Shown here: positions 1 to 64,000 of the stretch, piece after piece
Numbering within the stretch: the stretch's first letter is position 1
Layout: each line of letters starts with the position of its first letter
DNA from: Methylotenera sp.
Lineage (GTDB): Bacteria; Pseudomonadota; Gammaproteobacteria; Burkholderiales; Methylophilaceae
Length of the DNA: 64,000 nt
Reading direction: 5' to 3'
NCBI RefSeq assembly: GCF_030653755.1
Contig: NZ_JAURYU010000046.1
Span: 1-64,000, forward strand
Made by a program: the position numbers and the translations under genes
Notes under the pieces: model-generated
The model's input: only the letters and a program-made list of their open reading frames with translations
Database searches by the model: none
Told to the model about the DNA's origin: nothing

Positions 1-626
1 AAGTCATTATCGCGGATGATCATGCAATTTTAAGAGCTGGCCTCAAGCAAATTCTGTCTGAAACGGATGATATATTAGTGATTGCAGAAGCCCAAAACGC
101 TAATGAGGCAATCAAGTTGGGCTCACAGCCTGATGCTGATGTTTTATTGTTGGATATTTCACTGCCAGATAGAAGTGGCATAGAGGCGCTTAAGTACATT
201 AAGCGCGAGAATAGTCATATTGCGGTGTTGATGCTTTCCATGCACAGGGAAGATGAGTATGCTATTCGAGCCCTAAAGTCTGGTGCGGCAGGATATTTGT
301 GTAAACAGAGTGCCTCTTCAGAGTTGGTGAATGCGATCCACACTGTAGCTAAGGGTAAAAAATACATTACACCTGAGGTGGCCGAGATATTAGCGAATCA
401 GATTGGTAGAGATGATCAAAAAGCACCGCATGAGTTGCTTTCTGATCGAGAATACCAAACATTTATCATGATTGCTTCTGGGTTGTCTGTGACAGATGTA
501 GCAAATAAGCTCTCGCTTTCTGTGAAAACGGTCAGCATGTATCGCACACGATTACTTGAAAAAATGCAGCTTAAGCATAATGCTGAGCTAACGCATTATG
601 CTTTTAAACATAATTTAGTGAGTTAA
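1..626 (+). CDS. LuxR/FixJ-type two-component response regulator (5' truncated by window edge)
   Basis: Open frame continues upstream of ORF-track ATG (VIIADDHAILRAGLKQIL...), receiver motif DVLLLDISLPDRSG, C-terminal LuxR HTH LSDREYQTFIMIASGLSVTDVANKLSLSVKTVSMYRTRLLEKM. Confidence 0.93.
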   Translation, partial: VIIADDHAILRAGLKQILSETDDILVIAEAQNANEAIKLGSQPDADVLLLDISLPDRSGIEALKYIKRENSHIAVLMLSMHREDEYAIRALKSGAAGYLCKQSASSELVNAIHTVAKGKKYITPEVAEILANQIGRDDQKAPHELLSDREYQTFIMIASGLSVTDVANKLSLSVKTVSMYRTRLLEKMQLKHNAELTHYAFKHNLVS

Positions 627-821
627 TAGAGCAGTCGATGGTGATGATGTCATTGTATGAGACGTTGTGTTTCTGTTGCTAGAAGTGAGCTACTTTTGTG
701 TATTTTTTTTAAATATCAAGTTTCTTGCAGTTCATGAATAATGTATTCATCTAAAAACTAGCAGTTACCGCGTGTTATATTGCTATTTTCTTGTTAAAAC
801 TATGGCTGATCGTCTGGGATA

Positions 822-3800
822 ATGGTTAAAACTAAAAATAATACAAACCCTACTTTGGAAGAAATGAACGCGTTATTAGCGTTATTTAATCAAAGAAAGT
901 TTCCAGAAGCCTTGGCTTTAGCCTCAACGATGGCTGAGCATTATCCTAAGCATGGATTTGCTTGGAAAGTGCTTGGCGCAGTCTACCAAAATCAAGGCGC
1001 TGTTGATCACGCACTCCAAGCACTAAAAAATGCAGCAAAGCTTTTACCTGATGACTATGAAGTTCAATATAACTTAGGTAACTGTTTTTATGACCAACAA
1101 CAGTTAGATTCGGCTGTTGTTTGCTATAAAAAGGCGATTCAGCTTAATCCCAGTTTTGCGCAGGCATATTATAATTTAGGTAGTGTTTATAAAGGCAAGG
1201 GGTTGTTTCAGCTAGCAGAAACGAGTTATCAAGAGGCGCTTAAGTTAGAGCCGAATAATGTTCCAATGTGTTTGAATTTAGCGCAGTTGTATTATGAGAA
1301 AAAGGATTATGTTAAAGCCCTTGATAACTACCAGGCGGTGGCTGTAAGTGATGCTGATAATATACATGCAATGGCGGGCTTGGGTGTTACTTATAAAGCT
1401 TTAGGTTTGCTTGATAATGCTGAGGAGTGCTATAGGAAGCTTATTGAAATCGCACCTAGTAACTCTGACGTCTACAGTAACTTAGGTATTTTACTCAAAG
1501 ATACAAATCGGCTTGATGAAGCAGAGTTGTCGTATCAAAAGGCGATTCAACTTAATCCTGAATGTGTACCTGCTTATAATAATCTAGGTTTGTTATATAA
1601 ATCAAAAGGTGACTTCCAGAAAGCTGGGCATTACTATAGCTTGGCTTTAAATATCGATCCACTTAATTCAGTAGCTTACAATAATTTAGCAGTAGTTCTC
1701 AGGGATGCTGGGCAATATGTTGAATCGGAGGCTAATTGTAGAAAATCTATAGAAATTAGACCTCAATATGCAGATCCCTACAATAACCTTGGTTTAGCTT
1801 TAGATAGTCAGGGACGTTATGATGAAGCTATTCAGGTTTTTGAACAGGCGCTTCATATAAATCCTGAAGATGCTTCTATTCTGAGTAATTTCAGTGTCAC
1901 ACTAGTGACAAAAGGTCAGCTTGAAAAGGCTGAGACTTGTTTAAAGAAGGCACTAGAAATAGCACCTAACTTTATTAACCTTTATATAAACCTATGTATT
2001 ACCTACTTGGCACAAGGACGTCCGAAAGAGGCTGAAGTGGTGTGTCTTAAGGCCTTGGATATTCAACCTGATTGTTTAGCCGCAAAAGGAAACTTGCTTT
2101 TTTCTATGAATTACACGGCAAGCCATACTGTAGATGAGTGTTTCGCACAAGCCGTTCAATACAATACGCTTGTGACAAAAAATACAGATAAAGTATACAC
2201 GTCTTGGCTTGGAGAAGCTAAGCCAGAGCGCTTAAAAGTTGGAATTGTTTCCGCAGATATGCGACAACATGCGGTCGCATTTTTTTTAGAGAATGTAGTT
2301 AAGCACATTGATACTAAGCGTGTAGAGTTGGTTGCGTATTCGGCAGATGGTCGTGAAGATGACGTTACTCAAAGATTGAAAAAATATTTTTCCGTTTGGA
2401 GAAATATTGCAGGCTTTAATGATAAGTCTGCTGCAGAGTTGATATGGGGTGATGCAATACATGTCTTGATTGATTTATCAGGACACTCAGAGGGTGGTCG
2501 TTTACCAGTTTTTGCACGAAAGCCAGCACCTGTTCAGGTGAGTTGGCTAGGCTATTTTGCAACGACAGGTCTAGATGCTATGGATTATTTTGTTGCTGAT
2601 GAAGTGGGTTTGCCTAGAAATATGCAACATCATTTTACAGAGAAAATTTACTATTTACCTAACACTAGGCTCTGTTTTAGTGTGCCTGATGTGAGTCTTC
2701 CTGTTGCCGATTTACCAGTACTAAAGAATGGATATATTACCTTTGGCTGTTTTCAAAATATGGCCAAGATTGGAAATGATGTATTGCTACTTTGGGCTCA
2801 AGTCCTTAAGCAAGTGCCGAATGCTAAGCTAAGATTGCAGAATAAGGCATTAGGTGATCCTGTTGTATTGCAAGCTGTAATGGATCGCATTGTAGCTTGC
2901 GGAATAAATAAAGATAGTGTTCTAACTTATGGGCTTACAACAAGAGAAGATTACTTTGCGGCTCATGCGGATGTTGATATGATATTAGACACATTTCCAT
3001 TTAACGGCGGCACGACGACTTGTGAGGCGCTCTGGATGGGGGTACCTACTTTAACGCTTGCAGGAGATCGTTTGATTGCAAGGCAGGGAGCTAGCTTACT
3101 AAGTGCTTCAGGGTTGGCTGATTGGGTGGTAAATTCAGCAGATGATTTTGTGGCTAAGGGCGTAGCTTTTGCAAGTGACATTAGTCAGCTGGCAAAATTA
3201 AGAGCAGGCTTGCGAGAGCAGGTATTAGCTTCCCCATTATTTGATGGGCAATTATTTGCTCATCATATGGAAAAAGCGTTATGGCAAATGTCAGGCTTAA
3301 CGCCGCCAAAATTCTTAGATATAAAACAAGTGAATCAGGCTGAAAGTAGTCATAAGAATCAAAAGACAATTCAAGCGACTGAAATAGAATCACTGGATGT
3401 GGTAACTATTAGTGATTCAAATCGACCATTGCTTATTGTGAGTGCTACAAGAAGCTCCGAGCAAGAGTTCTGGAGTCACTCAGCCTTAGGTGTTTCATTA
3501 AAAAAACACATGGCGTTGGATGGTAGATTGAGTGCAAATGTTGCATTTGAGAATACACGTGGATTATCAGAAGTCTTTAATGAGAGTATTGAAAAAGCAG
3601 ATGGCTCGGCAATATTAGTGTTTATTCATGATGATGTATGGATAGATGAAGCAAACTTTGCGGATGCAGTTATATCTGGTTTAAAGAGTTTTGATGTGAT
3701 TGGCGTTGCTGGCAATAAGCGTCGTGTGGCTAATCAGCCAGCATGGGCTTTCATCGATAATCAATTTACTTGGGATGAAGCTGTTAATTTAAGTGGTCGC

Positions 3801-4493
3801 GTTGCTCATGGTAAAGAAGCTTTCGGATATATTAACGACTATGGCGCAGTGCCTGCAGCATGTGAGTTAATGGATGGCGTATTTTTAGCGGCTAAAAAAT
3901 CTACGCTACTTAATGCAAACGTAAAATTTGATCCACAATTTGACTTTCATTTTTATGATTTAGATTTTTGCCGTAGTGCAAGACTGGCTGGTTTGAAGTT
4001 AGGCACATGGTTGGTGAATTTAACGCATCAAAGTGGTGGTGCATTTGGCAGTGCTGGCTGGGTCAGTAAGTATCAGTTGTACTTAGATAAGTGGGAGCGA
4101 GTTCCCTCAAAGGACACTGAGCTACAGCAGGCTATTAATCATGTATTGCAATTGGCGATTGATCATCATCAAGCTGGTCGTTTAGAACAAGCTGCAATGT
4201 TGTATGAGGAAATATTAAAAATACAGGCCAATCACCCAGAAGCAAATCATCGTTTAGGACTTATAGAAGTTAACACCAAAGGTGACAGTGCGGCGCTAAT
4301 AAGATTAGAACTTGCGGTACAAGCTGCCCCAGAATGTGAGCAGTATTGGGTAAGTTTTATTCAGTCTTTGATGCAAGTCGGTGCAATTGATACCGCTGTG
4401 AATGCACTTGAGTTGGGTCAGAAATTTGGGCTTAAACCTGAAACAGCACAGTCGTTAGCGGCAGGGTTTATTCAAGCGATAGATTCGAAATAA
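822..4493 (+). CDS. Multimodular protein: N-terminal TPRs, SPINDLY/OGT-like GT41 glycosyltransferase, second glycosyltransferase-like domain, C-terminal TPRs
   Basis: Many TPR units (e.g. AYYNLGSVYKGKGLFQLAETSYQEALKLEPNN); GT41 motifs RLKVGIVSADMRQHAVAFF, LDTFPFNGGTTTCEALWMGVPTLTLAGD; later GT2-like segment FIHDDVWIDEANFADAVISGL...FYDLDFCRSARLAGLKLGTW. Confidence 0.92.
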   Translation: MVKTKNNTNPTLEEMNALLALFNQRKFPEALALASTMAEHYPKHGFAWKVLGAVYQNQGAVDHALQALKNAAKLLPDDYEVQYNLGNCFYDQQQLDSAVVCYKKAIQLNPSFAQAYYNLGSVYKGKGLFQLAETSYQEALKLEPNNVPMCLNLAQLYYEKKDYVKALDNYQAVAVSDADNIHAMAGLGVTYKALGLLDNAEECYRKLIEIAPSNSDVYSNLGILLKDTNRLDEAELSYQKAIQLNPECVPAYNNLGLLYKSKGDFQKAGHYYSLALNIDPLNSVAYNNLAVVLRDAGQYVESEANCRKSIEIRPQYADPYNNLGLALDSQGRYDEAIQVFEQALHINPEDASILSNFSVTLVTKGQLEKAETCLKKALEIAPNFINLYINLCITYLAQGRPKEAEVVCLKALDIQPDCLAAKGNLLFSMNYTASHTVDECFAQAVQYNTLVTKNTDKVYTSWLGEAKPERLKVGIVSADMRQHAVAFFLENVVKHIDTKRVELVAYSADGREDDVTQRLKKYFSVWRNIAGFNDKSAAELIWGDAIHVLIDLSGHSEGGRLPVFARKPAPVQVSWLGYFATTGLDAMDYFVADEVGLPRNMQHHFTEKIYYLPNTRLCFSVPDVSLPVADLPVLKNGYITFGCFQNMAKIGNDVLLLWAQVLKQVPNAKLRLQNKALGDPVVLQAVMDRIVACGINKDSVLTYGLTTREDYFAAHADVDMILDTFPFNGGTTTCEALWMGVPTLTLAGDRLIARQGASLLSASGLADWVVNSADDFVAKGVAFASDISQLAKLRAGLREQVLASPLFDGQLFAHHMEKALWQMSGLTPPKFLDIKQVNQAESSHKNQKTIQATEIESLDVVTISDSNRPLLIVSATRSSEQEFWSHSALGVSLKKHMALDGRLSANVAFENTRGLSEVFNESIEKADGSAILVFIHDDVWIDEANFADAVISGLKSFDVIGVAGNKRRVANQPAWAFIDNQFTWDEAVNLSGRVAHGKEAFGYINDYGAVPAACELMDGVFLAAKKSTLLNANVKFDPQFDFHFYDLDFCRSARLAGLKLGTWLVNLTHQSGGAFGSAGWVSKYQLYLDKWERVPSKDTELQQAINHVLQLAIDHHQAGRLEQAAMLYEEILKIQANHPEANHRLGLIEVNTKGDSAALIRLELAVQAAPECEQYWVSFIQSLMQVGAIDTAVNALELGQKFGLKPETAQSLAAGFIQAIDSK

Positions 4494-4547
4494 TTGGTTT
4501 GAATTTATATCAAGCTGGATTTCTGAAAGAAAGTGGGTTTATTTAGT

Positions 4548-5846
4548 ATGGCTTCAGTTTATATCGGAATGACAGTGGATGTGTTGCATCACGGGCATAT
4601 TAATATTATCGAGCAAGCGAGAAAATATGGTGATGTGATTGTTGGTCTGTTGTCTGACTCTGCAGTGGCTGATCATAAACGTTTGCCATATTTAACATAT
4701 GAACATCGCAAACAAATCGTTGAAAATATCAAAGGGGTAGCGCAAGTGGTACCCCAAAATGAGTGGGATTACGCACCTAATTTAAAAAAATATCGTCCAG
4801 AAGTCATGGTGCATGGTGACGATTGGCTAGAAGGCCCCCTTGTACCATATCGTGATAGAGCGTTAGCAGCATTGGCTGAGTATGGTGGACGCTTGGTTGA
4901 GATTCCCTATACCCGTGGTATTTCATCTAATGAGATGGTTACACAAATTCAAGCACTCGGGACAACACCAGACATACGCCGCCGTACACTTAAGCGTTTA
5001 TTAGCGGCTAAGCCAATTTCACGTTTTATTGAAGCGCACAATCCAATATCAGCTTTAATTGCAGAGCATACGATAGTCGAGCGCGACGGTAAAAACTATC
5101 AGTTTGATGGCTTTTGGTCTAGCTCACTTACAGATTCAACTGCACGAGGTAAGCCCGATATTGAGGCTTTGGAGATTAACAGCCGTTTATCTAATATTAA
5201 TGATATTTTTGATGTCACGACAAAACCATTAATCATGGATGCCGACACAGGTGGCAAGCTAGAGCACTTTGAGCTTAACGTACGTAGCATGGAGCGCTTG
5301 GGTATTTCTGCCACAATTATTGAAGATAAAGTTGGTTTAAAGAAGAACTCACTCTTTGGTAATGATGTTGCGCAAAGCCAAGACGACATTGAATCATTTT
5401 GCGATAAAATTCGTGCAGGTCGAGCAGCGCGCGTCAGTGATGATTTTATGGTGATTGCCCGTATTGAAAGCCTGATTTTAGATAAGGGTATGAAGGATGC
5501 CATTACTCGAGCGCAAGCTTATGCGGGTGCTGGGGTGGATGGTATTATGATACACAGCCGTAAAAAAACTTCTGATGAAGTATTTGAATTTGCCAAGATT
5601 TTTAAATCAGAGTTTCCAACACTGCCTTTAGTTTGTGTGCCCACAAGCTACAACACGGTCACAGAAGATGAGTTAGCTGAGCATGGCTTTAACTTAGTGA
5701 TATACGCGAATCATTTGTTACGTGCCGCTTACCCTGCTATGCAGCATGTTGCGCGTGAAATTTTGCGTAATAGCCGCTCTAGTGAGGTAGATCAGCATTT
5801 GATGAACATTAATGAAATACTGGAACTCATTCCAGGGACTAAATAA
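4548..5846 (+). CDS. aepX: Nucleotidyltransferase (TagD/RfaE-like) fused to phosphoenolpyruvate phosphomutase
   Basis: N-term YIGMTVDVLHHGHINII (HxGH) and TRGISSNEM; C-term PEP mutase motif EDKVGLKKNS (EDK-X5-NS). ORF track starts at GTG 4533; ATG 4548 preferred. Confidence 0.9.
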   Translation: MASVYIGMTVDVLHHGHINIIEQARKYGDVIVGLLSDSAVADHKRLPYLTYEHRKQIVENIKGVAQVVPQNEWDYAPNLKKYRPEVMVHGDDWLEGPLVPYRDRALAALAEYGGRLVEIPYTRGISSNEMVTQIQALGTTPDIRRRTLKRLLAAKPISRFIEAHNPISALIAEHTIVERDGKNYQFDGFWSSSLTDSTARGKPDIEALEINSRLSNINDIFDVTTKPLIMDADTGGKLEHFELNVRSMERLGISATIIEDKVGLKKNSLFGNDVAQSQDDIESFCDKIRAGRAARVSDDFMVIARIESLILDKGMKDAITRAQAYAGAGVDGIMIHSRKKTSDEVFEFAKIFKSEFPTLPLVCVPTSYNTVTEDELAEHGFNLVIYANHLLRAAYPAMQHVAREILRNSRSSEVDQHLMNINEILELIPGTK

Positions 5847-6986
5847 ATGATTGCACCTAGTGTATTTCACTCAGCACTGCAAGTCTGCGGTATTAATTTT
5901 GTAGCAGGGGTGCCAGATTCTTTACTCAAAGAAGTTTGTGCTTGTATTACTCAATGTTTTCCAGCTGAGCGCCATGTGATTGCGGCTAATGAAGGTGCTG
6001 CCATTGGTTTGGCGATTGGGCATTATTTAGCCTCAAATAGCCCTGCGTTGGTCTATATGCAAAACTCAGGACTAGGCAATGTGGTCAACCCGATTGCCTC
6101 TTTGGCTGACCCTCAAGTGTATGGTATTCCAATGTTGTTAATGGTGGGCTGGCGGGGTGAAATGCAAGCGGATGGTACACAAATCCATGACGAGCCACAG
6201 CATGTAAAACAAGGTCAGATGACGATTGCTCAACTAGAAGTTTTGGATATTCCTTATGTGCTTATCGATGCGCAAACCCCTGATATTGAAAAGGTGTTAA
6301 AAGAGCTGGTGAGTCTTGCATTGACCAAACAAGGTCCTGTTGCTTTGTTGGTGCGTAAGCAGACGTTTTCGTCCTTTAAACTTGAGGCTAAACCAGATGT
6401 GCCAGACCTTTTGTCACGTGAGCAAGTAATCCAGCTTTTAGTGCAGAACCTGCCAGAAAACACACCTATTGTGAGTACTACAGGTATGGCATCGCGCGAG
6501 TTATTTGAATATCGCAAAATCAATAACACTGGTTTTGACCATGATTTTTTAACGGTGGGTGGTATGGGGCATGCCTCGCAAATTGCAGTTGGCATTGCAA
6601 TGGAGCGTACAACAAGCAAAGTGTTATGTATTGATGGCGATGGTGCTGTGCTCATGCATATGGGTAGCTTGGCGGTGAGTGCTAGACAAAAAAACTTAAT
6701 TCACATCGTCATTAATAACGGTGCACATGATTCTGTAGGTGGTCAGCCAACGTTGGCGAAAGCGTTGGATTTGTCAAAAATTGCTAAAGACTGTGGTTAT
6801 GGTTTTGTTGCACAAGTAAGTACTGAAGAGGCTTTGCTGGCTCAATTAAAGTTTGCAATTAGTGCAAATACGAGCGCTTTTTTAGAAGTTAAATGTAAAT
6901 GTGGTGCGAGGGCTGATTTAGGTCGCCCTGATCGAACACCAGCCACCAATAAACAAGAGTTTATGAAGTTTCTGAAGAGTTTGTAA
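5847..6986 (+). CDS. aepY: Phosphonopyruvate decarboxylase (ThDP enzyme)
   Basis: ThDP decarboxylase architecture: AANEGAAIGLAIGHYLAS, YMQNSGLGNVVNPIASL, CIDGDGAVLMHMGSLA, NNGAHDSVGGQPT; directly abuts aepX. Confidence 0.92.
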   Translation: MIAPSVFHSALQVCGINFVAGVPDSLLKEVCACITQCFPAERHVIAANEGAAIGLAIGHYLASNSPALVYMQNSGLGNVVNPIASLADPQVYGIPMLLMVGWRGEMQADGTQIHDEPQHVKQGQMTIAQLEVLDIPYVLIDAQTPDIEKVLKELVSLALTKQGPVALLVRKQTFSSFKLEAKPDVPDLLSREQVIQLLVQNLPENTPIVSTTGMASRELFEYRKINNTGFDHDFLTVGGMGHASQIAVGIAMERTTSKVLCIDGDGAVLMHMGSLAVSARQKNLIHIVINNGAHDSVGGQPTLAKALDLSKIAKDCGYGFVAQVSTEEALLAQLKFAISANTSAFLEVKCKCGARADLGRPDRTPATNKQEFMKFLKSL

Positions 6987-6987
6987 A

Positions 6988-7980
6988 ATGAGTGATCAAT
7001 CTAAATCCATAGAGAGCTTAGTTGCACAACGTAATCAAGCTAAATTGATATTTACTGCGGGCCCAGCTAGCTTGTTGCCAGAAAACTTAACTGGCTTGCG
7101 CCCTTGTTTTGGTCGCGGTGATCGAGATTATGATCATGTGGAAGCTGAAGTCCTTAATACGCTCAAAGCAATGACAGGGCATCAGCATATTGTACGCATG
7201 CAGGGCGCTGCAAGTTTGGCGCTTGAAATTGCTGCGCTTAATTTTTTACATGGTCGTGTATTGGTGGTTGCTACAGGCTATTACTCAGATCGCTTGCAAT
7301 GGTTAGCCGAGTCCGCACAAAGAAGGTTGAGCGAAGTCAAATCATTGACTTATATAGATTGGCAGGCGCTAGATACTATTTCAGGCCAGTTTGATTGGGT
7401 AGTAGCGTGTTATATCGAGACGAGTTGTGGCTTAAAACTGCCGATTGAGACATTACAAATTTTAGCTAAACGTGTTAATGCCAAGCTCATGTTGGATGCT
7501 ACAGCATCAATAGGGCTAGAAGATGGGCACAATGTAGCTGATGTCATTGCGTATAGCTCCTGTAAAGGCTTATTTGGCTTAACTGGTGCATCCTTTATTG
7601 CGTTTAATCATCATCCTACGATTGAGGTGGATTCGTTTTATTTAAATTTAGCGAGCCATGCTGAAAAAAGAATGACAGGTCCTTATCACGCCATTGCTTC
7701 GCTATATGAAGTGCTTAAAAGACATGATGACTTTAAGTCTGCTGTAGTTGAAAACAAAAAAATATTTATGAAGAAAATGAGCACAATTGCGATAAAGCCA
7801 ACAACTCATCAGCCCATATTATGCACATGGGTAGATGGCGAGATTGCTTCATTAGACCCACGTGCTGTGCTTTACAAACCACGCGGTAATGCAGGTGGTA
7901 GTGTTGTGTGCCATTTGGGTGAAGTACATCTTGAGCGTCAAGCGCATGGTGAAATATTAAACGCTTTGCAATTGGTATAG
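6988..7980 (+). CDS. Class V aminotransferase, 2-aminoethylphosphonate transaminase-like
   Basis: ELKAM-like N-term, LMLDATASIG, PLP-lysine-like SSCKGLFGLTGASF; position in phosphonate operon. Confidence 0.75.
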   Translation: MSDQSKSIESLVAQRNQAKLIFTAGPASLLPENLTGLRPCFGRGDRDYDHVEAEVLNTLKAMTGHQHIVRMQGAASLALEIAALNFLHGRVLVVATGYYSDRLQWLAESAQRRLSEVKSLTYIDWQALDTISGQFDWVVACYIETSCGLKLPIETLQILAKRVNAKLMLDATASIGLEDGHNVADVIAYSSCKGLFGLTGASFIAFNHHPTIEVDSFYLNLASHAEKRMTGPYHAIASLYEVLKRHDDFKSAVVENKKIFMKKMSTIAIKPTTHQPILCTWVDGEIASLDPRAVLYKPRGNAGGSVVCHLGEVHLERQAHGEILNALQLV

Positions 7981-7991
7981 AGGTTACTAAG

Positions 7992-8426
7992 ATGACAAAA
8001 GTAAACTCACCAAAACGCATTATGGTCGATATGTCTGCCACCTTAATTCACCATGGTCATATCCGTTTATTAAAGGCTGCCAAAGCATTAGGTACGGTCA
8101 TTGTGGCTTTAACTACAGATGACGAAATTCGAACTAAAAAAGGCTATACACCAGAACTAAATTACGCAGAGCGTAGCGAAATTTTAGAAGCAATCAAATA
8201 TGTAGATGAAGTAGTGCCGTGCAACTGGCTGATTGAGGAGTCATTTTTAGATTTGCACAACATTGATTTACTCGTGCATGGGCATGACAACAGTAACCCG
8301 ATTAGTGCATCTAGGCTACTGGTTTTACAGCGTACCGAAGGTGTCAGCAGTAGTGATTTACGTCAACGTGTGGTGAATGCACTTGCTGAATTAGAAGTAG
8401 AAAAATCGGAGAAAATTAACAAATGA
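7992..8426 (+). CDS. Stand-alone nucleotidyltransferase (TagD/glycerol-3-P cytidylyltransferase-like)
   Basis: DMSATLIHHGHIRLLKAAK (HxGH), TEGVSSSDLRQRV. Confidence 0.85.
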   Translation: MTKVNSPKRIMVDMSATLIHHGHIRLLKAAKALGTVIVALTTDDEIRTKKGYTPELNYAERSEILEAIKYVDEVVPCNWLIEESFLDLHNIDLLVHGHDNSNPISASRLLVLQRTEGVSSSDLRQRVVNALAELEVEKSEKINK

Positions 8427-9121
8427 ATACCCAAAACTGGAAAGAAATCTGGGGACGCCGCACACACGCGACCGAGGAATCATTAGACCTAGCTACATTG
8501 ATTAAATTAGATGGATTCGACACAGGTGCAGGTCGCATTGAAGCCGCTGATTGGCAAAATTATGCAGGGGTGATTGCCCAGAAGTTGGCATTGAAAGATG
8601 GAGATTCCATCTATGAACTTGGCTGCGGTGCAGGGGCGTTTTTGTTTGCGTTACGCCAATTACATACTTTAAAAGTGGGTGGTTTAGATTATTCCACCGC
8701 ACTGATTGAAGCCGCATCTCGTGCAATGCCAGACGGTTACTTTATTGCGGATGAAGCTAAAAATGTAGAAACAGATTCACAGTATGATTATGTCATTTCT
8801 AATAGCGTATTTCACTACTTTAGCTATGAGTATGCAGCAACTGTGATTGCGAGCATGATTAAAAAGTCCAAAGTAGCTGTGGCCATCATGGAAATTCCCG
8901 ATTTAAAAACCAAATTCGAATCTGAAACTCTCCGACGGGACGCTTTAAGTGTTGAGGCTTATGAGAAAAAGTATGCAGGTTTAGAGCATACCTATTACGA
9001 ACGTGATTGGTTTAAACAGCAGGCGGCATTGCATGGTTGTACATGTGAAGACTTTGACGGCTGCGTGCCTAACTATGCACAAAATAAGTTCCGCTTTGGT
9101 GTTTTGATTAAAAAAACTTAA
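8423..9121 (+). CDS. Class I SAM-dependent methyltransferase
   Basis: SAM motif IYELGCGAGAFLFALRQ, VISNSVFHYF; 4-nt overlap with previous CDS. Confidence 0.85.
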   Translation: MNTQNWKEIWGRRTHATEESLDLATLIKLDGFDTGAGRIEAADWQNYAGVIAQKLALKDGDSIYELGCGAGAFLFALRQLHTLKVGGLDYSTALIEAASRAMPDGYFIADEAKNVETDSQYDYVISNSVFHYFSYEYAATVIASMIKKSKVAVAIMEIPDLKTKFESETLRRDALSVEAYEKKYAGLEHTYYERDWFKQQAALHGCTCEDFDGCVPNYAQNKFRFGVLIKKT

Positions 9122-9148
9122 GCGACAAGAATAACCAAGAGAGTAATC

Positions 9149-10564
9149 ATGATCAACAGCATGTTAGAAAACCAAAACGCTCCAACCATCACCTTCTTTT
9201 ATACAGATAACTGCGAACGTCAAGCTCTAGAGCCTATAGCGAATGAAGCGAAAATGCGTGGAATTGACGTGCTTTTTAGCACTAACTCAAAGGAGCTTGC
9301 TCAAATTGGGGTGTACTGCGAGCATGCCTGTACGCCAAATGCTGATTTCTCAGTGATTTTGTTACACGATTTAGCACAGCGCCATGATATTTGGCCTAAT
9401 TTTTGGCACTACGAACCTTGGAGCAAGTTTGATATAGGGTGTATTCCTGGGCAATCTTGGGTAGAGCGGTGGCAAAATCAGGCGGATTTTCCGATGGCGC
9501 GCCCAAGGTTGGGTATGTTTGATTTGGGCTGGCCTAAGGCGGACCTTGTATTTAAAGATAGAAGTCGATTTGCTCAAGAAGCACAGAAACTCCGTGAAAC
9601 ATTGGGCTTGAAGTATGAAAAGTCTGTTTTGTATGCGCCCTCTTGGGAAAATCACGGTAAGCAAGATGATTTTGTACAAGCATTTAAAGACTTACCTGTG
9701 AATGTGTTACTTAAGCAAGCGCCTTGGTCAAATAGCTATCCACAGGTGCTTGAAAACATTCGTCAAATGAATGAGCTTCATCAGGGTTGTGCAGAAAATG
9801 TACATATTATAGATGTGGAAGTCAGCATCATGTATTGCTTAAGCTTGGCTGATGTGTTGGTTTCAGATGAATCAAGCGTTTTGACTGAGGCTTTGTTGTT
9901 GGATGTGCCAGGCGTAGCTGTGACTGACTGGCTGATTCCTGACACTATTCCACCACGTCCAGCCAGTGTGCCCTATGATTATGTGACTAAAACTACTAAG
10001 GCCGAGATGCGCCAAGTAGTAGAGGCTATTTTGGCAGAGCCAGAAGCTACACGAACTAAAACACGCCAAGATCGAGATCACCAATTTAGCTATTTGGGTG
10101 AAAGCTCAATTCGTATTATGGATATTATTGAAACGGGTTATGCCAAACGTAACTGGACCGAGCTGGCCTTGCCACACCCGCCGTTGAGGGCTCAGGTTGA
10201 CATTGATCGCATGCATTACCAGCGAGCAGAGCAACTAATTGCAGAAAATCAAATAGCTGAAGGTTTGAGTATTTTATTAGATTTACTTAAAGCAGAAACA
10301 GTGTGCTGGGAAGTTTATAACGATTTAGGTGATTTATCTTTTAAAGACGGCAAAGTGGAAGATGCCATTTTTCTATTACAAAAAGCGATTTCAATTTCAC
10401 CCAAACCTGCTGTCTCACTTTGTAATTTAACAGAAATCTATTGCGCGACTAATCAGCCAGACAAAGCCTTGTCAGCATTATCTCAGTTAAGTCGCTATGT
10501 TCCAATTTCCCAACAGGCTGTATCCTCGATTAGAGCTTGTATGATGGCGCTAATGACTAATTAA
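9149..10564 (+). CDS. CDP-glycerol glycerophosphotransferase-like (TagB/TagF family) protein with C-terminal TPR segment
   Basis: SVLYAPSWENHGK, DVLVSDESSVLTEALLLDVPGVAV; C-term CWEVYNDLGDLSFKDGKVEDAIFLLQKAISISPKP. Confidence 0.75.
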   Translation: MINSMLENQNAPTITFFYTDNCERQALEPIANEAKMRGIDVLFSTNSKELAQIGVYCEHACTPNADFSVILLHDLAQRHDIWPNFWHYEPWSKFDIGCIPGQSWVERWQNQADFPMARPRLGMFDLGWPKADLVFKDRSRFAQEAQKLRETLGLKYEKSVLYAPSWENHGKQDDFVQAFKDLPVNVLLKQAPWSNSYPQVLENIRQMNELHQGCAENVHIIDVEVSIMYCLSLADVLVSDESSVLTEALLLDVPGVAVTDWLIPDTIPPRPASVPYDYVTKTTKAEMRQVVEAILAEPEATRTKTRQDRDHQFSYLGESSIRIMDIIETGYAKRNWTELALPHPPLRAQVDIDRMHYQRAEQLIAENQIAEGLSILLDLLKAETVCWEVYNDLGDLSFKDGKVEDAIFLLQKAISISPKPAVSLCNLTEIYCATNQPDKALSALSQLSRYVPISQQAVSSIRACMMALMTN

Positions 10565-10667
10565 AAAAACGGAAAATGATGAGATGATGAATTTTGAGCA
10601 GTTTTTTCATCATATCAGGTCGTTTGACTTTATAAAAAATATAAATTAAATCACGTGGAGCATCTTA

Positions 10668-12347
10668 ATGAACGCCTATCAGTACAATAGCACAGACAAT
10701 TTTTACCATCGCCCTAACGATGGTGAGTTTGGCTACAAAGATTCTGGGGATGCCCAAAACAGAATTTATAATATTATTCGTGGGGCTAAAGACAGAGGCA
10801 TGTTTTCACCTGAGGTGATGAATCAGGCTTCAGATTGGCCAACTTTTTATCATTTAACCCCTATGCGTGCCAATATTTTGCGCCCATTTTCTAAAGAAAT
10901 TGCAGCAGGACGCACGCTTGAGCTTGGTGCTGGATGTGGCGCTGTCACAAGATTTATCGGAGAGTTAGGCGGCACTGTGGTGGCTGTAGAGGGTAGCCCA
11001 GATCGCGCTAGGATTATTGGTAACCGGTGTGCAGAATTGAAAAATGTGACGGTGATTGCTGATCTAATTCAGAATTTTGAGCCTGAAGAAAAGTTTGATG
11101 TGGTGACACTTATTGGGGTGCTTGAGTATGCACAAGTCTATGTTAATGAGCCAAACCCAATTCAATACTTGTTGAAAGTGGCTAAATCGTTCTTAAAAGA
11201 CAATGGATTGCTCATTATTGCGATTGAAAACCAACTGGGGCTTAAGTACTTATGTGGCTCAGCTGAAGATCACCTTGGTCGCCCTATGGTCGGCATCAAT
11301 GATTCTTATACAGATAAAAGTCCTATTACGTTTGGTCGCGAAGAACTTACAAGCTATATTAAAGAGACTGGTTTTAATTCAGTAGAGCTGTATGTGCCAT
11401 TGCCTGATTATAAAACACCAGTGTCTATTATTTATCCAAAAGGTTTTGAGGATGAAAGCCGATTAGCTGGTTGGGATGTTTCCCCTATTTTAGCGGGGTC
11501 TGCTGTACACGACCGTCAACGTCCAGTGCATCCAACATTTTCATTAGAGTGTGCATGGAGCGTGATTGGACGTAATAAACTGGCGCAAGATTTAGCTAAC
11601 TCATTTTTATTTGCAGCACGTGTAGCACCAGCTAAGCAAATAGAAAGCGTGCTTGCAGCGCATTATGGTAGCCAACGCCCAGCGCAGTTTTCTAAAGAAA
11701 CTCAGTTTATTTTAGATAAAAATAAACTCACCACACAAACAAGAAACGTTGCCAATACAGCACAACTATCAAATGCAACATGGGATATTGGTCCTTATCG
11801 TACAGGTCGCTTATGGTTTGATGAATTGTTGAAGATTATCAATCGTCCAAATTGGCAGTTTGCAGACCTTTTAAATTGGGCAGGCGTGTGGATTGAAGGC
11901 TTAAAAGCGGTAACCCCTGCGCCGAAAAACTCGGCAATTGCAGAGTTGCATCATTTCAATACCTTGTTGCCAGCTAAATATATAGATGCAACGCCAACAA
12001 ACTTTATTGTAGGCAAAGAAGGTAAGGGTGATTTTTTTGATCTAGAGTGGAATTTTTCTACGGCCTTACCAATTGAGTTTATTGTGTTTAGAGGTTTGTT
12101 TTTAACATTACATCGAGTGACAAGCTGTGCACGTCCAGCAGGTGATGTAGCACATAAGTTGTATGATTTAACGATGGAGGTGATGGAGCGCCACGGTTTA
12201 CATGTCGCTGCTGATGATTTAGATCTGTTCTTAGCCATATTCAATGCCTTCCAAAATCAAACACAAGATTTAGATTCAAACGTGATGAATGGCCTTACTG
12301 CAGAACTCGATGTTGCAAAATTACCTATTAGGCAGCTATTTACATAA
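10668..12347 (+). CDS. SAM-dependent methyltransferase with long C-terminal extension
   Basis: LELGAGCGAVTRFIGELGGTVVAVEGSPDRARI, FDVVTLIGVLEYAQVY. Confidence 0.8.
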   Translation: MNAYQYNSTDNFYHRPNDGEFGYKDSGDAQNRIYNIIRGAKDRGMFSPEVMNQASDWPTFYHLTPMRANILRPFSKEIAAGRTLELGAGCGAVTRFIGELGGTVVAVEGSPDRARIIGNRCAELKNVTVIADLIQNFEPEEKFDVVTLIGVLEYAQVYVNEPNPIQYLLKVAKSFLKDNGLLIIAIENQLGLKYLCGSAEDHLGRPMVGINDSYTDKSPITFGREELTSYIKETGFNSVELYVPLPDYKTPVSIIYPKGFEDESRLAGWDVSPILAGSAVHDRQRPVHPTFSLECAWSVIGRNKLAQDLANSFLFAARVAPAKQIESVLAAHYGSQRPAQFSKETQFILDKNKLTTQTRNVANTAQLSNATWDIGPYRTGRLWFDELLKIINRPNWQFADLLNWAGVWIEGLKAVTPAPKNSAIAELHHFNTLLPAKYIDATPTNFIVGKEGKGDFFDLEWNFSTALPIEFIVFRGLFLTLHRVTSCARPAGDVAHKLYDLTMEVMERHGLHVAADDLDLFLAIFNAFQNQTQDLDSNVMNGLTAELDVAKLPIRQLFT

Positions 12348-12370
12348 GCCGCGCTTGATAGGAGTTTTTT

Positions 12371-13375
12371 GTGAAGGTATTAATCATTCGTCTAATGGGG
12401 CTTGGTGATGTTGCGTCTATATTGATTCCAGCTGTTAAAATTATTCAATCTAGCTATCCGCAGGCTAGGATTGATGTGATGACTTTGGGTGCAGGGGTTG
12501 AGCTGATGACCTTGGTACCTGAAGTGAATGCAGTATTGGCCGTTACAAAAGATCAGTGGCCTAGCGATATACACCAAGCTACCGATAGTTTTATGAGTAT
12601 TGCTGATGTCGTCGCTCAACAAGGCTATGACTTAATCATAAATCTTGATACTTGGTTTATGCCTTGTTTTTTAGCGAGTTTTCTTAAAGAGTCAGGATTG
12701 AATGTTCAGGGCAATCTGATTAATCTATCTGTCTCAGACTTATTGCGACAAGTCCAAGCGCAAACATTAGCACAAACTTATTTTCAAACTCCACATCAAT
12801 ATTTAGCCAGCACTTATCCAAAGATGCGTGATTGGACATTGCCATGGTGGAATCAGTACCCCAATGTATCTTACCCTGAGTTTTACTTAAGCCATTGTTG
12901 TGGTTTTGAGCATGCTGTAGATATATCCTTAATGATAGAAGCTGATCATGACTTCAAGTCTCAGGCGGGGGCTAAAAAGATAATAGCGTTATCTTTATCA
13001 GGAAGTAAGGCTAGTAAGCAGTATAAAGATGCCGAAGCATTAACTGTTCAATTAGAACAGGCAGGCTTTTTTGTTTGGAGTCAGTTTGATGGAAGTGTTT
13101 CTATGTTAACAACACTTGGCAGGTTAAAAGTAACGGACTTACTAGTGACGGTTGCTACGTCAACACAATGGTTGGCTAAATTGGTAGGGTGTCCATCTTT
13201 AATGATGCCAGGAGCATTGCCACCTAGTGTTCTGGGTGCAGATTTTGTGGTTGATAAGGTCCAATCCTGCCAATATTGTTATCAAAATCAGTGTGTAGAA
13301 AATAAAAATTTTGCTTGTATGGATATTGCCGTACAGGATGTCGTTAAAAAAGTATTAGGTAGCTTTAAAGTGTGA
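12371..13375 (+). CDS. Glycosyltransferase family 9 (heptosyltransferase-like)
   Basis: MKVLIIRLMGLGDVASILIPAVKIIQSSYPQARIDVMTLG; C-term TVATSTQWLAKLVGCPSLMMPG. Confidence 0.8.
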   Translation: MKVLIIRLMGLGDVASILIPAVKIIQSSYPQARIDVMTLGAGVELMTLVPEVNAVLAVTKDQWPSDIHQATDSFMSIADVVAQQGYDLIINLDTWFMPCFLASFLKESGLNVQGNLINLSVSDLLRQVQAQTLAQTYFQTPHQYLASTYPKMRDWTLPWWNQYPNVSYPEFYLSHCCGFEHAVDISLMIEADHDFKSQAGAKKIIALSLSGSKASKQYKDAEALTVQLEQAGFFVWSQFDGSVSMLTTLGRLKVTDLLVTVATSTQWLAKLVGCPSLMMPGALPPSVLGADFVVDKVQSCQYCYQNQCVENKNFACMDIAVQDVVKKVLGSFKV

Positions 13376-13681
13376 TTTTCAACCCAGATTTTCCATTAGG
13401 ACGCGAAATGATAGCGAGACGATTTTTGAGACAGTTTTTTTGTTTACGAGGGGTTCATAGCCAGCTCTCTGCAAGGTTGAAAGTTTAATTAAACATGTAT
13501 CAATAGATTATAGTGCTTTGTGTTGTATCAGCATGCCGTCATTCAAGCTACTTTGTTTGATGTTCCTCCAAGCCATGATGGGCGCTCACTTTGCAAGGTT
13601 AAGATGACTATTAGTTTAAGGCGTACTGTCAAACAGCGCTAATTTTTAGTGGTTCGTGCAAAGGTCTCTATAAGAATTCAC

Positions 13682-13708
13682 TAAAGATTTTTAAAGTGAG
13701 ACCGTTAT
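13682..13708 (+). promoter_or_regulatory. Weaker sigma28-like promoter upstream of fliC
   Basis: TAAAGATT-N11-ACCGTTAT versus consensus TAAAGTTT-N11-GCCGATAA. Confidence 0.35.
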
Positions 13709-13798
13709 CTAAATTGTCGGGATTGCAAATGTCGATAAGAAAAGTAACCTAGAGTGAGTGGTAAAGATTTAAGGTGTAAAAATAAATTAAAAATTTCC

Positions 13799-13825
13799 TA
13801 AACTTTTTAAAATCCTTACCGATAA
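13799..13825 (+). promoter_or_regulatory. Sigma28 (FliA) promoter of fliC
   Basis: TAAACTTT-N11-ACCGATAA, 7/8 and 7/8 matches to TAAAGTTT-N11-GCCGATAA. Confidence 0.8.
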
Positions 13826-13914
13826 CAGATTTATACAGCGACGCAATTAGAAAAATGCAACGCTACTAGTAATAAGATGTAGTTTGAAATTTATTAAATA
13901 TTAGGAGAACTATC

Positions 13915-14718
13915 ATGGCTTCAGTAATTAACACAAACATTGCGTCATTGAATACACAACGTAGCTTAAGTGCATCACAAGGACAATTAAACACTGCTTT
14001 ACAACGTTTATCATCAGGTCTGCGTATCAATAGCTCTAAAGATGACGCTGCTGGCTTGGCAATTGCAACACGTATGGACTCACAAATTCGTGGGCAACAG
14101 GTTGCTATCCGTAATGCAAACGATGCAATTTCATTTGCACAAACTGCTGAAGGTGGCCTAGCTAAACAAACAGATGCTATTCAACGTATGCGTGAACTAG
14201 CTGTGCAGTCTGCCAATGCTACCAATACGGCTGCCGATCGTACTAATTTGCAAGCAGAGTTTTCTCAATTACAGGCTGAAGTTACCCGCTTAAACACTGC
14301 AACTAAGTTTAATGGAACTGCAGCTTTTGGAAGTGCTGCAAGAGTTTATCAAGTTGGTGCAGACGCTGCGGATACAATTAGTGTAAGTGGTATTACAGCA
14401 ATTACAGGTGCTACAGGTTCGATTGCTTCAGCATCTGGTGCAACCGCTGCAATTACGTCATTGGAGACTGTTTTAGCTACAGTGAATACTAACCGTGCTA
14501 CATTGGGTGCGGTTCAAAATCGTTTTGAATCTGTAGTAAGTAACTTGCAAGTGTCAGTAGAGAATCAGTCAGCAGCTAAATCACGCATCATGGATGCTGA
14601 CTTTGCGGCAGAAACAGCTAACTTGACTCGTGGCCAAATCTTGCAACAAGCAGGTACTGCGATGTTAGCTCAGGCAAATTCATTACCTAACAATGTGTTG
14701 TCATTGTTAAGAGGTTAA
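13915..14718 (+). CDS. fliC: Flagellin
   Basis: MASVINTNIASLNTQRSLSASQGQLNTALQRLSSGLRINSSKDDAAGLAIATRM; C-term AGTAMLAQANSLPNNVLSLLRG. Confidence 0.98.
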   Translation: MASVINTNIASLNTQRSLSASQGQLNTALQRLSSGLRINSSKDDAAGLAIATRMDSQIRGQQVAIRNANDAISFAQTAEGGLAKQTDAIQRMRELAVQSANATNTAADRTNLQAEFSQLQAEVTRLNTATKFNGTAAFGSAARVYQVGADAADTISVSGITAITGATGSIASASGATAAITSLETVLATVNTNRATLGAVQNRFESVVSNLQVSVENQSAAKSRIMDADFAAETANLTRGQILQQAGTAMLAQANSLPNNVLSLLRG

Positions 14719-14744
14719 GTTTTAGAAATGTAATGCCCTTATCA

Positions 14745-14775
14745 CCCACAGGACTGATCATCCTGTGGGATTTTT
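14745..14775 (+). terminator. Rho-independent terminator after fliC
   Basis: CCCACAGGA-CTGATCA-TCCTGTGGG followed by ATTTTT. Confidence 0.85.
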
Positions 14776-14789
14776 AGGAGGATAGAATA

Positions 14790-15173
14790 ATGTTTAATTC
14801 ATCATTAGATGGCTATGGTGCAGTAAAAAATACGGCCGCCGTGCAAAATATTGCCGGGGGCCAAAATGCCATTTTAAAGCCAGCAGGCGCTAAAGCGATT
14901 GATAGATTAGAAAGTGTCAAGCCTGAAATTAGGCAATCTGCTGAAGTTGATAGGGTGGCTTTGGCAAAAGCTGTAGGTAAGCTTAATGAGCTCGTTGCGC
15001 CAGCATTGCAAACAGTTCAATTTACAATGGATGAAGAATCAGATCGGGTGATTGTTCAAGTTGTTGATACTGCGACCGATAAGGTATTAAGGCAAATACC
15101 AAATGAAGAGGTCTTGGCATTTTCTAAAACTTTAGGAAGATTGCAAGGTCTAGTAATAAGAGAGCAAGCTTAA
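14790..15173 (+). CDS. flaG: FlaG family protein
   Basis: VQFTMDEESDRVIVQVVDTATDKVLRQIPNEEVLAFSKTL. Confidence 0.9.
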   Translation: MFNSSLDGYGAVKNTAAVQNIAGGQNAILKPAGAKAIDRLESVKPEIRQSAEVDRVALAKAVGKLNELVAPALQTVQFTMDEESDRVIVQVVDTATDKVLRQIPNEEVLAFSKTLGRLQGLVIREQA

Positions 15174-15321
15174 CTCTTTAATAAGAGGCTTGTTTTGGTG
15201 CTTTATTAAGTAAATGAATTTTTGTTTATAAATTATGCTTGTTGGATTAAATGTATTTGTGTGTTCTATATGTAAAAAAGTGACAAGCATTTAACTAGTA
15301 ATATTAACGAGGAGAATCATT

Positions 15322-17010
15322 ATGGCTACAACTTCAGGAATAGGCTCTGTCCTTGATGTTAATACCATTGTGAGTAACTTGATGAGTGTTGAAAGAGCGC
15401 CTTTAACTAAGGTGGCGACACAAAAAACAGCATATCAATCACAAATTTCAGCGTACGGCGCATTGAAAAGTGCATTGTCTACCTTTCAGACCTCAGTTAG
15501 TGCACTTTCAAGCTTATCAAAATTTAATGCTCAGAGCGTTACTTCAAGTAACACTAGTCTATTAACTGCAACCTCAACTGGTAGTGCGACAGTTGGAAGT
15601 TATGATATTAGCGTTAGCCAGTTAGCTAAATCACAGAAATTGAGCGTAGGCGGATTTTCAAATGTTTCTGATGTTGTTGGCACTGGAAGCTTAACAATTT
15701 CGTTCGGAACCTTTACACCTGAAGTGGCAGATCCATTTGCACCAAGTTCATTTGTCGCAAATTCAGCTAAAACTGATCTTAATATCACCATTGATAGCTC
15801 TAATAACACATTAGCGGGCGTTCGCGACGCGATTAACGCTGCTAATGGCAGTGTTAGCGCTACTATTGTTAATGATGGTACGACTAATAGATTAGTCATT
15901 ACTTCAAAAGACACAGGTGAGGTAAATAGTCTTAAGATTTCAGTATCTGATGATGATGGTAATAATCTAGACGAAACAGGCTTGTCTAGGCTGGCATATG
16001 ATCCACAGGCCGCAGCTGGCAGTGGTAAAAATCTGACATTATTGCAAGATGCTAAAAATGCAATTTTACAAATTGACGGCATTGATATTGTAAAGTCTAG
16101 TAATTCGATTAGCGATGCGATTGATGGAGTTACGCTTAATCTGCTTGGCATCACTTCTGGAAGCGCATTGAGCTTATCAGTAGCAACGAATCAAGATGCG
16201 ATTAAGACTTCAGTAACTGCTTTTGTGGATGCATTTAATAAATTAGACACAGCTTTGCGTAACCTGACAAAGTTTGATGAAACTGGTCAGGCTAATGGTG
16301 CTTTATTGGGTGACTCTACAGCACGCTCTATTATCAATCAAATTAGATCTGTCATGAATACAGCCGTTGCCAATGGCAGTTCATTAAACACGCTTTCACA
16401 GATTGGTGTGAGCTTTCAACGTGACGGTAAACTAAACTTGGATAACACTAAATTTACTAACGCTGTTAATAGTAACTTTAATGACATGGCAAGTTTGTTT
16501 GCAGCTACCGCTAGAGCGACAGATCCTCAGGTCAGTTTTGTGAGTAGCACATCTAAAACACAAGAAGGCACATATGCCATTGAGTTGACTCAGTTTGGTA
16601 CTTTGTTATCAAATGCACAAGGTACAATTAATGGTGCTGCTGCAACAGGCGGTACATCGACTTTAAGAGGTTTGCTAGGCGATGCAAGTGAAGGATTAAC
16701 TATTAATATTGCGGGTGGTGCATTAGGGGCCCGAGGTACTGTAAATTTTAGTCTTGGATATGCAGCTAAGTTAAGTACTTTATTAGATAATTTGCTCAGT
16801 GAAGATGGCATTTTGGCATCCAGAACCGATGGTATTAATAACTCAATCAAGCGTTTGGATACGCAGGCTGAAAGACTCACCTCACGCTTGGCTCTGATTG
16901 AAAGCCGCTATAGAGCACAGTACTCTAGACTTGATGTGTTGTTAACTAGCATGTCCTCTACAAGTAGCTTTCTAAGTCAACAAATAGCTTCTCTTAATAC
17001 AAATAAATAA
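15322..17010 (+). CDS. fliD: Flagellar filament cap protein FliD
   Basis: GIGSVLDVNTIVSNLMSVERAPLTKVATQKTAYQSQISAYGALKSALSTFQ. Confidence 0.96.
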   Translation: MATTSGIGSVLDVNTIVSNLMSVERAPLTKVATQKTAYQSQISAYGALKSALSTFQTSVSALSSLSKFNAQSVTSSNTSLLTATSTGSATVGSYDISVSQLAKSQKLSVGGFSNVSDVVGTGSLTISFGTFTPEVADPFAPSSFVANSAKTDLNITIDSSNNTLAGVRDAINAANGSVSATIVNDGTTNRLVITSKDTGEVNSLKISVSDDDGNNLDETGLSRLAYDPQAAAGSGKNLTLLQDAKNAILQIDGIDIVKSSNSISDAIDGVTLNLLGITSGSALSLSVATNQDAIKTSVTAFVDAFNKLDTALRNLTKFDETGQANGALLGDSTARSIINQIRSVMNTAVANGSSLNTLSQIGVSFQRDGKLNLDNTKFTNAVNSNFNDMASLFAATARATDPQVSFVSSTSKTQEGTYAIELTQFGTLLSNAQGTINGAAATGGTSTLRGLLGDASEGLTINIAGGALGARGTVNFSLGYAAKLSTLLDNLLSEDGILASRTDGINNSIKRLDTQAERLTSRLALIESRYRAQYSRLDVLLTSMSSTSSFLSQQIASLNTNK

Positions 17011-17028
17011 TAGTAAAAAGGTGTTGTC

Positions 17029-17508
17029 ATGTTTGGACTAAACCAAAAAGGTGTTAATGGATACGCAAAAGTCAGTATTGAGACTGGTGTGTTGGCAGCG
17101 AGCCCTGTAAGGTTGATTGTAATGCTTTATGATGGGGCGATTACTGCTTGTCATAGTGCCATTGGGTCTATGCAGCGTAAAGAAATTGAGCAAAAGGGCG
17201 CAATGCTGTCAAGAGCCATCATGATTATTGAGAGTGGTTTAAGGCTGAGTTTAGATAAAAAAGCGGGTGGTGAAATTGCTGAAAGTTTAGATGCGCTATA
17301 TGTTTATATGAGTGGTAGATTGGCTTCTGCTAATGTGCGTAATCAACCAGAGCAGGTGCAGGAAGTGATTAAATTGTTGCTAGATTTGAAAAGTGCATGG
17401 GAGGCTATTGATGCTAATAAAGCAACAGCTCAAGTGCTTAATCAAGTAAAAAGCAATCAGCAAGGTGTTAGTGTTGCGCAAAACTATGCGTATCAGCCTA
17501 AAGTTTAG
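17029..17508 (+). CDS. fliS: Flagellar export chaperone FliS
   Basis: YAKVSIETGVLAASPVRLIVMLYDGAITACHSAIGSM. Confidence 0.95.
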   Translation: MFGLNQKGVNGYAKVSIETGVLAASPVRLIVMLYDGAITACHSAIGSMQRKEIEQKGAMLSRAIMIIESGLRLSLDKKAGGEIAESLDALYVYMSGRLASANVRNQPEQVQEVIKLLLDLKSAWEAIDANKATAQVLNQVKSNQQGVSVAQNYAYQPKV

Positions 17509-17523
17509 TGAGGGACTAAAGTA

Positions 17524-17847
17524 ATGGAATATCAAAATACTATTCAGCTCTATGAAGCGGTTGCGAAGATTATGCAGCAAATGTTGCACGCAGCAAAAAC
17601 GGAAGATTGGGAAAAGTTAACAGAGCTTGAGGCTTTTTGTGCGCAACATGTTGCCACACTTAAAACAATTGAGGATGCACAGCCGTTACCAACTGAGGCG
17701 TTAAATCGTAAGGTGGCAAGTATCAAAAGTATCCTTGCTGATGATCGCGAAATTCGAAATTTAATCTCACCATGGATGGCAAGATTGAATGCGTTGATGA
17801 ATAATAATCAAACGGAAAGAAGACTGACGCAAGCTTACAGTCAGTAA
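17524..17847 (+). CDS. FliT-like flagellar chaperone
   Basis: Small helical protein directly after fliS; IRNLISPWMARLNALMNNN C-terminal pattern. Confidence 0.65.
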   Translation: MEYQNTIQLYEAVAKIMQQMLHAAKTEDWEKLTELEAFCAQHVATLKTIEDAQPLPTEALNRKVASIKSILADDREIRNLISPWMARLNALMNNNQTERRLTQAYSQ

Positions 17848-17859
17848 CTTCAATGCTAT

Positions 17860-18825
17860 ATGCTTAAACTGCCAGACAATTTAAGTATTAGTCCTGGTCC
17901 AGCACCAGTTGGTAGAGTATTACCAGTTTTATCATCTGACAGTATTGGCACTACATCACAAGAGTCAAGTGCAAGAGCGACTCAGTTTGCGCTAGGCCGT
18001 GAATATTCTGCTCAGGTTCTTTCAAGAGTGGACGACAAAGCTTTCTTGGTTAAAGTCGATAATGCAGTGTTGAAAATGGATTTAGGTAACGCTGCGCATG
18101 TGGGTCAATCTATTACGTTGAGATACGTTCAAGATGCTCCTGTTCCTACTTTTTTCTTTACACCACAAGCAGCTAAGCCTACAGATGGGTCTGCGTTACT
18201 AAGTCCTGCAGCACGATTAATTGGGCAATATTTACAAGAAGCAGAAAAGAGCGGTGTCTCCAATAAGTTTGAGGCGGCTGCTGTGGTTACTCAAAGCCCG
18301 AAAGACCCTCAAATGGTTGCCCAAGGATTGAGGCAAGCTGTTGCAAATAGCGGCTTATTCTATGAATCTCATTTAAGTGAGATGTTACAAGGTGGACGCA
18401 CCTTGGCTGCAGTGATGCAGGAGCCTCAGAATCAAACCCAAACTCAAGCACAAATTGCAACATTGACAACGCAGCAATTAGCAATACTTGAGCAGAATCG
18501 ACTTAATTGGCATGGTGAAGTGTGGCCAGGGCAGAAAATGGAATGGGATGTTTATTTAGAGGAGCGTGACGGTAAAGATGGTGAGAATGCTAATGAGGGT
18601 AACGACGATATTAGATCAGTAGTCAGTGAGATAAAATTAACTTTTCCACATTTGGGTGTGGTTGCTGCTAAGCTAACTATTGTTAATGGAAACGTATCAA
18701 TTAATTTGCGTGCGGAGCAGAGTGATACCTTAGATGTACTTAAGAGTAAAAGTCGAGTTTTGACGCAGGCTATTAGTGACAATGGTCTGCAACTAGAAGG
18801 TTTGGTTATTTCAGAGTATGAGTAA
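17860..18825 (+). CDS. FliK-like protein (hook-length control C-terminal domain)
   Basis: C-term WHGEVWPGQKMEWDVYLEERD...IKLTFPHLGVVAAKLTIVNGNVSINLRAEQSDTLDVLKSKSRVLTQAISDNGLQLEGLVISE. Confidence 0.7.
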   Translation: MLKLPDNLSISPGPAPVGRVLPVLSSDSIGTTSQESSARATQFALGREYSAQVLSRVDDKAFLVKVDNAVLKMDLGNAAHVGQSITLRYVQDAPVPTFFFTPQAAKPTDGSALLSPAARLIGQYLQEAEKSGVSNKFEAAAVVTQSPKDPQMVAQGLRQAVANSGLFYESHLSEMLQGGRTLAAVMQEPQNQTQTQAQIATLTTQQLAILEQNRLNWHGEVWPGQKMEWDVYLEERDGKDGENANEGNDDIRSVVSEIKLTFPHLGVVAAKLTIVNGNVSINLRAEQSDTLDVLKSKSRVLTQAISDNGLQLEGLVISEYE

Positions 18826-19177
18826 AGCCGCCGAAAGTAAGTTGTTAAATCCAGTTCTTGGACTTGCGCCAAATCCGCATGCTTCTCACAATCCTAATCA
18901 ACAAGCTATTGCACTGACATATGCTACTGGTGACTATGCGCCGCGAGTCGTTGCTAAAGGCCGTGGTTTAATTGCTGAGCAAATTATTGCTAGAGCAAAA
19001 CAGCACGATATTTTCGTGCATGAATCCAAGGATTTAGTTGCGCTATTAATGCAAGTGGACCTAGATGAGCACATTCCACCTGCACTTTATCAAGCAATTG
19101 CTGAAATTCTATCTTGGCTTTATCGTTTAGAAGAGGCTAAAGCCGATGCTGTGGATGAAGAGTTTTTTAAATCTTAA
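18818..19177 (+). CDS. EscU/YscU/HrcU-type, FlhB C-terminal-domain-like protein
   Basis: NPNQQAIALTYATGDYAPRVVAKGRGLIAEQIIARAKQHDIFVHESKDLVALLMQVDLDEHIPPALYQAIAEILSWLYRL. Confidence 0.88.
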   Translation: MSKAAESKLLNPVLGLAPNPHASHNPNQQAIALTYATGDYAPRVVAKGRGLIAEQIIARAKQHDIFVHESKDLVALLMQVDLDEHIPPALYQAIAEILSWLYRLEEAKADAVDEEFFKS

Positions 19178-19530
19178 ATTTGCATGCTCATAATATCTTG
19201 ATAGGCAGAAACCAATTTGTTGCGCACTTGAATAGTTGCTTGAAATGAGATGTTTGCTTTTTGCCCCGCGATCATGACATCTGACAAGCTAACGCTATCA
19301 TCGCCTAGCGCAAAGTTCTTACCTAATGTCTCAGCATTTTTTTGTACTTGGTTAACTTGATCCAAAGACGCTTTTAACGCATCTGCAAAGTCAATTTTCC
19401 CAGTACTCTTGTTTGCAATGATAGGGGATGTTAAATTTGCAATACCCTCTGTTTGTGGACGCTGTGCTGCTGCCCTCATTTGTGCAAGCATAGATTCTAT
19501 TCTGCTTGAATCAATACCACCTGCTTTCAT
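19174..19530 (-). CDS. fliE: Flagellar hook-basal body protein FliE
   Basis: FADALKASLDQVNQVQKNAETLGKNFALGDDSVSLSDVMIAGQKANISFQATIQVRNKLVSAYQDIMSMQI. Confidence 0.96.
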   Translation of the reverse strand: MKAGGIDSSRIESMLAQMRAAAQRPQTEGIANLTSPIIANKSTGKIDFADALKASLDQVNQVQKNAETLGKNFALGDDSVSLSDVMIAGQKANISFQATIQVRNKLVSAYQDIMSMQI

Positions 19531-19729
19531 GATTGACCTCCCATTAATATCTAACCTAAATTTCTCATTGCTAATTTAACATTGAATTCAAATATCAAGG
19601 TGGTAAATAAGAAGAGTAAAATCACTCTATTCTTAAGTTAGATGTGAGATGAAATTGGCATAATGTCAATTAACTAGTGGTTATACCGATTTGATTTGTA
19701 GTGATGTGTTTAGAGTTTAATGGAGAAAC

Positions 19730-21373
19730 GTGATGGCAGCAGCTGACGCCACCTTGGTGAGTGAGGGTAGTTCTGGCGTATTCGCACAGATGGGAAGTAA
19801 GCTACTCCTAGTAGCAGGTATTGCTGCAGTGATAGCTGTAATGGTTGTATTTTGGTTATGGAGTCAGCAGCCTGACTATCGAGTTCTGTTTTCGAATTAC
19901 TCAGATAAGGACGGCGGTTCAATTGTGGCTGCACTAGAAAAACTGAATGTTCCTTATAAGTTTTCTGACAGTGGCACGGCAATTATGGTACCTGCGGCAC
20001 AAGTGCATCAAGTTAGGTTGAAGCTTGCCGCAGATGGTTTGCCTAGAGGTGGCAATATCGGCTTTGAGTTGTTGGAAAATCAGAAATTTGGTGTGTCTCA
20101 GTTTGTTGAACAAGTCAATTTTCAGCGTGGTTTAGAGGGTGAGTTAGAGCGTAGTATTCAATCTATCGCTGCAGTCGATGTGGCGAGAATTCATTTGGCA
20201 ATTCCAAAGCCGTCGGTTTTTGTGCGTGATCAACAAAAGCCTACCGCATCTGTATTATTAAATCTTCGCCCTGGCAGAACATTAGATGCTCAGCAGGTGA
20301 GTGCGGTCGTGCATTTGGTGGCAAGTAGTGTCCCTAATTTACCCATAGCGAATGTCACTGTGGTTGATCAAAATGGCAATTTACTTTCAGATACCACTAA
20401 AAAGCTAGGCGCAAAAAACCTAGATCCAGAGCAGTTGAAATATGTTGAAGAGATTCAACAGAGCATCGTTAAGCGTGTTGAGTCAATTATCAGTCCAATG
20501 GTGGGGCTTAAAAATGTACGTGCTGAGGCAAGCGCTGAGATAGATTTTTCAGTACAGGAGCAGGCTGCTGAAACTTACAAGCCGAATCAGCAACCAGATG
20601 CTGCGGCCGTTCGCAGTATGCAAAGTAATGAAACGCAATCAGTAAATGGCGATACAGCAGGTATACCAGGTGCGCTTTCTAATCAGCCACCACCGGCTGC
20701 TACTGCTCCGATTACTACAGAGGGTGGTGACGATGCTAATGGACAATCTGCAGCCAATCCAACACCAATCAATAGTGAAAAAAATCTCACAACTAACTAT
20801 GAGGTTGATAAAACGGTGAGTTACAGGCAGCAGCCGATGGGTGGAATCAAGCGCTTAAATGTTGCTGTGGTGGTTAATAATATGCCCGTGATTGATAAAA
20901 AGACGGGTAATGTTAGTTATAGAGCATTAACTGAAGCAGAAAAAACTCAAATTAATGATCTTGCTATGCAAGCAATGGGTTTCAATCGAGAACGCGGGGA
21001 TTCGCTCACGATTGTTAATACACCATTTGCAGGTGAACCTGAGCAAGTGTTGCCGGCTATTCCTCTTTGGGAGAATCCACGTGTGATTGAAAATGCTAAA
21101 GATGTGTTACGTTTCCTGGTTGGTATAATCGCTTTATGGATTATTTATCGCAAGGCTTTAAAGCCATTATTGAATAAGTTAACGACGCCACCAACAAGGG
21201 CGGCTAATCAAAACGAAGCGCCTGATACTGTTGTTAATATCAGTGAGGATGGTAGTGTTTCAACTAGCAAGCCAGCATATGAGCAAAAAATAGAGACGGC
21301 AAAACAACTCGCGAAAGATAATCCTAGAATGGTGGCGAGTGTGGTGGCTAACTGGACAAACGGAAACGAGTAA
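19730..21373 (+). CDS. fliF: Flagellar MS-ring protein FliF
   Basis: PDYRVLFSNYSDKDGGSIVAALEKLNVPYKF; RQQPMGGIKRLNVAVVVN. Confidence 0.97.
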   Translation: MMAAADATLVSEGSSGVFAQMGSKLLLVAGIAAVIAVMVVFWLWSQQPDYRVLFSNYSDKDGGSIVAALEKLNVPYKFSDSGTAIMVPAAQVHQVRLKLAADGLPRGGNIGFELLENQKFGVSQFVEQVNFQRGLEGELERSIQSIAAVDVARIHLAIPKPSVFVRDQQKPTASVLLNLRPGRTLDAQQVSAVVHLVASSVPNLPIANVTVVDQNGNLLSDTTKKLGAKNLDPEQLKYVEEIQQSIVKRVESIISPMVGLKNVRAEASAEIDFSVQEQAAETYKPNQQPDAAAVRSMQSNETQSVNGDTAGIPGALSNQPPPAATAPITTEGGDDANGQSAANPTPINSEKNLTTNYEVDKTVSYRQQPMGGIKRLNVAVVVNNMPVIDKKTGNVSYRALTEAEKTQINDLAMQAMGFNRERGDSLTIVNTPFAGEPEQVLPAIPLWENPRVIENAKDVLRFLVGIIALWIIYRKALKPLLNKLTTPPTRAANQNEAPDTVVNISEDGSVSTSKPAYEQKIETAKQLAKDNPRMVASVVANWTNGNE

Positions 21374-21378
21374 TATAA

Positions 21379-22377
21379 ATGAGTGATGCGGGTGTGATGA
21401 GAAGTGCAGTTTTAATGCTGGCGCTAGGTGAAGATGAAGCTGCGGAGGTCATGAAATTTCTCAGCCCCAAAGAGGTACAAAAGCTTGGGGCGGCTATGGC
21501 AACATTAAAATCTGTGGGGCGTGAGCAAGTAGAGACGGTAGTGAGTGATTTTTTAGCAGAAGCTGAGATGAGTAGTAATTTGGGCCTTGATTCAGACGAA
21601 TATATTCGATCAGTCCTTACTAAAGCGCTGGGAGATGATAAGGCATCTAGTTTACTTAACCGTATTTTACAAACTAGAGATGCTAGTGGTATTGAAAGCT
21701 TAAAGTGGATGGATGCGCATACGGTGGCTGAGTTTATTAAAAATGAACATCCACAGATTATCGCTACTATCTTAGTGCATTTAGAACCTGATCAAGTTGC
21801 AGAGATTTTTGGGCACTTTACTGATCGTTTACGTCAGGATGTGATGTTGCGAATTGCAACGCTTGATGGTGTTAAACCTGTCGCGTTGCGTGAGCTTAAT
21901 GAAGTAATGACGAAGTTACTGACTGGTAATGAAAACATCAAAAAACAAACCATGGGTGGTGTAAAAGTTGCTGCCAATATTATGAACTTCATGAACGGTG
22001 AGACAGAGGCTGTTGTGTTAGAAGGACTTAAAAATTATGACGATGACATGGCTCAGCGCATTATGGATGAGATGTTTGTATTCGATAATATTATGGATAT
22101 TGATGATAAAGGTATTCAGGTGATGTTGAGAGAGGTTCAATCAGAAACGTTAATTATTGCGCTTAAAGGCACTACAGAAGAAATGCGTGAAAAAATATTT
22201 AAAAATATGTCGTCTCGTGCAGCTGAGATGATGCGTGAAGATTTAGAGTCAAAAGGACCTGTTAAGCTTTCAGAGGTTGAGGCGCAACAGAAGCAAATAT
22301 TACAAATTGTTCGCAGGCTAGCAGATGAAGGGCAAATTCAGCTGGCTGGTAAAGGCGGCGATGATCAATATGTATAA
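21379..22377 (+). CDS. fliG: Flagellar motor switch protein FliG
   Basis: ALGEDEAAEVMKFLSPKEVQKLGAAMATL; EHPQIIATILVHLEPDQVAEI; C-term LADEGQIQLAGKGGDDQYV. Confidence 0.98.
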   Translation: MSDAGVMRSAVLMLALGEDEAAEVMKFLSPKEVQKLGAAMATLKSVGREQVETVVSDFLAEAEMSSNLGLDSDEYIRSVLTKALGDDKASSLLNRILQTRDASGIESLKWMDAHTVAEFIKNEHPQIIATILVHLEPDQVAEIFGHFTDRLRQDVMLRIATLDGVKPVALRELNEVMTKLLTGNENIKKQTMGGVKVAANIMNFMNGETEAVVLEGLKNYDDDMAQRIMDEMFVFDNIMDIDDKGIQVMLREVQSETLIIALKGTTEEMREKIFKNMSSRAAEMMREDLESKGPVKLSEVEAQQKQILQIVRRLADEGQIQLAGKGGDDQYV

Positions 22378-22388
22378 GGTAGAATTGC

Positions 22389-23063
22389 ATGGCTAATGCA
22401 AATACTCCTAAAGAACAGCAAAGTGCTTATGAGCGCTGGGAGATGGCTTCGTTCTCTGATGTTAATTATGAGCGCAATAGAGGAATTTCAGCTAATAATC
22501 AGCCTAAAAAAAAGGACATGTCATCTGTAAACCCAGCAGAAATAGCGCAGGTCTTTGAATCTACTCGCAAAGATGCTTACAAAAAAGGAATGCAGGAGGG
22601 GTTTGCCGCAGGAATGGCTCAGGCGAGAGAGTTAGCACAAGTTGAAAAGGCGCAGTTCATGCAATTGATGAATGCGTTTGCTAGCGCCTTGGAGAGTGCG
22701 GATGAGCAGATTGCTGAAGATGTACTTTCTTTAGCGTTAGATATCGCTAAGTCTATGCTGAAAATTAAGCTTGATGTTGATAAAAAAGTATTACTGCCTG
22801 TGGTGTTGGATGCAATTCATTATTTACCACATATTCAAAGGCCAGCTAGGATTCTGGTGCACCATGAGGATATGCATCTGTTACGTGAACACATGGCTGA
22901 TGAAATTACCAATGATCATTGGCAGATACATGAGGATAGCAATATTGAACGTGGTGGGTGTTTGGTTGAGACTGGTGCAAATCAAGTAGATGCTACCAAT
23001 CAAACGCGCTGGAAAAGAATTACTGAAGCATTAGCTAAGAATAATGATTGGTTACTTCCATGA
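22389..23063 (+). CDS. fliH: Flagellar assembly protein FliH
   Basis: [44 protein letters not shown]. Confidence 0.93.
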
Positions 23064-24508
23064 GTGATGAAGTGCTCGATTTTGCTGAAAATAAGCATTT
23101 AAACGTGCATCAGCAACGCTGGAGCGATCACATTCGGGATTGTAAAGAGATTTTACGTATCGTTGAACCCTTAGAAGTTGCTGGTCGTATTGTAAAACTT
23201 ACTGGGTTGGTCATGGAGGCCGTAGGAATTAAGTTGCCAATTGGCAGCGCATGTTACGTCCCACTTGCGGAAGGTAGGCGTGTTGAGGCAGAAGTGGTTG
23301 GCTTCGATGGCGAGCGAATGCTCCTGATGCCACAAAGTAGCGTCGATGGTATTACACCAGGTGCAAAAGTGTTTGCATTAGAGGTGGCTGAGAGTTTACC
23401 CAAGCCACATCATGGACAACCCCCTCGCCGTCGTGCAACAGACCGGGCACGTCATTTACCGGTTGGTGTTGAATTGCTCGGTAGGGTAGTTGATGGTGCA
23501 GGAAATCCATTAGATGATTTAGGTGCAATTAATCCAACTCAAAGTTCTGCATTAAATGCTAGGCCGATGAACCCTTTAATGCGTGCCCCAATAGAGCATG
23601 TGCTGGATGTTGGCGTTCGTGCCATTAACAGCATGCTCACTGTAGGTCGTGGTCAGCGCATGGGTTTATTTGCAGGTTCTGGCGTAGGTAAGAGTGTTCT
23701 GCTCGGGATGATGGCGCGCTACACCACTGCGGATGTTATCGTCGTGGGGCTAATCGGTGAGCGAGGTCGAGAGGTTCAAGAGTTTATTGAGCAGATTTTA
23801 GGTCCTGAAGGTCTTGCTCGCTCAGTTGTTGTAGCTGCGCCAGCTGATGCTCCTGCATTAATGCGCTTGCAAGGTGCAAGTTATGCTACCACTATTGCTG
23901 AAAGTTTTCGTAACGAAGGCAAAAATGTATTATTGATTATGGATTCATTAACTCGTTATGCGATGGCACAACGTGAAATTGCATTAGCGATTGGTGAGCC
24001 TCCAGCTACCAAAGGCTATCCGCCTTCAGTTTTTGCCAAGTTACCTGCGTTGGTTGAGCGGGCTGGTAACGGACGTCGTGGCGAGGGCTCCATTACTGCA
24101 TTTTATACTGTACTCACCGAGGGTGATGATCAACAAGACCCTATTGCTGATGCAGCGCGTGCTATTTTAGATGGCCATATTGTATTAAGCCGTAGTTTAG
24201 CGGAAAGTGGACATTATCCTGCGATTGATGTTGAGCAATCAATAAGTCGTGCTATGCATAATATTACTAGCCCTGATCATCAGAAGTTGGCGCGTAAGTT
24301 AAAGCAACTGAACTCGCGCTATGCGCGTAGTGTTGATTTGATTAATGTTGGCGCCTATGAGGCTGGTAGTGATGCGGTGTTAGATATGGCGATATCCAAG
24401 CATGAGTTAATAGAGCGATTTTTACAGCAAGATGTATCTGAACGTTCAGATTGGGAAGAGAGTCTACATTTTTTAGAAGCGGTACTTCATGGTGTTCCAT
24501 TAAGTTAA
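23060..24508 (+). CDS. fliI: Flagellum-specific ATPase FliI
   Basis: Walker [42 protein letters not shown] 23060 preferred over TTG 23048. Confidence 0.97.
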
Positions 24509-24549
24509 ATTTTGGAGCTATCTAAACAGGTATTAGTGGGAGTATCTTA

Positions 24550-24996
24550 ATGACGACAAAATCTGGCAATGTGTTAAAAATGTTAGAGGAAATAGCCACC
24601 AAAGAAGTTGAGTTGGCTACTGAGGCATTAGCAAAAGCAATGAAAGTGGTAGATGAGGCACAAGATAAATACGATATGTTATTAGAGTATCGTAAGGGCT
24701 ATCAGGATAATTTAAATGCAAATCTATCTAAAGGCATGAGTGCTGAGGCTTATCAAAACTTCCAAAACTTTTTTAAAAAGCTTGATCATGCCATTACTGG
24801 ACAGAAAGAAGTGGTGGTGTTTGCTGAGCAGCAAGTGAAAGTACATCGAACATTGTGGCAAGAAAGTCAACGTAAGAAGCTTTCTTACGATGTGCTCATA
24901 TCTCGTTCAGATAAGCGTGCGGTTAAAGTAGAGCAAAAAAGAGATCAGAAAATGATGGATGAGTTCGCAACCCGAATGGCGCGAACAAAGCGTTAA
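24550..24996 (+). CDS. fliJ: Flagellar export protein FliJ
   Basis: Coiled-coil ~148 aa protein after fliI, AEAYQNFQNFFKKLDHAITGQKEVVVFAEQQV. Confidence 0.88.
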   Translation: MTTKSGNVLKMLEEIATKEVELATEALAKAMKVVDEAQDKYDMLLEYRKGYQDNLNANLSKGMSAEAYQNFQNFFKKLDHAITGQKEVVVFAEQQVKVHRTLWQESQRKKLSYDVLISRSDKRAVKVEQKRDQKMMDEFATRMARTKR

Positions 24997-25092
24997 ACTT
25001 TTAGAATTGACGATGATTAGGTCCTTATTTTAATGAATTGAACAGGCGGCCTCTCATTTAGAATGAAGTTATTATTAAATAGGTGAATTAGC

Positions 25093-26394
25093 ATGCAAAC
25101 ACTTCCAACATCAGTATCGCAAACAAAAGCGCTTAGCTTGGCTGATGTCGCGAATCAGAATGGGGCGCAAGTTAATAAATCTTCAACAGAAAATGCTAAA
25201 AAATCTTTTCAGGCTGAGCTGAATAGGCAAGTTCGATTCAAACAAAATCAGGCACAAACAAAGCAAGAGAAAGGTGCTGAATCTCTAAAGAATCAAGCAC
25301 AACAAAAGTCATCTGTAAAAAATAAGTCTGAAGATGATAAGGCACAATTCTCAGCTAATCAAGATTTAAGCAGTAACCAAAGTGAAAATTCCTTTTTGAT
25401 AGACTTGAGTAAGCAACTGGAAGCGGCCCGTGATTTATCTGGCAAGGTTGTATTGGATGAAGTTAAAGATTTGTCTCAAGATGTTATAACAGCGAATGCA
25501 ACAGATAAAGAACCTGCTACCTCTAATTTAATTTCAACACTAGGCATTTTTTCTGGGCAAGCATTGCAAAATAACACAAATGCCTTAGAAGCATCTTCTG
25601 AGGCTGGATCTAAACTAGAAACAACAGCAGATTTGCTAGCATCACAAAAAAACTTGATGCCTACATTAAATGGTTCAAGTAAGCTTGCTCCGGGAGCTAC
25701 AAAGCAAGACGATACTTCTCAGATCGTTGATGATGTGATGGCAAAACCGCAAAATGAGAAACTAGTAGACGTTTTAGCATCTAAAACTGAATCAAAGTTG
25801 GTTGCGGAAGAATTGGCTTTTAATAAGGCTATGGCAAACGTAGCTACAAAAGAGTTACCTGTTAAAGATGCATCGTCCAACATCATTCAGACACAAGCGG
25901 CAACTGTCAGTGCTGTACAAACTAACAGTAGTCTTGCATCTCAACAATTGGCTAGTGCAAATCTAATTAATGTATATCCTGGTAAGTCAGGCTGGGATCA
26001 AGCCATTAGCCAAAAAGTCGTATGGATGCTAGGTGCTGGTCAGCAGTCAGCTTCACTTACATTAAATCCGCCAGATTTAGGCCCATTAAAAGTAGTGATT
26101 AATGTACATAATGATCAAGCGGATACCACATTTATTTCAGATAATGATGAAGTTAGAAAAGCGCTTGAAAGCGGAATGTCGCATTTGAGAGATAAAATGA
26201 GCGAATCAGGCATTCAATTAGGACAGGCTAATGTGAGTACCAGTCAGCAATCGCAACAGGAGTTCCAGCAAGCTGCCCAAAATAGAGTAAATCAAAACGT
26301 TAAAAATCAAATAAATGAACCAGCAGTAGAGGGCGGTGATCAGGCTAGAGTAACTGTACGCGTTTCTGATGGGTTAGTTGATACCTTTGCTTAG
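25093..26394 (+). CDS. fliK: Flagellar hook-length control protein FliK
   Basis: C-term ASLTLNPPDLGPLKVVINVHNDQADTTFISDNDEVRKALESGMSHLRDKMSESGIQLGQANVS. Confidence 0.92.
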   Translation: MQTLPTSVSQTKALSLADVANQNGAQVNKSSTENAKKSFQAELNRQVRFKQNQAQTKQEKGAESLKNQAQQKSSVKNKSEDDKAQFSANQDLSSNQSENSFLIDLSKQLEAARDLSGKVVLDEVKDLSQDVITANATDKEPATSNLISTLGIFSGQALQNNTNALEASSEAGSKLETTADLLASQKNLMPTLNGSSKLAPGATKQDDTSQIVDDVMAKPQNEKLVDVLASKTESKLVAEELAFNKAMANVATKELPVKDASSNIIQTQAATVSAVQTNSSLASQQLASANLINVYPGKSGWDQAISQKVVWMLGAGQQSASLTLNPPDLGPLKVVINVHNDQADTTFISDNDEVRKALESGMSHLRDKMSESGIQLGQANVSTSQQSQQEFQQAAQNRVNQNVKNQINEPAVEGGDQARVTVRVSDGLVDTFA

Positions 26395-26501
26395 TTGTAC
26401 TTTCTTCAGTTAATCAATGTCATTACTTGGTTAAGTATCAATCTAAAGTGTTTTTCCCTCTCTTATTCCAGTATCTGGTAGTTTAATTTTTTTGCATAAT
26501 G

Positions 26502-26535
26502 TAGCCATAATATGGCTATGACTGCATAATATGCA
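26502..26535. promoter_or_regulatory. Two adjacent palindromes upstream of fliL
   Basis: TAGCCATAATATGGCTA (26502-26518) and TGCATAATATGCA (26523-26535) share CATAATATG core, centres 19 bp apart. Confidence 0.4.
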
Positions 26536-26562
26536 ATCATAGTTAAATTAAAGGGAAAATAG

Positions 26563-27054
26563 ATGGCTCAAGATCCGAAACAAGAATCAGAAGAAGCGGC
26601 TCCTGCCTCAAAGAAAAAACTTATCATCATCATTGCTGCATTGGTTTTGGTAATTGGAGGTGGCGGTGGCGCGTGGTTTTTCATGCAACAAAAATCAGAC
26701 GTAAAAAAAGTAGAGGTTAAAAAAGAAGAGCCGATAAAAGCGCCTGTATTTTTAGCTCTTGATACATTTACAGTCAATTTGCAACCAGACCCAGATGAAA
26801 GGTTTCTGCAGGTTGATATATCATTACAAGTTGCGAGTCCTGAAGTCGCAGAAGCTATTAAACTACATATGCCTTCAGTTAAAAATCGTTTATTACTATT
26901 GCTAACGAGCAAAAGTGCTGCTGAGATATCAACGCTAGAGGGTAAGCAAGATTTGAGTAAAGAAATTATTGATGAGGTATCAAAACCATTCCCCCCTAAC
27001 ACCAAGCCACAAGAAGTTTTGGATGTATTTTTTACTTCGTTTGTAGTTCAATAA
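26563..27054 (+). CDS. fliL: Flagellar basal body-associated protein FliL
   Basis: N-term TM KKLIIIIAALVLVIGGGGGAWFFM; FTVNLQPDPDERFLQVDISLQV. Confidence 0.95.
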   Translation: MAQDPKQESEEAAPASKKKLIIIIAALVLVIGGGGGAWFFMQQKSDVKKVEVKKEEPIKAPVFLALDTFTVNLQPDPDERFLQVDISLQVASPEVAEAIKLHMPSVKNRLLLLLTSKSAAEISTLEGKQDLSKEIIDEVSKPFPPNTKPQEVLDVFFTSFVVQ

Positions 27055-27073
27055 CTCATGCTAAGTTTACATT

Positions 27074-28078
27074 ATGGCTGATAAGTTTTTATCACAAGAT
27101 GAAGTTGATGCCCTCCTAAAAGGGGTCGGTGGCGATCAGGATGACGATAAGTCTGCCTCTGAAACCGAGGGTGTGCGTGACTATAATTTGGCCACGCAGG
27201 AGCGTATTGTACGTGGGCGTATGCCTACGTTGGAAATTATTAATGAGCGTTTTGCACGTCTAGTTCGTATTGAGTTGTTTAATTTTTTAAGAAGAACTGT
27301 AGAGGTCTCAGTTGGGCCTGTACGTATTACTAAATACAGTGACTTCATTCGTAATCTAGTGGTACCTACCAATTTAAATCTTGTTCAAATGAAACCGTTG
27401 CGCGGTACTGCACTGATGGTGTTTGATCCAACCTTGGTTTTTTTGGTTGTGGATAATATGTTTGGTGGTGATGGACGGTTTCATACGCGAGTAGAGGGTC
27501 GAGATTTTACTCAGACTGAACAACGTATTATTCAACGTATTTTACATATTGTTTTTGAGACCTATGCAAAATCATGGGAGCCTGTGTATCCAATAGAGTT
27601 TGAATATTTGCGTTCAGAAATGAATACGCAGTTTGCAAATATCGCTACACCTAATGAAGTGGTCGTCGTTACAACTTTTAATGTTGAGCTTGGGCCAGCC
27701 AACGGCGAGATTCATTTTTGCATGCCATATTCGATGGTTGAGCCTATTCGAGATTTATTAACTTCACCATTACAGGGCGAGGTGCTTGGTGCGGATAAGC
27801 GTTGGGTAAAACTCATGACTCAACAAGTGCAGGCTGCAGAAATTGAAATTGTTACTGACTTGGCCACCACCAGCATGCGGTTGGGTGAAGTGCTTAATAT
27901 GAAAGTTGGCGATGTAATACCAATAAGCATGGAAGATGCCATTGAAGCTAAAGTAGATGGTGTCCCCGTGATGCTTTGTAAATACGGATTGTTTAATGGG
28001 CAATATGCATTGCGCGTTGAAAAACTTTTGAGATCAAACTCTACGGAATATATTAAAGGAGAACCTTATGGCGACTGA
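27074..28078 (+). CDS. fliM: Flagellar motor switch protein FliM
   Basis: DKFLSQDEVDALLKGV; FARLVRIELFNFLRRTVEVSV; PTNLNLVQMKPLRGTALMVFDP. Confidence 0.98.
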   Translation: MADKFLSQDEVDALLKGVGGDQDDDKSASETEGVRDYNLATQERIVRGRMPTLEIINERFARLVRIELFNFLRRTVEVSVGPVRITKYSDFIRNLVVPTNLNLVQMKPLRGTALMVFDPTLVFLVVDNMFGGDGRFHTRVEGRDFTQTEQRIIQRILHIVFETYAKSWEPVYPIEFEYLRSEMNTQFANIATPNEVVVVTTFNVELGPANGEIHFCMPYSMVEPIRDLLTSPLQGEVLGADKRWVKLMTQQVQAAEIEIVTDLATTSMRLGEVLNMKVGDVIPISMEDAIEAKVDGVPVMLCKYGLFNGQYALRVEKLLRSNSTEYIKGEPYGD

Positions 28079-28541
28079 TCCAGTTGATGAGAGTGGTGTA
28101 GAAACCATCGCTGAAGATGATTGGGGCGCTGCAATGGCGGAGCAAGCATCGTCTGAAACGGCAGCAGACGACTGGGGTGACGCCATGAACGAGCAAGCCT
28201 CAGCCTTGCAAGGAGATAAAGCGGAAAAGGCTCAAGTATTTACCGAATTTACTGCAAAAAATAAATTGCACGAAACACAAAATGATATTGATTTCATTTT
28301 AGATATTCCAGTACAGCTTACCGTTGAGCTGGGACGTACTAAAATTGCGATTAAAAATTTGCTTCAACTCGCGCAAGGCTCGGTTGTTGAACTTGATGGT
28401 ATGGCTGGTGAGCCTATGGATGTGCTGGTGAACGGTTGCTTAATCGCACAAGGTGAGGTTGTGGTTGTTAATGACAAATTTGGTATCCGCTTAACAGATA
28501 TCATTACACCTGCTGAACGTATACGAAAAATTAATCGTTAA
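28068..28541 (+). CDS. fliN: Flagellar motor switch protein FliN
   Basis: DIPVQLTVELGRTKIAIKNLLQLAQGSVVELDGMAGEPMDVLVNGCLIAQGEVVVVNDKFGIRLTDI. Confidence 0.98.
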   Translation: MATDPVDESGVETIAEDDWGAAMAEQASSETAADDWGDAMNEQASALQGDKAEKAQVFTEFTAKNKLHETQNDIDFILDIPVQLTVELGRTKIAIKNLLQLAQGSVVELDGMAGEPMDVLVNGCLIAQGEVVVVNDKFGIRLTDIITPAERIRKINR

Positions 28542-28583
28542 TTAATTGTTATCAAACAGCCAACACCGAGACTGCGGATTCTA

Positions 28584-29048
28584 ATGAAATTTAAATTGCT
28601 ATTCATTTCCATTTTTTATTGGATATCAAGTTCAGCATGGCCAGCTGATGCGGTAGTGCAAACTTCACCAACAGGTGGTTTGCTGAAAATGGCATTAGGT
28701 TTAATGCTAGTGCTAGGTGTGATGGCTGGCGTTGCATGGCTAGCCAAACGTATGTTGCCAGGGGTTGCGAATAAACAGTCTACGATTCATGTTGTGGGAA
28801 GTGCAAATGTAGGTACACGTGAACGTGTTGTTGTACTAGAGGTAGCAGGGCGTTGGTTAGTGGTAGGTGTGGCACCTGGACAAGTTAGTGCTATTGCTAA
28901 TTTAGAAATGGGCGCTACTGATAAAGATGCTATCGTTGTGACTGATGAGTCAGTAACACCTGCTCAGCATGCGGAGTCACTGGCGACATCATTTGGAAAG
29001 ATTTTAAAGAGTTCGGCAAGTAAATTTACTGAGAAAACAAATGGTTAA
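28584..29048 (+). CDS. fliO: Flagellar biosynthetic protein FliO
   Basis: [50 protein letters not shown]. Confidence 0.92.
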
Positions 29049-29796
29049 AAGTTGGGTTGTCTGTTTTAAAGTTTTGTTTTTCTTAGGGTTGGCTTTGTTA
29101 CCATTTTCAGTATTTGCCGAGAATGGTCTGCCATTGGTAAATGCAACGCCTAGTGCTGGAGGTGGTCAAGATTACACCTTAAGCCTACAAACCCTCATAT
29201 TACTCACTTCATTAACATTCTTGCCAGCAGTGGTGTTGATGATGACTGGATTTACCCGGATTATTATTGTGCTATCACTACTGCGACAGGCACTAGGTAC
29301 TCAGTCAGTTCCGCCCAATCAAGTGATGATTGGATTAGCTTTGTTTCTGACTTTTTTTGTGATGTCCCCTGTAATTGACAAAATTTATCTAGATGCTTAT
29401 AAACCATTATCTGAAAATCAAATCACGATGCAAGAAGCGATGGATAAAGGTGTGGCGCCACTCAAAGAGTTCATGCTCAAGCAAACCCGTGAAAGTGATC
29501 TGGCTTTATTTGCCAAAATGGCTGAGGTAGATAACATTCAGAGTCCTGATCAAGTTCCGCTAAAAGTGTTAGTCCCAGCATTTGTAACAAGTGAGCTAAA
29601 AACCGCATTTCAAATTGGTTTTGCAATTTTCATTCCATTTCTTATTATTGATATGGTGGTTGCAAGCGTATTGATGTCGATGGGGATGATGATGGTATCT
29701 CCTGCAATCGTAGCACTGCCATTTAAGTTAATGTTATTTGTGTTGGTTGATGGTTGGCAATTAATACTTGGTTCACTTGTGGAAAGTTTCTATTAG
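29041..29796 (+). CDS. fliP: Flagellar biosynthetic protein FliP
   Basis: [48 protein letters not shown]. Confidence 0.98.
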
Positions 29797-29836
29797 TATC
29801 GCCAATTTACATTAAAGATAGAGTAGGGAGTTTCGA

Positions 29837-30106
29837 ATGACGCCAGAAAGTGTAATGACATTAGGTAGGGATGCCATGGGTATCACTTTAATGATTGCTG
29901 CGCCAATCCTACTTACAGTGTTAACTATAGGCTTGTTAGTGAGTATTTTCCAAGCTGCAACTCAAATTAACGAGCAAACACTGTCTTTTATTCCTAAGTT
30001 GGTTGGCGTGTTTGTCGCGTTGATGTTTGCTGGCCCGTGGATGTTAACCACAATGGTTGATTATATGCGTCTGGTATTTACTACCATCCCAGCGATGGCT
30101 AATTAA
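29837..30106 (+). CDS. fliQ: Flagellar biosynthetic protein FliQ
   Basis: 89 aa, ILLTVLTIGLLVSIFQAATQINEQTLSFIPKLVGVF. Confidence 0.98.
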   Translation: MTPESVMTLGRDAMGITLMIAAPILLTVLTIGLLVSIFQAATQINEQTLSFIPKLVGVFVALMFAGPWMLTTMVDYMRLVFTTIPAMAN

Positions 30107-30134
30107 GGCATTTGCGTAATAAGAAGCTTAATCA

Positions 30135-30926
30135 ATGATTACGTTCAGTAGTGAGTTTCTCCAAACATGGGTAATAAGCTTGTTATGGCCACTGACACGT
30201 ATTTTGGCAATAATAGCGATAGTGCCTATTTTTAGCCACACGACAATACCTAATCGAGTGAGATTAGGTTTAGGTGTGATGCTAACGATTATTATTGTGC
30301 CTACCATCCCACCAATACCTCAATTTGAAGTTTTCTCATTTGATGGCTTACTCGTTCTAATCCAGCAGATCATTATTGGATTTGCAATTGGTTTTAGTAT
30401 GAGGATGGTATTCTCTGCAGTAGACCTTGCTGGCCAGATGATCGGTATGACAATGGGTCTAGGTTTTGCGCAGTTTTTTGACCCCCAAACAAGAGGGCAA
30501 TCTACAGCACTTAATCAGTTACTAGTTGTAATAGCGATGTTGATTTTTTTAAGCTTGAATGGTCATTTAATTATTGTGACAGCGATGGCTAATAGCTTTG
30601 TTACTATGCCAATAGCCTTACATGGACCCGGAGTAGACCCAATGCAAATTGCACTATGGGGAAGTACTATATTCAGTGCTGGTCTAATGTTAGCACTTCC
30701 AGCTGTATGTGCCTTACTGATTACTAATATGGCTTTAGGGATATTAACGAGAACGGCACCACAACTTAATCTGTTTGGTATTGGCTTTCCAATTACGTTG
30801 AGTATGGGGTTTTTAGTATTAGCTCTTTCACTAACCAGTATGTTGCAGCCAATTGTAAAGTTTATCGAACAGGGTACCGATAATATGATGCAGGTTGCAA
30901 TACCGAAAAACATTGATAGTAAGTAA
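30135..30926 (+). CDS. fliR: Flagellar biosynthetic protein FliR
   Basis: LLWPLTRILAIIAIVPIFSHTTIPNRVRLGL; DLAGQMIGMTMGLGFAQFFDPQT. Confidence 0.97.
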   Translation: MITFSSEFLQTWVISLLWPLTRILAIIAIVPIFSHTTIPNRVRLGLGVMLTIIIVPTIPPIPQFEVFSFDGLLVLIQQIIIGFAIGFSMRMVFSAVDLAGQMIGMTMGLGFAQFFDPQTRGQSTALNQLLVVIAMLIFLSLNGHLIIVTAMANSFVTMPIALHGPGVDPMQIALWGSTIFSAGLMLALPAVCALLITNMALGILTRTAPQLNLFGIGFPITLSMGFLVLALSLTSMLQPIVKFIEQGTDNMMQVAIPKNIDSK

Positions 30927-31012
30927 TCAGTTAGTAGTTTTGAGCTTAATTGTAGATTTCAACAATATAAAGTTATTTAACAAAGATTGAACAAAACCAA
31001 ATTTAGACTAAC

Positions 31013-31924
31013 CTAAATGAAGTTAAATAAAGACAAACTAGTGGTTGCAACAAATGATTTCTGCGCAGCTTCCATAATTGTTTGATTTTTTGATAAGTCG
31101 GATAATGCTGCTGCATAGTCCAAGTCCTGAATTTCAGATAACGATTTACTGTATTGTAATGCTAGGTCACCACCTGAAAGGTCTAACTGATCAATTTCAT
31201 TTAACCTTGAGCCAATAGATGCACGTACTGTTAAAACGTTGTCTAGACCCTGTTGTATGCTAGTTAGACCGTTAGCAACACCTGCGCTAAATGCAGCTTG
31301 GTTTCCAGCGGTTAGCGGGGTGTCGAGTAGTGTTATCAAGTTTTGTATTGTTGCGAATATATCATTTCCACCAGCCTGGAATACTTCATCTCCTGTAGTA
31401 TTAACAGCCATTTGGCGTTGACTGTCTACTTGTAACATCTGTTTGTTAGAGTCTCCCACATATGATGCCCCTGAAGGATTAGCAACAAACGGAGCTGTGT
31501 TAGTACTAAAGCCTGCATATAAATAGTTGCCAGCAGCGTCTCTTGTATTTGCTAGGCCTATTAAACCATCTAACGTTGTTTTAAGTTCTGAAGCAATAAA
31601 ACCTCTTTCTAGGTCAGAGTATGTTGCATTGCCAGCAGATACCAAGGCAGACTTCACGGAGATCATCATATTGGTTACACTAGTCAGATTTGATTCTAGC
31701 GTGTTAAGCTTAAGTTGAGCGGTTTGTCGCGTATCAGCAAATTTTGCATTGATGCTTTTAGCATGTGAAATTTCTAGCGCTCTTGCAGAGGCCACGGGGT
31801 CATCTGAAGGTGAGGCAATGCGTTGTCCTGTGGATATTTGTTGCATCAATTTAAATTGCTCTGATTGCAAGTTTGATATCTTAGAAATGCCTGACTGATA
31901 TATGGTGTTAGTGCTGATACGCAT
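31013..31924 (-). CDS. flgL: Flagellar hook-associated protein 3
   Basis: MRISTNTIYQSGISKISNLQSEQFKLMQQISTGQRIASPSDDPVASARALEI. Confidence 0.96.
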   Translation of the reverse strand: MRISTNTIYQSGISKISNLQSEQFKLMQQISTGQRIASPSDDPVASARALEISHAKSINAKFADTRQTAQLKLNTLESNLTSVTNMMISVKSALVSAGNATYSDLERGFIASELKTTLDGLIGLANTRDAAGNYLYAGFSTNTAPFVANPSGASYVGDSNKQMLQVDSQRQMAVNTTGDEVFQAGGNDIFATIQNLITLLDTPLTAGNQAAFSAGVANGLTSIQQGLDNVLTVRASIGSRLNEIDQLDLSGGDLALQYSKSLSEIQDLDYAAALSDLSKNQTIMEAAQKSFVATTSLSLFNFI

Positions 31925-31946
31925 GATAAATTCCTTAAGCTATTGA

Positions 31947-33917
31947 TTAGGTGCCTAATTGTAATAGCACATCAAATAGTTGACTTGCAATTTGCATCAT
32001 CTTTCCTGCTGCCTGATAAGCTTGCTGGTAACGTATTAAGTTTGTTGCTTCTTCATCCAGATTCACACCAGACTCGGCTTGCACAGCTGCTGTAATTTGT
32101 TCTAATACTTGGGCTTCAGAAATGCTGAGTATATTAAGTTCACGTGTTTTATTGCCAACGCCGTTGACCATCTGACCAAAAGCATCAGAGAAGCTTTTAT
32201 TTCCGGTGATGGTATTAGCGTTCTGTAAGTTACCTAGCAATAACCCATTTGTATTATCACTTGGGCCTGTAGCGCTTCCAGGTGCAATAGTAAACTCGTC
32301 ACCATCACTAGGTGTTCCTGATATGACAAAACTTATGCCAGCTGTTGTTATAGTAGCGCCATTAACGAATGTAACAGGAGCACCAGCTGCATATGTCACA
32401 GAAGTACCATTTGATGTGACTGTCACAGGTTCGGTTGCGATGAATCCAGTTAATGTATTTGGAGCGCCTGCATTATAGGTAAGGTTAAAGGGGCTTGCTA
32501 TCGGGCTTGATGCATAATTGCTGCTTGCAACAGGACTGCTGATTGTAGCTGCGCCAGTATTTGCAACATTGGCGCTTCCATTAAGCACACTCCCACCAAC
32601 CGCTAATTTTCTAGGATCAGTGATGGCTACTTGAAATTTTGTTGCTGCATTCTGTGTTGGCTTAATTAAAAAGTTGTCGCCAGCGAGCATTGTTCCAGAT
32701 GTCTGACTAATTGTTAAGCCATCTACACTTGCCGGTAGGCTACTGAATGATTGTGTCGTGTTGTCACTTAAGCGTGTAATGTTGTAATTTGTACCATCAT
32801 ATTGCAATTTATAGTCACTTGTTGTCAGTGCTTTAGCATTCACAATTGAGGCTGCTACTTCTGCTGGATTTGCATTAGCTGGTGTTGTTGTTGGTCCAGA
32901 GTTGTATGCATTTGCATTAACTAAAGGTTCTGGGACATTAAACAATGCTGTACCGATGTTGCCATCTAAATCAAAGCCCTGTGCAAGCTGATTATTAAAA
33001 GTTTCGCCTAAAACAGCAGCTATCTGCCCAATTTGGTTTTGTATGGCATCTAAAGACTCTGAGCGGAACTGTAGTAAGCCGCCTATTACACCACCTGGTA
33101 AGCTGTTTGTACCTAGTACCGTTACTTTACTATTTGATTGGTAAGCGACCTCAAGGCGGCTTGGGTCTGTAGGTGAAGGGGTAGTCAAAATGTTAAAAGT
33201 TTCTTTACCTACAACTAAAGGCAGACCATTACCGATATAAACATTGTAGCCACCTTGACCTTGAGAAACGATCGTCGTTTTAATCTGCTTACTTAACTCC
33301 AGTACTAGTTGATCTCTTTGGTCCATTAGGTCATTAGGTATGTTCCCATTGGCACTGACAGCTTTTTCAATTACATCATTAAGTCCAGCAATTTGTCTAG
33401 CATATGTGTTGACTAGGCTGACGCTTGATGTAAGTTGTGAATTTACACTGTCACGAATTTCATTTAAACGATTGTTAGTTGTCTGGAAACGGCTAGCGAG
33501 AGACTGCGCGAAAGACAACATTGATTGACGTGTAGCTAGGTCGCTTGGGTTGGCACTCAAATCCTGAATTGCGCCAAAAAACTCACTCATTGCTGGATTA
33601 AGCCCAGCACTAGCGTTAGAAAGCATATCATTAATCGAGCTCATTTGTGCACGATAGGTATCCACACTAGCGCTGTTTGCCTGACTACGCACGGCTTGTG
33701 CAGCCAAAATGGAATTGAAAATTCTGGTTACCGAAGCAACTTCAGTTCCTTGTCCAACAAAGCCATAGCCAAAGTTTTGTGATTGTGCTGCAGCTTGAAT
33801 AACTACTTGTCTTGAGTAACCAGGTGTAGATGCATTTGCAATATTATGACCAGTCGTGCTGATGCCAATTTGTGCAGCAGCTAGAGCACTTTTTCCGATG
33901 TTTAAGATGTTAGACAT
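31947..33917 (-). CDS. flgK: Flagellar hook-associated protein 1
   Basis: ILNIGKSALAAAQIGISTTGHNIANASTPGYSRQVV; C-term DEEATNLIRYQQAYQAAGKMMQIASQLFDVLL. Confidence 0.97.
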   Translation of the reverse strand: MSNILNIGKSALAAAQIGISTTGHNIANASTPGYSRQVVIQAAAQSQNFGYGFVGQGTEVASVTRIFNSILAAQAVRSQANSASVDTYRAQMSSINDMLSNASAGLNPAMSEFFGAIQDLSANPSDLATRQSMLSFAQSLASRFQTTNNRLNEIRDSVNSQLTSSVSLVNTYARQIAGLNDVIEKAVSANGNIPNDLMDQRDQLVLELSKQIKTTIVSQGQGGYNVYIGNGLPLVVGKETFNILTTPSPTDPSRLEVAYQSNSKVTVLGTNSLPGGVIGGLLQFRSESLDAIQNQIGQIAAVLGETFNNQLAQGFDLDGNIGTALFNVPEPLVNANAYNSGPTTTPANANPAEVAASIVNAKALTTSDYKLQYDGTNYNITRLSDNTTQSFSSLPASVDGLTISQTSGTMLAGDNFLIKPTQNAATKFQVAITDPRKLAVGGSVLNGSANVANTGAATISSPVASSNYASSPIASPFNLTYNAGAPNTLTGFIATEPVTVTSNGTSVTYAAGAPVTFVNGATITTAGISFVISGTPSDGDEFTIAPGSATGPSDNTNGLLLGNLQNANTITGNKSFSDAFGQMVNGVGNKTRELNILSISEAQVLEQITAAVQAESGVNLDEEATNLIRYQQAYQAAGKMMQIASQLFDVLLQLGT

Positions 33918-34002
33918 GGTAATTACTCACTTTAACTAATTTCATATATTGTATGTCGGCATAAATTATTAAAACTTTAGGCATCATTTGACAATTGCTT
34001 AT

Positions 34003-34986
34003 TTAAGATGATGATACTTTTTTAATAACACTAGTGAGTTTTTCTGCATAATTAGGGTCTGTGGCATAACCAGCTTTTTGCATGGCTTTTGCGTAGCCTT
34101 GCACATTATCTAAATTAGCCATTACATTTTCATAACGTGAGTTATTACGCATCAAATTAGCAAAGTCTTTAAATGAATCCGCATAGCTGTCATAAGCGCG
34201 AAATTTTTCAATACGTTTTTGTTTAATACCGTTTACGTATTCTGTTGTTAAAGCTTCCACTACCTTGCCACTCCAGTTACCTGTGGCTTTAATGCCGAAT
34301 AGATTGTTACTTGGCGTTCCATCTGTACTTTTGAGCTCACGTTTACCCCATCCACTTTCTAGAGCTGCTTGACCAAGCATTAAGTGAGCAGGGATGCCAC
34401 TAACGCGGCTTGCTGCTTCAGCATGATGCACCATCTTTTTTTGAAAACTTTCGGCACTGTTGCCTTCATTAAGCGGTTTAAATGCAGAAATATTTTTAAT
34501 GGTTTGATTTATATTATTTGCATTTTGTTGTAATGCTACGCGTGCTTGATTCAGAAACGGATTACCAATCAGGTTTTCATTTAACGATTGTTTATCTGTT
34601 AAATCAGATGGATCACTTACTACTTGTTCAAGTGTGTTGGTTACACCATAGCCATTTTTTGTCAGCTGTCTTGCTAACACATCAGACAAGCCTAGGCCCT
34701 TGGATGCAAGGTTGTTCGTCAATTGCTGATCTAACATACTAGTGAAAGTACGACTTTGGTCGTTATCTAATAAACTGTCTTGTGGGGTTGCCTCACGCAT
34801 GCTTTTAAGCATCATGTTCATGAAAATAGCTTCGAACTGCTTAGCAACGCCTTTGATTGCTTCAGGAGAGTTTTCTTTGGCTGCTTGCTTAAGGTTATTA
34901 AGACTATTTGCGTCAAAAGCAAGATTACCTGATAAATCTGCCTTACTGGAAATGCTGTTGTTATTAGTATTAATGTTGTTTGTCAT
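34003..34986 (-). CDS. flgJ: Flagellar assembly peptidoglycan hydrolase FlgJ
   Basis: AKQFEAIFMNMMLKSMREA; glucosaminidase domain HLMLGQAALESGWGKRELKSTDGTPSNNLFGIKA. Confidence 0.96.
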   Translation of the reverse strand: MTNNINTNNNSISSKADLSGNLAFDANSLNNLKQAAKENSPEAIKGVAKQFEAIFMNMMLKSMREATPQDSLLDNDQSRTFTSMLDQQLTNNLASKGLGLSDVLARQLTKNGYGVTNTLEQVVSDPSDLTDKQSLNENLIGNPFLNQARVALQQNANNINQTIKNISAFKPLNEGNSAESFQKKMVHHAEAASRVSGIPAHLMLGQAALESGWGKRELKSTDGTPSNNLFGIKATGNWSGKVVEALTTEYVNGIKQKRIEKFRAYDSYADSFKDFANLMRNNSRYENVMANLDNVQGYAKAMQKAGYATDPNYAEKLTSVIKKVSSS

Positions 34987-34998
34987 GATTGATTGTTA

Positions 34999-36171
34999 TT
35001 AAATAACTTCTAGCTCAGCGCGAAGTGAACCTGCGGCTTTCATGGCCTGTAAAATTGCAAGTAAGTCTTGAGGAGTAGCACCAATTGCATTGAGTGCTTT
35101 CACCACGTCTGAAAGGTTGGCACCACCATCTAACTTAACCACTTGACCAGGCTCTTTGGTAATGTCAATTTCTGAGCGTGCTGTTGCGACGGTTTGCCCA
35201 CTTGCTAATGCGCCTGGTTGGCTAATGACAGGATCTGTATTGATGGTCACTGTTAAATTGCCATGTGAAACCGCGCAACTTTCAAGTGTTACCGTTTGGT
35301 TCATCACAACAGAGCCAGTGCGTGCATTGACAATAACTTTTGCATAACTAGCAGCTGGGCTTACATTCAAGCTTTCTAATGCGGCTAAAAATGCAACACG
35401 ATTATAGTTGCTTGGTGGGGTGATTTGAATCACACGACCATTTTGTGCAAATGCTGTGCTTTGACCAAACTTGTTGTTTACAGCATCAACGACTAATGAT
35501 GCTGTAGAAAAATCAGAGTCTTTTAACTCTAGGTTGAACATACTATTTTCACTAATGCTTGAAGGTACTGCGCGCTCAACAGTCGCTCCAGCCGTAATTC
35601 TACCTACACTTAAGTGGTTTATTTGTGTTTGTGCGCCATTAGCTGATGCACCAACACCACCTACTACTAAGCTACCTTGAGCCATCGCATACACTTGTCC
35701 GTCAGCGCCTTTTAATGGGGTCATAAGCAATGTTCCACCTCTAAGGCTTTTTGCATTTCCCATTGATGAAACTGTGATATCTAAGTTTTGACCTGGCTGA
35801 GCAAAGGCTGGCAGACTGCTAGTGACAATCACTGCCGCTACGTTTTTAAGTTGTAAAGTGGTACCCGTTGGTAAATTAATTCCCATTTGCTGCATCATGC
35901 TGATAATGCTTTGTACGGTAAATGGCGTTTGTACTGTTTGGTCACCTGTTCCGTCTAAACCAACGACAAGACCATAACCGATTAGTTGATTGGTACGTAC
36001 GCCTTGAATCGAAGCGAGGTCTTTCAAACGTTCTGCTTTAGCAACAGTGCTAACCGTAACGCAAATTGTAAAAGAAGCGATAAGTGCACAAGGTAATACC
36101 AAGCGCTTAAGTGTGTGCTGGATACCTTTGACCTGTGTTATTAGCGTATTCATGTTGAATAATTTTGTCAT
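34999..36171 (-). CDS. flgI: Flagellar P-ring protein
   Basis: LKDLASIQGVRTNQLIGYGLVVGLDGTGDQT; VKALNAIGATPQDLLAILQAMKAAGSLRAELEVI. Confidence 0.97.
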   Translation of the reverse strand: MTKLFNMNTLITQVKGIQHTLKRLVLPCALIASFTICVTVSTVAKAERLKDLASIQGVRTNQLIGYGLVVGLDGTGDQTVQTPFTVQSIISMMQQMGINLPTGTTLQLKNVAAVIVTSSLPAFAQPGQNLDITVSSMGNAKSLRGGTLLMTPLKGADGQVYAMAQGSLVVGGVGASANGAQTQINHLSVGRITAGATVERAVPSSISENSMFNLELKDSDFSTASLVVDAVNNKFGQSTAFAQNGRVIQITPPSNYNRVAFLAALESLNVSPAASYAKVIVNARTGSVVMNQTVTLESCAVSHGNLTVTINTDPVISQPGALASGQTVATARSEIDITKEPGQVVKLDGGANLSDVVKALNAIGATPQDLLAILQAMKAAGSLRAELEVI

Positions 36172-36178
36172 ATGATGG

Positions 36179-36961
36179 TCACCATGGGCTCATGCTTAAA
36201 AAGAAGCGAGCGAATATCGATGCTATTGCAGCACCATCAATCTTGCTGTTGGTTCTGTATTCTATTCTAGCATCAGCTACCCTAGTGGAGGGGACTGTAT
36301 TACCTAGAGAGATGGTGTCTGGGTTAATGACGCCCGAAAAGCGGATGAACTCAGTACCTTTATCTAAACCAACTTGTTTTTCACCACTCACTACAAGGTT
36401 GCCATTTGGTAATACGTCAACAACTGTTGCGGTTAGTGATCCATTAAATACATTTCTTGCATTTGCTGCTGCATCATCCGTGTAAGAGATATCAGAACTG
36501 GCTGAAGCCGAGCCTAAATTGGCAAATGGGAGCCTTGATACTAGGCCACCGATTATTGGTATGTTATTTCCAAGTTTTGCGTCAGTTTGAAAACCAACTT
36601 CGCCTTCTTTGCTTGCGGAGCTTCCATTCGCTTTAGTAGCGGTAGTGTTTTCTGTAATATTAATGGTGACAATGTCTCCAATAAAACGAGGGCGACGGTC
36701 TTCAAACATAGGGCGATATGATGATGCACTATAAATACCACCATTGTTACTTTGTGCATTGCTCGGTTGTTGCGCGCTCGCCGATGTGGGCTGGTTGACA
36801 ATAGAAGTAGGGGTTATTGCGCAACCATAGAGTAAGAAAGCTGCAAATATTCCAACAATACTGTGGCTAACTGTTTTATTTATAGTCACTAGGTACTTTT
36901 TGATATTTGCTATCGGCTTGTTTGTAGCGCTGAGCAATTTACCTTGTGTGGTATTCAACAT
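36179..36961 (-). CDS. flgH: Flagellar L-ring protein
   Basis: Lipobox-like FLLYGC; RPMFEDRRPRFIGDIVTINITENTTATKANGS; internal ATG preferred over track start 36985. Confidence 0.94.
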   Translation of the reverse strand: MLNTTQGKLLSATNKPIANIKKYLVTINKTVSHSIVGIFAAFLLYGCAITPTSIVNQPTSASAQQPSNAQSNNGGIYSASSYRPMFEDRRPRFIGDIVTINITENTTATKANGSSASKEGEVGFQTDAKLGNNIPIIGGLVSRLPFANLGSASASSDISYTDDAAANARNVFNGSLTATVVDVLPNGNLVVSGEKQVGLDKGTEFIRFSGVINPDTISLGNTVPSTRVADARIEYRTNSKIDGAAIASIFARFFLSMSPW

Positions 36962-37078
36962 GATTGCCTCTGGGTGTTCTGACAATAAAACCTTAAAAAA
37001 GTATCTTTGTGGACTTTGATCCTGATATTCTTTTCTAAAGTTTTTTGATAATGCCTTAGTTTTATAACCAATGTTAAT

Positions 37079-37861
37079 TTACATCTGTGTTAATTTTTGC
37101 AACATTTGGTCAGATGTTGTAATCGCTTTACTATTAATCTCGTAGGCGCGTTGTGTTTGAATCATATTAACTAATTCTTCCACAACGTTAACATTTGAGG
37201 TTTCTACAAAGCCTTGGGTAAGTAAGCCTGCACCATTTGTGCCTGGCGTATTAGCATTAGCAGTGCCCGACGCCGCAGTTTCAACGTACAAGTTCTCTCC
37301 GTTTGCTTGCAAACCAGCTGGATTAATGAAAGTAGAAAGTTGTAATTGTCCAATTTGCGTTACTGCAGTGGAGCCAGCTAATGTCACTGACACAGTTCCA
37401 TCACGACCGATTGTAAGGCTTTGAGCGTTGTTTGGTACCGTAATTGGCGGCTGCACAGAAAAGCCACTTGAGGTCACTAGTTGACCTTGAAAATCAACTT
37501 GAAATGCACCATCTCTTGTAAACGCGGTTGTGCCGTCTGGAAGTAGTATTTGGAAAAACCCCGCACCTTGGATTGCAACATCCTTATCATTGCCAGTCTG
37601 TTGTAAATTACCCTGTGTAAAAATACGCTCAGTAGCAACAGGCCTAACACCAGTTCCCAATTGTAAACCTGAGGGTAGCTGTGTTTGCTGGGATGACTGC
37701 GCGCCAGGTTGTCTAATTGTTTGATAAAGCAAATCCTCAAACACTGCTCGTGATCTTTTGAATCCACTTGTACTAACGTTTGCCAAGTTGTTTGAAATCA
37801 CGTCCATTTGCGTTTGTTGCGCATCTAGACCAGTTTTTGATATCCATAGTGAGCGTATCAT
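37079..37861 (-). CDS. flgG: Flagellar distal rod protein
   Basis: [53 protein letters not shown]. Confidence 0.97.
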
Positions 37862-37955
37862 TTTATTTCCTTTCAATCAGAGCATGCTTTTAATTTCTAT
37901 ATGCTTTAATTGCTTAATAGTTCATTGCCATAACTTAATCATAGCTGGTTTATGG

Positions 37956-38696
37956 TTAAGTCAATTGCAAGAGTTGACTGGCTTTATTAGCGTTATTCTC
38001 AGCTGTTTGAATTAGTTTCATTTGCATTTCAAACTGGCGGGCTAGACTAATCATTGTGACCATTGAGTCAACGACGTTTACGTTGCTACTTTCAAGTGCA
38101 CCTTGAATTACACTAACGTTAGCATCGGCAGCTGCAGGATTTCCATCTTTAGTGGTAAATAAACCATCATCAGCACGTACTAAGTTTGATGATGGTGGAT
38201 TCACTAGCTTAATTCGACCAATGATGTTAGAAGGACCCGGTAGCGTTAAGTTATTGACCGTTGATACCGTACCATCTTTGCCGATAGACATGGCTACATC
38301 AGGTGGAATTGTAATGGGTCCTCCATCACCTAATACGGTGAGTCCGTTCGCGGTTTGTAGTAAACCGTTTGGACTCGTTTTTAGTGAACCATTGCGCGTG
38401 TATGCTTCTGAACCATCAGCTCGCTGTATCGCTATCCACCCATCGCCTTTTACTGCGATATCTAAATCTCGGCTAGTTGCTTGAATCGCACCAGAGTTAA
38501 AATCACTACCGGTAGTAGCATCAACGACAAAAGCTCGTGTGGGTAAGCCTTTCCCGATAACTGGCACTGCTCTGAAAGCATCTATCTGTGATTTAAAACC
38601 AGTAGAAGTTGCATTAGCCAGATTGTGGCTGGTCGTTGCTTGCTTCTCAAGGATGTGTTTCGCACCCGTCATTGCGGTGTATATCATGCGATCCAT
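37956..38696 (-). CDS. flgF: Flagellar proximal rod protein FlgF
   Basis: MDRMIYTAMTGAKHILEKQATTSHNLANATSTGFKSQIDAFRAVPV. Confidence 0.95.
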   Translation of the reverse strand: MDRMIYTAMTGAKHILEKQATTSHNLANATSTGFKSQIDAFRAVPVIGKGLPTRAFVVDATTGSDFNSGAIQATSRDLDIAVKGDGWIAIQRADGSEAYTRNGSLKTSPNGLLQTANGLTVLGDGGPITIPPDVAMSIGKDGTVSTVNNLTLPGPSNIIGRIKLVNPPSSNLVRADDGLFTTKDGNPAAADANVSVIQGALESSNVNVVDSMVTMISLARQFEMQMKLIQTAENNANKASQLLQLT

Positions 38697-38723
38697 CGTG
38701 ATGCTCCTTTTAGCTACTAACTA

Positions 38724-39974
38724 TTAACGAAGGTTAACAAGTGTTTGTAAGACTTGATCTTGCGTTTTAATGGTTTGTGCATTCGCCTGATAAACACGTT
38801 GAGCCGTAATCATATTGACCAGTTCGGCAGTTAAGTCTACGTTAGAGTCTTCTACAGCAGATGATTGAAGTACGCCTAACAAGCCGCTACCAGGGGCTCC
38901 TGTCAATGCAGGGCCAGAACTTGCACTTACTGCCCATGCATTGCCGCCTAATGATTGCAAGCCATTTGGGTTGGTAAAGCTAGAGAGTACCACTCGACCT
39001 AAATTTTTCGATTGACCATTGCTGTAACGACCAACGATAGTGCCATCGCTTGATGTGTTAAAGCCAGATAAACGGCCAGATGTAAATCCATCTTGAGATA
39101 AGCTGTTGATACTAAAAGCGGAGCCGAACTGTGTGCTCTTAGAATAGTCGATTGTTGCGGTCACATCAGCCGCGCCGTTGGGGGCTGGAGTGGTATCTGT
39201 GTTAAGCGGTGTGAATGTTACAGAAGGTAATGCAGGTACGATAGTTGGTGATACGCCAGTACCAGTAAAGGTCATCACGGCAGTGGTTGCAGGTAAAGCT
39301 GGTGTTGATACGCCATCAACGGTCGTGTAAACATCCCATTCGTTTGCGGCAGTTTTACGGAAAAAATTTTGTAATGTGTGCGAATTACCTAAGCTATCGT
39401 AAACCGTTACCGCAGTCGAGCTGTTGTAAGTAGTAGGGTCTGTAGGGTCAAATATTGGTATCGCAGGCATTGGGTTGTTTCTAGAGTCAAGGTTAATCGT
39501 ACCCTCAATCTCTGTTGTTGCTACAGGCTGAATGTCAGCCGTGTTGATTTGCAGATCAACTGCTGCACCACTTAATATATTGCCGCTAGCATCTGCGGAG
39601 TAGCCGGTTAAGCGTTTGTTGGCAGAATCTACGATATATCCAAATCTATCTAACTGGAACTGGCCGTTGCGTGTATATGTGATAGCGCCATTTGAAGACA
39701 TGCGGAAAAAACCATTGCCATTAATAGCAATATCTAAGGAGTTGTTGGTCGAGGTAATATTACCCTGTGTGAATTGTTGCGCAACAGTTGCCAAGTTTGT
39801 ACCAATACCGATTTGGCTACCTCCACCGCCAGTGATCGAGTTTGCGAATACGTCAGCAAACTCTGCACGAGATTGTTTAAATCCTACGGTATTGGCATTT
39901 GATACGTTGTTGCCGATAACTTCTAATTGTTTAGATGCTGCGTTAAGACCGCTTAAACCTTGTTGAAAACTCAT
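38724..39974 (-). CDS. flgE: Flagellar hook protein
   Basis: MSFQQGLSGLNAASKQLEVIGNNVSNANTVGFKQSRAEFADVFANS. Confidence 0.97.
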   Translation of the reverse strand: MSFQQGLSGLNAASKQLEVIGNNVSNANTVGFKQSRAEFADVFANSITGGGGSQIGIGTNLATVAQQFTQGNITSTNNSLDIAINGNGFFRMSSNGAITYTRNGQFQLDRFGYIVDSANKRLTGYSADASGNILSGAAVDLQINTADIQPVATTEIEGTINLDSRNNPMPAIPIFDPTDPTTYNSSTAVTVYDSLGNSHTLQNFFRKTAANEWDVYTTVDGVSTPALPATTAVMTFTGTGVSPTIVPALPSVTFTPLNTDTTPAPNGAADVTATIDYSKSTQFGSAFSINSLSQDGFTSGRLSGFNTSSDGTIVGRYSNGQSKNLGRVVLSSFTNPNGLQSLGGNAWAVSASSGPALTGAPGSGLLGVLQSSAVEDSNVDLTAELVNMITAQRVYQANAQTIKTQDQVLQTLVNLR

Positions 39975-40030
39975 ACTATTCTCCTTAGAGCTACATAATT
40001 AATGTTAATAATGCTTAATTACTAGCGTTA

Positions 40031-40702
40031 TTAAAATATCTCTTTTACTGCCGTAGTATCTACTGTCATTAAATTGCTTAAATTAAGTTTAACTCCAGTT
40101 GAGTAATTGGAAATGCTCAATACCTTTGCAAAACTTAAAGTTGTTGCTGCTGCAGTATTGCTGCCAATTGTTGCCTCTACTTCGAATTTATAGTTACCTG
40201 CAGGAGCGGTTGTGCCATCATCTTTAAAACCATCCCAAGTAAGCGGAATTGTCCCTGCATCTTGTTTACCTAGCTCGATTGTCCTGATGGTTGCACCAGA
40301 GCCATCCTTGATATTAACTTTTACCTTGTCTGCTCCAATCGGCAGTTCTATACCGAAATAACCTGCTTCGCCAGATGTTTGAATGGTATCGCCAGGAGTT
40401 AACACACTACGGCCTATAAGATTTGAGGCTTGGTAAGATTGGCCCATTTGTACATTGTTAATTAAAGTCTCTAATGTATTATTTAACTTATCAATACCAG
40501 TCACTGTTGATAGTTGTGCCATTTGGCTAGTGACTTGCGCGTTATCCATAGGGTTGAGTGGGTCTTGATTTCGCATTTGCGTTACAAGTAAGGTCATAAA
40601 TCGGTTTTGTGCTTCATCTACTGATGCTGTTGAACTTTTCTTGGTGTTCATAGCATCTAGTAATGCTTGTGACGGAGTGTTGGCTGCGTTTACGGTTGTC
40701 AT
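40031..40702 (-). CDS. flgD: Flagellar hook assembly (capping) protein
   Basis: QNRFMTLLVTQMRNQDPLNPMDNAQVTSQMAQLSTVTGI. Confidence 0.96.
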   Translation of the reverse strand: MTTVNAANTPSQALLDAMNTKKSSTASVDEAQNRFMTLLVTQMRNQDPLNPMDNAQVTSQMAQLSTVTGIDKLNNTLETLINNVQMGQSYQASNLIGRSVLTPGDTIQTSGEAGYFGIELPIGADKVKVNIKDGSGATIRTIELGKQDAGTIPLTWDGFKDDGTTAPAGNYKFEVEATIGSNTAAATTLSFAKVLSISNYSTGVKLNLSNLMTVDTTAVKEIF

Positions 40703-40762
40703 TTATGGGCTCCTAATTTCAGTGCGCTTAATTTTTTCAGTTCTGATAATGTCTTTAAACTA

Positions 40763-41206
40763 CTATGACTGACCTATAGAAAGCGTTTTCATTAACATTG
40801 TTTTTGCTGCATTCATGGTTTCCACATTATTTTGGTAAGCACGAGAAGCAGAAATCATATTTACCATTTCCTCTGTGACATTCACATTTGGCATGCTGAC
40901 ATACCCTTTGTCGTTTGCAAGAGGATGTTTAGGGTCATACAACATTCTTGGCGGTGAGTTATCTTCAACGACCTTGGTCACTTTTACACCGCTTGCACCC
41001 GCCGATTTAGAAGGTATTGCGCTAAAAACAACTTGTTTTGATTTGTAAGGAGTGCCGTTCGCGCTGGTCGCACTATCTGCGTTTGCAAGATTACTGGCCA
41101 CAGCATTTAAGCGTTGAGCTTGAGCGCTCATTGCGGAACCAGAAATATTAAACACGTTAAATAATGACATCGACTTCTCCTTAAATATTTGTCTAGCTAT
41201 CCACAT
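40763..41206 (-). CDS. flgC: Flagellar rod protein FlgC
   Basis: MSLFNVFNISGSAMSAQAQRLNAVASNLANADSATSANGTPYKSKQVVF; true start likely 41170. Confidence 0.96.
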   Translation of the reverse strand: MWIARQIFKEKSMSLFNVFNISGSAMSAQAQRLNAVASNLANADSATSANGTPYKSKQVVFSAIPSKSAGASGVKVTKVVEDNSPPRMLYDPKHPLANDKGYVSMPNVNVTEEMVNMISASRAYQNNVETMNAAKTMLMKTLSIGQS

Positions 41207-41256
41207 CTACTACACTACGTAAGCCTTAAATAGCAGCTTTCTAAACCGAACCTCAT

Positions 41257-41664
41257 TTATTGCCCTTGAATTGCTGCGAGCATTTTTTTTAACTGTCCGT
41301 TAATCATGATGATGCTAGCTTCGTAACGAATCGCATTGTCTGCAAACTGATTACGCTCTACGTCCATGTCAACAGTATTGCCGTCTACGCTACCTTGAAT
41401 CACAGGTCTAAAAAGTGCATCTCCACCTATGCTAGAGGGTTTGCCATCTAAGTGATTTGGTGAAGTTTTGCTAGTATTAAAAGCTTCTTTATTCGTTGCG
41501 CCTGCCATTGCATTTTTCATTGCGGCGTTAAAATCCAAATCGCGCGCTTTGTAGTGCGGTGTATCTGCATTGGCAATATTAGCCGCAATAAGTTCTTGGC
41601 GTTGGCCGCGCACTCTTAGTGCGTTTTGATGAAAACTTAAAGCTGCATCTAATTTGTTAATCAT
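41257..41664 (-). CDS. flgB: Flagellar rod protein FlgB
   Basis: MINKLDAALSFHQNALRVRGQRQELIAANIANADTPHYKARDLDF. Confidence 0.97.
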   Translation of the reverse strand: MINKLDAALSFHQNALRVRGQRQELIAANIANADTPHYKARDLDFNAAMKNAMAGATNKEAFNTSKTSPNHLDGKPSSIGGDALFRPVIQGSVDGNTVDMDVERNQFADNAIRYEASIIMINGQLKKMLAAIQGQ

Positions 41665-41739
41665 ATTTTTCCTTTGCTAAGCACCTAATACTGAATGAGA
41701 TTTTTACAAATTACTATTGAGTAATTTAAGCTTAAATCA

Positions 41740-41766
41740 TCAAGTAAATACTTTTATTGCCGATAA
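41740..41766 (+). promoter_or_regulatory. Candidate sigma28-like promoter for flgA
   Basis: TCAAGTAA-N11-GCCGATAA: -10 8/8, -35 5/8. Confidence 0.5.
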
Positions 41767-41793
41767 CACACTTGTAAGCAAGTTTAAATACAT

Positions 41794-42708
41794 ATGGCAA
41801 TGTTTGATTGGGTAAGAAGAAGGGTATTTCTTGCCCTTTTCTTAGTTTTACTAGACAGTCGTATCCGTAGAATGCACATTGAATCTTTGTACATAGCATT
41901 GGAATTCGACATGTCCTGTTTTATCTACCAATTACCATTGAAATTGTTCTCAAATGTAAGTTTGAAAGCATGTATGGCGAGTGGTCGGCTTGGCTTTGTA
42001 ATGTTACTAGCTGTTTTGATGTTAAGTAATAGCCTTTTATTAAAGGCGGCAACAAGTCAGGTTGCGATCAGTAAGCAATATCCTAAACAAGATTTATCTT
42101 TAATAAAGGTTAAGGTGGTTGAGTTTCTACAAACACAAACGCTTGGTTATCCTGGTAAAGTAGCAGTTCAAGCTGGGGCCATTGACCCGAATTTAAAGCT
42201 AGCAATTTGTCATGATATTCAGGTTTTTTTACCTTCAGGCAGTCGTGCATGGGGTAAAACTAGTGTTGGGGTCCGCTGTAATGCGCCAAGCGCTTGGACA
42301 ATTTATGCTCAGGCTACCGTCAATGTTGTTGCACAGTATTTGGTTGCTGCTGCGCCATTAGCGCAGGGTAGGGTTGTCACACATGAAGATTTATTGTTTC
42401 AAACTGGTGATCTTACGCAGTTGCCCCCTGGAATCTTTACTGATGTGACGCAGGCGTTGGGCCGTATTGTGAATATCTCAATGAACGCTGGTGCTGTGCT
42501 TAGGCAGGAGATGCTTAAAGTGTCACCTGTTGTGCAACAAGGGCAAACTGTGATGATTACTTCAGCTGGTAAAGGCTTTCGTGTCTCAGCTGAGGGTAAA
42601 GCAATGACTAAAGCAAATGAAGGGCAAGTTGTACAAGTGAAGGTTGCTAATGGCCAAGTAGTGAGTGGCATAGCACGTCAGAGCGGACAAGTGGAAGTTG
42701 TTTTTTAA
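41794..42708 (+). CDS. flgA: Flagellar basal body P-ring formation chaperone
   Basis: SAF-like C-terminal region: AAAPLAQGRVVTHEDLLFQTGDLTQLPPGIF...GRIVNISMNAGAVLRQEML...VQQGQTVMITSAGKGFRVSAEGKAM; start uncertain (41911 or 41971 possible). Confidence 0.93.
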   Translation: MAMFDWVRRRVFLALFLVLLDSRIRRMHIESLYIALEFDMSCFIYQLPLKLFSNVSLKACMASGRLGFVMLLAVLMLSNSLLLKAATSQVAISKQYPKQDLSLIKVKVVEFLQTQTLGYPGKVAVQAGAIDPNLKLAICHDIQVFLPSGSRAWGKTSVGVRCNAPSAWTIYAQATVNVVAQYLVAAAPLAQGRVVTHEDLLFQTGDLTQLPPGIFTDVTQALGRIVNISMNAGAVLRQEMLKVSPVVQQGQTVMITSAGKGFRVSAEGKAMTKANEGQVVQVKVANGQVVSGIARQSGQVEVVF

Positions 42709-42781
42709 CTGGTTACATTCAGCTTTTGCGACTTAGTTATTTAAATTATTGATAAACATTGTTAATTTTTATAAAAAAAGC

Positions 42782-42808
42782 TAAAGTTCGCTTAAACTAT
42801 GCCGATAT
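42782..42808 (+). promoter_or_regulatory. Sigma28-like promoter for flgM
   Basis: TAAAGTTC-N11-GCCGATAT, 7/8 and 7/8 matches. Confidence 0.7.
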
Positions 42809-42866
42809 CTGCATTAAGGATGCGTGTATACGTATGAGCAGGTTAAGCAAAAAAGGATGAAATGCC

Positions 42867-43205
42867 ATGAAAATCAATGAAACAATTAAAAATACCGCTG
42901 GCTTAGTGCTTGATAAGGCTAGTGTTGAAAAGGCAAATGCAGCAAAAGTTGAGGCTGATGCTAAGCAAAAAACAGGTAAGTCTCAGTCAAGTGAGAAATC
43001 TTCTGGTAATGTGACTTTGTCACCACTTTCAGCAAAATTGCAAACTTTAGAAGCCAAGGTTAAAGCTAGTAACGTTTACGATGCTGAGAAAGTAGATGCA
43101 ATCAAATCAGCGATTGCTGGTGGTCAGTTTTCTGTAAGTTCAGAAAAAGTAGCTGATGGCTTAATTGAAACCGTGAAAGATTTACTAACGAGTCGCTTTG
43201 CTTAA
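42867..43205 (+). CDS. flgM: Anti-sigma28 factor FlgM
   Basis: MKINETIKNTAG...VTLSPLSAKLQTLEAKVKASNVYDAEKVDAIKSAIAGGQFSVSSEKVADGLIETVKDLL. Confidence 0.94.
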   Translation: MKINETIKNTAGLVLDKASVEKANAAKVEADAKQKTGKSQSSEKSSGNVTLSPLSAKLQTLEAKVKASNVYDAEKVDAIKSAIAGGQFSVSSEKVADGLIETVKDLLTSRFA

Positions 43206-43212
43206 AATTAAC

Positions 43213-43686
43213 ATGGCTAATACATCTTCCAATCAATCTGTAACCTTTACGCAAGACGCTTTGTTAGTGGCAGAACTGATTGCTTTGCTTGAGCGTGAGC
43301 AGTCGCACTTGGTGAAAGCTAATGTTGAGGAAATAGAGGCGATTCTGGAAGAAAAGTCCTTACTATTGCAGCGTTTGAACCTTGCTGCTAAATCACGTTA
43401 CCAGTTATTACAAGCGCATGGTTTTCAAGCTAGCGAGTCTGGTATGAGTGAATGGGTTGAAAAACAAGCGAAAAAAGATATCACGACAGCTTGGGTTAAC
43501 TTCCAAAAGTCTCTTGAACAAGCTAAAGAGCTTAATAGATTAAATGGTACTTTAATTAGTAAACATTTTAATCGTAACCAAGAACTGCTAAATCATTTAC
43601 AAGGTAATAATGATGAAGGTTCAGTTTACGGTCCAGATGGTCAAGCTAAACCAAAGGGACCTTCACGTTCTGGCTTGATTGTTTAA
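43213..43686 (+). CDS. flgN: Flagellar chaperone FlgN
   Basis: LVAELIALLEREQSHLVKANVEEIEAILEEKSLLLQRLN; ATG 43213 preferred over TTG 43198. Confidence 0.9.
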   Translation: MANTSSNQSVTFTQDALLVAELIALLEREQSHLVKANVEEIEAILEEKSLLLQRLNLAAKSRYQLLQAHGFQASESGMSEWVEKQAKKDITTAWVNFQKSLEQAKELNRLNGTLISKHFNRNQELLNHLQGNNDEGSVYGPDGQAKPKGPSRSGLIV

Positions 43687-43811
43687 ATAGCCTAAAGTAG
43701 TGTCTCTATCTTAGTTATCGTTGATTAGTTAAACTTTGCATCTAAGAGTAATACCAAACCAAATTCAAGTGCTTACCAGTTTTAGTCAGCGTAAGATATT
43801 TATTGGTAAGC

Positions 43812-45668
43812 TTAGTAGTTCACGCTGTTTACCATATCTTCTAATACCTGTAAAAATGCATCGCCATATCGTGTCAGTTTCGCTTGACCTACACCGCTAA
43901 TTTTACCCATGTCAGTTAGGCTGTCGGGGCGATGGTTCAGAATTTCAAGCAGTGTACTGTCATGAAAAATCAGGTAGGGTGGTACGCCTTGTTCCTTTGC
44001 AAGCTGAGTCCGCTTGGCTTTTAGTGCATGCCACAATGGATCATCTGCCACACCTGCATAGGCTTCTTTAACACGAGCGACACGTTCAGCTTTACTCACA
44101 CGTTTGGCGACTTCATGGTCTTGGCGTAGCCATACGTTTGCTTCACCTCGTAAAATAGGGCGCGCAGACTCACTAAGGCGAAGTCCACCAAATGCGTCCA
44201 TGTCAGTCTCTAAGTGTCCACTTGCGACCAATTGCCTAAATACACTACTCCATTGTGCTTGAGACAGGGTTTTCCCTATGCCAAAAGTACTGAGTGCTTG
44301 ATGGTTGAATTGTTCAACTTTAGGGGTTGATTTTCCAAGTAGCACGTCAATCAGGTGTACTACACCAAATCTTTGTCCTGTGCGATATACGCATGATAAT
44401 GCCATTTGTGATGCTTGGGTTCCATCCCAAGTGTCTGTAGGGGTAAGGCAGTTATCGCATTGCCCGCAGTCACCTGGGTGCTGCTCTCCAAAGTAACGTA
44501 ATATGGTTTGGTGACGACACGCTGTAGATTCGCAGAAGCCAAGTAGCGCATCCAGTTTTTGTCGTTCTACATGCTGACGCTCTGGTGAGGCGTCACTGTT
44601 CTCTAACATTTGTTTCATGTTAACTACGTCGCCTAGACCATATGTCATCCAAGCGTTGGCTGGCAGGCCATCTCTGCCCGCACGACCTGTTTCTTGGTAG
44701 TAGCCTTCCATACTTTTTGGTAAATCGAGATGTGCGACAAAGCGTACGTTAGGTTTATCAATGCCCATGCCAAATGCAACTGTGGCGACCATAATTACAC
44801 CTTCTTCGCGTAAAAATCGTCTTTGGTTGCTGTTACGTATACTTGCATCAAGCCCTGCATGGTAGGGTAAGGCATCCCAACCTTTTGATTTTAGCCACTC
44901 GGCAGTTTCTTCTACTTTACGGCGTGATAGGCAGTAAACAATGCCAGCATCATTGGGATGTTCTGACTCAATAAAAGCTTCTAGTTGCTGGCGTGCATTG
45001 GCTTTTGGTAAAACACGGTATTTAATATTAGGGCGATCGAAACTAGAGACAAATTGACGAGCATTTTCAAGGGTTAGTCGTTCTATGATTTCAGCTCTAG
45101 TGGGCGCATCAGCCGTTGCAGTGAGTGCGATTCTAGGTACGCGAGGAAAGTGCTCATGCAATACAGTGAGTTTGCGATATTCTGGCCTAAAGTCATGACC
45201 CCATTGAGAAACGCAATGCGCTTCATCAATGGCAAACAGTGCAATGCCTATACTGTCCTCAATTTGTTCAAGCAAGGTAAGGAAGTTCGGCATGAATAAA
45301 CGTTCTGGCGCAACGTACAGCACTTGTATATCGCCACGAAGTAACGCTGTTGTAATGGTGCCAGATTGCTCTGCATTTAGGCTTGAGTTTAGAAAGGCTG
45401 CCTTCACCCCAAGTTGCTGAAGAGCATCCACTTGGTCTTGCATCAGTGCAATGAGTGGTGATACCACAACACCAACGCCTTTGCGTAATAATGCTGGTAG
45501 TTGATAGCATAATGACTTACCACCGCCTGTGGGCATTAAAACAAGCGCATCGCCACCCTCGACCATATGTTCAACAATTTCTTGTTGCTCACCACGAAAA
45601 GTGCTGTAACCAAACACATCCTGTAAACAAGCCTGAGCGGTTAAATGACGAACAGATGTGTTTAACAT
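43812..45668 (-). CDS. recQ: ATP-dependent DNA helicase RecQ
   Basis: [24 protein letters not shown] box [34 protein letters not shown]-term. Confidence 0.98.
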
Positions 45669-45713
45669 TTAAACTGAACCGACGATTTAGCGATGCTTGC
45701 TTGAGCTAAGTTG

Positions 45714-47309
45714 TTATTCAACGCCTTGGCTTAATAGGTAGTCTTCATAATTACCTGTAAAGTCTACTATGCCATTTGCTTTAATTTCAATGATGCGTGT
45801 TGCAATTGAACTTACAAACTCACGGTCATGGCTTACAAAGAATAGAGTACCTTTGTATTTGTCTAACGCGGTATTAAGTGCTTCAATAGATTCCATGTCC
45901 ATGTGATTGGTTGGTTCATCCATGAGCAATACGTTTGTTTTTGCTAACATCAGCTTGCCATATAACATACGGCCTTTTTCACCGCCAGAAAGTACTTTGA
46001 CAGATTTTTTAGTATCGTCACCAGAGAATAGTAAACGACCTAACATGCTGCGAACCGTTTGGTCATCATCGCCTTGCTGGGTAAACTTGCTCATCCATTC
46101 GAACAGTTCATCACCATCTTCAAACTCATACTCATGATCTTGCGCAAAGTAGCCTATTTTTGCCTTCTCTGCCCATTTCACTTCACCATGTTTTGGTTCT
46201 AAATCACCAGCTAAGCAACGTAAGAATGTAGTTTTACCAATGCCGTTTTCACCAATAATGGCCACTTTTTCGCCTGCTTCGAACATCATGTCGACATCAT
46301 TGAATAATGGACGGTCAAAGCCGTGGCTTAATTTTTTCAACTCAACGGCATTACGATGTAGTTTTTCACGCTCATCGTATTCAAAGCGAATAAATGGATA
46401 TTGGCGAGAAGACGGTTTAAATTCTTCGATTTTGATTTTATCAATTTGTTTAGCACGGCTGGTCGCTTGCTTTGCTTTAGAAGCATTTGCAGAGAATCGG
46501 CGAACGAAATCCTGTAAATCAGCAATTTGCTGTTTAGCTTTTGCGTTATCTTTGGCTTGTTGTGCGCGTGCCGCAGTGCTTGCTTCCATGTAGTCGTCAT
46601 AGTTACCTGGATATACCGCAATTTTACCGTAGTCCATGTCGCAAGTATGTGTACACACTTGGTTTAAAAAGTGGCGATCATGAGAAATAATAATCATGGT
46701 ACAGCTACGGTTGTTGAGTACATCTTCTAGCCAACGGATGGTATTAATATCCAAGTTGTTGGTTGGTTCATCGAGTAGCAAAATGTCTGGGTTTGCAAAC
46801 AATGCTTGAACGAGTAGTACGCGTAATTTCCAGCCTGGGGCAACTGCACTCATTGGGCCGTTGTGTTGTTCAATTGGGATGCCAACACCAAGCAATAGTT
46901 CGCCAGCACGCGCCTCTGCAGTGTAACCATCAAACTCAGCAAATACAGCCTCTAATTCGGCAGCACGCATGTAGTCATCTTCAGTGGCTTCCAAATTAGC
47001 GTAGATTGCATTTTTTTCTACATTTGCCTTCCACATTTGGTCGTGACCCATCATCACAACATCAAGCACACGCTGATCTTCGTAAGCAAACTGATCTTGA
47101 CGTAAGAACGCCATGCGTTCGTTGTTATCAAGCGAGATATTCCCTGACGTAGGTTCTAAAACCTTTGCTAGGATTTTCATATAGGTTGATTTACCGCAAC
47201 CGTTAGCACCAATTAAGCCATAGCGATTACCATCGCCAAATTTAACTGAGATGTTTTCAAATAATGGCTTTGCGCCAAATTGCATCGTGATATTGTTAGA
47301 AATTAACAA
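45714..47309 (-). CDS. ABC-F family ATPase (YbiT-like)
   Basis: Two ABC domains: [64 protein letters not shown]. Confidence 0.95.
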
Positions 47310-47411
47310 AATTTAAGACCTTAAAAATAAATTAATTACAAAAGTGGTGTGTAATATATTGCGTAATCAGCCAATCATATTACAGCTTGTTTTTCGCGTT
47401 AAAACAAATGC

Positions 47412-48014
47412 TTAAAATTGATTATAAATAACGACTTCATCCATTGGTAGCTGTCCACCTCGTGGCATTGCTGCTTTTAGCGCTTTACCAACGACGACAA
47501 ACATTGCAGGGATGTGGTCCTCAGGGAGTTTCAATAATTGCGCTACCGCATCAAAATCAAATCCATCCATCGGGCAGGTGTCGTACCCCATTTCTTTGGC
47601 GGCTAGCATGATAGTCGTAGCAGCCATGCCGCAAGAGCGCATGGCTTCATCACGTTGTATTTGTGCATTACCCTCGTAATATTGGCCAATCGCTGGCACT
47701 AAGATGTCCTGCACAGGTTTGGCAGCATTTGCCCAATAACGCTCAGGCTGTTTTTCCCATGCTTTTAAATCGGCAGTCAGTACAATCAGTAGTGACGCTT
47801 CTTCAACCTGTGCTTGGTTCCAACTAACGCTACGGATTTGGTGGCGCAAGTTAGGGTCTGTGACAACCACAAATCGCCAGTTTTGGATATTAAATGCGGT
47901 AGGTGACAGTATGGCTAATGACATGAGTTGAGATATTTCTTCCTCTGTCATTTTGTGTTGAGGGTCATACGCTTTAATTGAGCGTCGTTCGATAATGGCT
48001 TGGCTTACTTTCAT
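47412..48014 (-). CDS. Nitroreductase family protein
   Basis: MKVSQAIIERRSIKAYDPQHKMTEEEISQLMSLAILSPTAFNIQNWRFVVV. Confidence 0.95.
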   Translation of the reverse strand: MKVSQAIIERRSIKAYDPQHKMTEEEISQLMSLAILSPTAFNIQNWRFVVVTDPNLRHQIRSVSWNQAQVEEASLLIVLTADLKAWEKQPERYWANAAKPVQDILVPAIGQYYEGNAQIQRDEAMRSCGMAATTIMLAAKEMGYDTCPMDGFDFDAVAQLLKLPEDHIPAMFVVVGKALKAAMPRGGQLPMDEVVIYNQF

Positions 48015-48517
48015 GATTGGTAGTGAATGTCCAAAATTTCTAAATTGATATTGCCCACGGGGCGTTGCCAAGTAACTGTATCTCCAATTTTTTGGCCAAT
48101 GAGTGATTTTGCTAGAGGAGAGACCCAGCTAACCTTGTTAATACTTGCGTCTGCTTCATCTTCACCTACGATATGAAATGTATGTTGAGCGCCACTGTCA
48201 TCTTGCACTTGAATCGTTGCGCCGAACAATACTGTTTCATGGCTTTGTTTGCTAGGGTCTACTAAGATTGCAGAATCTAAACGTGCACGCACATAACGTA
48301 AGTCACGTTCGATTTCGGCCACTTTATCTTTTGAAAAAGTGTCTTCTGCTGTGAGTTTTAAGTGATTAAGTTCTGCAATTAGCGACTCTTCTAAAGTTTG
48401 TAGCTCAAGCGCGCCAGTAGGCGTCACATAGTTAGGATGTTCGCTAACAGGGCGTTCAACAAGCTCTTTTCCATTAACTTGTTCAAATCTCTCTTCATTG
48501 ACGAATGCACGGCTCAT
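48011..48517 (-). CDS. GreA/GreB family transcription elongation factor
   Basis: YVTPTGALELQTLEESLIAELNHL; TFHIVGEDEADASINKVSWVSPLAKSLIGQKIGDTVTWQRP; ATG 48517 preferred. Confidence 0.9.
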   Translation of the reverse strand: MSRAFVNEERFEQVNGKELVERPVSEHPNYVTPTGALELQTLEESLIAELNHLKLTAEDTFSKDKVAEIERDLRYVRARLDSAILVDPSKQSHETVLFGATIQVQDDSGAQHTFHIVGEDEADASINKVSWVSPLAKSLIGQKIGDTVTWQRPVGNINLEILDIHYQS

Positions 48518-48533
48518 AATCACTGACCTCCTG

Positions 48534-50141
48534 TTATTCCCATTCGATGGTTGCTGGCGGCTTGCCAGAAACATCATATACAACTCGGTTGATACCACGT
48601 ACTTCATTGATAATGCGGTTAGATACACGACCTAGTAATGAATATGGTAGCTCTGCCCAGTGTGCTGTCATAAAGTCGCTAGTCACTACTGCACGTAAAG
48701 CTACTACGTAATCGTAAGTACGGCCATCACCCATTACACCTACTGATTTGACAGGTAAAAACACAGTAAATGCTTGGCTTGTTAGTTCGTACCAAGTTTT
48801 TCCCGTTGCTTCATCCTTGGTATCACGTAGCTCTTCAATAAAAATAGCATCTGCACGGCGTAATAGATCAGCAAAGTCTTTTTTGATTTCACCTAAGATA
48901 CGCACACCTAAGCCAGGGCCTGGGAAAGGGTGGCGATATACCATATCAGCAGGCAAACCAAGTGCCACGCCAAGTTCACGTACTTCATCTTTAAACAGGT
49001 CGCGTAACGGCTCTAGTAGTTTTAGCCCCAATTGCTCTGGTAGTCCGCCTACGTTGTGATGACTTTTAATGGTGACGGCTTTTTTAGATTTAGCGCCACC
49101 TGATTCAATCACATCAGGGTAAATTGTGCCTTGTGCCAAGAACGTTGCACCTTTGTGACCGCCTGTGCCAGCTTTTAATTTGGCGGCTTCAGCTTTAAAT
49201 ACTTCTACAAACTCACGACCAATAATTTTGCGTTTAGCTTCAGGGTCACTCACACCAGCCAAATGTCCCATAAACTGATCTGTAGCATCTACGCGTATTA
49301 CGTTGACATGTAAGCGGCCTGCAAACATATCCATGACTAGATCGCCTTCATTTAACCGAAGTAGACCGTGGTCAACGAATACGCAAGTGAGTTGATCACC
49401 AATCGCACGGTGAATCAATGCAGCAGCAACGCTAGAGTCTACGCCGCCAGATAGACCTAAAATGACTTCTTCATCGCCTACTTGCGCTTTGATTTTAGCA
49501 ACAGCTTCTGCAATGTAGTCGCCCATTATCCAATCAGGTTTTGCACCACATATCTCAAGCACAAAGCGATTGAGCATGGCTTGGCCTTGTTTGGTGTGCG
49601 TCACTTCTGGGTGAAATTGCACCGCATAAAACTTGCGGTCTTCATCGGCCATCGCAGCAATAGGCGTAGTGTCGTTACTTGCAATGACTTTAAAGCCAGG
49701 CGGTAGTTCTGTGACTTTATCGCCATGACTCATCCATACGTCGATTAGACCGTGTCCATCAGCATTTGTACTGTCTTGAATGTCACGGAATAGAGCAGAG
49801 TGGCCACGAGCACGCACTTGAGCATAACCGAACTCACGTTTATGGCCAGCTTCAACTTTTCCACCAAGTTGTTGTGCCATGGTTTGCATGCCGTAGCAAA
49901 TGCCTAACACAGGCACACCAAGTTCAAATACAGCTTGTGGCGCTTTATCTGTTTCTTCTTCATATACACTTGCATGGCTACCAGAAAGGATGATGCCATC
50001 TGCGCCAAAGCTACGTACAAAGTCGTCTGTGACATCACATGGATGAATTTCACAATAGACATGCGCTTCACGTACACGGCGAGCAATAAGCTGGGTGACT
50101 TGAGAGCCGAAGTCGAGTATTAAAATTTTGGAATGAGTCAT
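48534..50141 (-). CDS. guaA: GMP synthase (glutamine-hydrolysing)
   Basis: [61 protein letters not shown]. Confidence 0.99.
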
Positions 50142-50159
50142 TTTTTAGTCACAAAATGC

Positions 50160-50208
50160 ACAGAGAACACAATATCAGAGTAAATTTCTCTGATATTGTG
50201 TTCTCTGT
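50160..50208 (-). promoter_or_regulatory. Perfect 21-bp inverted repeat between guaB and guaA
   Basis: ACAGAGAACACAATATCAGAG-TAAATTT-CTCTGATATTGTGTTCTCTGT; no obvious U-tract. Confidence 0.7.
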
Positions 50209-50232
50209 TGTTAAAGTTAATATTAAATTGAA

Positions 50233-51720
<1,488 letters not shown>

Positions 51721-51864
51721 TTATACAGATTTATAATCGACTTAGCGAGAGTGTCAATGATTTATTTGTAAACTTAAATCGTCACCAAACGTTGAGTGCA
51801 ATACTTGCTAGTAACTTAGATTAGCAATAATATGACTAAAACCTATTAAACAAAGGGATGTTTT

Positions 51865-52374
51865 ATGTTAGCTCGCTTGTTGTTGCTGTGTTTAGCGATA
51901 TTGCCTCTGATGGCAAACGCTGAAATTTACAAATGGAAAGATAAAGATGGCGTTACTCGTTACAGTGACATACCGCCACCTTCTAACATTAAACAAGAAT
52001 CTATTCGTGGTAAAAAAGTAGCCAAGCCAACAGGGCAGGCACCATTGACGGCAGTTGAGGGTGATATTGCAACCTCTCTCAATAGAAACAAAACACCAGA
52101 AAAAGCCAAAGAAAGTAGTGCTAGTCAAGAAGAGGCTGCAAAAAAACGAGCTCAAGAAGCTGAGGTGCAAAAGGCTGAAAATCAACAGAAGCAGGCTGAG
52201 TTGAAGATTAAGCAAGAGAATTGCGCGGCTGCCAGAAAAAATTTGGTTACTTATACTACCGGTGGCAGAATTTCAAAAATTAATGATCAGGGTGAGAGAG
52301 AATATCTTGGGGATGAGGATTTGGCAGCGGGTAGTGCAGATGCGCAAAGAGATGTGGATGCTTATTGCGATTAA
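51865..52374 (+). CDS. DUF4124 domain-containing protein
   Basis: Signal peptide then AEIYKWKDKDGVTRYSDIPPPSNI. Confidence 0.85.
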   Translation: MLARLLLLCLAILPLMANAEIYKWKDKDGVTRYSDIPPPSNIKQESIRGKKVAKPTGQAPLTAVEGDIATSLNRNKTPEKAKESSASQEEAAKKRAQEAEVQKAENQQKQAELKIKQENCAAARKNLVTYTTGGRISKINDQGEREYLGDEDLAAGSADAQRDVDAYCD

Positions 52375-52400
52375 AATTTGAGTTTAAGTCGTGTGTGTTT

Positions 52401-52425
52401 TGGGCGCAGTATGCGTCCATTTTTT
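52401..52425 (+). terminator. Terminator after DUF4124 gene
   Basis: GGGCGCA-GTA-TGCGTCC stem (one G-U) followed by ATTTTTT. Confidence 0.7.
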
Positions 52426-52473
52426 ATGCAGTTGCATATGCGGTAATAGGGCTTGCATATGTTTAATCAATAC

Positions 52474-52797
52474 TTAGGCAATCAAGTCACCACCACCTTT
52501 TTTCATGATTTTGCCATCAGCAGCTCTTTGTTTTCTCACCTCTTTAGGGTCTGCTATCAGCGTACGGTATATTTCTACGCGATCTAAGTGGCGTAGCTTT
52601 GTATCCATTTTAGTTAGTTTGCCGAAGATGCCTACTTTATTGATATTTAAATCAATATCAGGAAATTTAGCCCTAATGCCTGATGCGTTGATTGCCTCTT
52701 TTACAGTGATGCCATCTTGAACTTTGATTGGAATGATTAATTGCTCATTTGGTAGTGCGTAAGCTACTTCTACGGTTATTTCATTAGGCGTGTTCAT
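52474..52797 (-). CDS. ratB: RnfH/RatB family (UPF0125) protein
   Basis: ITVEVAYALPNEQLIIPIKVQDGITVKEAINASGI; GKLTKMDTKLRHLDRVEIYRTLIADPKEVRKQRA. Confidence 0.9.
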   Translation of the reverse strand: MNTPNEITVEVAYALPNEQLIIPIKVQDGITVKEAINASGIRAKFPDIDLNINKVGIFGKLTKMDTKLRHLDRVEIYRTLIADPKEVRKQRAADGKIMKKGGGDLIA

Positions 52798-52809
52798 CTC
52801 AGTCTTTCA

Positions 52810-53244
52810 TTATTTCGCGTAAATGGCATTTGCACGTTTAACAAATCCATCAACAAAAGTATTGGCGATATGGTTAAATACAGGCGCTATAATTTTTTCT
52901 AAAAAATGATTTTCAAATTCGTAATTAAGTGAAAATTCAATTTTGCATGCATCGTCGCTGAGCGCTAAAAAATGCCATGAACCATTTAAGTGTTTAAACG
53001 GGCCATTTTTTAATTGAATTTCCATTGATTCTGGAAATGTTTTCTGGTTTTTGGTTGTAAAGTTTTGGTGCAATCCATGGTAGTCAATATGTAACGTAGC
53101 GATAGTACTCACATCATCTTGCTGAATCAAATCTACCCCCCCACACCAAGGTAAAAACTTAGGGTATTGTTCAACATCATCGACTAAAAGAAACATGCAG
53201 CTAGCGGAGTGATTGACTAAAACGGTTTTTTTTACATGAGCCAT
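52810..53244 (-). CDS. ratA: RatA-like (COQ10/START family) protein
   Basis: VKKTVLVNHSASCMFLLVDDVEQYPKFLPWCGGVDL. Confidence 0.92.
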   Translation of the reverse strand: MAHVKKTVLVNHSASCMFLLVDDVEQYPKFLPWCGGVDLIQQDDVSTIATLHIDYHGLHQNFTTKNQKTFPESMEIQLKNGPFKHLNGSWHFLALSDDACKIEFSLNYEFENHFLEKIIAPVFNHIANTFVDGFVKRANAIYAK

Positions 53245-53400
53245 GCTTGCCTTTTAAATGGTGACATTAAACAAATCTTCTCAAATTAAGAGCCAGTTTT
53301 AATGGATTACTTTTTGTTACTCAACACGTTCAGCCAAACAAATAAGAGAAGTAGAGTAAAATGATGATTTTAAGCTATTCGCCAAGAAATTTTTAGTTTT

Positions 53401-53850
53401 ATGAGCATTGCACAAAATAAAAAAGCTTTTTTTGATTATTTTATCGAAGATAAATATGAGGCTGGTATTGTTCTTGAGGGTTGGGAAGTCAAAGCCATAC
53501 GAGAAAATCGGGTTAATATTAAAGAAGCGTATGTCATTATTCAGCGCGGTGAAATCTATCTAATAGGTTGCCATGTGACACCATTGGGCGCAGCCTCTAC
53601 CCATATTCGTCCAGATGCGATTAGAACACGTAAGTTGCTGTTGCATAATGAGGAAATATCAAAATTAATCGGTAAGGTTGAGCGTGCAGGTTATACGCTG
53701 GTGCCACTGGATATGCATTTTTCAAAAGGGCGCGTCAAAGTGCAGATTGGACTTGCCAAAGGTAAGAAGCAGCACGATAAACGTGACACAGAGAAAGAAC
53801 GTGATTGGGAGCGTGAAAAAGGCAGAATCATGCGAGCGCATAATAAATAA
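53401..53850 (+). CDS. smpB: SsrA-binding protein SmpB
   Basis: [60 protein letters not shown]. Confidence 0.99.
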
Positions 53851-53965
53851 TTCAGTGTAGTTTGCTTTAAATGCGTATAATTAGTTTGCTTTTGAAATGA
53901 CAGCGATTGAACTGTTGAGAATTTCATCTGTCAGATTGTGACTGTTTATTTAGTCACAGACTTAT

Positions 53966-54331
53966 GGGGCTGACCAGGTTTCGACGTGGGTTGCAAAGCA
54001 GTGCAGGGCATACCGAGGACTAGTCACCTCGTAAATAAACTAGAAAAAGTATAGTCGCAAACGACGAAACTTACTCTCTAGCCGCTTAATCCCGGCTGGA
54101 CGCTGCACCATCTCTCCCGTGGGGTGGATTGGGGTAACCCATACGTAGTGTCATATACACGGGATACGTGTTGTGTTGGGTTACTTAGCACTTCATTAAC
54201 CTTAAGGTAGCTCGCGTGCAAACTGCTTGTCTGTTGGTGTGTTGCACGTTAAATTAAACAACAAGGCTAAGTATGTAGAACTGTCTGTGGAGGGCTTGCG
54301 GACGCGGGTTCGATTCCCGCCTGCTCCACCA
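53966..54331 (+). ncRNA. ssrA: tmRNA
   Basis: GGGGCTGACCAGGTTTCGACGTGGG 5' end, ORF GCAAACGACGAAACTTACTCTCTAGCCGCTTAA (ANDETYSLAA*) at 54057-54089, 3' GCGGGTTCGATTCCCGCCTGCTCCACCA; adjacent to smpB. Confidence 0.97.
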
Positions 54332-54410
54332 TTTTAGTGTTTCACCTAGTATCAAAAAGTATCAAAAGCCTAGTAAATTCAAACTTCTAGGCTTTTTTTA
54401 CGCCTATTGC
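54329..54410 (+). repeat. att direct repeat, ssrA-proximal (82 bp)
   Basis: CCATTTTAGTGTTTCACCTAGTATCAAAAAGTATCAAAAGCCTAGTAAATTCAAACTTCTAGGCTTTTTTTACGCCTATTGC; 80/82 identical to 58715-58796. Confidence 0.95.
54367..54399 (+). terminator. ssrA rho-independent terminator (inside att repeat)
   Basis: GCCTAG-loop-CTAGGC-TTTTTTT. Confidence 0.85.
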
Positions 54411-54517
54411 AATTGCATAGTGTATCTTTACATATCATAGTTTTGAGGGTACATTTTGAGGGTACGCGGAATTTTTAAAAAAACGTACCCGCAAAAATAA
54501 CTAACTGATTGTTAAAT

Positions 54518-55744
54518 ATGCCTAAACTAGCCGAACGCTTAACCGATATTAAAGTTAAAAATGCCAAGCCTAAAGTGAAGCCTTATAAATTGGCTGCTGG
54601 GCGTGGTTTGCATTTACTTGTTAAAACAGACGGTTCAAAACACTGGCAGTTTAGATTTAGGTTTGACGGTAAAGAAAACACTATATCAATCGGGCGTTAT
54701 CCCGAAGTGTCGTTAGCCAATGCTGAAAAGAAAGCCACAGACGCGCTTGAATTGTTAGCTAATGGTATTAACCCAAGTGAAAATAAAAAAGCCACTAAGG
54801 CTACTAAAACAGGTGCGCTTGCTAACAGCTTTGAAGTGGTGGCCCGTGAATGGGCAAATAGTTACTTCACCAATAAATCAGAATCACACAAAGAGCGCAC
54901 ATTCAGGCGGTTAGAAAGCTATTTATTCCCGTGGCTAGGTAGCAAGCCAATATCAGAAATTACCGCACCGCAAATTTTAGAGGTGGTGAAGCGTATTGAA
55001 AACCTAAATAAACTTGAAACCGCACATCGCACTTTGCAAGCCACTAGCCAAGTGTTTAGATATGCGGTGCAAACAGGCAGGGCGTTACGTGACCCGTGCG
55101 TGGATTTAAGAGGCGCGTTACCTGCTACCGTGGTTAAACACATGGCAGCGTTTACCGAACCTAAAGAGATAGCCGAGCTATTACGCGCAATAGATGGCTT
55201 TACAGGTTCTTTTACAGTGCAAACAGCACTTAGGTTATCCCCGTTAGTTTTCACACGCCCTAGCGAGCTTAGAACGGCTAAATGGGCAGATATTGATTTA
55301 GAAGCTAACGAGTGGCGTTATCGCGTAAGCAAAACCAATACTATGCACTTAGTACCATTATCAAAACAGGCGGCTAAATTGTTTGCAGATATGCACCCGC
55401 TAAGCGGACATGGTGAGTTTGTTTTTCAAGGTGGACATGACCCTAAAAAGCCTATGAGTGCAGCGGCTATCAATGCATCATTAAAGCGTATGGGGTATGA
55501 CACACAGCAAGATATAACAGCTCATGGGTTTAGGGCGATGGCGCGTACTATCCTGCATGAGCGTTTGAACATTGACCCTTACATTATCGAACACCAACTA
55601 GCGCACAAAGTACCTGATGCGCTAGGTAGAGCTTATAACCGCACTAAGTTTATCGAACAGCGCACCGCTATGATGCAAGCGTGGGCAGATTATTTAGACG
55701 AGCTTAAAGCGGGGGCAAAGGTGATACCGTTTAAGCAAGCATAA
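54518..55744 (+). CDS. P4-type tyrosine recombinase/integrase
   Basis: KLAERLTDIKVKNAKPKVKPYKLAAGRGLHLLVKTDGSKHWQFRFRFDGKENTISIGRYPEVSLANA; catalytic region ITAHGFRAMARTILHE; ATG 54518 preferred over TTG 54509. Confidence 0.98.
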   Translation: MPKLAERLTDIKVKNAKPKVKPYKLAAGRGLHLLVKTDGSKHWQFRFRFDGKENTISIGRYPEVSLANAEKKATDALELLANGINPSENKKATKATKTGALANSFEVVAREWANSYFTNKSESHKERTFRRLESYLFPWLGSKPISEITAPQILEVVKRIENLNKLETAHRTLQATSQVFRYAVQTGRALRDPCVDLRGALPATVVKHMAAFTEPKEIAELLRAIDGFTGSFTVQTALRLSPLVFTRPSELRTAKWADIDLEANEWRYRVSKTNTMHLVPLSKQAAKLFADMHPLSGHGEFVFQGGHDPKKPMSAAAINASLKRMGYDTQQDITAHGFRAMARTILHERLNIDPYIIEHQLAHKVPDALGRAYNRTKFIEQRTAMMQAWADYLDELKAGAKVIPFKQA

Positions 55745-55839
55745 CCAGTTTAGCCACACCTAGCCCGACGGGGCGAACACCAAGCAACCCTAGCTTAGTT
55801 GGTGTGGCTTCTTAATTTAAGGGCGCGAAAGGGGCGTTT

Positions 55840-56430
55840 ATGAGCTTAAATACTGAAAGCGTAAAGCAAACCGTTAATCAATTATTGAGCGGTATCGAGG
55901 CTAAGGTTAACAATGGCGTGAAAATTGTTGAGCTTCAAGAGGAACATACAGCCATATACAAAAATATTCTTACAGAGTCGCTTGCTAGTAACGATAAAGA
56001 CGAAATACTCAATTACTTGTCATGGCTATTGTTTGCTGGCGGCCTACAAAACTTCAACTTTGCTAAAGCTCATGATGCTTTAAGTAATATTATTCCTATT
56101 GTTAATAACCTTGAAGTTTTGGTAAAAGGGCAGCCAGTTTTAGTTGCAGAAATTCAAAAACTTCAGTCGATTATTGGAAAAACTAACGAAGGGCGTTCGA
56201 GGGGCGGAAAAAATAAAGACAAAGCTAAGCAAGACTCTATGCAAGAAATAGAGCGAACCTACCTATATAAACATAATAGCGGTTTTGAGTTTAAAGAAGG
56301 ACGATTAACTGCGTTTTATAAAGATATGGCAACAGGGCATAACCTTGATTTTAGTTCAGTCAAAAATAGAGTTGAAAAACTGCGTAAAAAGTTAGGACAC
56401 ACTGCAAGACCTAAGAGGCAATCGAGCTAG
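55840..56430 (+). CDS. Hypothetical island protein (196 aa)
   Basis: Open frame with plausible start; basic C-terminus SSVKNRVEKLRKKLGHTARPKRQSS; no recognised family. Confidence 0.6.
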   Translation: MSLNTESVKQTVNQLLSGIEAKVNNGVKIVELQEEHTAIYKNILTESLASNDKDEILNYLSWLLFAGGLQNFNFAKAHDALSNIIPIVNNLEVLVKGQPVLVAEIQKLQSIIGKTNEGRSRGGKNKDKAKQDSMQEIERTYLYKHNSGFEFKEGRLTAFYKDMATGHNLDFSSVKNRVEKLRKKLGHTARPKRQSS

Positions 56431-56534
56431 CTCAGTTGCAATCTAACAAGCTCAATCGTTTTTTATCAATTAAATCAAGCATATATTCCTTTCACCGACC
56501 CAGTATGACGCGGGTTTAAATGAGAGGAACTATC

Positions 56535-56777
56535 ATGCAACAATTAAAAAACGAACTAACGCAAAACATCCCACCCGCATTAATCAATTTTGATTCAATG
56601 CCAGATAGCGCATATATCCGCTTACCAGTTATTAAAGCCCTATATGGCGTATCAAGTGCCACGATATGGCGCAATGTTAAAAATGGCGCGATACCTAAAC
56701 CAAGCAAATTAAGCGAACGCTGCACCGCGTGGAATGTTGGACAAGTGCGCGCTGACCTTGCAGCAAAGGCGGTGTAA
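56535..56777 (+). CDS. AlpA-like phage/island regulator (excisionase-type HTH)
   Basis: YIRLPVIKALYGVSSATIWRNVKNGAIPKPSKLSERCTAWNVGQVRADLAAKA. Confidence 0.88.
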   Translation: MQQLKNELTQNIPPALINFDSMPDSAYIRLPVIKALYGVSSATIWRNVKNGAIPKPSKLSERCTAWNVGQVRADLAAKAV

Positions 56778-56779
56778 TC

Positions 56780-57112
56780 ATGGCGAACAATGAGAACACC
56801 CAAAATAAAGGGGTAGCCGTTGACGCGACCACCCCGAAAGCTAAAAACATCAAGCCAAAGTTTACCGATAACAGCTTACGCAATCAACGCTTAAAGCTGC
56901 TGGATTACTTACGCGAACATGGCAGCATTACGACCAGCCAAGCCCGTGAGTTATTGGATATTTACTACCCACCTGCTAGGGCATTTGAATTAAAAAAAGA
57001 AGGTTATTTAATAACAACCATATGGGATAGCTGGGTTAGTGAGTACGGCATTAAGCACCGTATAGGGCGTTATGTTTTAACTCAAAAACAGCCTATTGAA
57101 AGCGAGGCTTAA
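56780..57112 (+). CDS. Helix-turn-helix domain protein of integrative elements
   Basis: RNQRLKLLDYLREHGSITTSQARELLDIYYPPARAFELKKEGYLI. Confidence 0.75.
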   Translation: MANNENTQNKGVAVDATTPKAKNIKPKFTDNSLRNQRLKLLDYLREHGSITTSQARELLDIYYPPARAFELKKEGYLITTIWDSWVSEYGIKHRIGRYVLTQKQPIESEA

Positions 57113-57114
57113 CC

Positions 57115-57258
57115 ATGAATCACAATCACTGGTTAGAACGCTTGCAATCGCTTATAGTGCGATTTTCACACTTAGGCATAGATGCTGATATAGTCGCACT
57201 CAACTTAAGCGAGCGGTGGGGCTTATATTGCTATCTATCACGGTTAGCAGATAGTTAG
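57115..57258 (+). CDS. Small ORF, 47 aa, between HTH gene and relaxase (absent from supplied ORF track)
   Basis: MNHNHWLERLQSLIVRFSHLGIDADIVALNLSERWGLYCYLSRLADS*, packed between neighbours with 2-3 nt gaps. Confidence 0.5.
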   Translation: MNHNHWLERLQSLIVRFSHLGIDADIVALNLSERWGLYCYLSRLADS

Positions 57259-57261
57259 CAC

Positions 57262-58047
57262 ATGGCTGGCAGTCACTTAATCCGATTGGGTAAGGTAAAG
57301 GGTAAGAATGGAATTTTAGCCGCAATGCAACACAATAAACGCACTTTGCAAGCCGAACGTGGCGCGGGTGCAAACATTGATGCGGCTAAAACACATTGCA
57401 ATTACTCGCTTGCTAGTGTTGCTGACACACCCGAAGCGATAGCCACCCGCGCTAAAGTTTTGATGGTAGAGGCTGGCATAGACACGCCCCGCAAAAACGC
57501 GGTTATGGCGGTAGAGGTGATTTATAGCCTACCCATTGACCGACACAATCAAGACACGCGCCCGTTTTTTACGGACTGTCTAAACTGGACAAAACAAACC
57601 TTTGCGGGTGTGTTGTTATCTTTTGACGTACACTTGGACGAAAGCGCACCCCATGCCCATGCCGTGATATTGCCACTGGTAAACGGCAAAATGCAGGGTA
57701 GTGACATGGTGGGCTATAAAGGCAACATAACGCGGCTTATCAATCTATTTCATAAAGAAGTGGCAGGGCGTTATGGTTTGAGTAGAAGCGATAGTAAGCG
57801 ATTGTCTAACCTAGACAAGCAAGCCATTGAGCGGCAAGTTTTAATGCGGCTAAAGAGCGACCCTGTCATGCAATCATGTGCTTGGCCTTGCTTTCGTGAT
57901 GCTATTCATAAAGACCCGCTATCGTTTGCACAATCACTAGGCATTGCAGCACCAGCAAAACGACAAACTAAAACCAAGTCATTCATTGAAATAATGACAT
58001 CCAAAGGCAAGGGTAAGCCTAAAAACCCTATAGGGAATTTTGCCTAA
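57262..58047 (+). CDS. MobV/Pre-like relaxase (short form)
   Basis: HNKR motif in AAMQHNKRTLQ; HxDExxPHxH motif in DVHLDESAPHAHAVILPLVNGKM. Confidence 0.88.
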   Translation: MAGSHLIRLGKVKGKNGILAAMQHNKRTLQAERGAGANIDAAKTHCNYSLASVADTPEAIATRAKVLMVEAGIDTPRKNAVMAVEVIYSLPIDRHNQDTRPFFTDCLNWTKQTFAGVLLSFDVHLDESAPHAHAVILPLVNGKMQGSDMVGYKGNITRLINLFHKEVAGRYGLSRSDSKRLSNLDKQAIERQVLMRLKSDPVMQSCAWPCFRDAIHKDPLSFAQSLGIAAPAKRQTKTKSFIEIMTSKGKGKPKNPIGNFA

Positions 58048-58154
58048 AAACAATTAAACCCTATCCTGTGTATAGGGTTTGGTTTTAATCACACTTTCGG
58101 AACTATAAAAAATAAATAAATCTATAAACAGGTTAGTTATTTAATCAATAGCCT

Positions 58155-58454
58155 ATGAAGCTAAACGATACGTTTAAAATGAACAGAGCGCAGATTAGGC
58201 AACACAATAAAAAAGTGATAAAGCGGGTGCGAGAGCTTATGAAATTAAAACTAAGCACCCCGTATTACTATCGCATGAGAATGGGCTATAAAGAACTTGC
58301 CCATAGATTAAATGCAATTGAGTTATTATCAAGCCGTGGCAATCAGTGGACTATGCGAAGCCTTTACAGAATGATGCAACGGCAAAATGTAGCCATTCAT
58401 TCAATCACGGCAGCATTAAATAAAAAGGGCATTAAAAGACATATTAGAACGTGA
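58155..58454 (+). CDS. Small basic island protein (99 aa) with recombinase-like HTH segment
   Basis: YKELAHRLNAIELLSSRGNQWTMRSLYRMMQRQN resembles the serine-recombinase accessory HTH pattern. Confidence 0.5.
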   Translation: MKLNDTFKMNRAQIRQHNKKVIKRVRELMKLKLSTPYYYRMRMGYKELAHRLNAIELLSSRGNQWTMRSLYRMMQRQNVAIHSITAALNKKGIKRHIRT

Positions 58455-58714
58455 TTAAAACGAGCATTTCAGACAGCCGCAAAGGTGCATTTTTGACCAC
58501 GTTAAAACGTGCATAAACTGACCCGATAAAAAGTTGTATTAACCTACATAACAATGCGTATATTTTAAAGTTGCTATAAACGCGCATCTCAAACTACGGT
58601 AAAGAGCGGTAAAAGATTTATTTTATTGGGTACGTTTGCGGGTATAGCGTTTTTTTAACTTTCATAGAATGGCTATTATATTGGCTTGTAGCGATTTGTT
58701 GGATTGACGCCTGC

Positions 58715-58796
58715 CCATTTTAGTGTTTCACCTAGTATCAAAAAGTATCAAAAGCCTAGTAAATTCAAAATTCTAGGCTTTTTTTACGTCTATTGC
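58715..58796 (+). repeat. att direct repeat, distal (82 bp)
   Basis: 80/82 identical to 54329-54410. Confidence 0.95.
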
Positions 58797-58874
58797 TACC
58801 GTGTGGATTTTTTTCTATTTAGCATCGATTTATCGCGACCTTCTAAAGTTACCTTAAAGATGGTGTTGCAAAAT

Positions 58875-58914
58875 ATAATGCAATATTTCAACAATAGTTG
58901 TAATATTGCATTAT
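58875..58914. promoter_or_regulatory. ArsR operator candidate (40-bp near-perfect palindrome)
   Basis: ATAATGCAATATT-T-CAAC-AATA-GTTG-T-AATATTGCATTAT, overlaps arsR ATG. Confidence 0.8.
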
Positions 58915-59284
58915 GGATAAAAATACAGCCACTTCAATTTTCGAGTCTTTGTCTTCTGGCGTGCGTTTAGATGTATTTAGGCTCTTGGTTAAGCAAGGGT
59001 TAAATGGGATGGTTGCAGGCGAAATAGCAACGACTTTAAATATTCCGGCTAACAATTTGTCTTTCCATCTAAAGGCCATGATTTATGCCAATATGGTGTC
59101 AGTTGAGCAGGAGGGTCGTTACCAACGCTATCGCGCTAACATTTCATTGATGTTAGACGTGATTGCTTATCTCACCGAAGAGTGTTGTGCAGGTCATCCA
59201 GAGAAATGTGTAGAAATGCGAACAGGCTCTGTTTGTTTGTCAAGTGTGCTACCTTCAATAACAACCGATAAATCTAAGGTGTAA
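58913..59284 (+). CDS. arsR: ArsR/SmtB-family transcriptional regulator
   Basis: ALSSGVRLDVFRLLVKQGLNGMVAGEIATTLNIPANNLSFHLKAM pattern; C-term ECCAGHPEKC. Confidence 0.93.
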   Translation: MDKNTATSIFESLSSGVRLDVFRLLVKQGLNGMVAGEIATTLNIPANNLSFHLKAMIYANMVSVEQEGRYQRYRANISLMLDVIAYLTEECCAGHPEKCVEMRTGSVCLSSVLPSITTDKSKV

Positions 59285-59287
59285 ACA

Positions 59288-59767
59288 ATGAATGTTCTAT
59301 TTTTATGTACAGGTAACTCTTGTCGCTCTATATTGGGTGAGGCTACTTTTAATCATTTGGCGCCGAGTGGTTGGCATGCAATGAGTGCCGGGAGTAAGCC
59401 TACTGGTTATGTGCATCCACGTTCATTGGCTTTGTTAGCGTGTGAGGGTATTTCAACGGATGGCTATCATAGTAAGTCTTGGGAAAATCTGCCAACAATG
59501 CCAGATATTGTGATTACCGTATGCGGTAGTGCAGCGGGTGAAACATGTCCAGCTTATCTTGGCCCTGTGGTAAGGACGCATTGGGGGGTGGAGGATCCAG
59601 CACATGTTACTGGGACGGATGAGGAAATTGATGCGGCTTTTGTTAAGGCGTATAGCATTTTGCGTGCGCGTATCGAGGCGTTTTTGGCGCTACCATTAAC
59701 GACACTAAAAAACGATAAGACAGCACTAAAAGCTGAAATGGATAAGATCGCAACGACTATTATTTAA
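59288..59767 (+). CDS. arsC: Arsenate reductase, LMW-PTPase type
   Basis: NVLFLCTGNSCRSILGEATFNHL (CX5R P-loop). Confidence 0.93.
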   Translation: MNVLFLCTGNSCRSILGEATFNHLAPSGWHAMSAGSKPTGYVHPRSLALLACEGISTDGYHSKSWENLPTMPDIVITVCGSAAGETCPAYLGPVVRTHWGVEDPAHVTGTDEEIDAAFVKAYSILRARIEAFLALPLTTLKNDKTALKAEMDKIATTII

Positions 59768-59776
59768 GGAAATGTG

Positions 59777-60139
59777 ATGGCTAAATCAATACAGGTGTTT
59801 GATCCTGCAATGTGCTGTAGTAGTGGCGTATGTGGGACGGAAGTGGATCAGAGTTTGGTTAGTTTTTCTGCCGATGTAGATTGGGCGAAAACTAATGGCG
59901 CACAAATTGAACGTTTTAATCTTGCACAACAGCCGATGGATTTTGCTAATAATAAAGTGGTGAGAGATTTTCTTGAGCGCTCTGGTCAAGATGCGTTGCC
60001 ACTTATTTTAGTTGATGGTGAGTTTGCCTTGGCTGGCCGTTACCCAAGCCGTACCGAACTGGCACGTTGGGCTGGGTTGGCATTGGCAATTGAAATTGAA
60101 CCTGTTGCCAGTTGCTGTAGTGGTGGTAAGTGTTGTTAG
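59777..60139 (+). CDS. arsD: Arsenite metallochaperone ArsD
   Basis: VFDPAMCCSSGVCGTEVDQSLVSFSADVDW; C-term CCSGGKCC. Confidence 0.95.
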   Translation: MAKSIQVFDPAMCCSSGVCGTEVDQSLVSFSADVDWAKTNGAQIERFNLAQQPMDFANNKVVRDFLERSGQDALPLILVDGEFALAGRYPSRTELARWAGLALAIEIEPVASCCSGGKCC

Positions 60140-60179
60140 TTTAATGTTAGCTTATTTGATGCTCTGCTAAGGATAATCC

Positions 60180-61934
60180 ATGCTATTTCTTGATCAACCA
60201 CCACGTTTTCTTTTTTTTACTGGTAAGGGTGGCGTGGGAAAAACTTCAATTGCCTGCGCAACGGCAATCCAATTGGCTGAAAACGCTAAGCGCGTTTTAC
60301 TGGTAAGTACGGATCCTGCATCAAACGTTGGTCAGGTTTTTGGCATTAGCATAGGTAATCATATTACAGCCGTGCCAGCCGTACCTAATTTGGCGGCGCT
60401 GGAAATTGATCCGCAAGCTGCCGCACAGGTATATCGTGATCGTATTGTTGGGCCCGTGCGTGGCATTTTACCTGACGATGTTGTTAGAGGGATTGAAGAA
60501 CAGCTCTCTGGCGCATGTACCACAGAAATTGCAGCTTTTGATGAGTTCACGGCACTTTTAATCGACTCACCTGTGACGGATGATTATGATCACATCGTAT
60601 TCGATACCGCACCAACTGGGCATACGATTCGCTTACTACAGTTGCCTGGTGCATGGAGTGGTTTTTTAGAAGAGGGCAAGGGTGATGCGTCATGCCTGGG
60701 GCCTTTATCTGGCCTAGAAAAACAACGCGAACAATACAAGGCTGCAGTTGACGCACTTGCAGATGGCAAACGTACTAGATTGATTCTCGTTGCGCGAGCG
60801 CAGCAGTCCACCTTACGAGAAGTTGCACGCACCCATAAAGAACTGGCAGGTATTGGTTTAAAACAACAATACTTGGTTATTAATGGCATTTTGCCAAAAA
60901 TCGAGGCTGAAACTGATAGGTTGGCAGCTGCAATTTATCAGCGCGAACAGTCTAGTCTCAACGCGATTCCAGAGGTGTTAAAACAACTCCCGAGAGATTT
61001 AGTGGCACTCAAAGCGTTTGACTTGGTTGGGCTGGATGCCTTGCGACAGCTTTTAATAGATAGCCCTTATCAAGTGCATGATGTTAGTGATTCGCTTGTT
61101 GAAGTGAGTAAGCAAAGCCTGTCTCAGCTTGTTGATGGGATTGCAAAAGAAGGTCATGGCTTAGTGATGACGATGGGCAAAGGTGGTGTTGGTAAAACCA
61201 CGATAGCCGCAGCCGTAGCTGTTGAGTTGGCTAGTCGCGGTTTACCTGTACACCTCACTACATCAGACCCAGCGGCTCATTTGTCAGACACGTTGAACGG
61301 TAACCTTGATAATTTAACTGTGAGCCGAATTAATCCACATGAAGAAACTGAACGCTACCGCCAAAATGTACTGGATAGTAAAGGCGCGCAATTGGATGCG
61401 CATGGTCGTGCTTTGCTAGAAGAGGATTTGCGCTCTCCGTGTACGGAGGAAATTGCAGTATTTCAAGCATTCTCAAGGATTATCCGTGAAGCGGGTAAAA
61501 AGTTTGTTGTCATGGATACAGCGCCGACAGGACACACGTTGTTATTACTTGATGCAACAGGTGCATATCACCGTGAAGTGGCTCGTCAAATGGATAAAGC
61601 TCATTTGCACTACACGACACCAATGATGCAGTTACAAGATCCAAAGCAAACTAAAATACTGATCGTCACACTTGCAGAAAAGACGCCCGTATTGGAAGCG
61701 GCTAACTTGCAAGAGGATCTGCGTCGCGCTGGTATTGAGCCTTGGGCATGGGTAATTAATAATAGCATTGCTGCAACAACCACTACCTCTGCCTTGTTGC
61801 ATCAAAGAGCGCTTAATGAGTTGGTGGAAATTAATACAGTAGCCGAGCAATATGCAAAACGCTATGCCTTGGTACCGATGCTGAAGGAAGAGCCTGTTGG
61901 TGTTGAGAGACTTCATCAACTCGCCAGCGGTTGA
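60180..61934 (+). CDS. arsA: Arsenite efflux ATPase ArsA
   Basis: Two P-loops: FTGKGGVGKTSIACATA and MGKGGVGKTTIAAAVA; DTAPTGHT in both halves. Confidence 0.97.
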   Translation: MLFLDQPPRFLFFTGKGGVGKTSIACATAIQLAENAKRVLLVSTDPASNVGQVFGISIGNHITAVPAVPNLAALEIDPQAAAQVYRDRIVGPVRGILPDDVVRGIEEQLSGACTTEIAAFDEFTALLIDSPVTDDYDHIVFDTAPTGHTIRLLQLPGAWSGFLEEGKGDASCLGPLSGLEKQREQYKAAVDALADGKRTRLILVARAQQSTLREVARTHKELAGIGLKQQYLVINGILPKIEAETDRLAAAIYQREQSSLNAIPEVLKQLPRDLVALKAFDLVGLDALRQLLIDSPYQVHDVSDSLVEVSKQSLSQLVDGIAKEGHGLVMTMGKGGVGKTTIAAAVAVELASRGLPVHLTTSDPAAHLSDTLNGNLDNLTVSRINPHEETERYRQNVLDSKGAQLDAHGRALLEEDLRSPCTEEIAVFQAFSRIIREAGKKFVVMDTAPTGHTLLLLDATGAYHREVARQMDKAHLHYTTPMMQLQDPKQTKILIVTLAEKTPVLEAANLQEDLRRAGIEPWAWVINNSIAATTTTSALLHQRALNELVEINTVAEQYAKRYALVPMLKEEPVGVERLHQLASG

Positions 61935-62077
61935 TAGGTGCTTGTTGAGTTTTTGCACCAAAGTGAAAAAAGCATGATGGTTTTTTGCGTCTTGCTGTAG
62001 TTAGTTGGCGCTTAAATTAGTGCTTTAATTTAAATAAAATAATCGTAACATCTCAATTAATAATAGACATAATCATC

Positions 62078-63124
62078 ATGAAATCAAATCAATCAATAGC
62101 ACCAATGAGTATTTTTGAACGATATCTCACGTTTTGGGTGGGTATATGTATCATAGTGGGCATTACATTAGGTCAGCTTTTCCCAAACCTATTTCAAGCA
62201 ATAGGCCAAATGGAGTTTGCGCAAGTTAATTTGCCCGTTGGCTTGTTAATTTGGGTCATGATTATTCCAATGTTGGTGAAAGTCGATTTTGGTGCATTGC
62301 ATGAAGTCAGAATGCATATTAAGGGTATTGGTGTGACTTTGTTCGTTAATTGGTTTGTAAAGCCGTTTTCAATGGCTTTTCTTGGCTGGTTATTTATCCG
62401 AAATTTATTTGCCCCGATGCTACCGCCTGATCAGATTGACAGCTATATTGCTGGCTTAATCTTACTTGCTGCAGCACCATGTACCGCAATGGTATTTGTA
62501 TGGAGCAGACTCACTAATGGCGACCCATTGTTCACGTTGTCACAGGTGGCATTGAATGACACCATTATGATTTTTGCGTTTGCGCCAATTGTAGCTTTAC
62601 TGCTAGGTATTTCAGCCATTACTGTGCCTTGGGCAACGTTGGTCACTTCAGTAGTACTCTATATTGTTATTCCAGTAATTTTAGCTCAACTATGGCGTAA
62701 AGCTTTATTGCGGGGTGGGCAAAAGCAGTTTGACGCAGCGATGGAGAAAATCGGACCTTGGTCAATCAGTGCGCTTTTGATTACATTGGTATTATTGTTT
62801 GCTTTCCAAGGAGAGGCTATTTTAAAACAACCTCTGGTCATCGCCCTGTTGGCTGTTCCCATTTTGATTCAAGTTTTCTTTAACTCAGCTTTAGCTTATT
62901 GGTTGAACAAGAAGGTTGGAGAGAAACACAATATAGCTTGCCCATCTGCGCTTATCGGCGCAAGTAACTTTTTTGAGCTTGCTGTCGCTGCAGCAATCGG
63001 CATATTTGGATTTAACTCAGGTGCAGCGTTGGCGACAGTAGTGGGCGTGTTAATTGAAGTGCCAGTAATGCTACTGGTGGTCAAAGTGGTCAACGAAAGC
63101 AAGGGGTGGTACGAGTTGTCGTAA
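62078..63124 (+). CDS. acr3: ACR3-family arsenite efflux transporter
   Basis: LLAAAPCTAMVFVWSRLTNGDPLFTLSQVALND; CPSALIGASNFFELAVAAAI. Confidence 0.97.
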   Translation: MKSNQSIAPMSIFERYLTFWVGICIIVGITLGQLFPNLFQAIGQMEFAQVNLPVGLLIWVMIIPMLVKVDFGALHEVRMHIKGIGVTLFVNWFVKPFSMAFLGWLFIRNLFAPMLPPDQIDSYIAGLILLAAAPCTAMVFVWSRLTNGDPLFTLSQVALNDTIMIFAFAPIVALLLGISAITVPWATLVTSVVLYIVIPVILAQLWRKALLRGGQKQFDAAMEKIGPWSISALLITLVLLFAFQGEAILKQPLVIALLAVPILIQVFFNSALAYWLNKKVGEKHNIACPSALIGASNFFELAVAAAIGIFGFNSGAALATVVGVLIEVPVMLLVVKVVNESKGWYELS

Positions 63125-63288
63125 TTGTCACAATCTTTATCTTGAGTGTAGTCAAAAAGAAGTGCTTTATATTTAATAATCAAATTTAGTTAAATAGCCA
63201 ATTTCACTACCATTTGCTAGTCATTTATTGGTTTGGTAAACCTTTTCTGCGATAATAGTGTTTTGATTTTTTCTGAAAGCTAAAGTAA

Positions 63289-63600
63289 ATGGCACAATTT
63301 GATAATGTCAGCGTTAAAAAGAAAGCTAATATTTACTTTGATGGTAAATGCGTTAGTCACACTGTGATGTTTCCTAACGGAACGCGGAGTACGATTGGTG
63401 TTATCTTCCCAAGTACGCTTACATTTAACACGGCAGCACCTGAGTTGATGGAAATTAATGCTGGTGTTTGTAAAGTACGCTTACAAGGCGAAAGTGACTG
63501 GAAAACATACAGCGAAGGTGAAAAATTCACCGTGCCAGGCAATTCATCATTTGATATCGAAACAGTAGAGACATTAGATTACGTTTGCCATTTTGAGTAA
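63289..63600 (+). CDS. ppnP: Pyrimidine/purine nucleoside phosphorylase (DUF1255)
   Basis: [62 protein letters not shown]-like motif. Confidence 0.92.
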
Positions 63601-63699
63601 TGGTAATAGGTTGTGCGATATTTACTGGGCATCTCGGTAAGTATTTGCGCATTTTATCTATGACGATAATCTGCTTTATAAATAATATAGGGGTGATTT

Positions 63700-64000
63700 A
63701 TGCCTTCATTTGATATTTCTTCAGAAGTCGATATGGTCGCTTTGAAGAACGCGATTGATACAGCTGGTAAGCAAATTACCAATCGTTATGACTTTAAAGG
63801 TAGTTCAGCTAAAGTTGAGTTGAATGAAAAAGACAGTGTGATTACCCTGTTTGGGGATAATGACTTTCAGCTTGATCAGGTAAAAGATATTTTGTTGCCA
63901 GCGATGGAAAAGAAAGAACCTGATTCGTCTAAACGTCTGGATCATAAAGATGTCCAAAAAGTATCTGGAAACAAAGTGAAGCAAGAGATGAAAATCCGCG
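63700..64000 (+). CDS. yajQ: YajQ-family nucleotide-binding protein (3' truncated by window edge)
   Basis: MPSFDISSEVDMVALKNAIDTAGKQITNRYDFKGSSAKVEL. Confidence 0.95.
   Translation, partial: MPSFDISSEVDMVALKNAIDTAGKQITNRYDFKGSSAKVELNEKDSVITLFGDNDFQLDQVKDILLPAMEKKEPDSSKRLDHKDVQKVSGNKVKQEMKIR

Follow-up and report, generated by a model that had tools for sequence, protein, structure and literature searches.

Organization of the locus

The window analysed here, a 64,000-nucleotide stretch of DNA from a Methylotenera-type bacterium, carries a 4.4-kb insertion at the end of its tmRNA gene (Table 1). An integrase gene adjoins ssrA and is followed by an int-alpA RNA, a run of genes from orf2 to mob, a palindrome and hairpin, and a last small reading frame, with an att copy at either end. 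Profile searches bore out the gene content given in the initial annotation, with integrase, AlpA, winged HTH and Mob_Pre/MobV matches, and all reading frames of the element are intact. The int-alpA RNA and the oriT-like site after mob are both absent from that annotation.

Table 1. Features of the ssrA locus and the inserted element (positions within the window).
Feature	Position	Strand	Basis or description
ssrA (tmRNA), target gene	53966..54331	+	ARAGORN; Rfam RF00023, 216.7 bits
attL	54329..54410	+	82-bp repeat, CCA of ssrA plus terminator; repeat search, alignment of 10 elements and empty sites
Putative integrase arm-type sites, left	54445..54492	+	GAGGGTAC at 54445 and 54458; inverted GTACCCGC at 54485-54492, adjoining int start
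Tyrosine integrase, P4 type, 407 aa	54521..55744	+	PF13356, PF22022, PF00589
int-alpA RNA, leader of orf2-alpA-mob operon	55753..55823	+	Rfam RF02996, 55.1 bits
orf2, 196 aa	55840..56430	+	no Pfam match
AlpA-family protein	56535..56777	+	PF05930, 24.1 bits (cut-off 21)
Winged HTH protein (HTH_39)	56780..57112	+	PF14090, E 4.3e-18
orf5, 47 aa	57115..57258	+	directly 5' of mob
MOBV-type relaxase (mob), 261 aa	57262..58047	+	PF01076, 60.7 bits; MobM 4lvi match; fold 4lvm
Candidate oriT	58026..58080	+	palindrome and hairpin directly after mob
Palindrome CCCTATAGGG	58026-58035	+	part of candidate oriT
Hairpin AAACCCTAT-CCTGTGT-ATAGGGTTT	58056-58080	+	part of candidate oriT
orf7, 99 aa, resolvase-like HTH	58155..58454	+	weak HTH matches
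Putative integrase arm-type sites, right	58628..58644	+	GGGTACGTTTGCGGGTA
attR	58698..58796	+	82-bp repeat at 58715-58796; decayed ssrA 3'-end homology at 58698-58714

The int-alpA RNA passes its Rfam gathering threshold (35.8 bits) and occupies the same position in relatives, where the orf2 slot holds unrelated proteins. The winged HTH protein is an operon member kept in relatives, and homologues of orf5 (51-65% identical) also precede mob there; orf7 follows the oriT-like site both here and in G511, whose homologue is 55% identical. By analogy with published work on the AlpA of PICMIs (PMC10803314), AlpA is probably an excisionase, or recombination directionality factor.

Site-specific insertion at ssrA

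ARAGORN and Rfam both place the 3' end of ssrA at 54331, so that the encoded CCA of the gene forms the first bases of the repeat. The repeat search returned a single pair of 82-nt direct repeats, at 54329-54410 and 58715-58796, with 80 of 82 positions identical (98%) and a spacing of 4,386 bp; the terminator hairpin AAAAGCCTAG...CTAGGCTTTTTTT is complete in both copies. These results agree with the initial annotation, which had described 82-bp direct repeats (80/82) beginning in the last bases of ssrA and including its full terminator. Weaker homology extends 17 nt further upstream of the right copy, where GTTGGATTGACGCCTGC aligns with GTTCGATTCCCGCCTGCTCCA of ssrA across a 4-nt gap.

Nine further ssrA elements in related genomes or contigs have two att copies each (ten with the window element), and the relative G036 represents an empty site, with ssrA, a single repeat copy, the same downstream ars genes and contiguous host flanks. 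The ssrA of the window is 99.7% identical to that of G036, and G036 matches the window minus the element at 93.7% identity over 1,419 bp. Because nine further elements have two copies and G036 has a single copy between contiguous flanks, a chance origin of the repeat arrangement is excluded; on these alignments, the element is inserted site-specifically at ssrA. Integration at this gene had been proposed from the start. Repeats flanking ssrA in genomes lacking the element, or a lack of empty sites in relatives, had been named as grounds for abandoning that proposal, and neither was borne out: G036, which lacks the element, has a single repeat and an empty site. Regarding the crossover point, allele matching favours the final 7 nt on the T-stem side; an adjacent element-specific deletion, of 4 nt or 1 nt, favours a point further right.

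The integrase has the arm-binding, central and catalytic domains of the P4 type, and its gene lies beside the 3' end of the target; its counterparts at ssrA in relatives share 93% to 79% identity with it. Islands with P4-type integrases at tRNA/tmRNA 3' ends (catalogue Islander, PMC4383910) are alike in integrase family, in the restored 3' end and in the placement of the integrase 150-190 bp after the target gene; there is no essential difference, and the window element makes ordinary use of the site. The arm-type sites of the left and right ends match, and both change along with the Int N-domain across relatives; related genomes also carry other elements with the same ssrA site and the same integrase, each with matching arm sites at both ends. 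These sites presumably bind Int. Two other candidates were rejected. The plasmid pMsip02, whose integrase is 66% identical, was considered as an excised circle, but it carries genes of filamentous-phage type and lacks an ssrA att sequence; iteron-like repeats picked out by eye near 58460-58600 show no conservation in the right-end alignment.

The relaxase and its candidate oriT

The relaxase scores above the PF01076 cut-off of 25.5, and it reaches 83 bits against NCBIfam MobV (NF041497), below the cut-off of 100. Judged by published MOBV definitions (PMC5090054), motif I (HxxR) is present as HNKR and motif III (HxDExxPHxH) as HLDESAPHAH, whereas motif II reads NYSL instead of NY(D/E)L; N47 and Y48 of this motif, like the catalytic residues in the mob alignment, are invariant across nine homologues. 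The best match to the predicted fold is the MobM relaxase bound to oriT (4lvm; Foldseek E 5.5e-9, TMt 0.73), although the 261-aa protein has no counterpart to the extended C-terminal region of MobM/MobSag (418 aa, PMC5090054). By these comparisons, the protein is a MOBV-type relaxase in both family and fold, sharing catalytic motifs and fold with pMV158 MobM at about 25% identity.

The candidate oriT can form either of two mutually exclusive hairpins, set around the invariant core CCTGTG/T; across 18 loci, the stems show compensatory changes. In the oriT hairpin, 91.4% of cells are paired and 7 cells have double-sided changes; stem covariation is 0.171 versus 0.059 in shuffles (0/500), and the arms in the window pair perfectly. 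By analogy with the MOBV1 sequence GTGTG/TT (PMC5090054), the nick is predicted to fall between 58070 (G) and 58071 (T). The second hairpin ends 6 nt before this predicted nick in 18 of 19 scored loci; in the remaining locus the distance is 8 nt, as it is for IR1 of MOBV1 (PMC5863519). The exact 15-nt core occurs in 11/23 mob-positive versus 1/164 mob-negative Methylophilaceae genomes (reversed control, 0), a contrast in which rarity elsewhere is the only independent test, the motif having been derived from the mob-positive set. In IMG/VR, the 15-nt core has 37 matches, near or below chance there, so only a 23-nt pattern was used; across all of IMG/VR it occurs in just two contigs, both with mob. 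The MOBV geometry, the co-variation and the linkage to mob make this oriT-like site a candidate for the cognate site of the relaxase.

Two known systems have comparable sites. Mutually exclusive hairpins also occur in the oriT of pMV158, where one encloses the nick and the other stops a few nt short of it (PMC5863519), but that oriT lies 5' of mobM, on a plasmid rather than an integrative element, and its core is GTGTG/TT as opposed to CCTGTG/TA in the window element. IMESag-rpsI of Streptococcus agalactiae, a MOBV1 IME, is likewise a chromosomal IME with a MOBV relaxase, and its oriT resembles the candidate site here in that its inverted repeats overlap and its nick, in GTGcG/TT, falls between G and T, as predicted for the window element (PMC5090054); it differs in size (9.1-9.5 kb), in its 418-aa relaxase, in an oriT upstream of mob, and in its Firmicutes host and rpsI target.

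A probable minimal mobilizable element

On balance, we favor reading the element as a minimal, helper-dependent MOBV-type integrative mobilizable element (IME), with transfer as a predicted property. It sits between att repeats at a defined site that is also known in the empty state, and it carries its own genes for an integrase and a canonical relaxase; coupling protein and mating-pore genes are absent among its seven ORFs, as scanned in Pfam, NCBIfam and PHROGs. That scan matches the earlier remark that the element has no replication or conjugation genes. The term "mobilizable" in the initial annotation is strengthened because MOBV motifs and fold are kept and an oriT-like site lies next to mob, mobilization itself staying a prediction.

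Comparison with relatives shows the insertion, its boundaries, the family and fold of the relaxase, and a co-varying, putatively cognate DNA site. Int would have produced the documented insertion by integrating a circle into the ssrA 3' end, regenerating gene and terminator; alpA, the HTH gene, orf5 and mob may be expressed as a single operon led by the int-alpA RNA. We infer that AlpA switches Int to excision. The relaxase would then cut the freed circle between G58070 and T58071, in the oriT that follows its own gene, and lead the single strand out through a coupling protein and type IV secretion system supplied by a conjugative element in the same cell; re-integration in the recipient would follow. 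The host genome was rejected as the source of a conjugation helper, as it contains no VirB4; among 52 genomes of the genus, VirB4 is present in 1/11 mob-positive versus 8/41 mob-negative genomes, with no co-occurrence (Fisher p 0.66). This VirB4 distribution counts against the IME reading, as do the shortness of the relaxase, its NCBIfam MobV score below the cut-off and the terminase small subunits of relatives.

Tn5520 of Bacteroides fragilis, the smallest mobilizable transposon of its time, is about the same size as the window element and also has one tyrosine integrase and one MobV relaxase, but it belongs to another phylum, uses another target than ssrA, and has neither AlpA nor int-alpA RNA. 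The description of the window element as very small therefore holds as to smallness but not as a record, given Tn5520, with its single integrase and mob gene, and the 1.7-kb MTnSag1 (PMC5704250).

Alternative readings

A serious, if rather unlikely, alternative is that the element is a PICI/PICMI-like phage satellite, in which Int and AlpA would excise the element, the MOBV enzyme would act as rolling-circle initiator at the hairpin, and a helper phage would package the product, so that mob would occupy a replication slot and not serve conjugation. Its order of int, variable gene, alpA, small gene(s) and mob resembles the PICMI order int, iolg, alpA, up1 and prim (PMC10803314), and small size and a presumed helper dependence are shared as well. 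Sister elements in G021, G013 and UBA5127 have nearly the same integrase at ssrA and keep orf2, alpA, the HTH gene and the 47-aa frame, but fill the mob slot with proteins that weakly resemble replication proteins (phrog_7882, E 2e-4; phrog_678, E 0.003). Terminase small subunits (TerS) accompany mob in G540 (PF03592, E 1.2e-25), the IMG/VR contig L244 (phrog_2538, E 4.7e-11) and G016 (PF03592, E 3.9e-9), and the host genome's lack of VirB4 also fits a satellite. However, these are the only three TerS carriers among the mob-positive elements read, and the window element has a relaxase and oriT in the place of the primase: it lacks the primase (DUF3987/DUF5906) of the PICMI combination int, alpA and primase, and it has no capsid gene and no packaging gene such as the terminase small subunit that marks a PICI. 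The site geometry, including the mutually exclusive second hairpin, is that of a MOBV oriT. Element DNA had no match in 50,697 phage records, nor did phage records contain the QQVNNG and about 90-aa proteins that follow mob or rep. A single-sequence query with the relaxase found nothing in IMG/VR; a profile query found two contigs, and the two contigs with mob are chromosomal and adjoin prophages. Only weak matches to the terminase large subunit phrog_2 were present in the host genome, which therefore has no helper prophage of the phrog_2 family.

Less likely again is a dual-route family of passengers, in which one HUH enzyme and its hairpin would serve both conjugative mobilization and rolling-circle replication, members with TerS (G540, L244 and G016) would travel in phage particles, and MOBV oriT and satellite modules would be swapped in one slot of an int-alpA backbone. 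It is improbable that the element is a decayed, immobile remnant persisting only as an insertion: breakage is seen in related copies (stops within mob in G004 and G012, a scar in G043) and several att pairs have diverged, but here all ORFs are intact, the att copies match at 80/82, arm sites stand at both ends, pairing of the oriT arms is perfect, and the nearest relative with an empty site is without the element. That the hairpin is only a transcription terminator, with no cognate mob site there, is very improbable despite its position after the last operon gene and a terminator-like match at 58080-58056 (minus strand), for no terminator is called on the mob strand and neither the nearly invariant CCTGTGT loop within a co-varying stem nor the same arm variants (CCC, CGC, CAC) in the upstream palindrome are required of terminators.

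Implications

A 2017 review of IMEs recorded no canonical relaxase-only IME in Proteobacteria (PMC5704250); as a helper-dependent IME, the window element would be one, at only 4.4 kb. With a predicted oriT that is nucleotide-exact and 3' of mob, such small islands could be tested directly for mobility, and the site provides a short DNA signature with which to find them. Relaxase and replication-like genes trade places in one slot, and some relatives also carry terminase genes, which is relevant to how conjugative passengers may give rise to phage satellites, or the reverse.

Insertion at ssrA

The window lies on contig 6 of a 2.49-Mb genome (G000; other G numbers denote related genomes, and L numbers the loci or contigs examined). 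The initial annotation described 82-bp att repeats that start in the last bases of ssrA and include its terminator, and this is borne out: the encoded CCA forms the first three bases of the repeat, and the terminator lies in the remainder. An empty site, which it proposed looking for in relatives, exists in G036, where smpB and ssrA (99.7% identical) are followed by a single repeat and then, contiguously, by the ars genes that adjoin the element in the window. When the window's ssrA and one repeat are joined to its right flank, the product and G036 share 93.7% identity across 1,419 bp, three gap positions included; because this element-less join matches, sequence comparison identifies the repeats as insertion ends and excludes a host duplication. 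The ars genes (ArsR-type regulator, arsenate reductase-like, ArsD-like and ArsA-like) occupy 58913-61934, after the element, and the same genes stand directly after ssrA in G036.

A single repeat also follows ssrA in G011, G024 and G005, and a search of other ssrA loci, likewise suggested at the outset, yielded nine further elements with two repeat copies at the same site (G021, G013, G027, G016, G031, G038, G050, UBA5127 and IMG/VR contig L246). In G043, the closest genome by ssrA, the repeat precedes ~270 bp of remnant arm sequence and then the ars genes, and a second att copy is absent at this remnant. Since repeat and remnant arm sequence both stand before the ars genes, the arrangement indicates that an older element left a scar at ssrA.

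Coordinates of features in the window and in related loci
Feature	Location	Details
ssrA	53966-54331	
82-bp repeats	54329-54410 and 58715-58796	80/82 positions identical; spacing 4,386 bp
Arm-type repeats, window	54445-54492 (left), 58628-58644 (right)	
7-nt stretch before attR repeat	window 58698-58714 region	CGCCTGC in window
int-alpA RNA	window 55753-55823; L086 4917-4984; L087 5047-5125; L083 3004-3080	
Candidate oriT, window	58026-58080	predicted nick 58070/58071
Orphan double-hairpin site	L085 7115-7200 (G013:C1:1290560)	ssrA element without mob
Remnant of earlier ssrA element	L237 ~6000-6400 (G043:C28)	one att copy and right-arm fragment before ars genes
Arm-site type GGGTAC	G000, G021, G013, G027, UBA5127	
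Arm-site type GGGGTAAC	G031, L246	
Arm-site type GACGGTAT	G016, G038	
Arm-site type GGGGGTATA	G050	

Integrase and its sites

The integrase has all three domains of the P4 group, and its named relatives belong to Methylotenera and other Methylophilaceae; in most of 80 named loci, a tRNA or tmRNA gene precedes the homologue by ~150-190 bp. Across the window, L083, L085-L087, L089, L120, L153 and L246, direct arm-type repeats occur at both ends of each element, matched within an element and different between elements. The integrases of G031 and L246, whose GGGGTAAC arm sites are unusual, combine divergent (swapped) N-terminal domains with catalytic parts 92% identical to the window's. Because these unusual arm sites go with divergent N-terminal domains, the repeats fit genuine Int binding sites and fix both element ends. 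The 7-nt stretch before the attR repeat, bordered on each side by element-specific bases, is identical to the T-stem allele of the host ssrA in 10/10 elements, with three alleles among them (permutation p 2.4e-4, a value that ignores relatedness of the elements). The simplest reading is that attP/attB identity would be required across this stretch, a reading that does not cover the neighbouring deletion. A 66% identical integrase is encoded on the 9.8-kb 'plasmid' pMsip02 of Methylovorus glucosotrophus (NC_012972.1, L329), which, with its zot-type gene, DUF2523 and small coat protein, resembles an integrative filamentous phage in circular form.

Element genes

Domain matches confirmed the integrase, AlpA-like regulator, HTH protein and MobV-like relaxase annotated initially. 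The full order is int, int-alpA RNA, orf2, AlpA (PF05930), HTH_39 protein, 47-aa ORF, relaxase (mob) and orf7. The block from the RNA through an orf2-like gene, alpA, HTH and 47-aa ORF to mob is repeated in relatives: it stands beside integrases only ~30% identical in G039, G019 and G004, and is inverted relative to int in G016 and G027, with the RNA still preceding the operon. Since the RNA stays before the operon when inverted or moved away from int, comparison marks it as the leader of the orf2-alpA operon, independent of int; it could act like the P4 immunity RNA. The orf2 slot holds unrelated proteins from element to element.

Sequence comparison matches the 261-aa relaxase to Mob_Pre (PF01076) and to the MobM structure, and nine homologues show no variation at His24, Asp126, Glu127, His131 and His133. 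Its AlphaFold2 model (mean pLDDT 73) has MobM relaxase-oriT complexes as best PDB matches (E 5.5e-9). Homologues occur in 23/187 Methylophilaceae genomes, 15/399 in the order sample and 4/369 in the class sample.

Candidate origin of transfer

In nearly every element, AAACNCTAT-CCTGTGT-ATAGNGTTT lies 3' of the mob stop codon, and across the 2.5 Mb of loci that were read, all perfect hairpins but one follow mob. Eighteen loci were aligned, 17 of them mob elements and the other an orphan; 91.4% of the stem cells are paired, and GC, CG and AU are seen at the same pair. Covariation scored higher than in any of 500 shuffles or at any slid register, related rows inflating such scores. An upstream palindrome shares the hairpin's arms, so that a second hairpin can form between the palindrome's right half and the left arm of the first, with a stem of at least 6 bp in most of the 19 loci scored. 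This second hairpin stops 6 nt short of the predicted G/T nick in 18 of these loci and 8 nt short in G540. In MOBV1 oriTs there are three hairpins that exclude one another, of which one lies 8 nt upstream of the nick and another encloses it; cleavage is at GTGTG/TT or GTGcG/TT (PMC5863519, PMC5090054).

The exact 15-nt core is present in 12/187 family genomes, namely 11 with mob, each copy adjoining it, and G013; the reversed core, as a control, had zero matches among the 187. The motif was derived from mob-bearing elements, and the independent evidence is its absence from 163/164 other genomes. Across all IMG/VR, a 23-nt pattern found two contigs, both with mob, and the core is missing at the distant mob homologues that come from other families (L239-L243). 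The orphan oriT-like site in G013 may be a relic, or it may be used in trans.

Mobilization or phage satellite

The window element is best supported as a helper-dependent integrative mobilizable element. Int and AlpA would excise it, oriT would then be nicked, the nicked DNA would be exported via a foreign conjugation system, and the element would integrate at the recipient's ssrA; we infer these steps, and insertion itself rests on comparison. VirB4 was not found in the G000 genome; its absence is normal for such elements but leaves them no helper there.

Alternatively, the element may be a phage satellite in which mob serves replication, which we consider unlikely. Its gene order resembles that of PICMI satellites, sister elements carry weakly replication-like proteins in the slot held by mob, and the terminase small subunit, a phage-satellite hallmark, occurs in three mob elements (L276 of G540, L244 10001-12874 and L087 of G016). 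A replication role would also make sense of G521 (L278), where MobC and a MobA/VirD2-type relaxase are neighbours of both the MOBV homologue and an integrase located at tRNA-Lys; a single element may contain the two relaxases. Both IMG/VR contigs are chromosomal segments next to prophages, and in L246 a prophage ends at an ssrA fragment with the element next in tandem. A diversity-generating retroelement seems to be present in this prophage (5346-7412), where a reverse transcriptase lies next to two near-repeats that end in GARGVC.

For mobilizable elements, a 2017 review listed the relaxase-only canonical type as undescribed in Proteobacteria (PMC5704250), and one search of the openly accessible literature gave no counterexample. 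Elements at ssrA, P4-type integrases, AlpA, the int-alpA RNA and MOBV integrative mobilizable elements are already known kinds. As far as our tools reach, what is new is the combination of these parts in Betaproteobacteria, the sequence of the predicted oriT and its position 3' of mob, and modular exchange with satellite-like genes.
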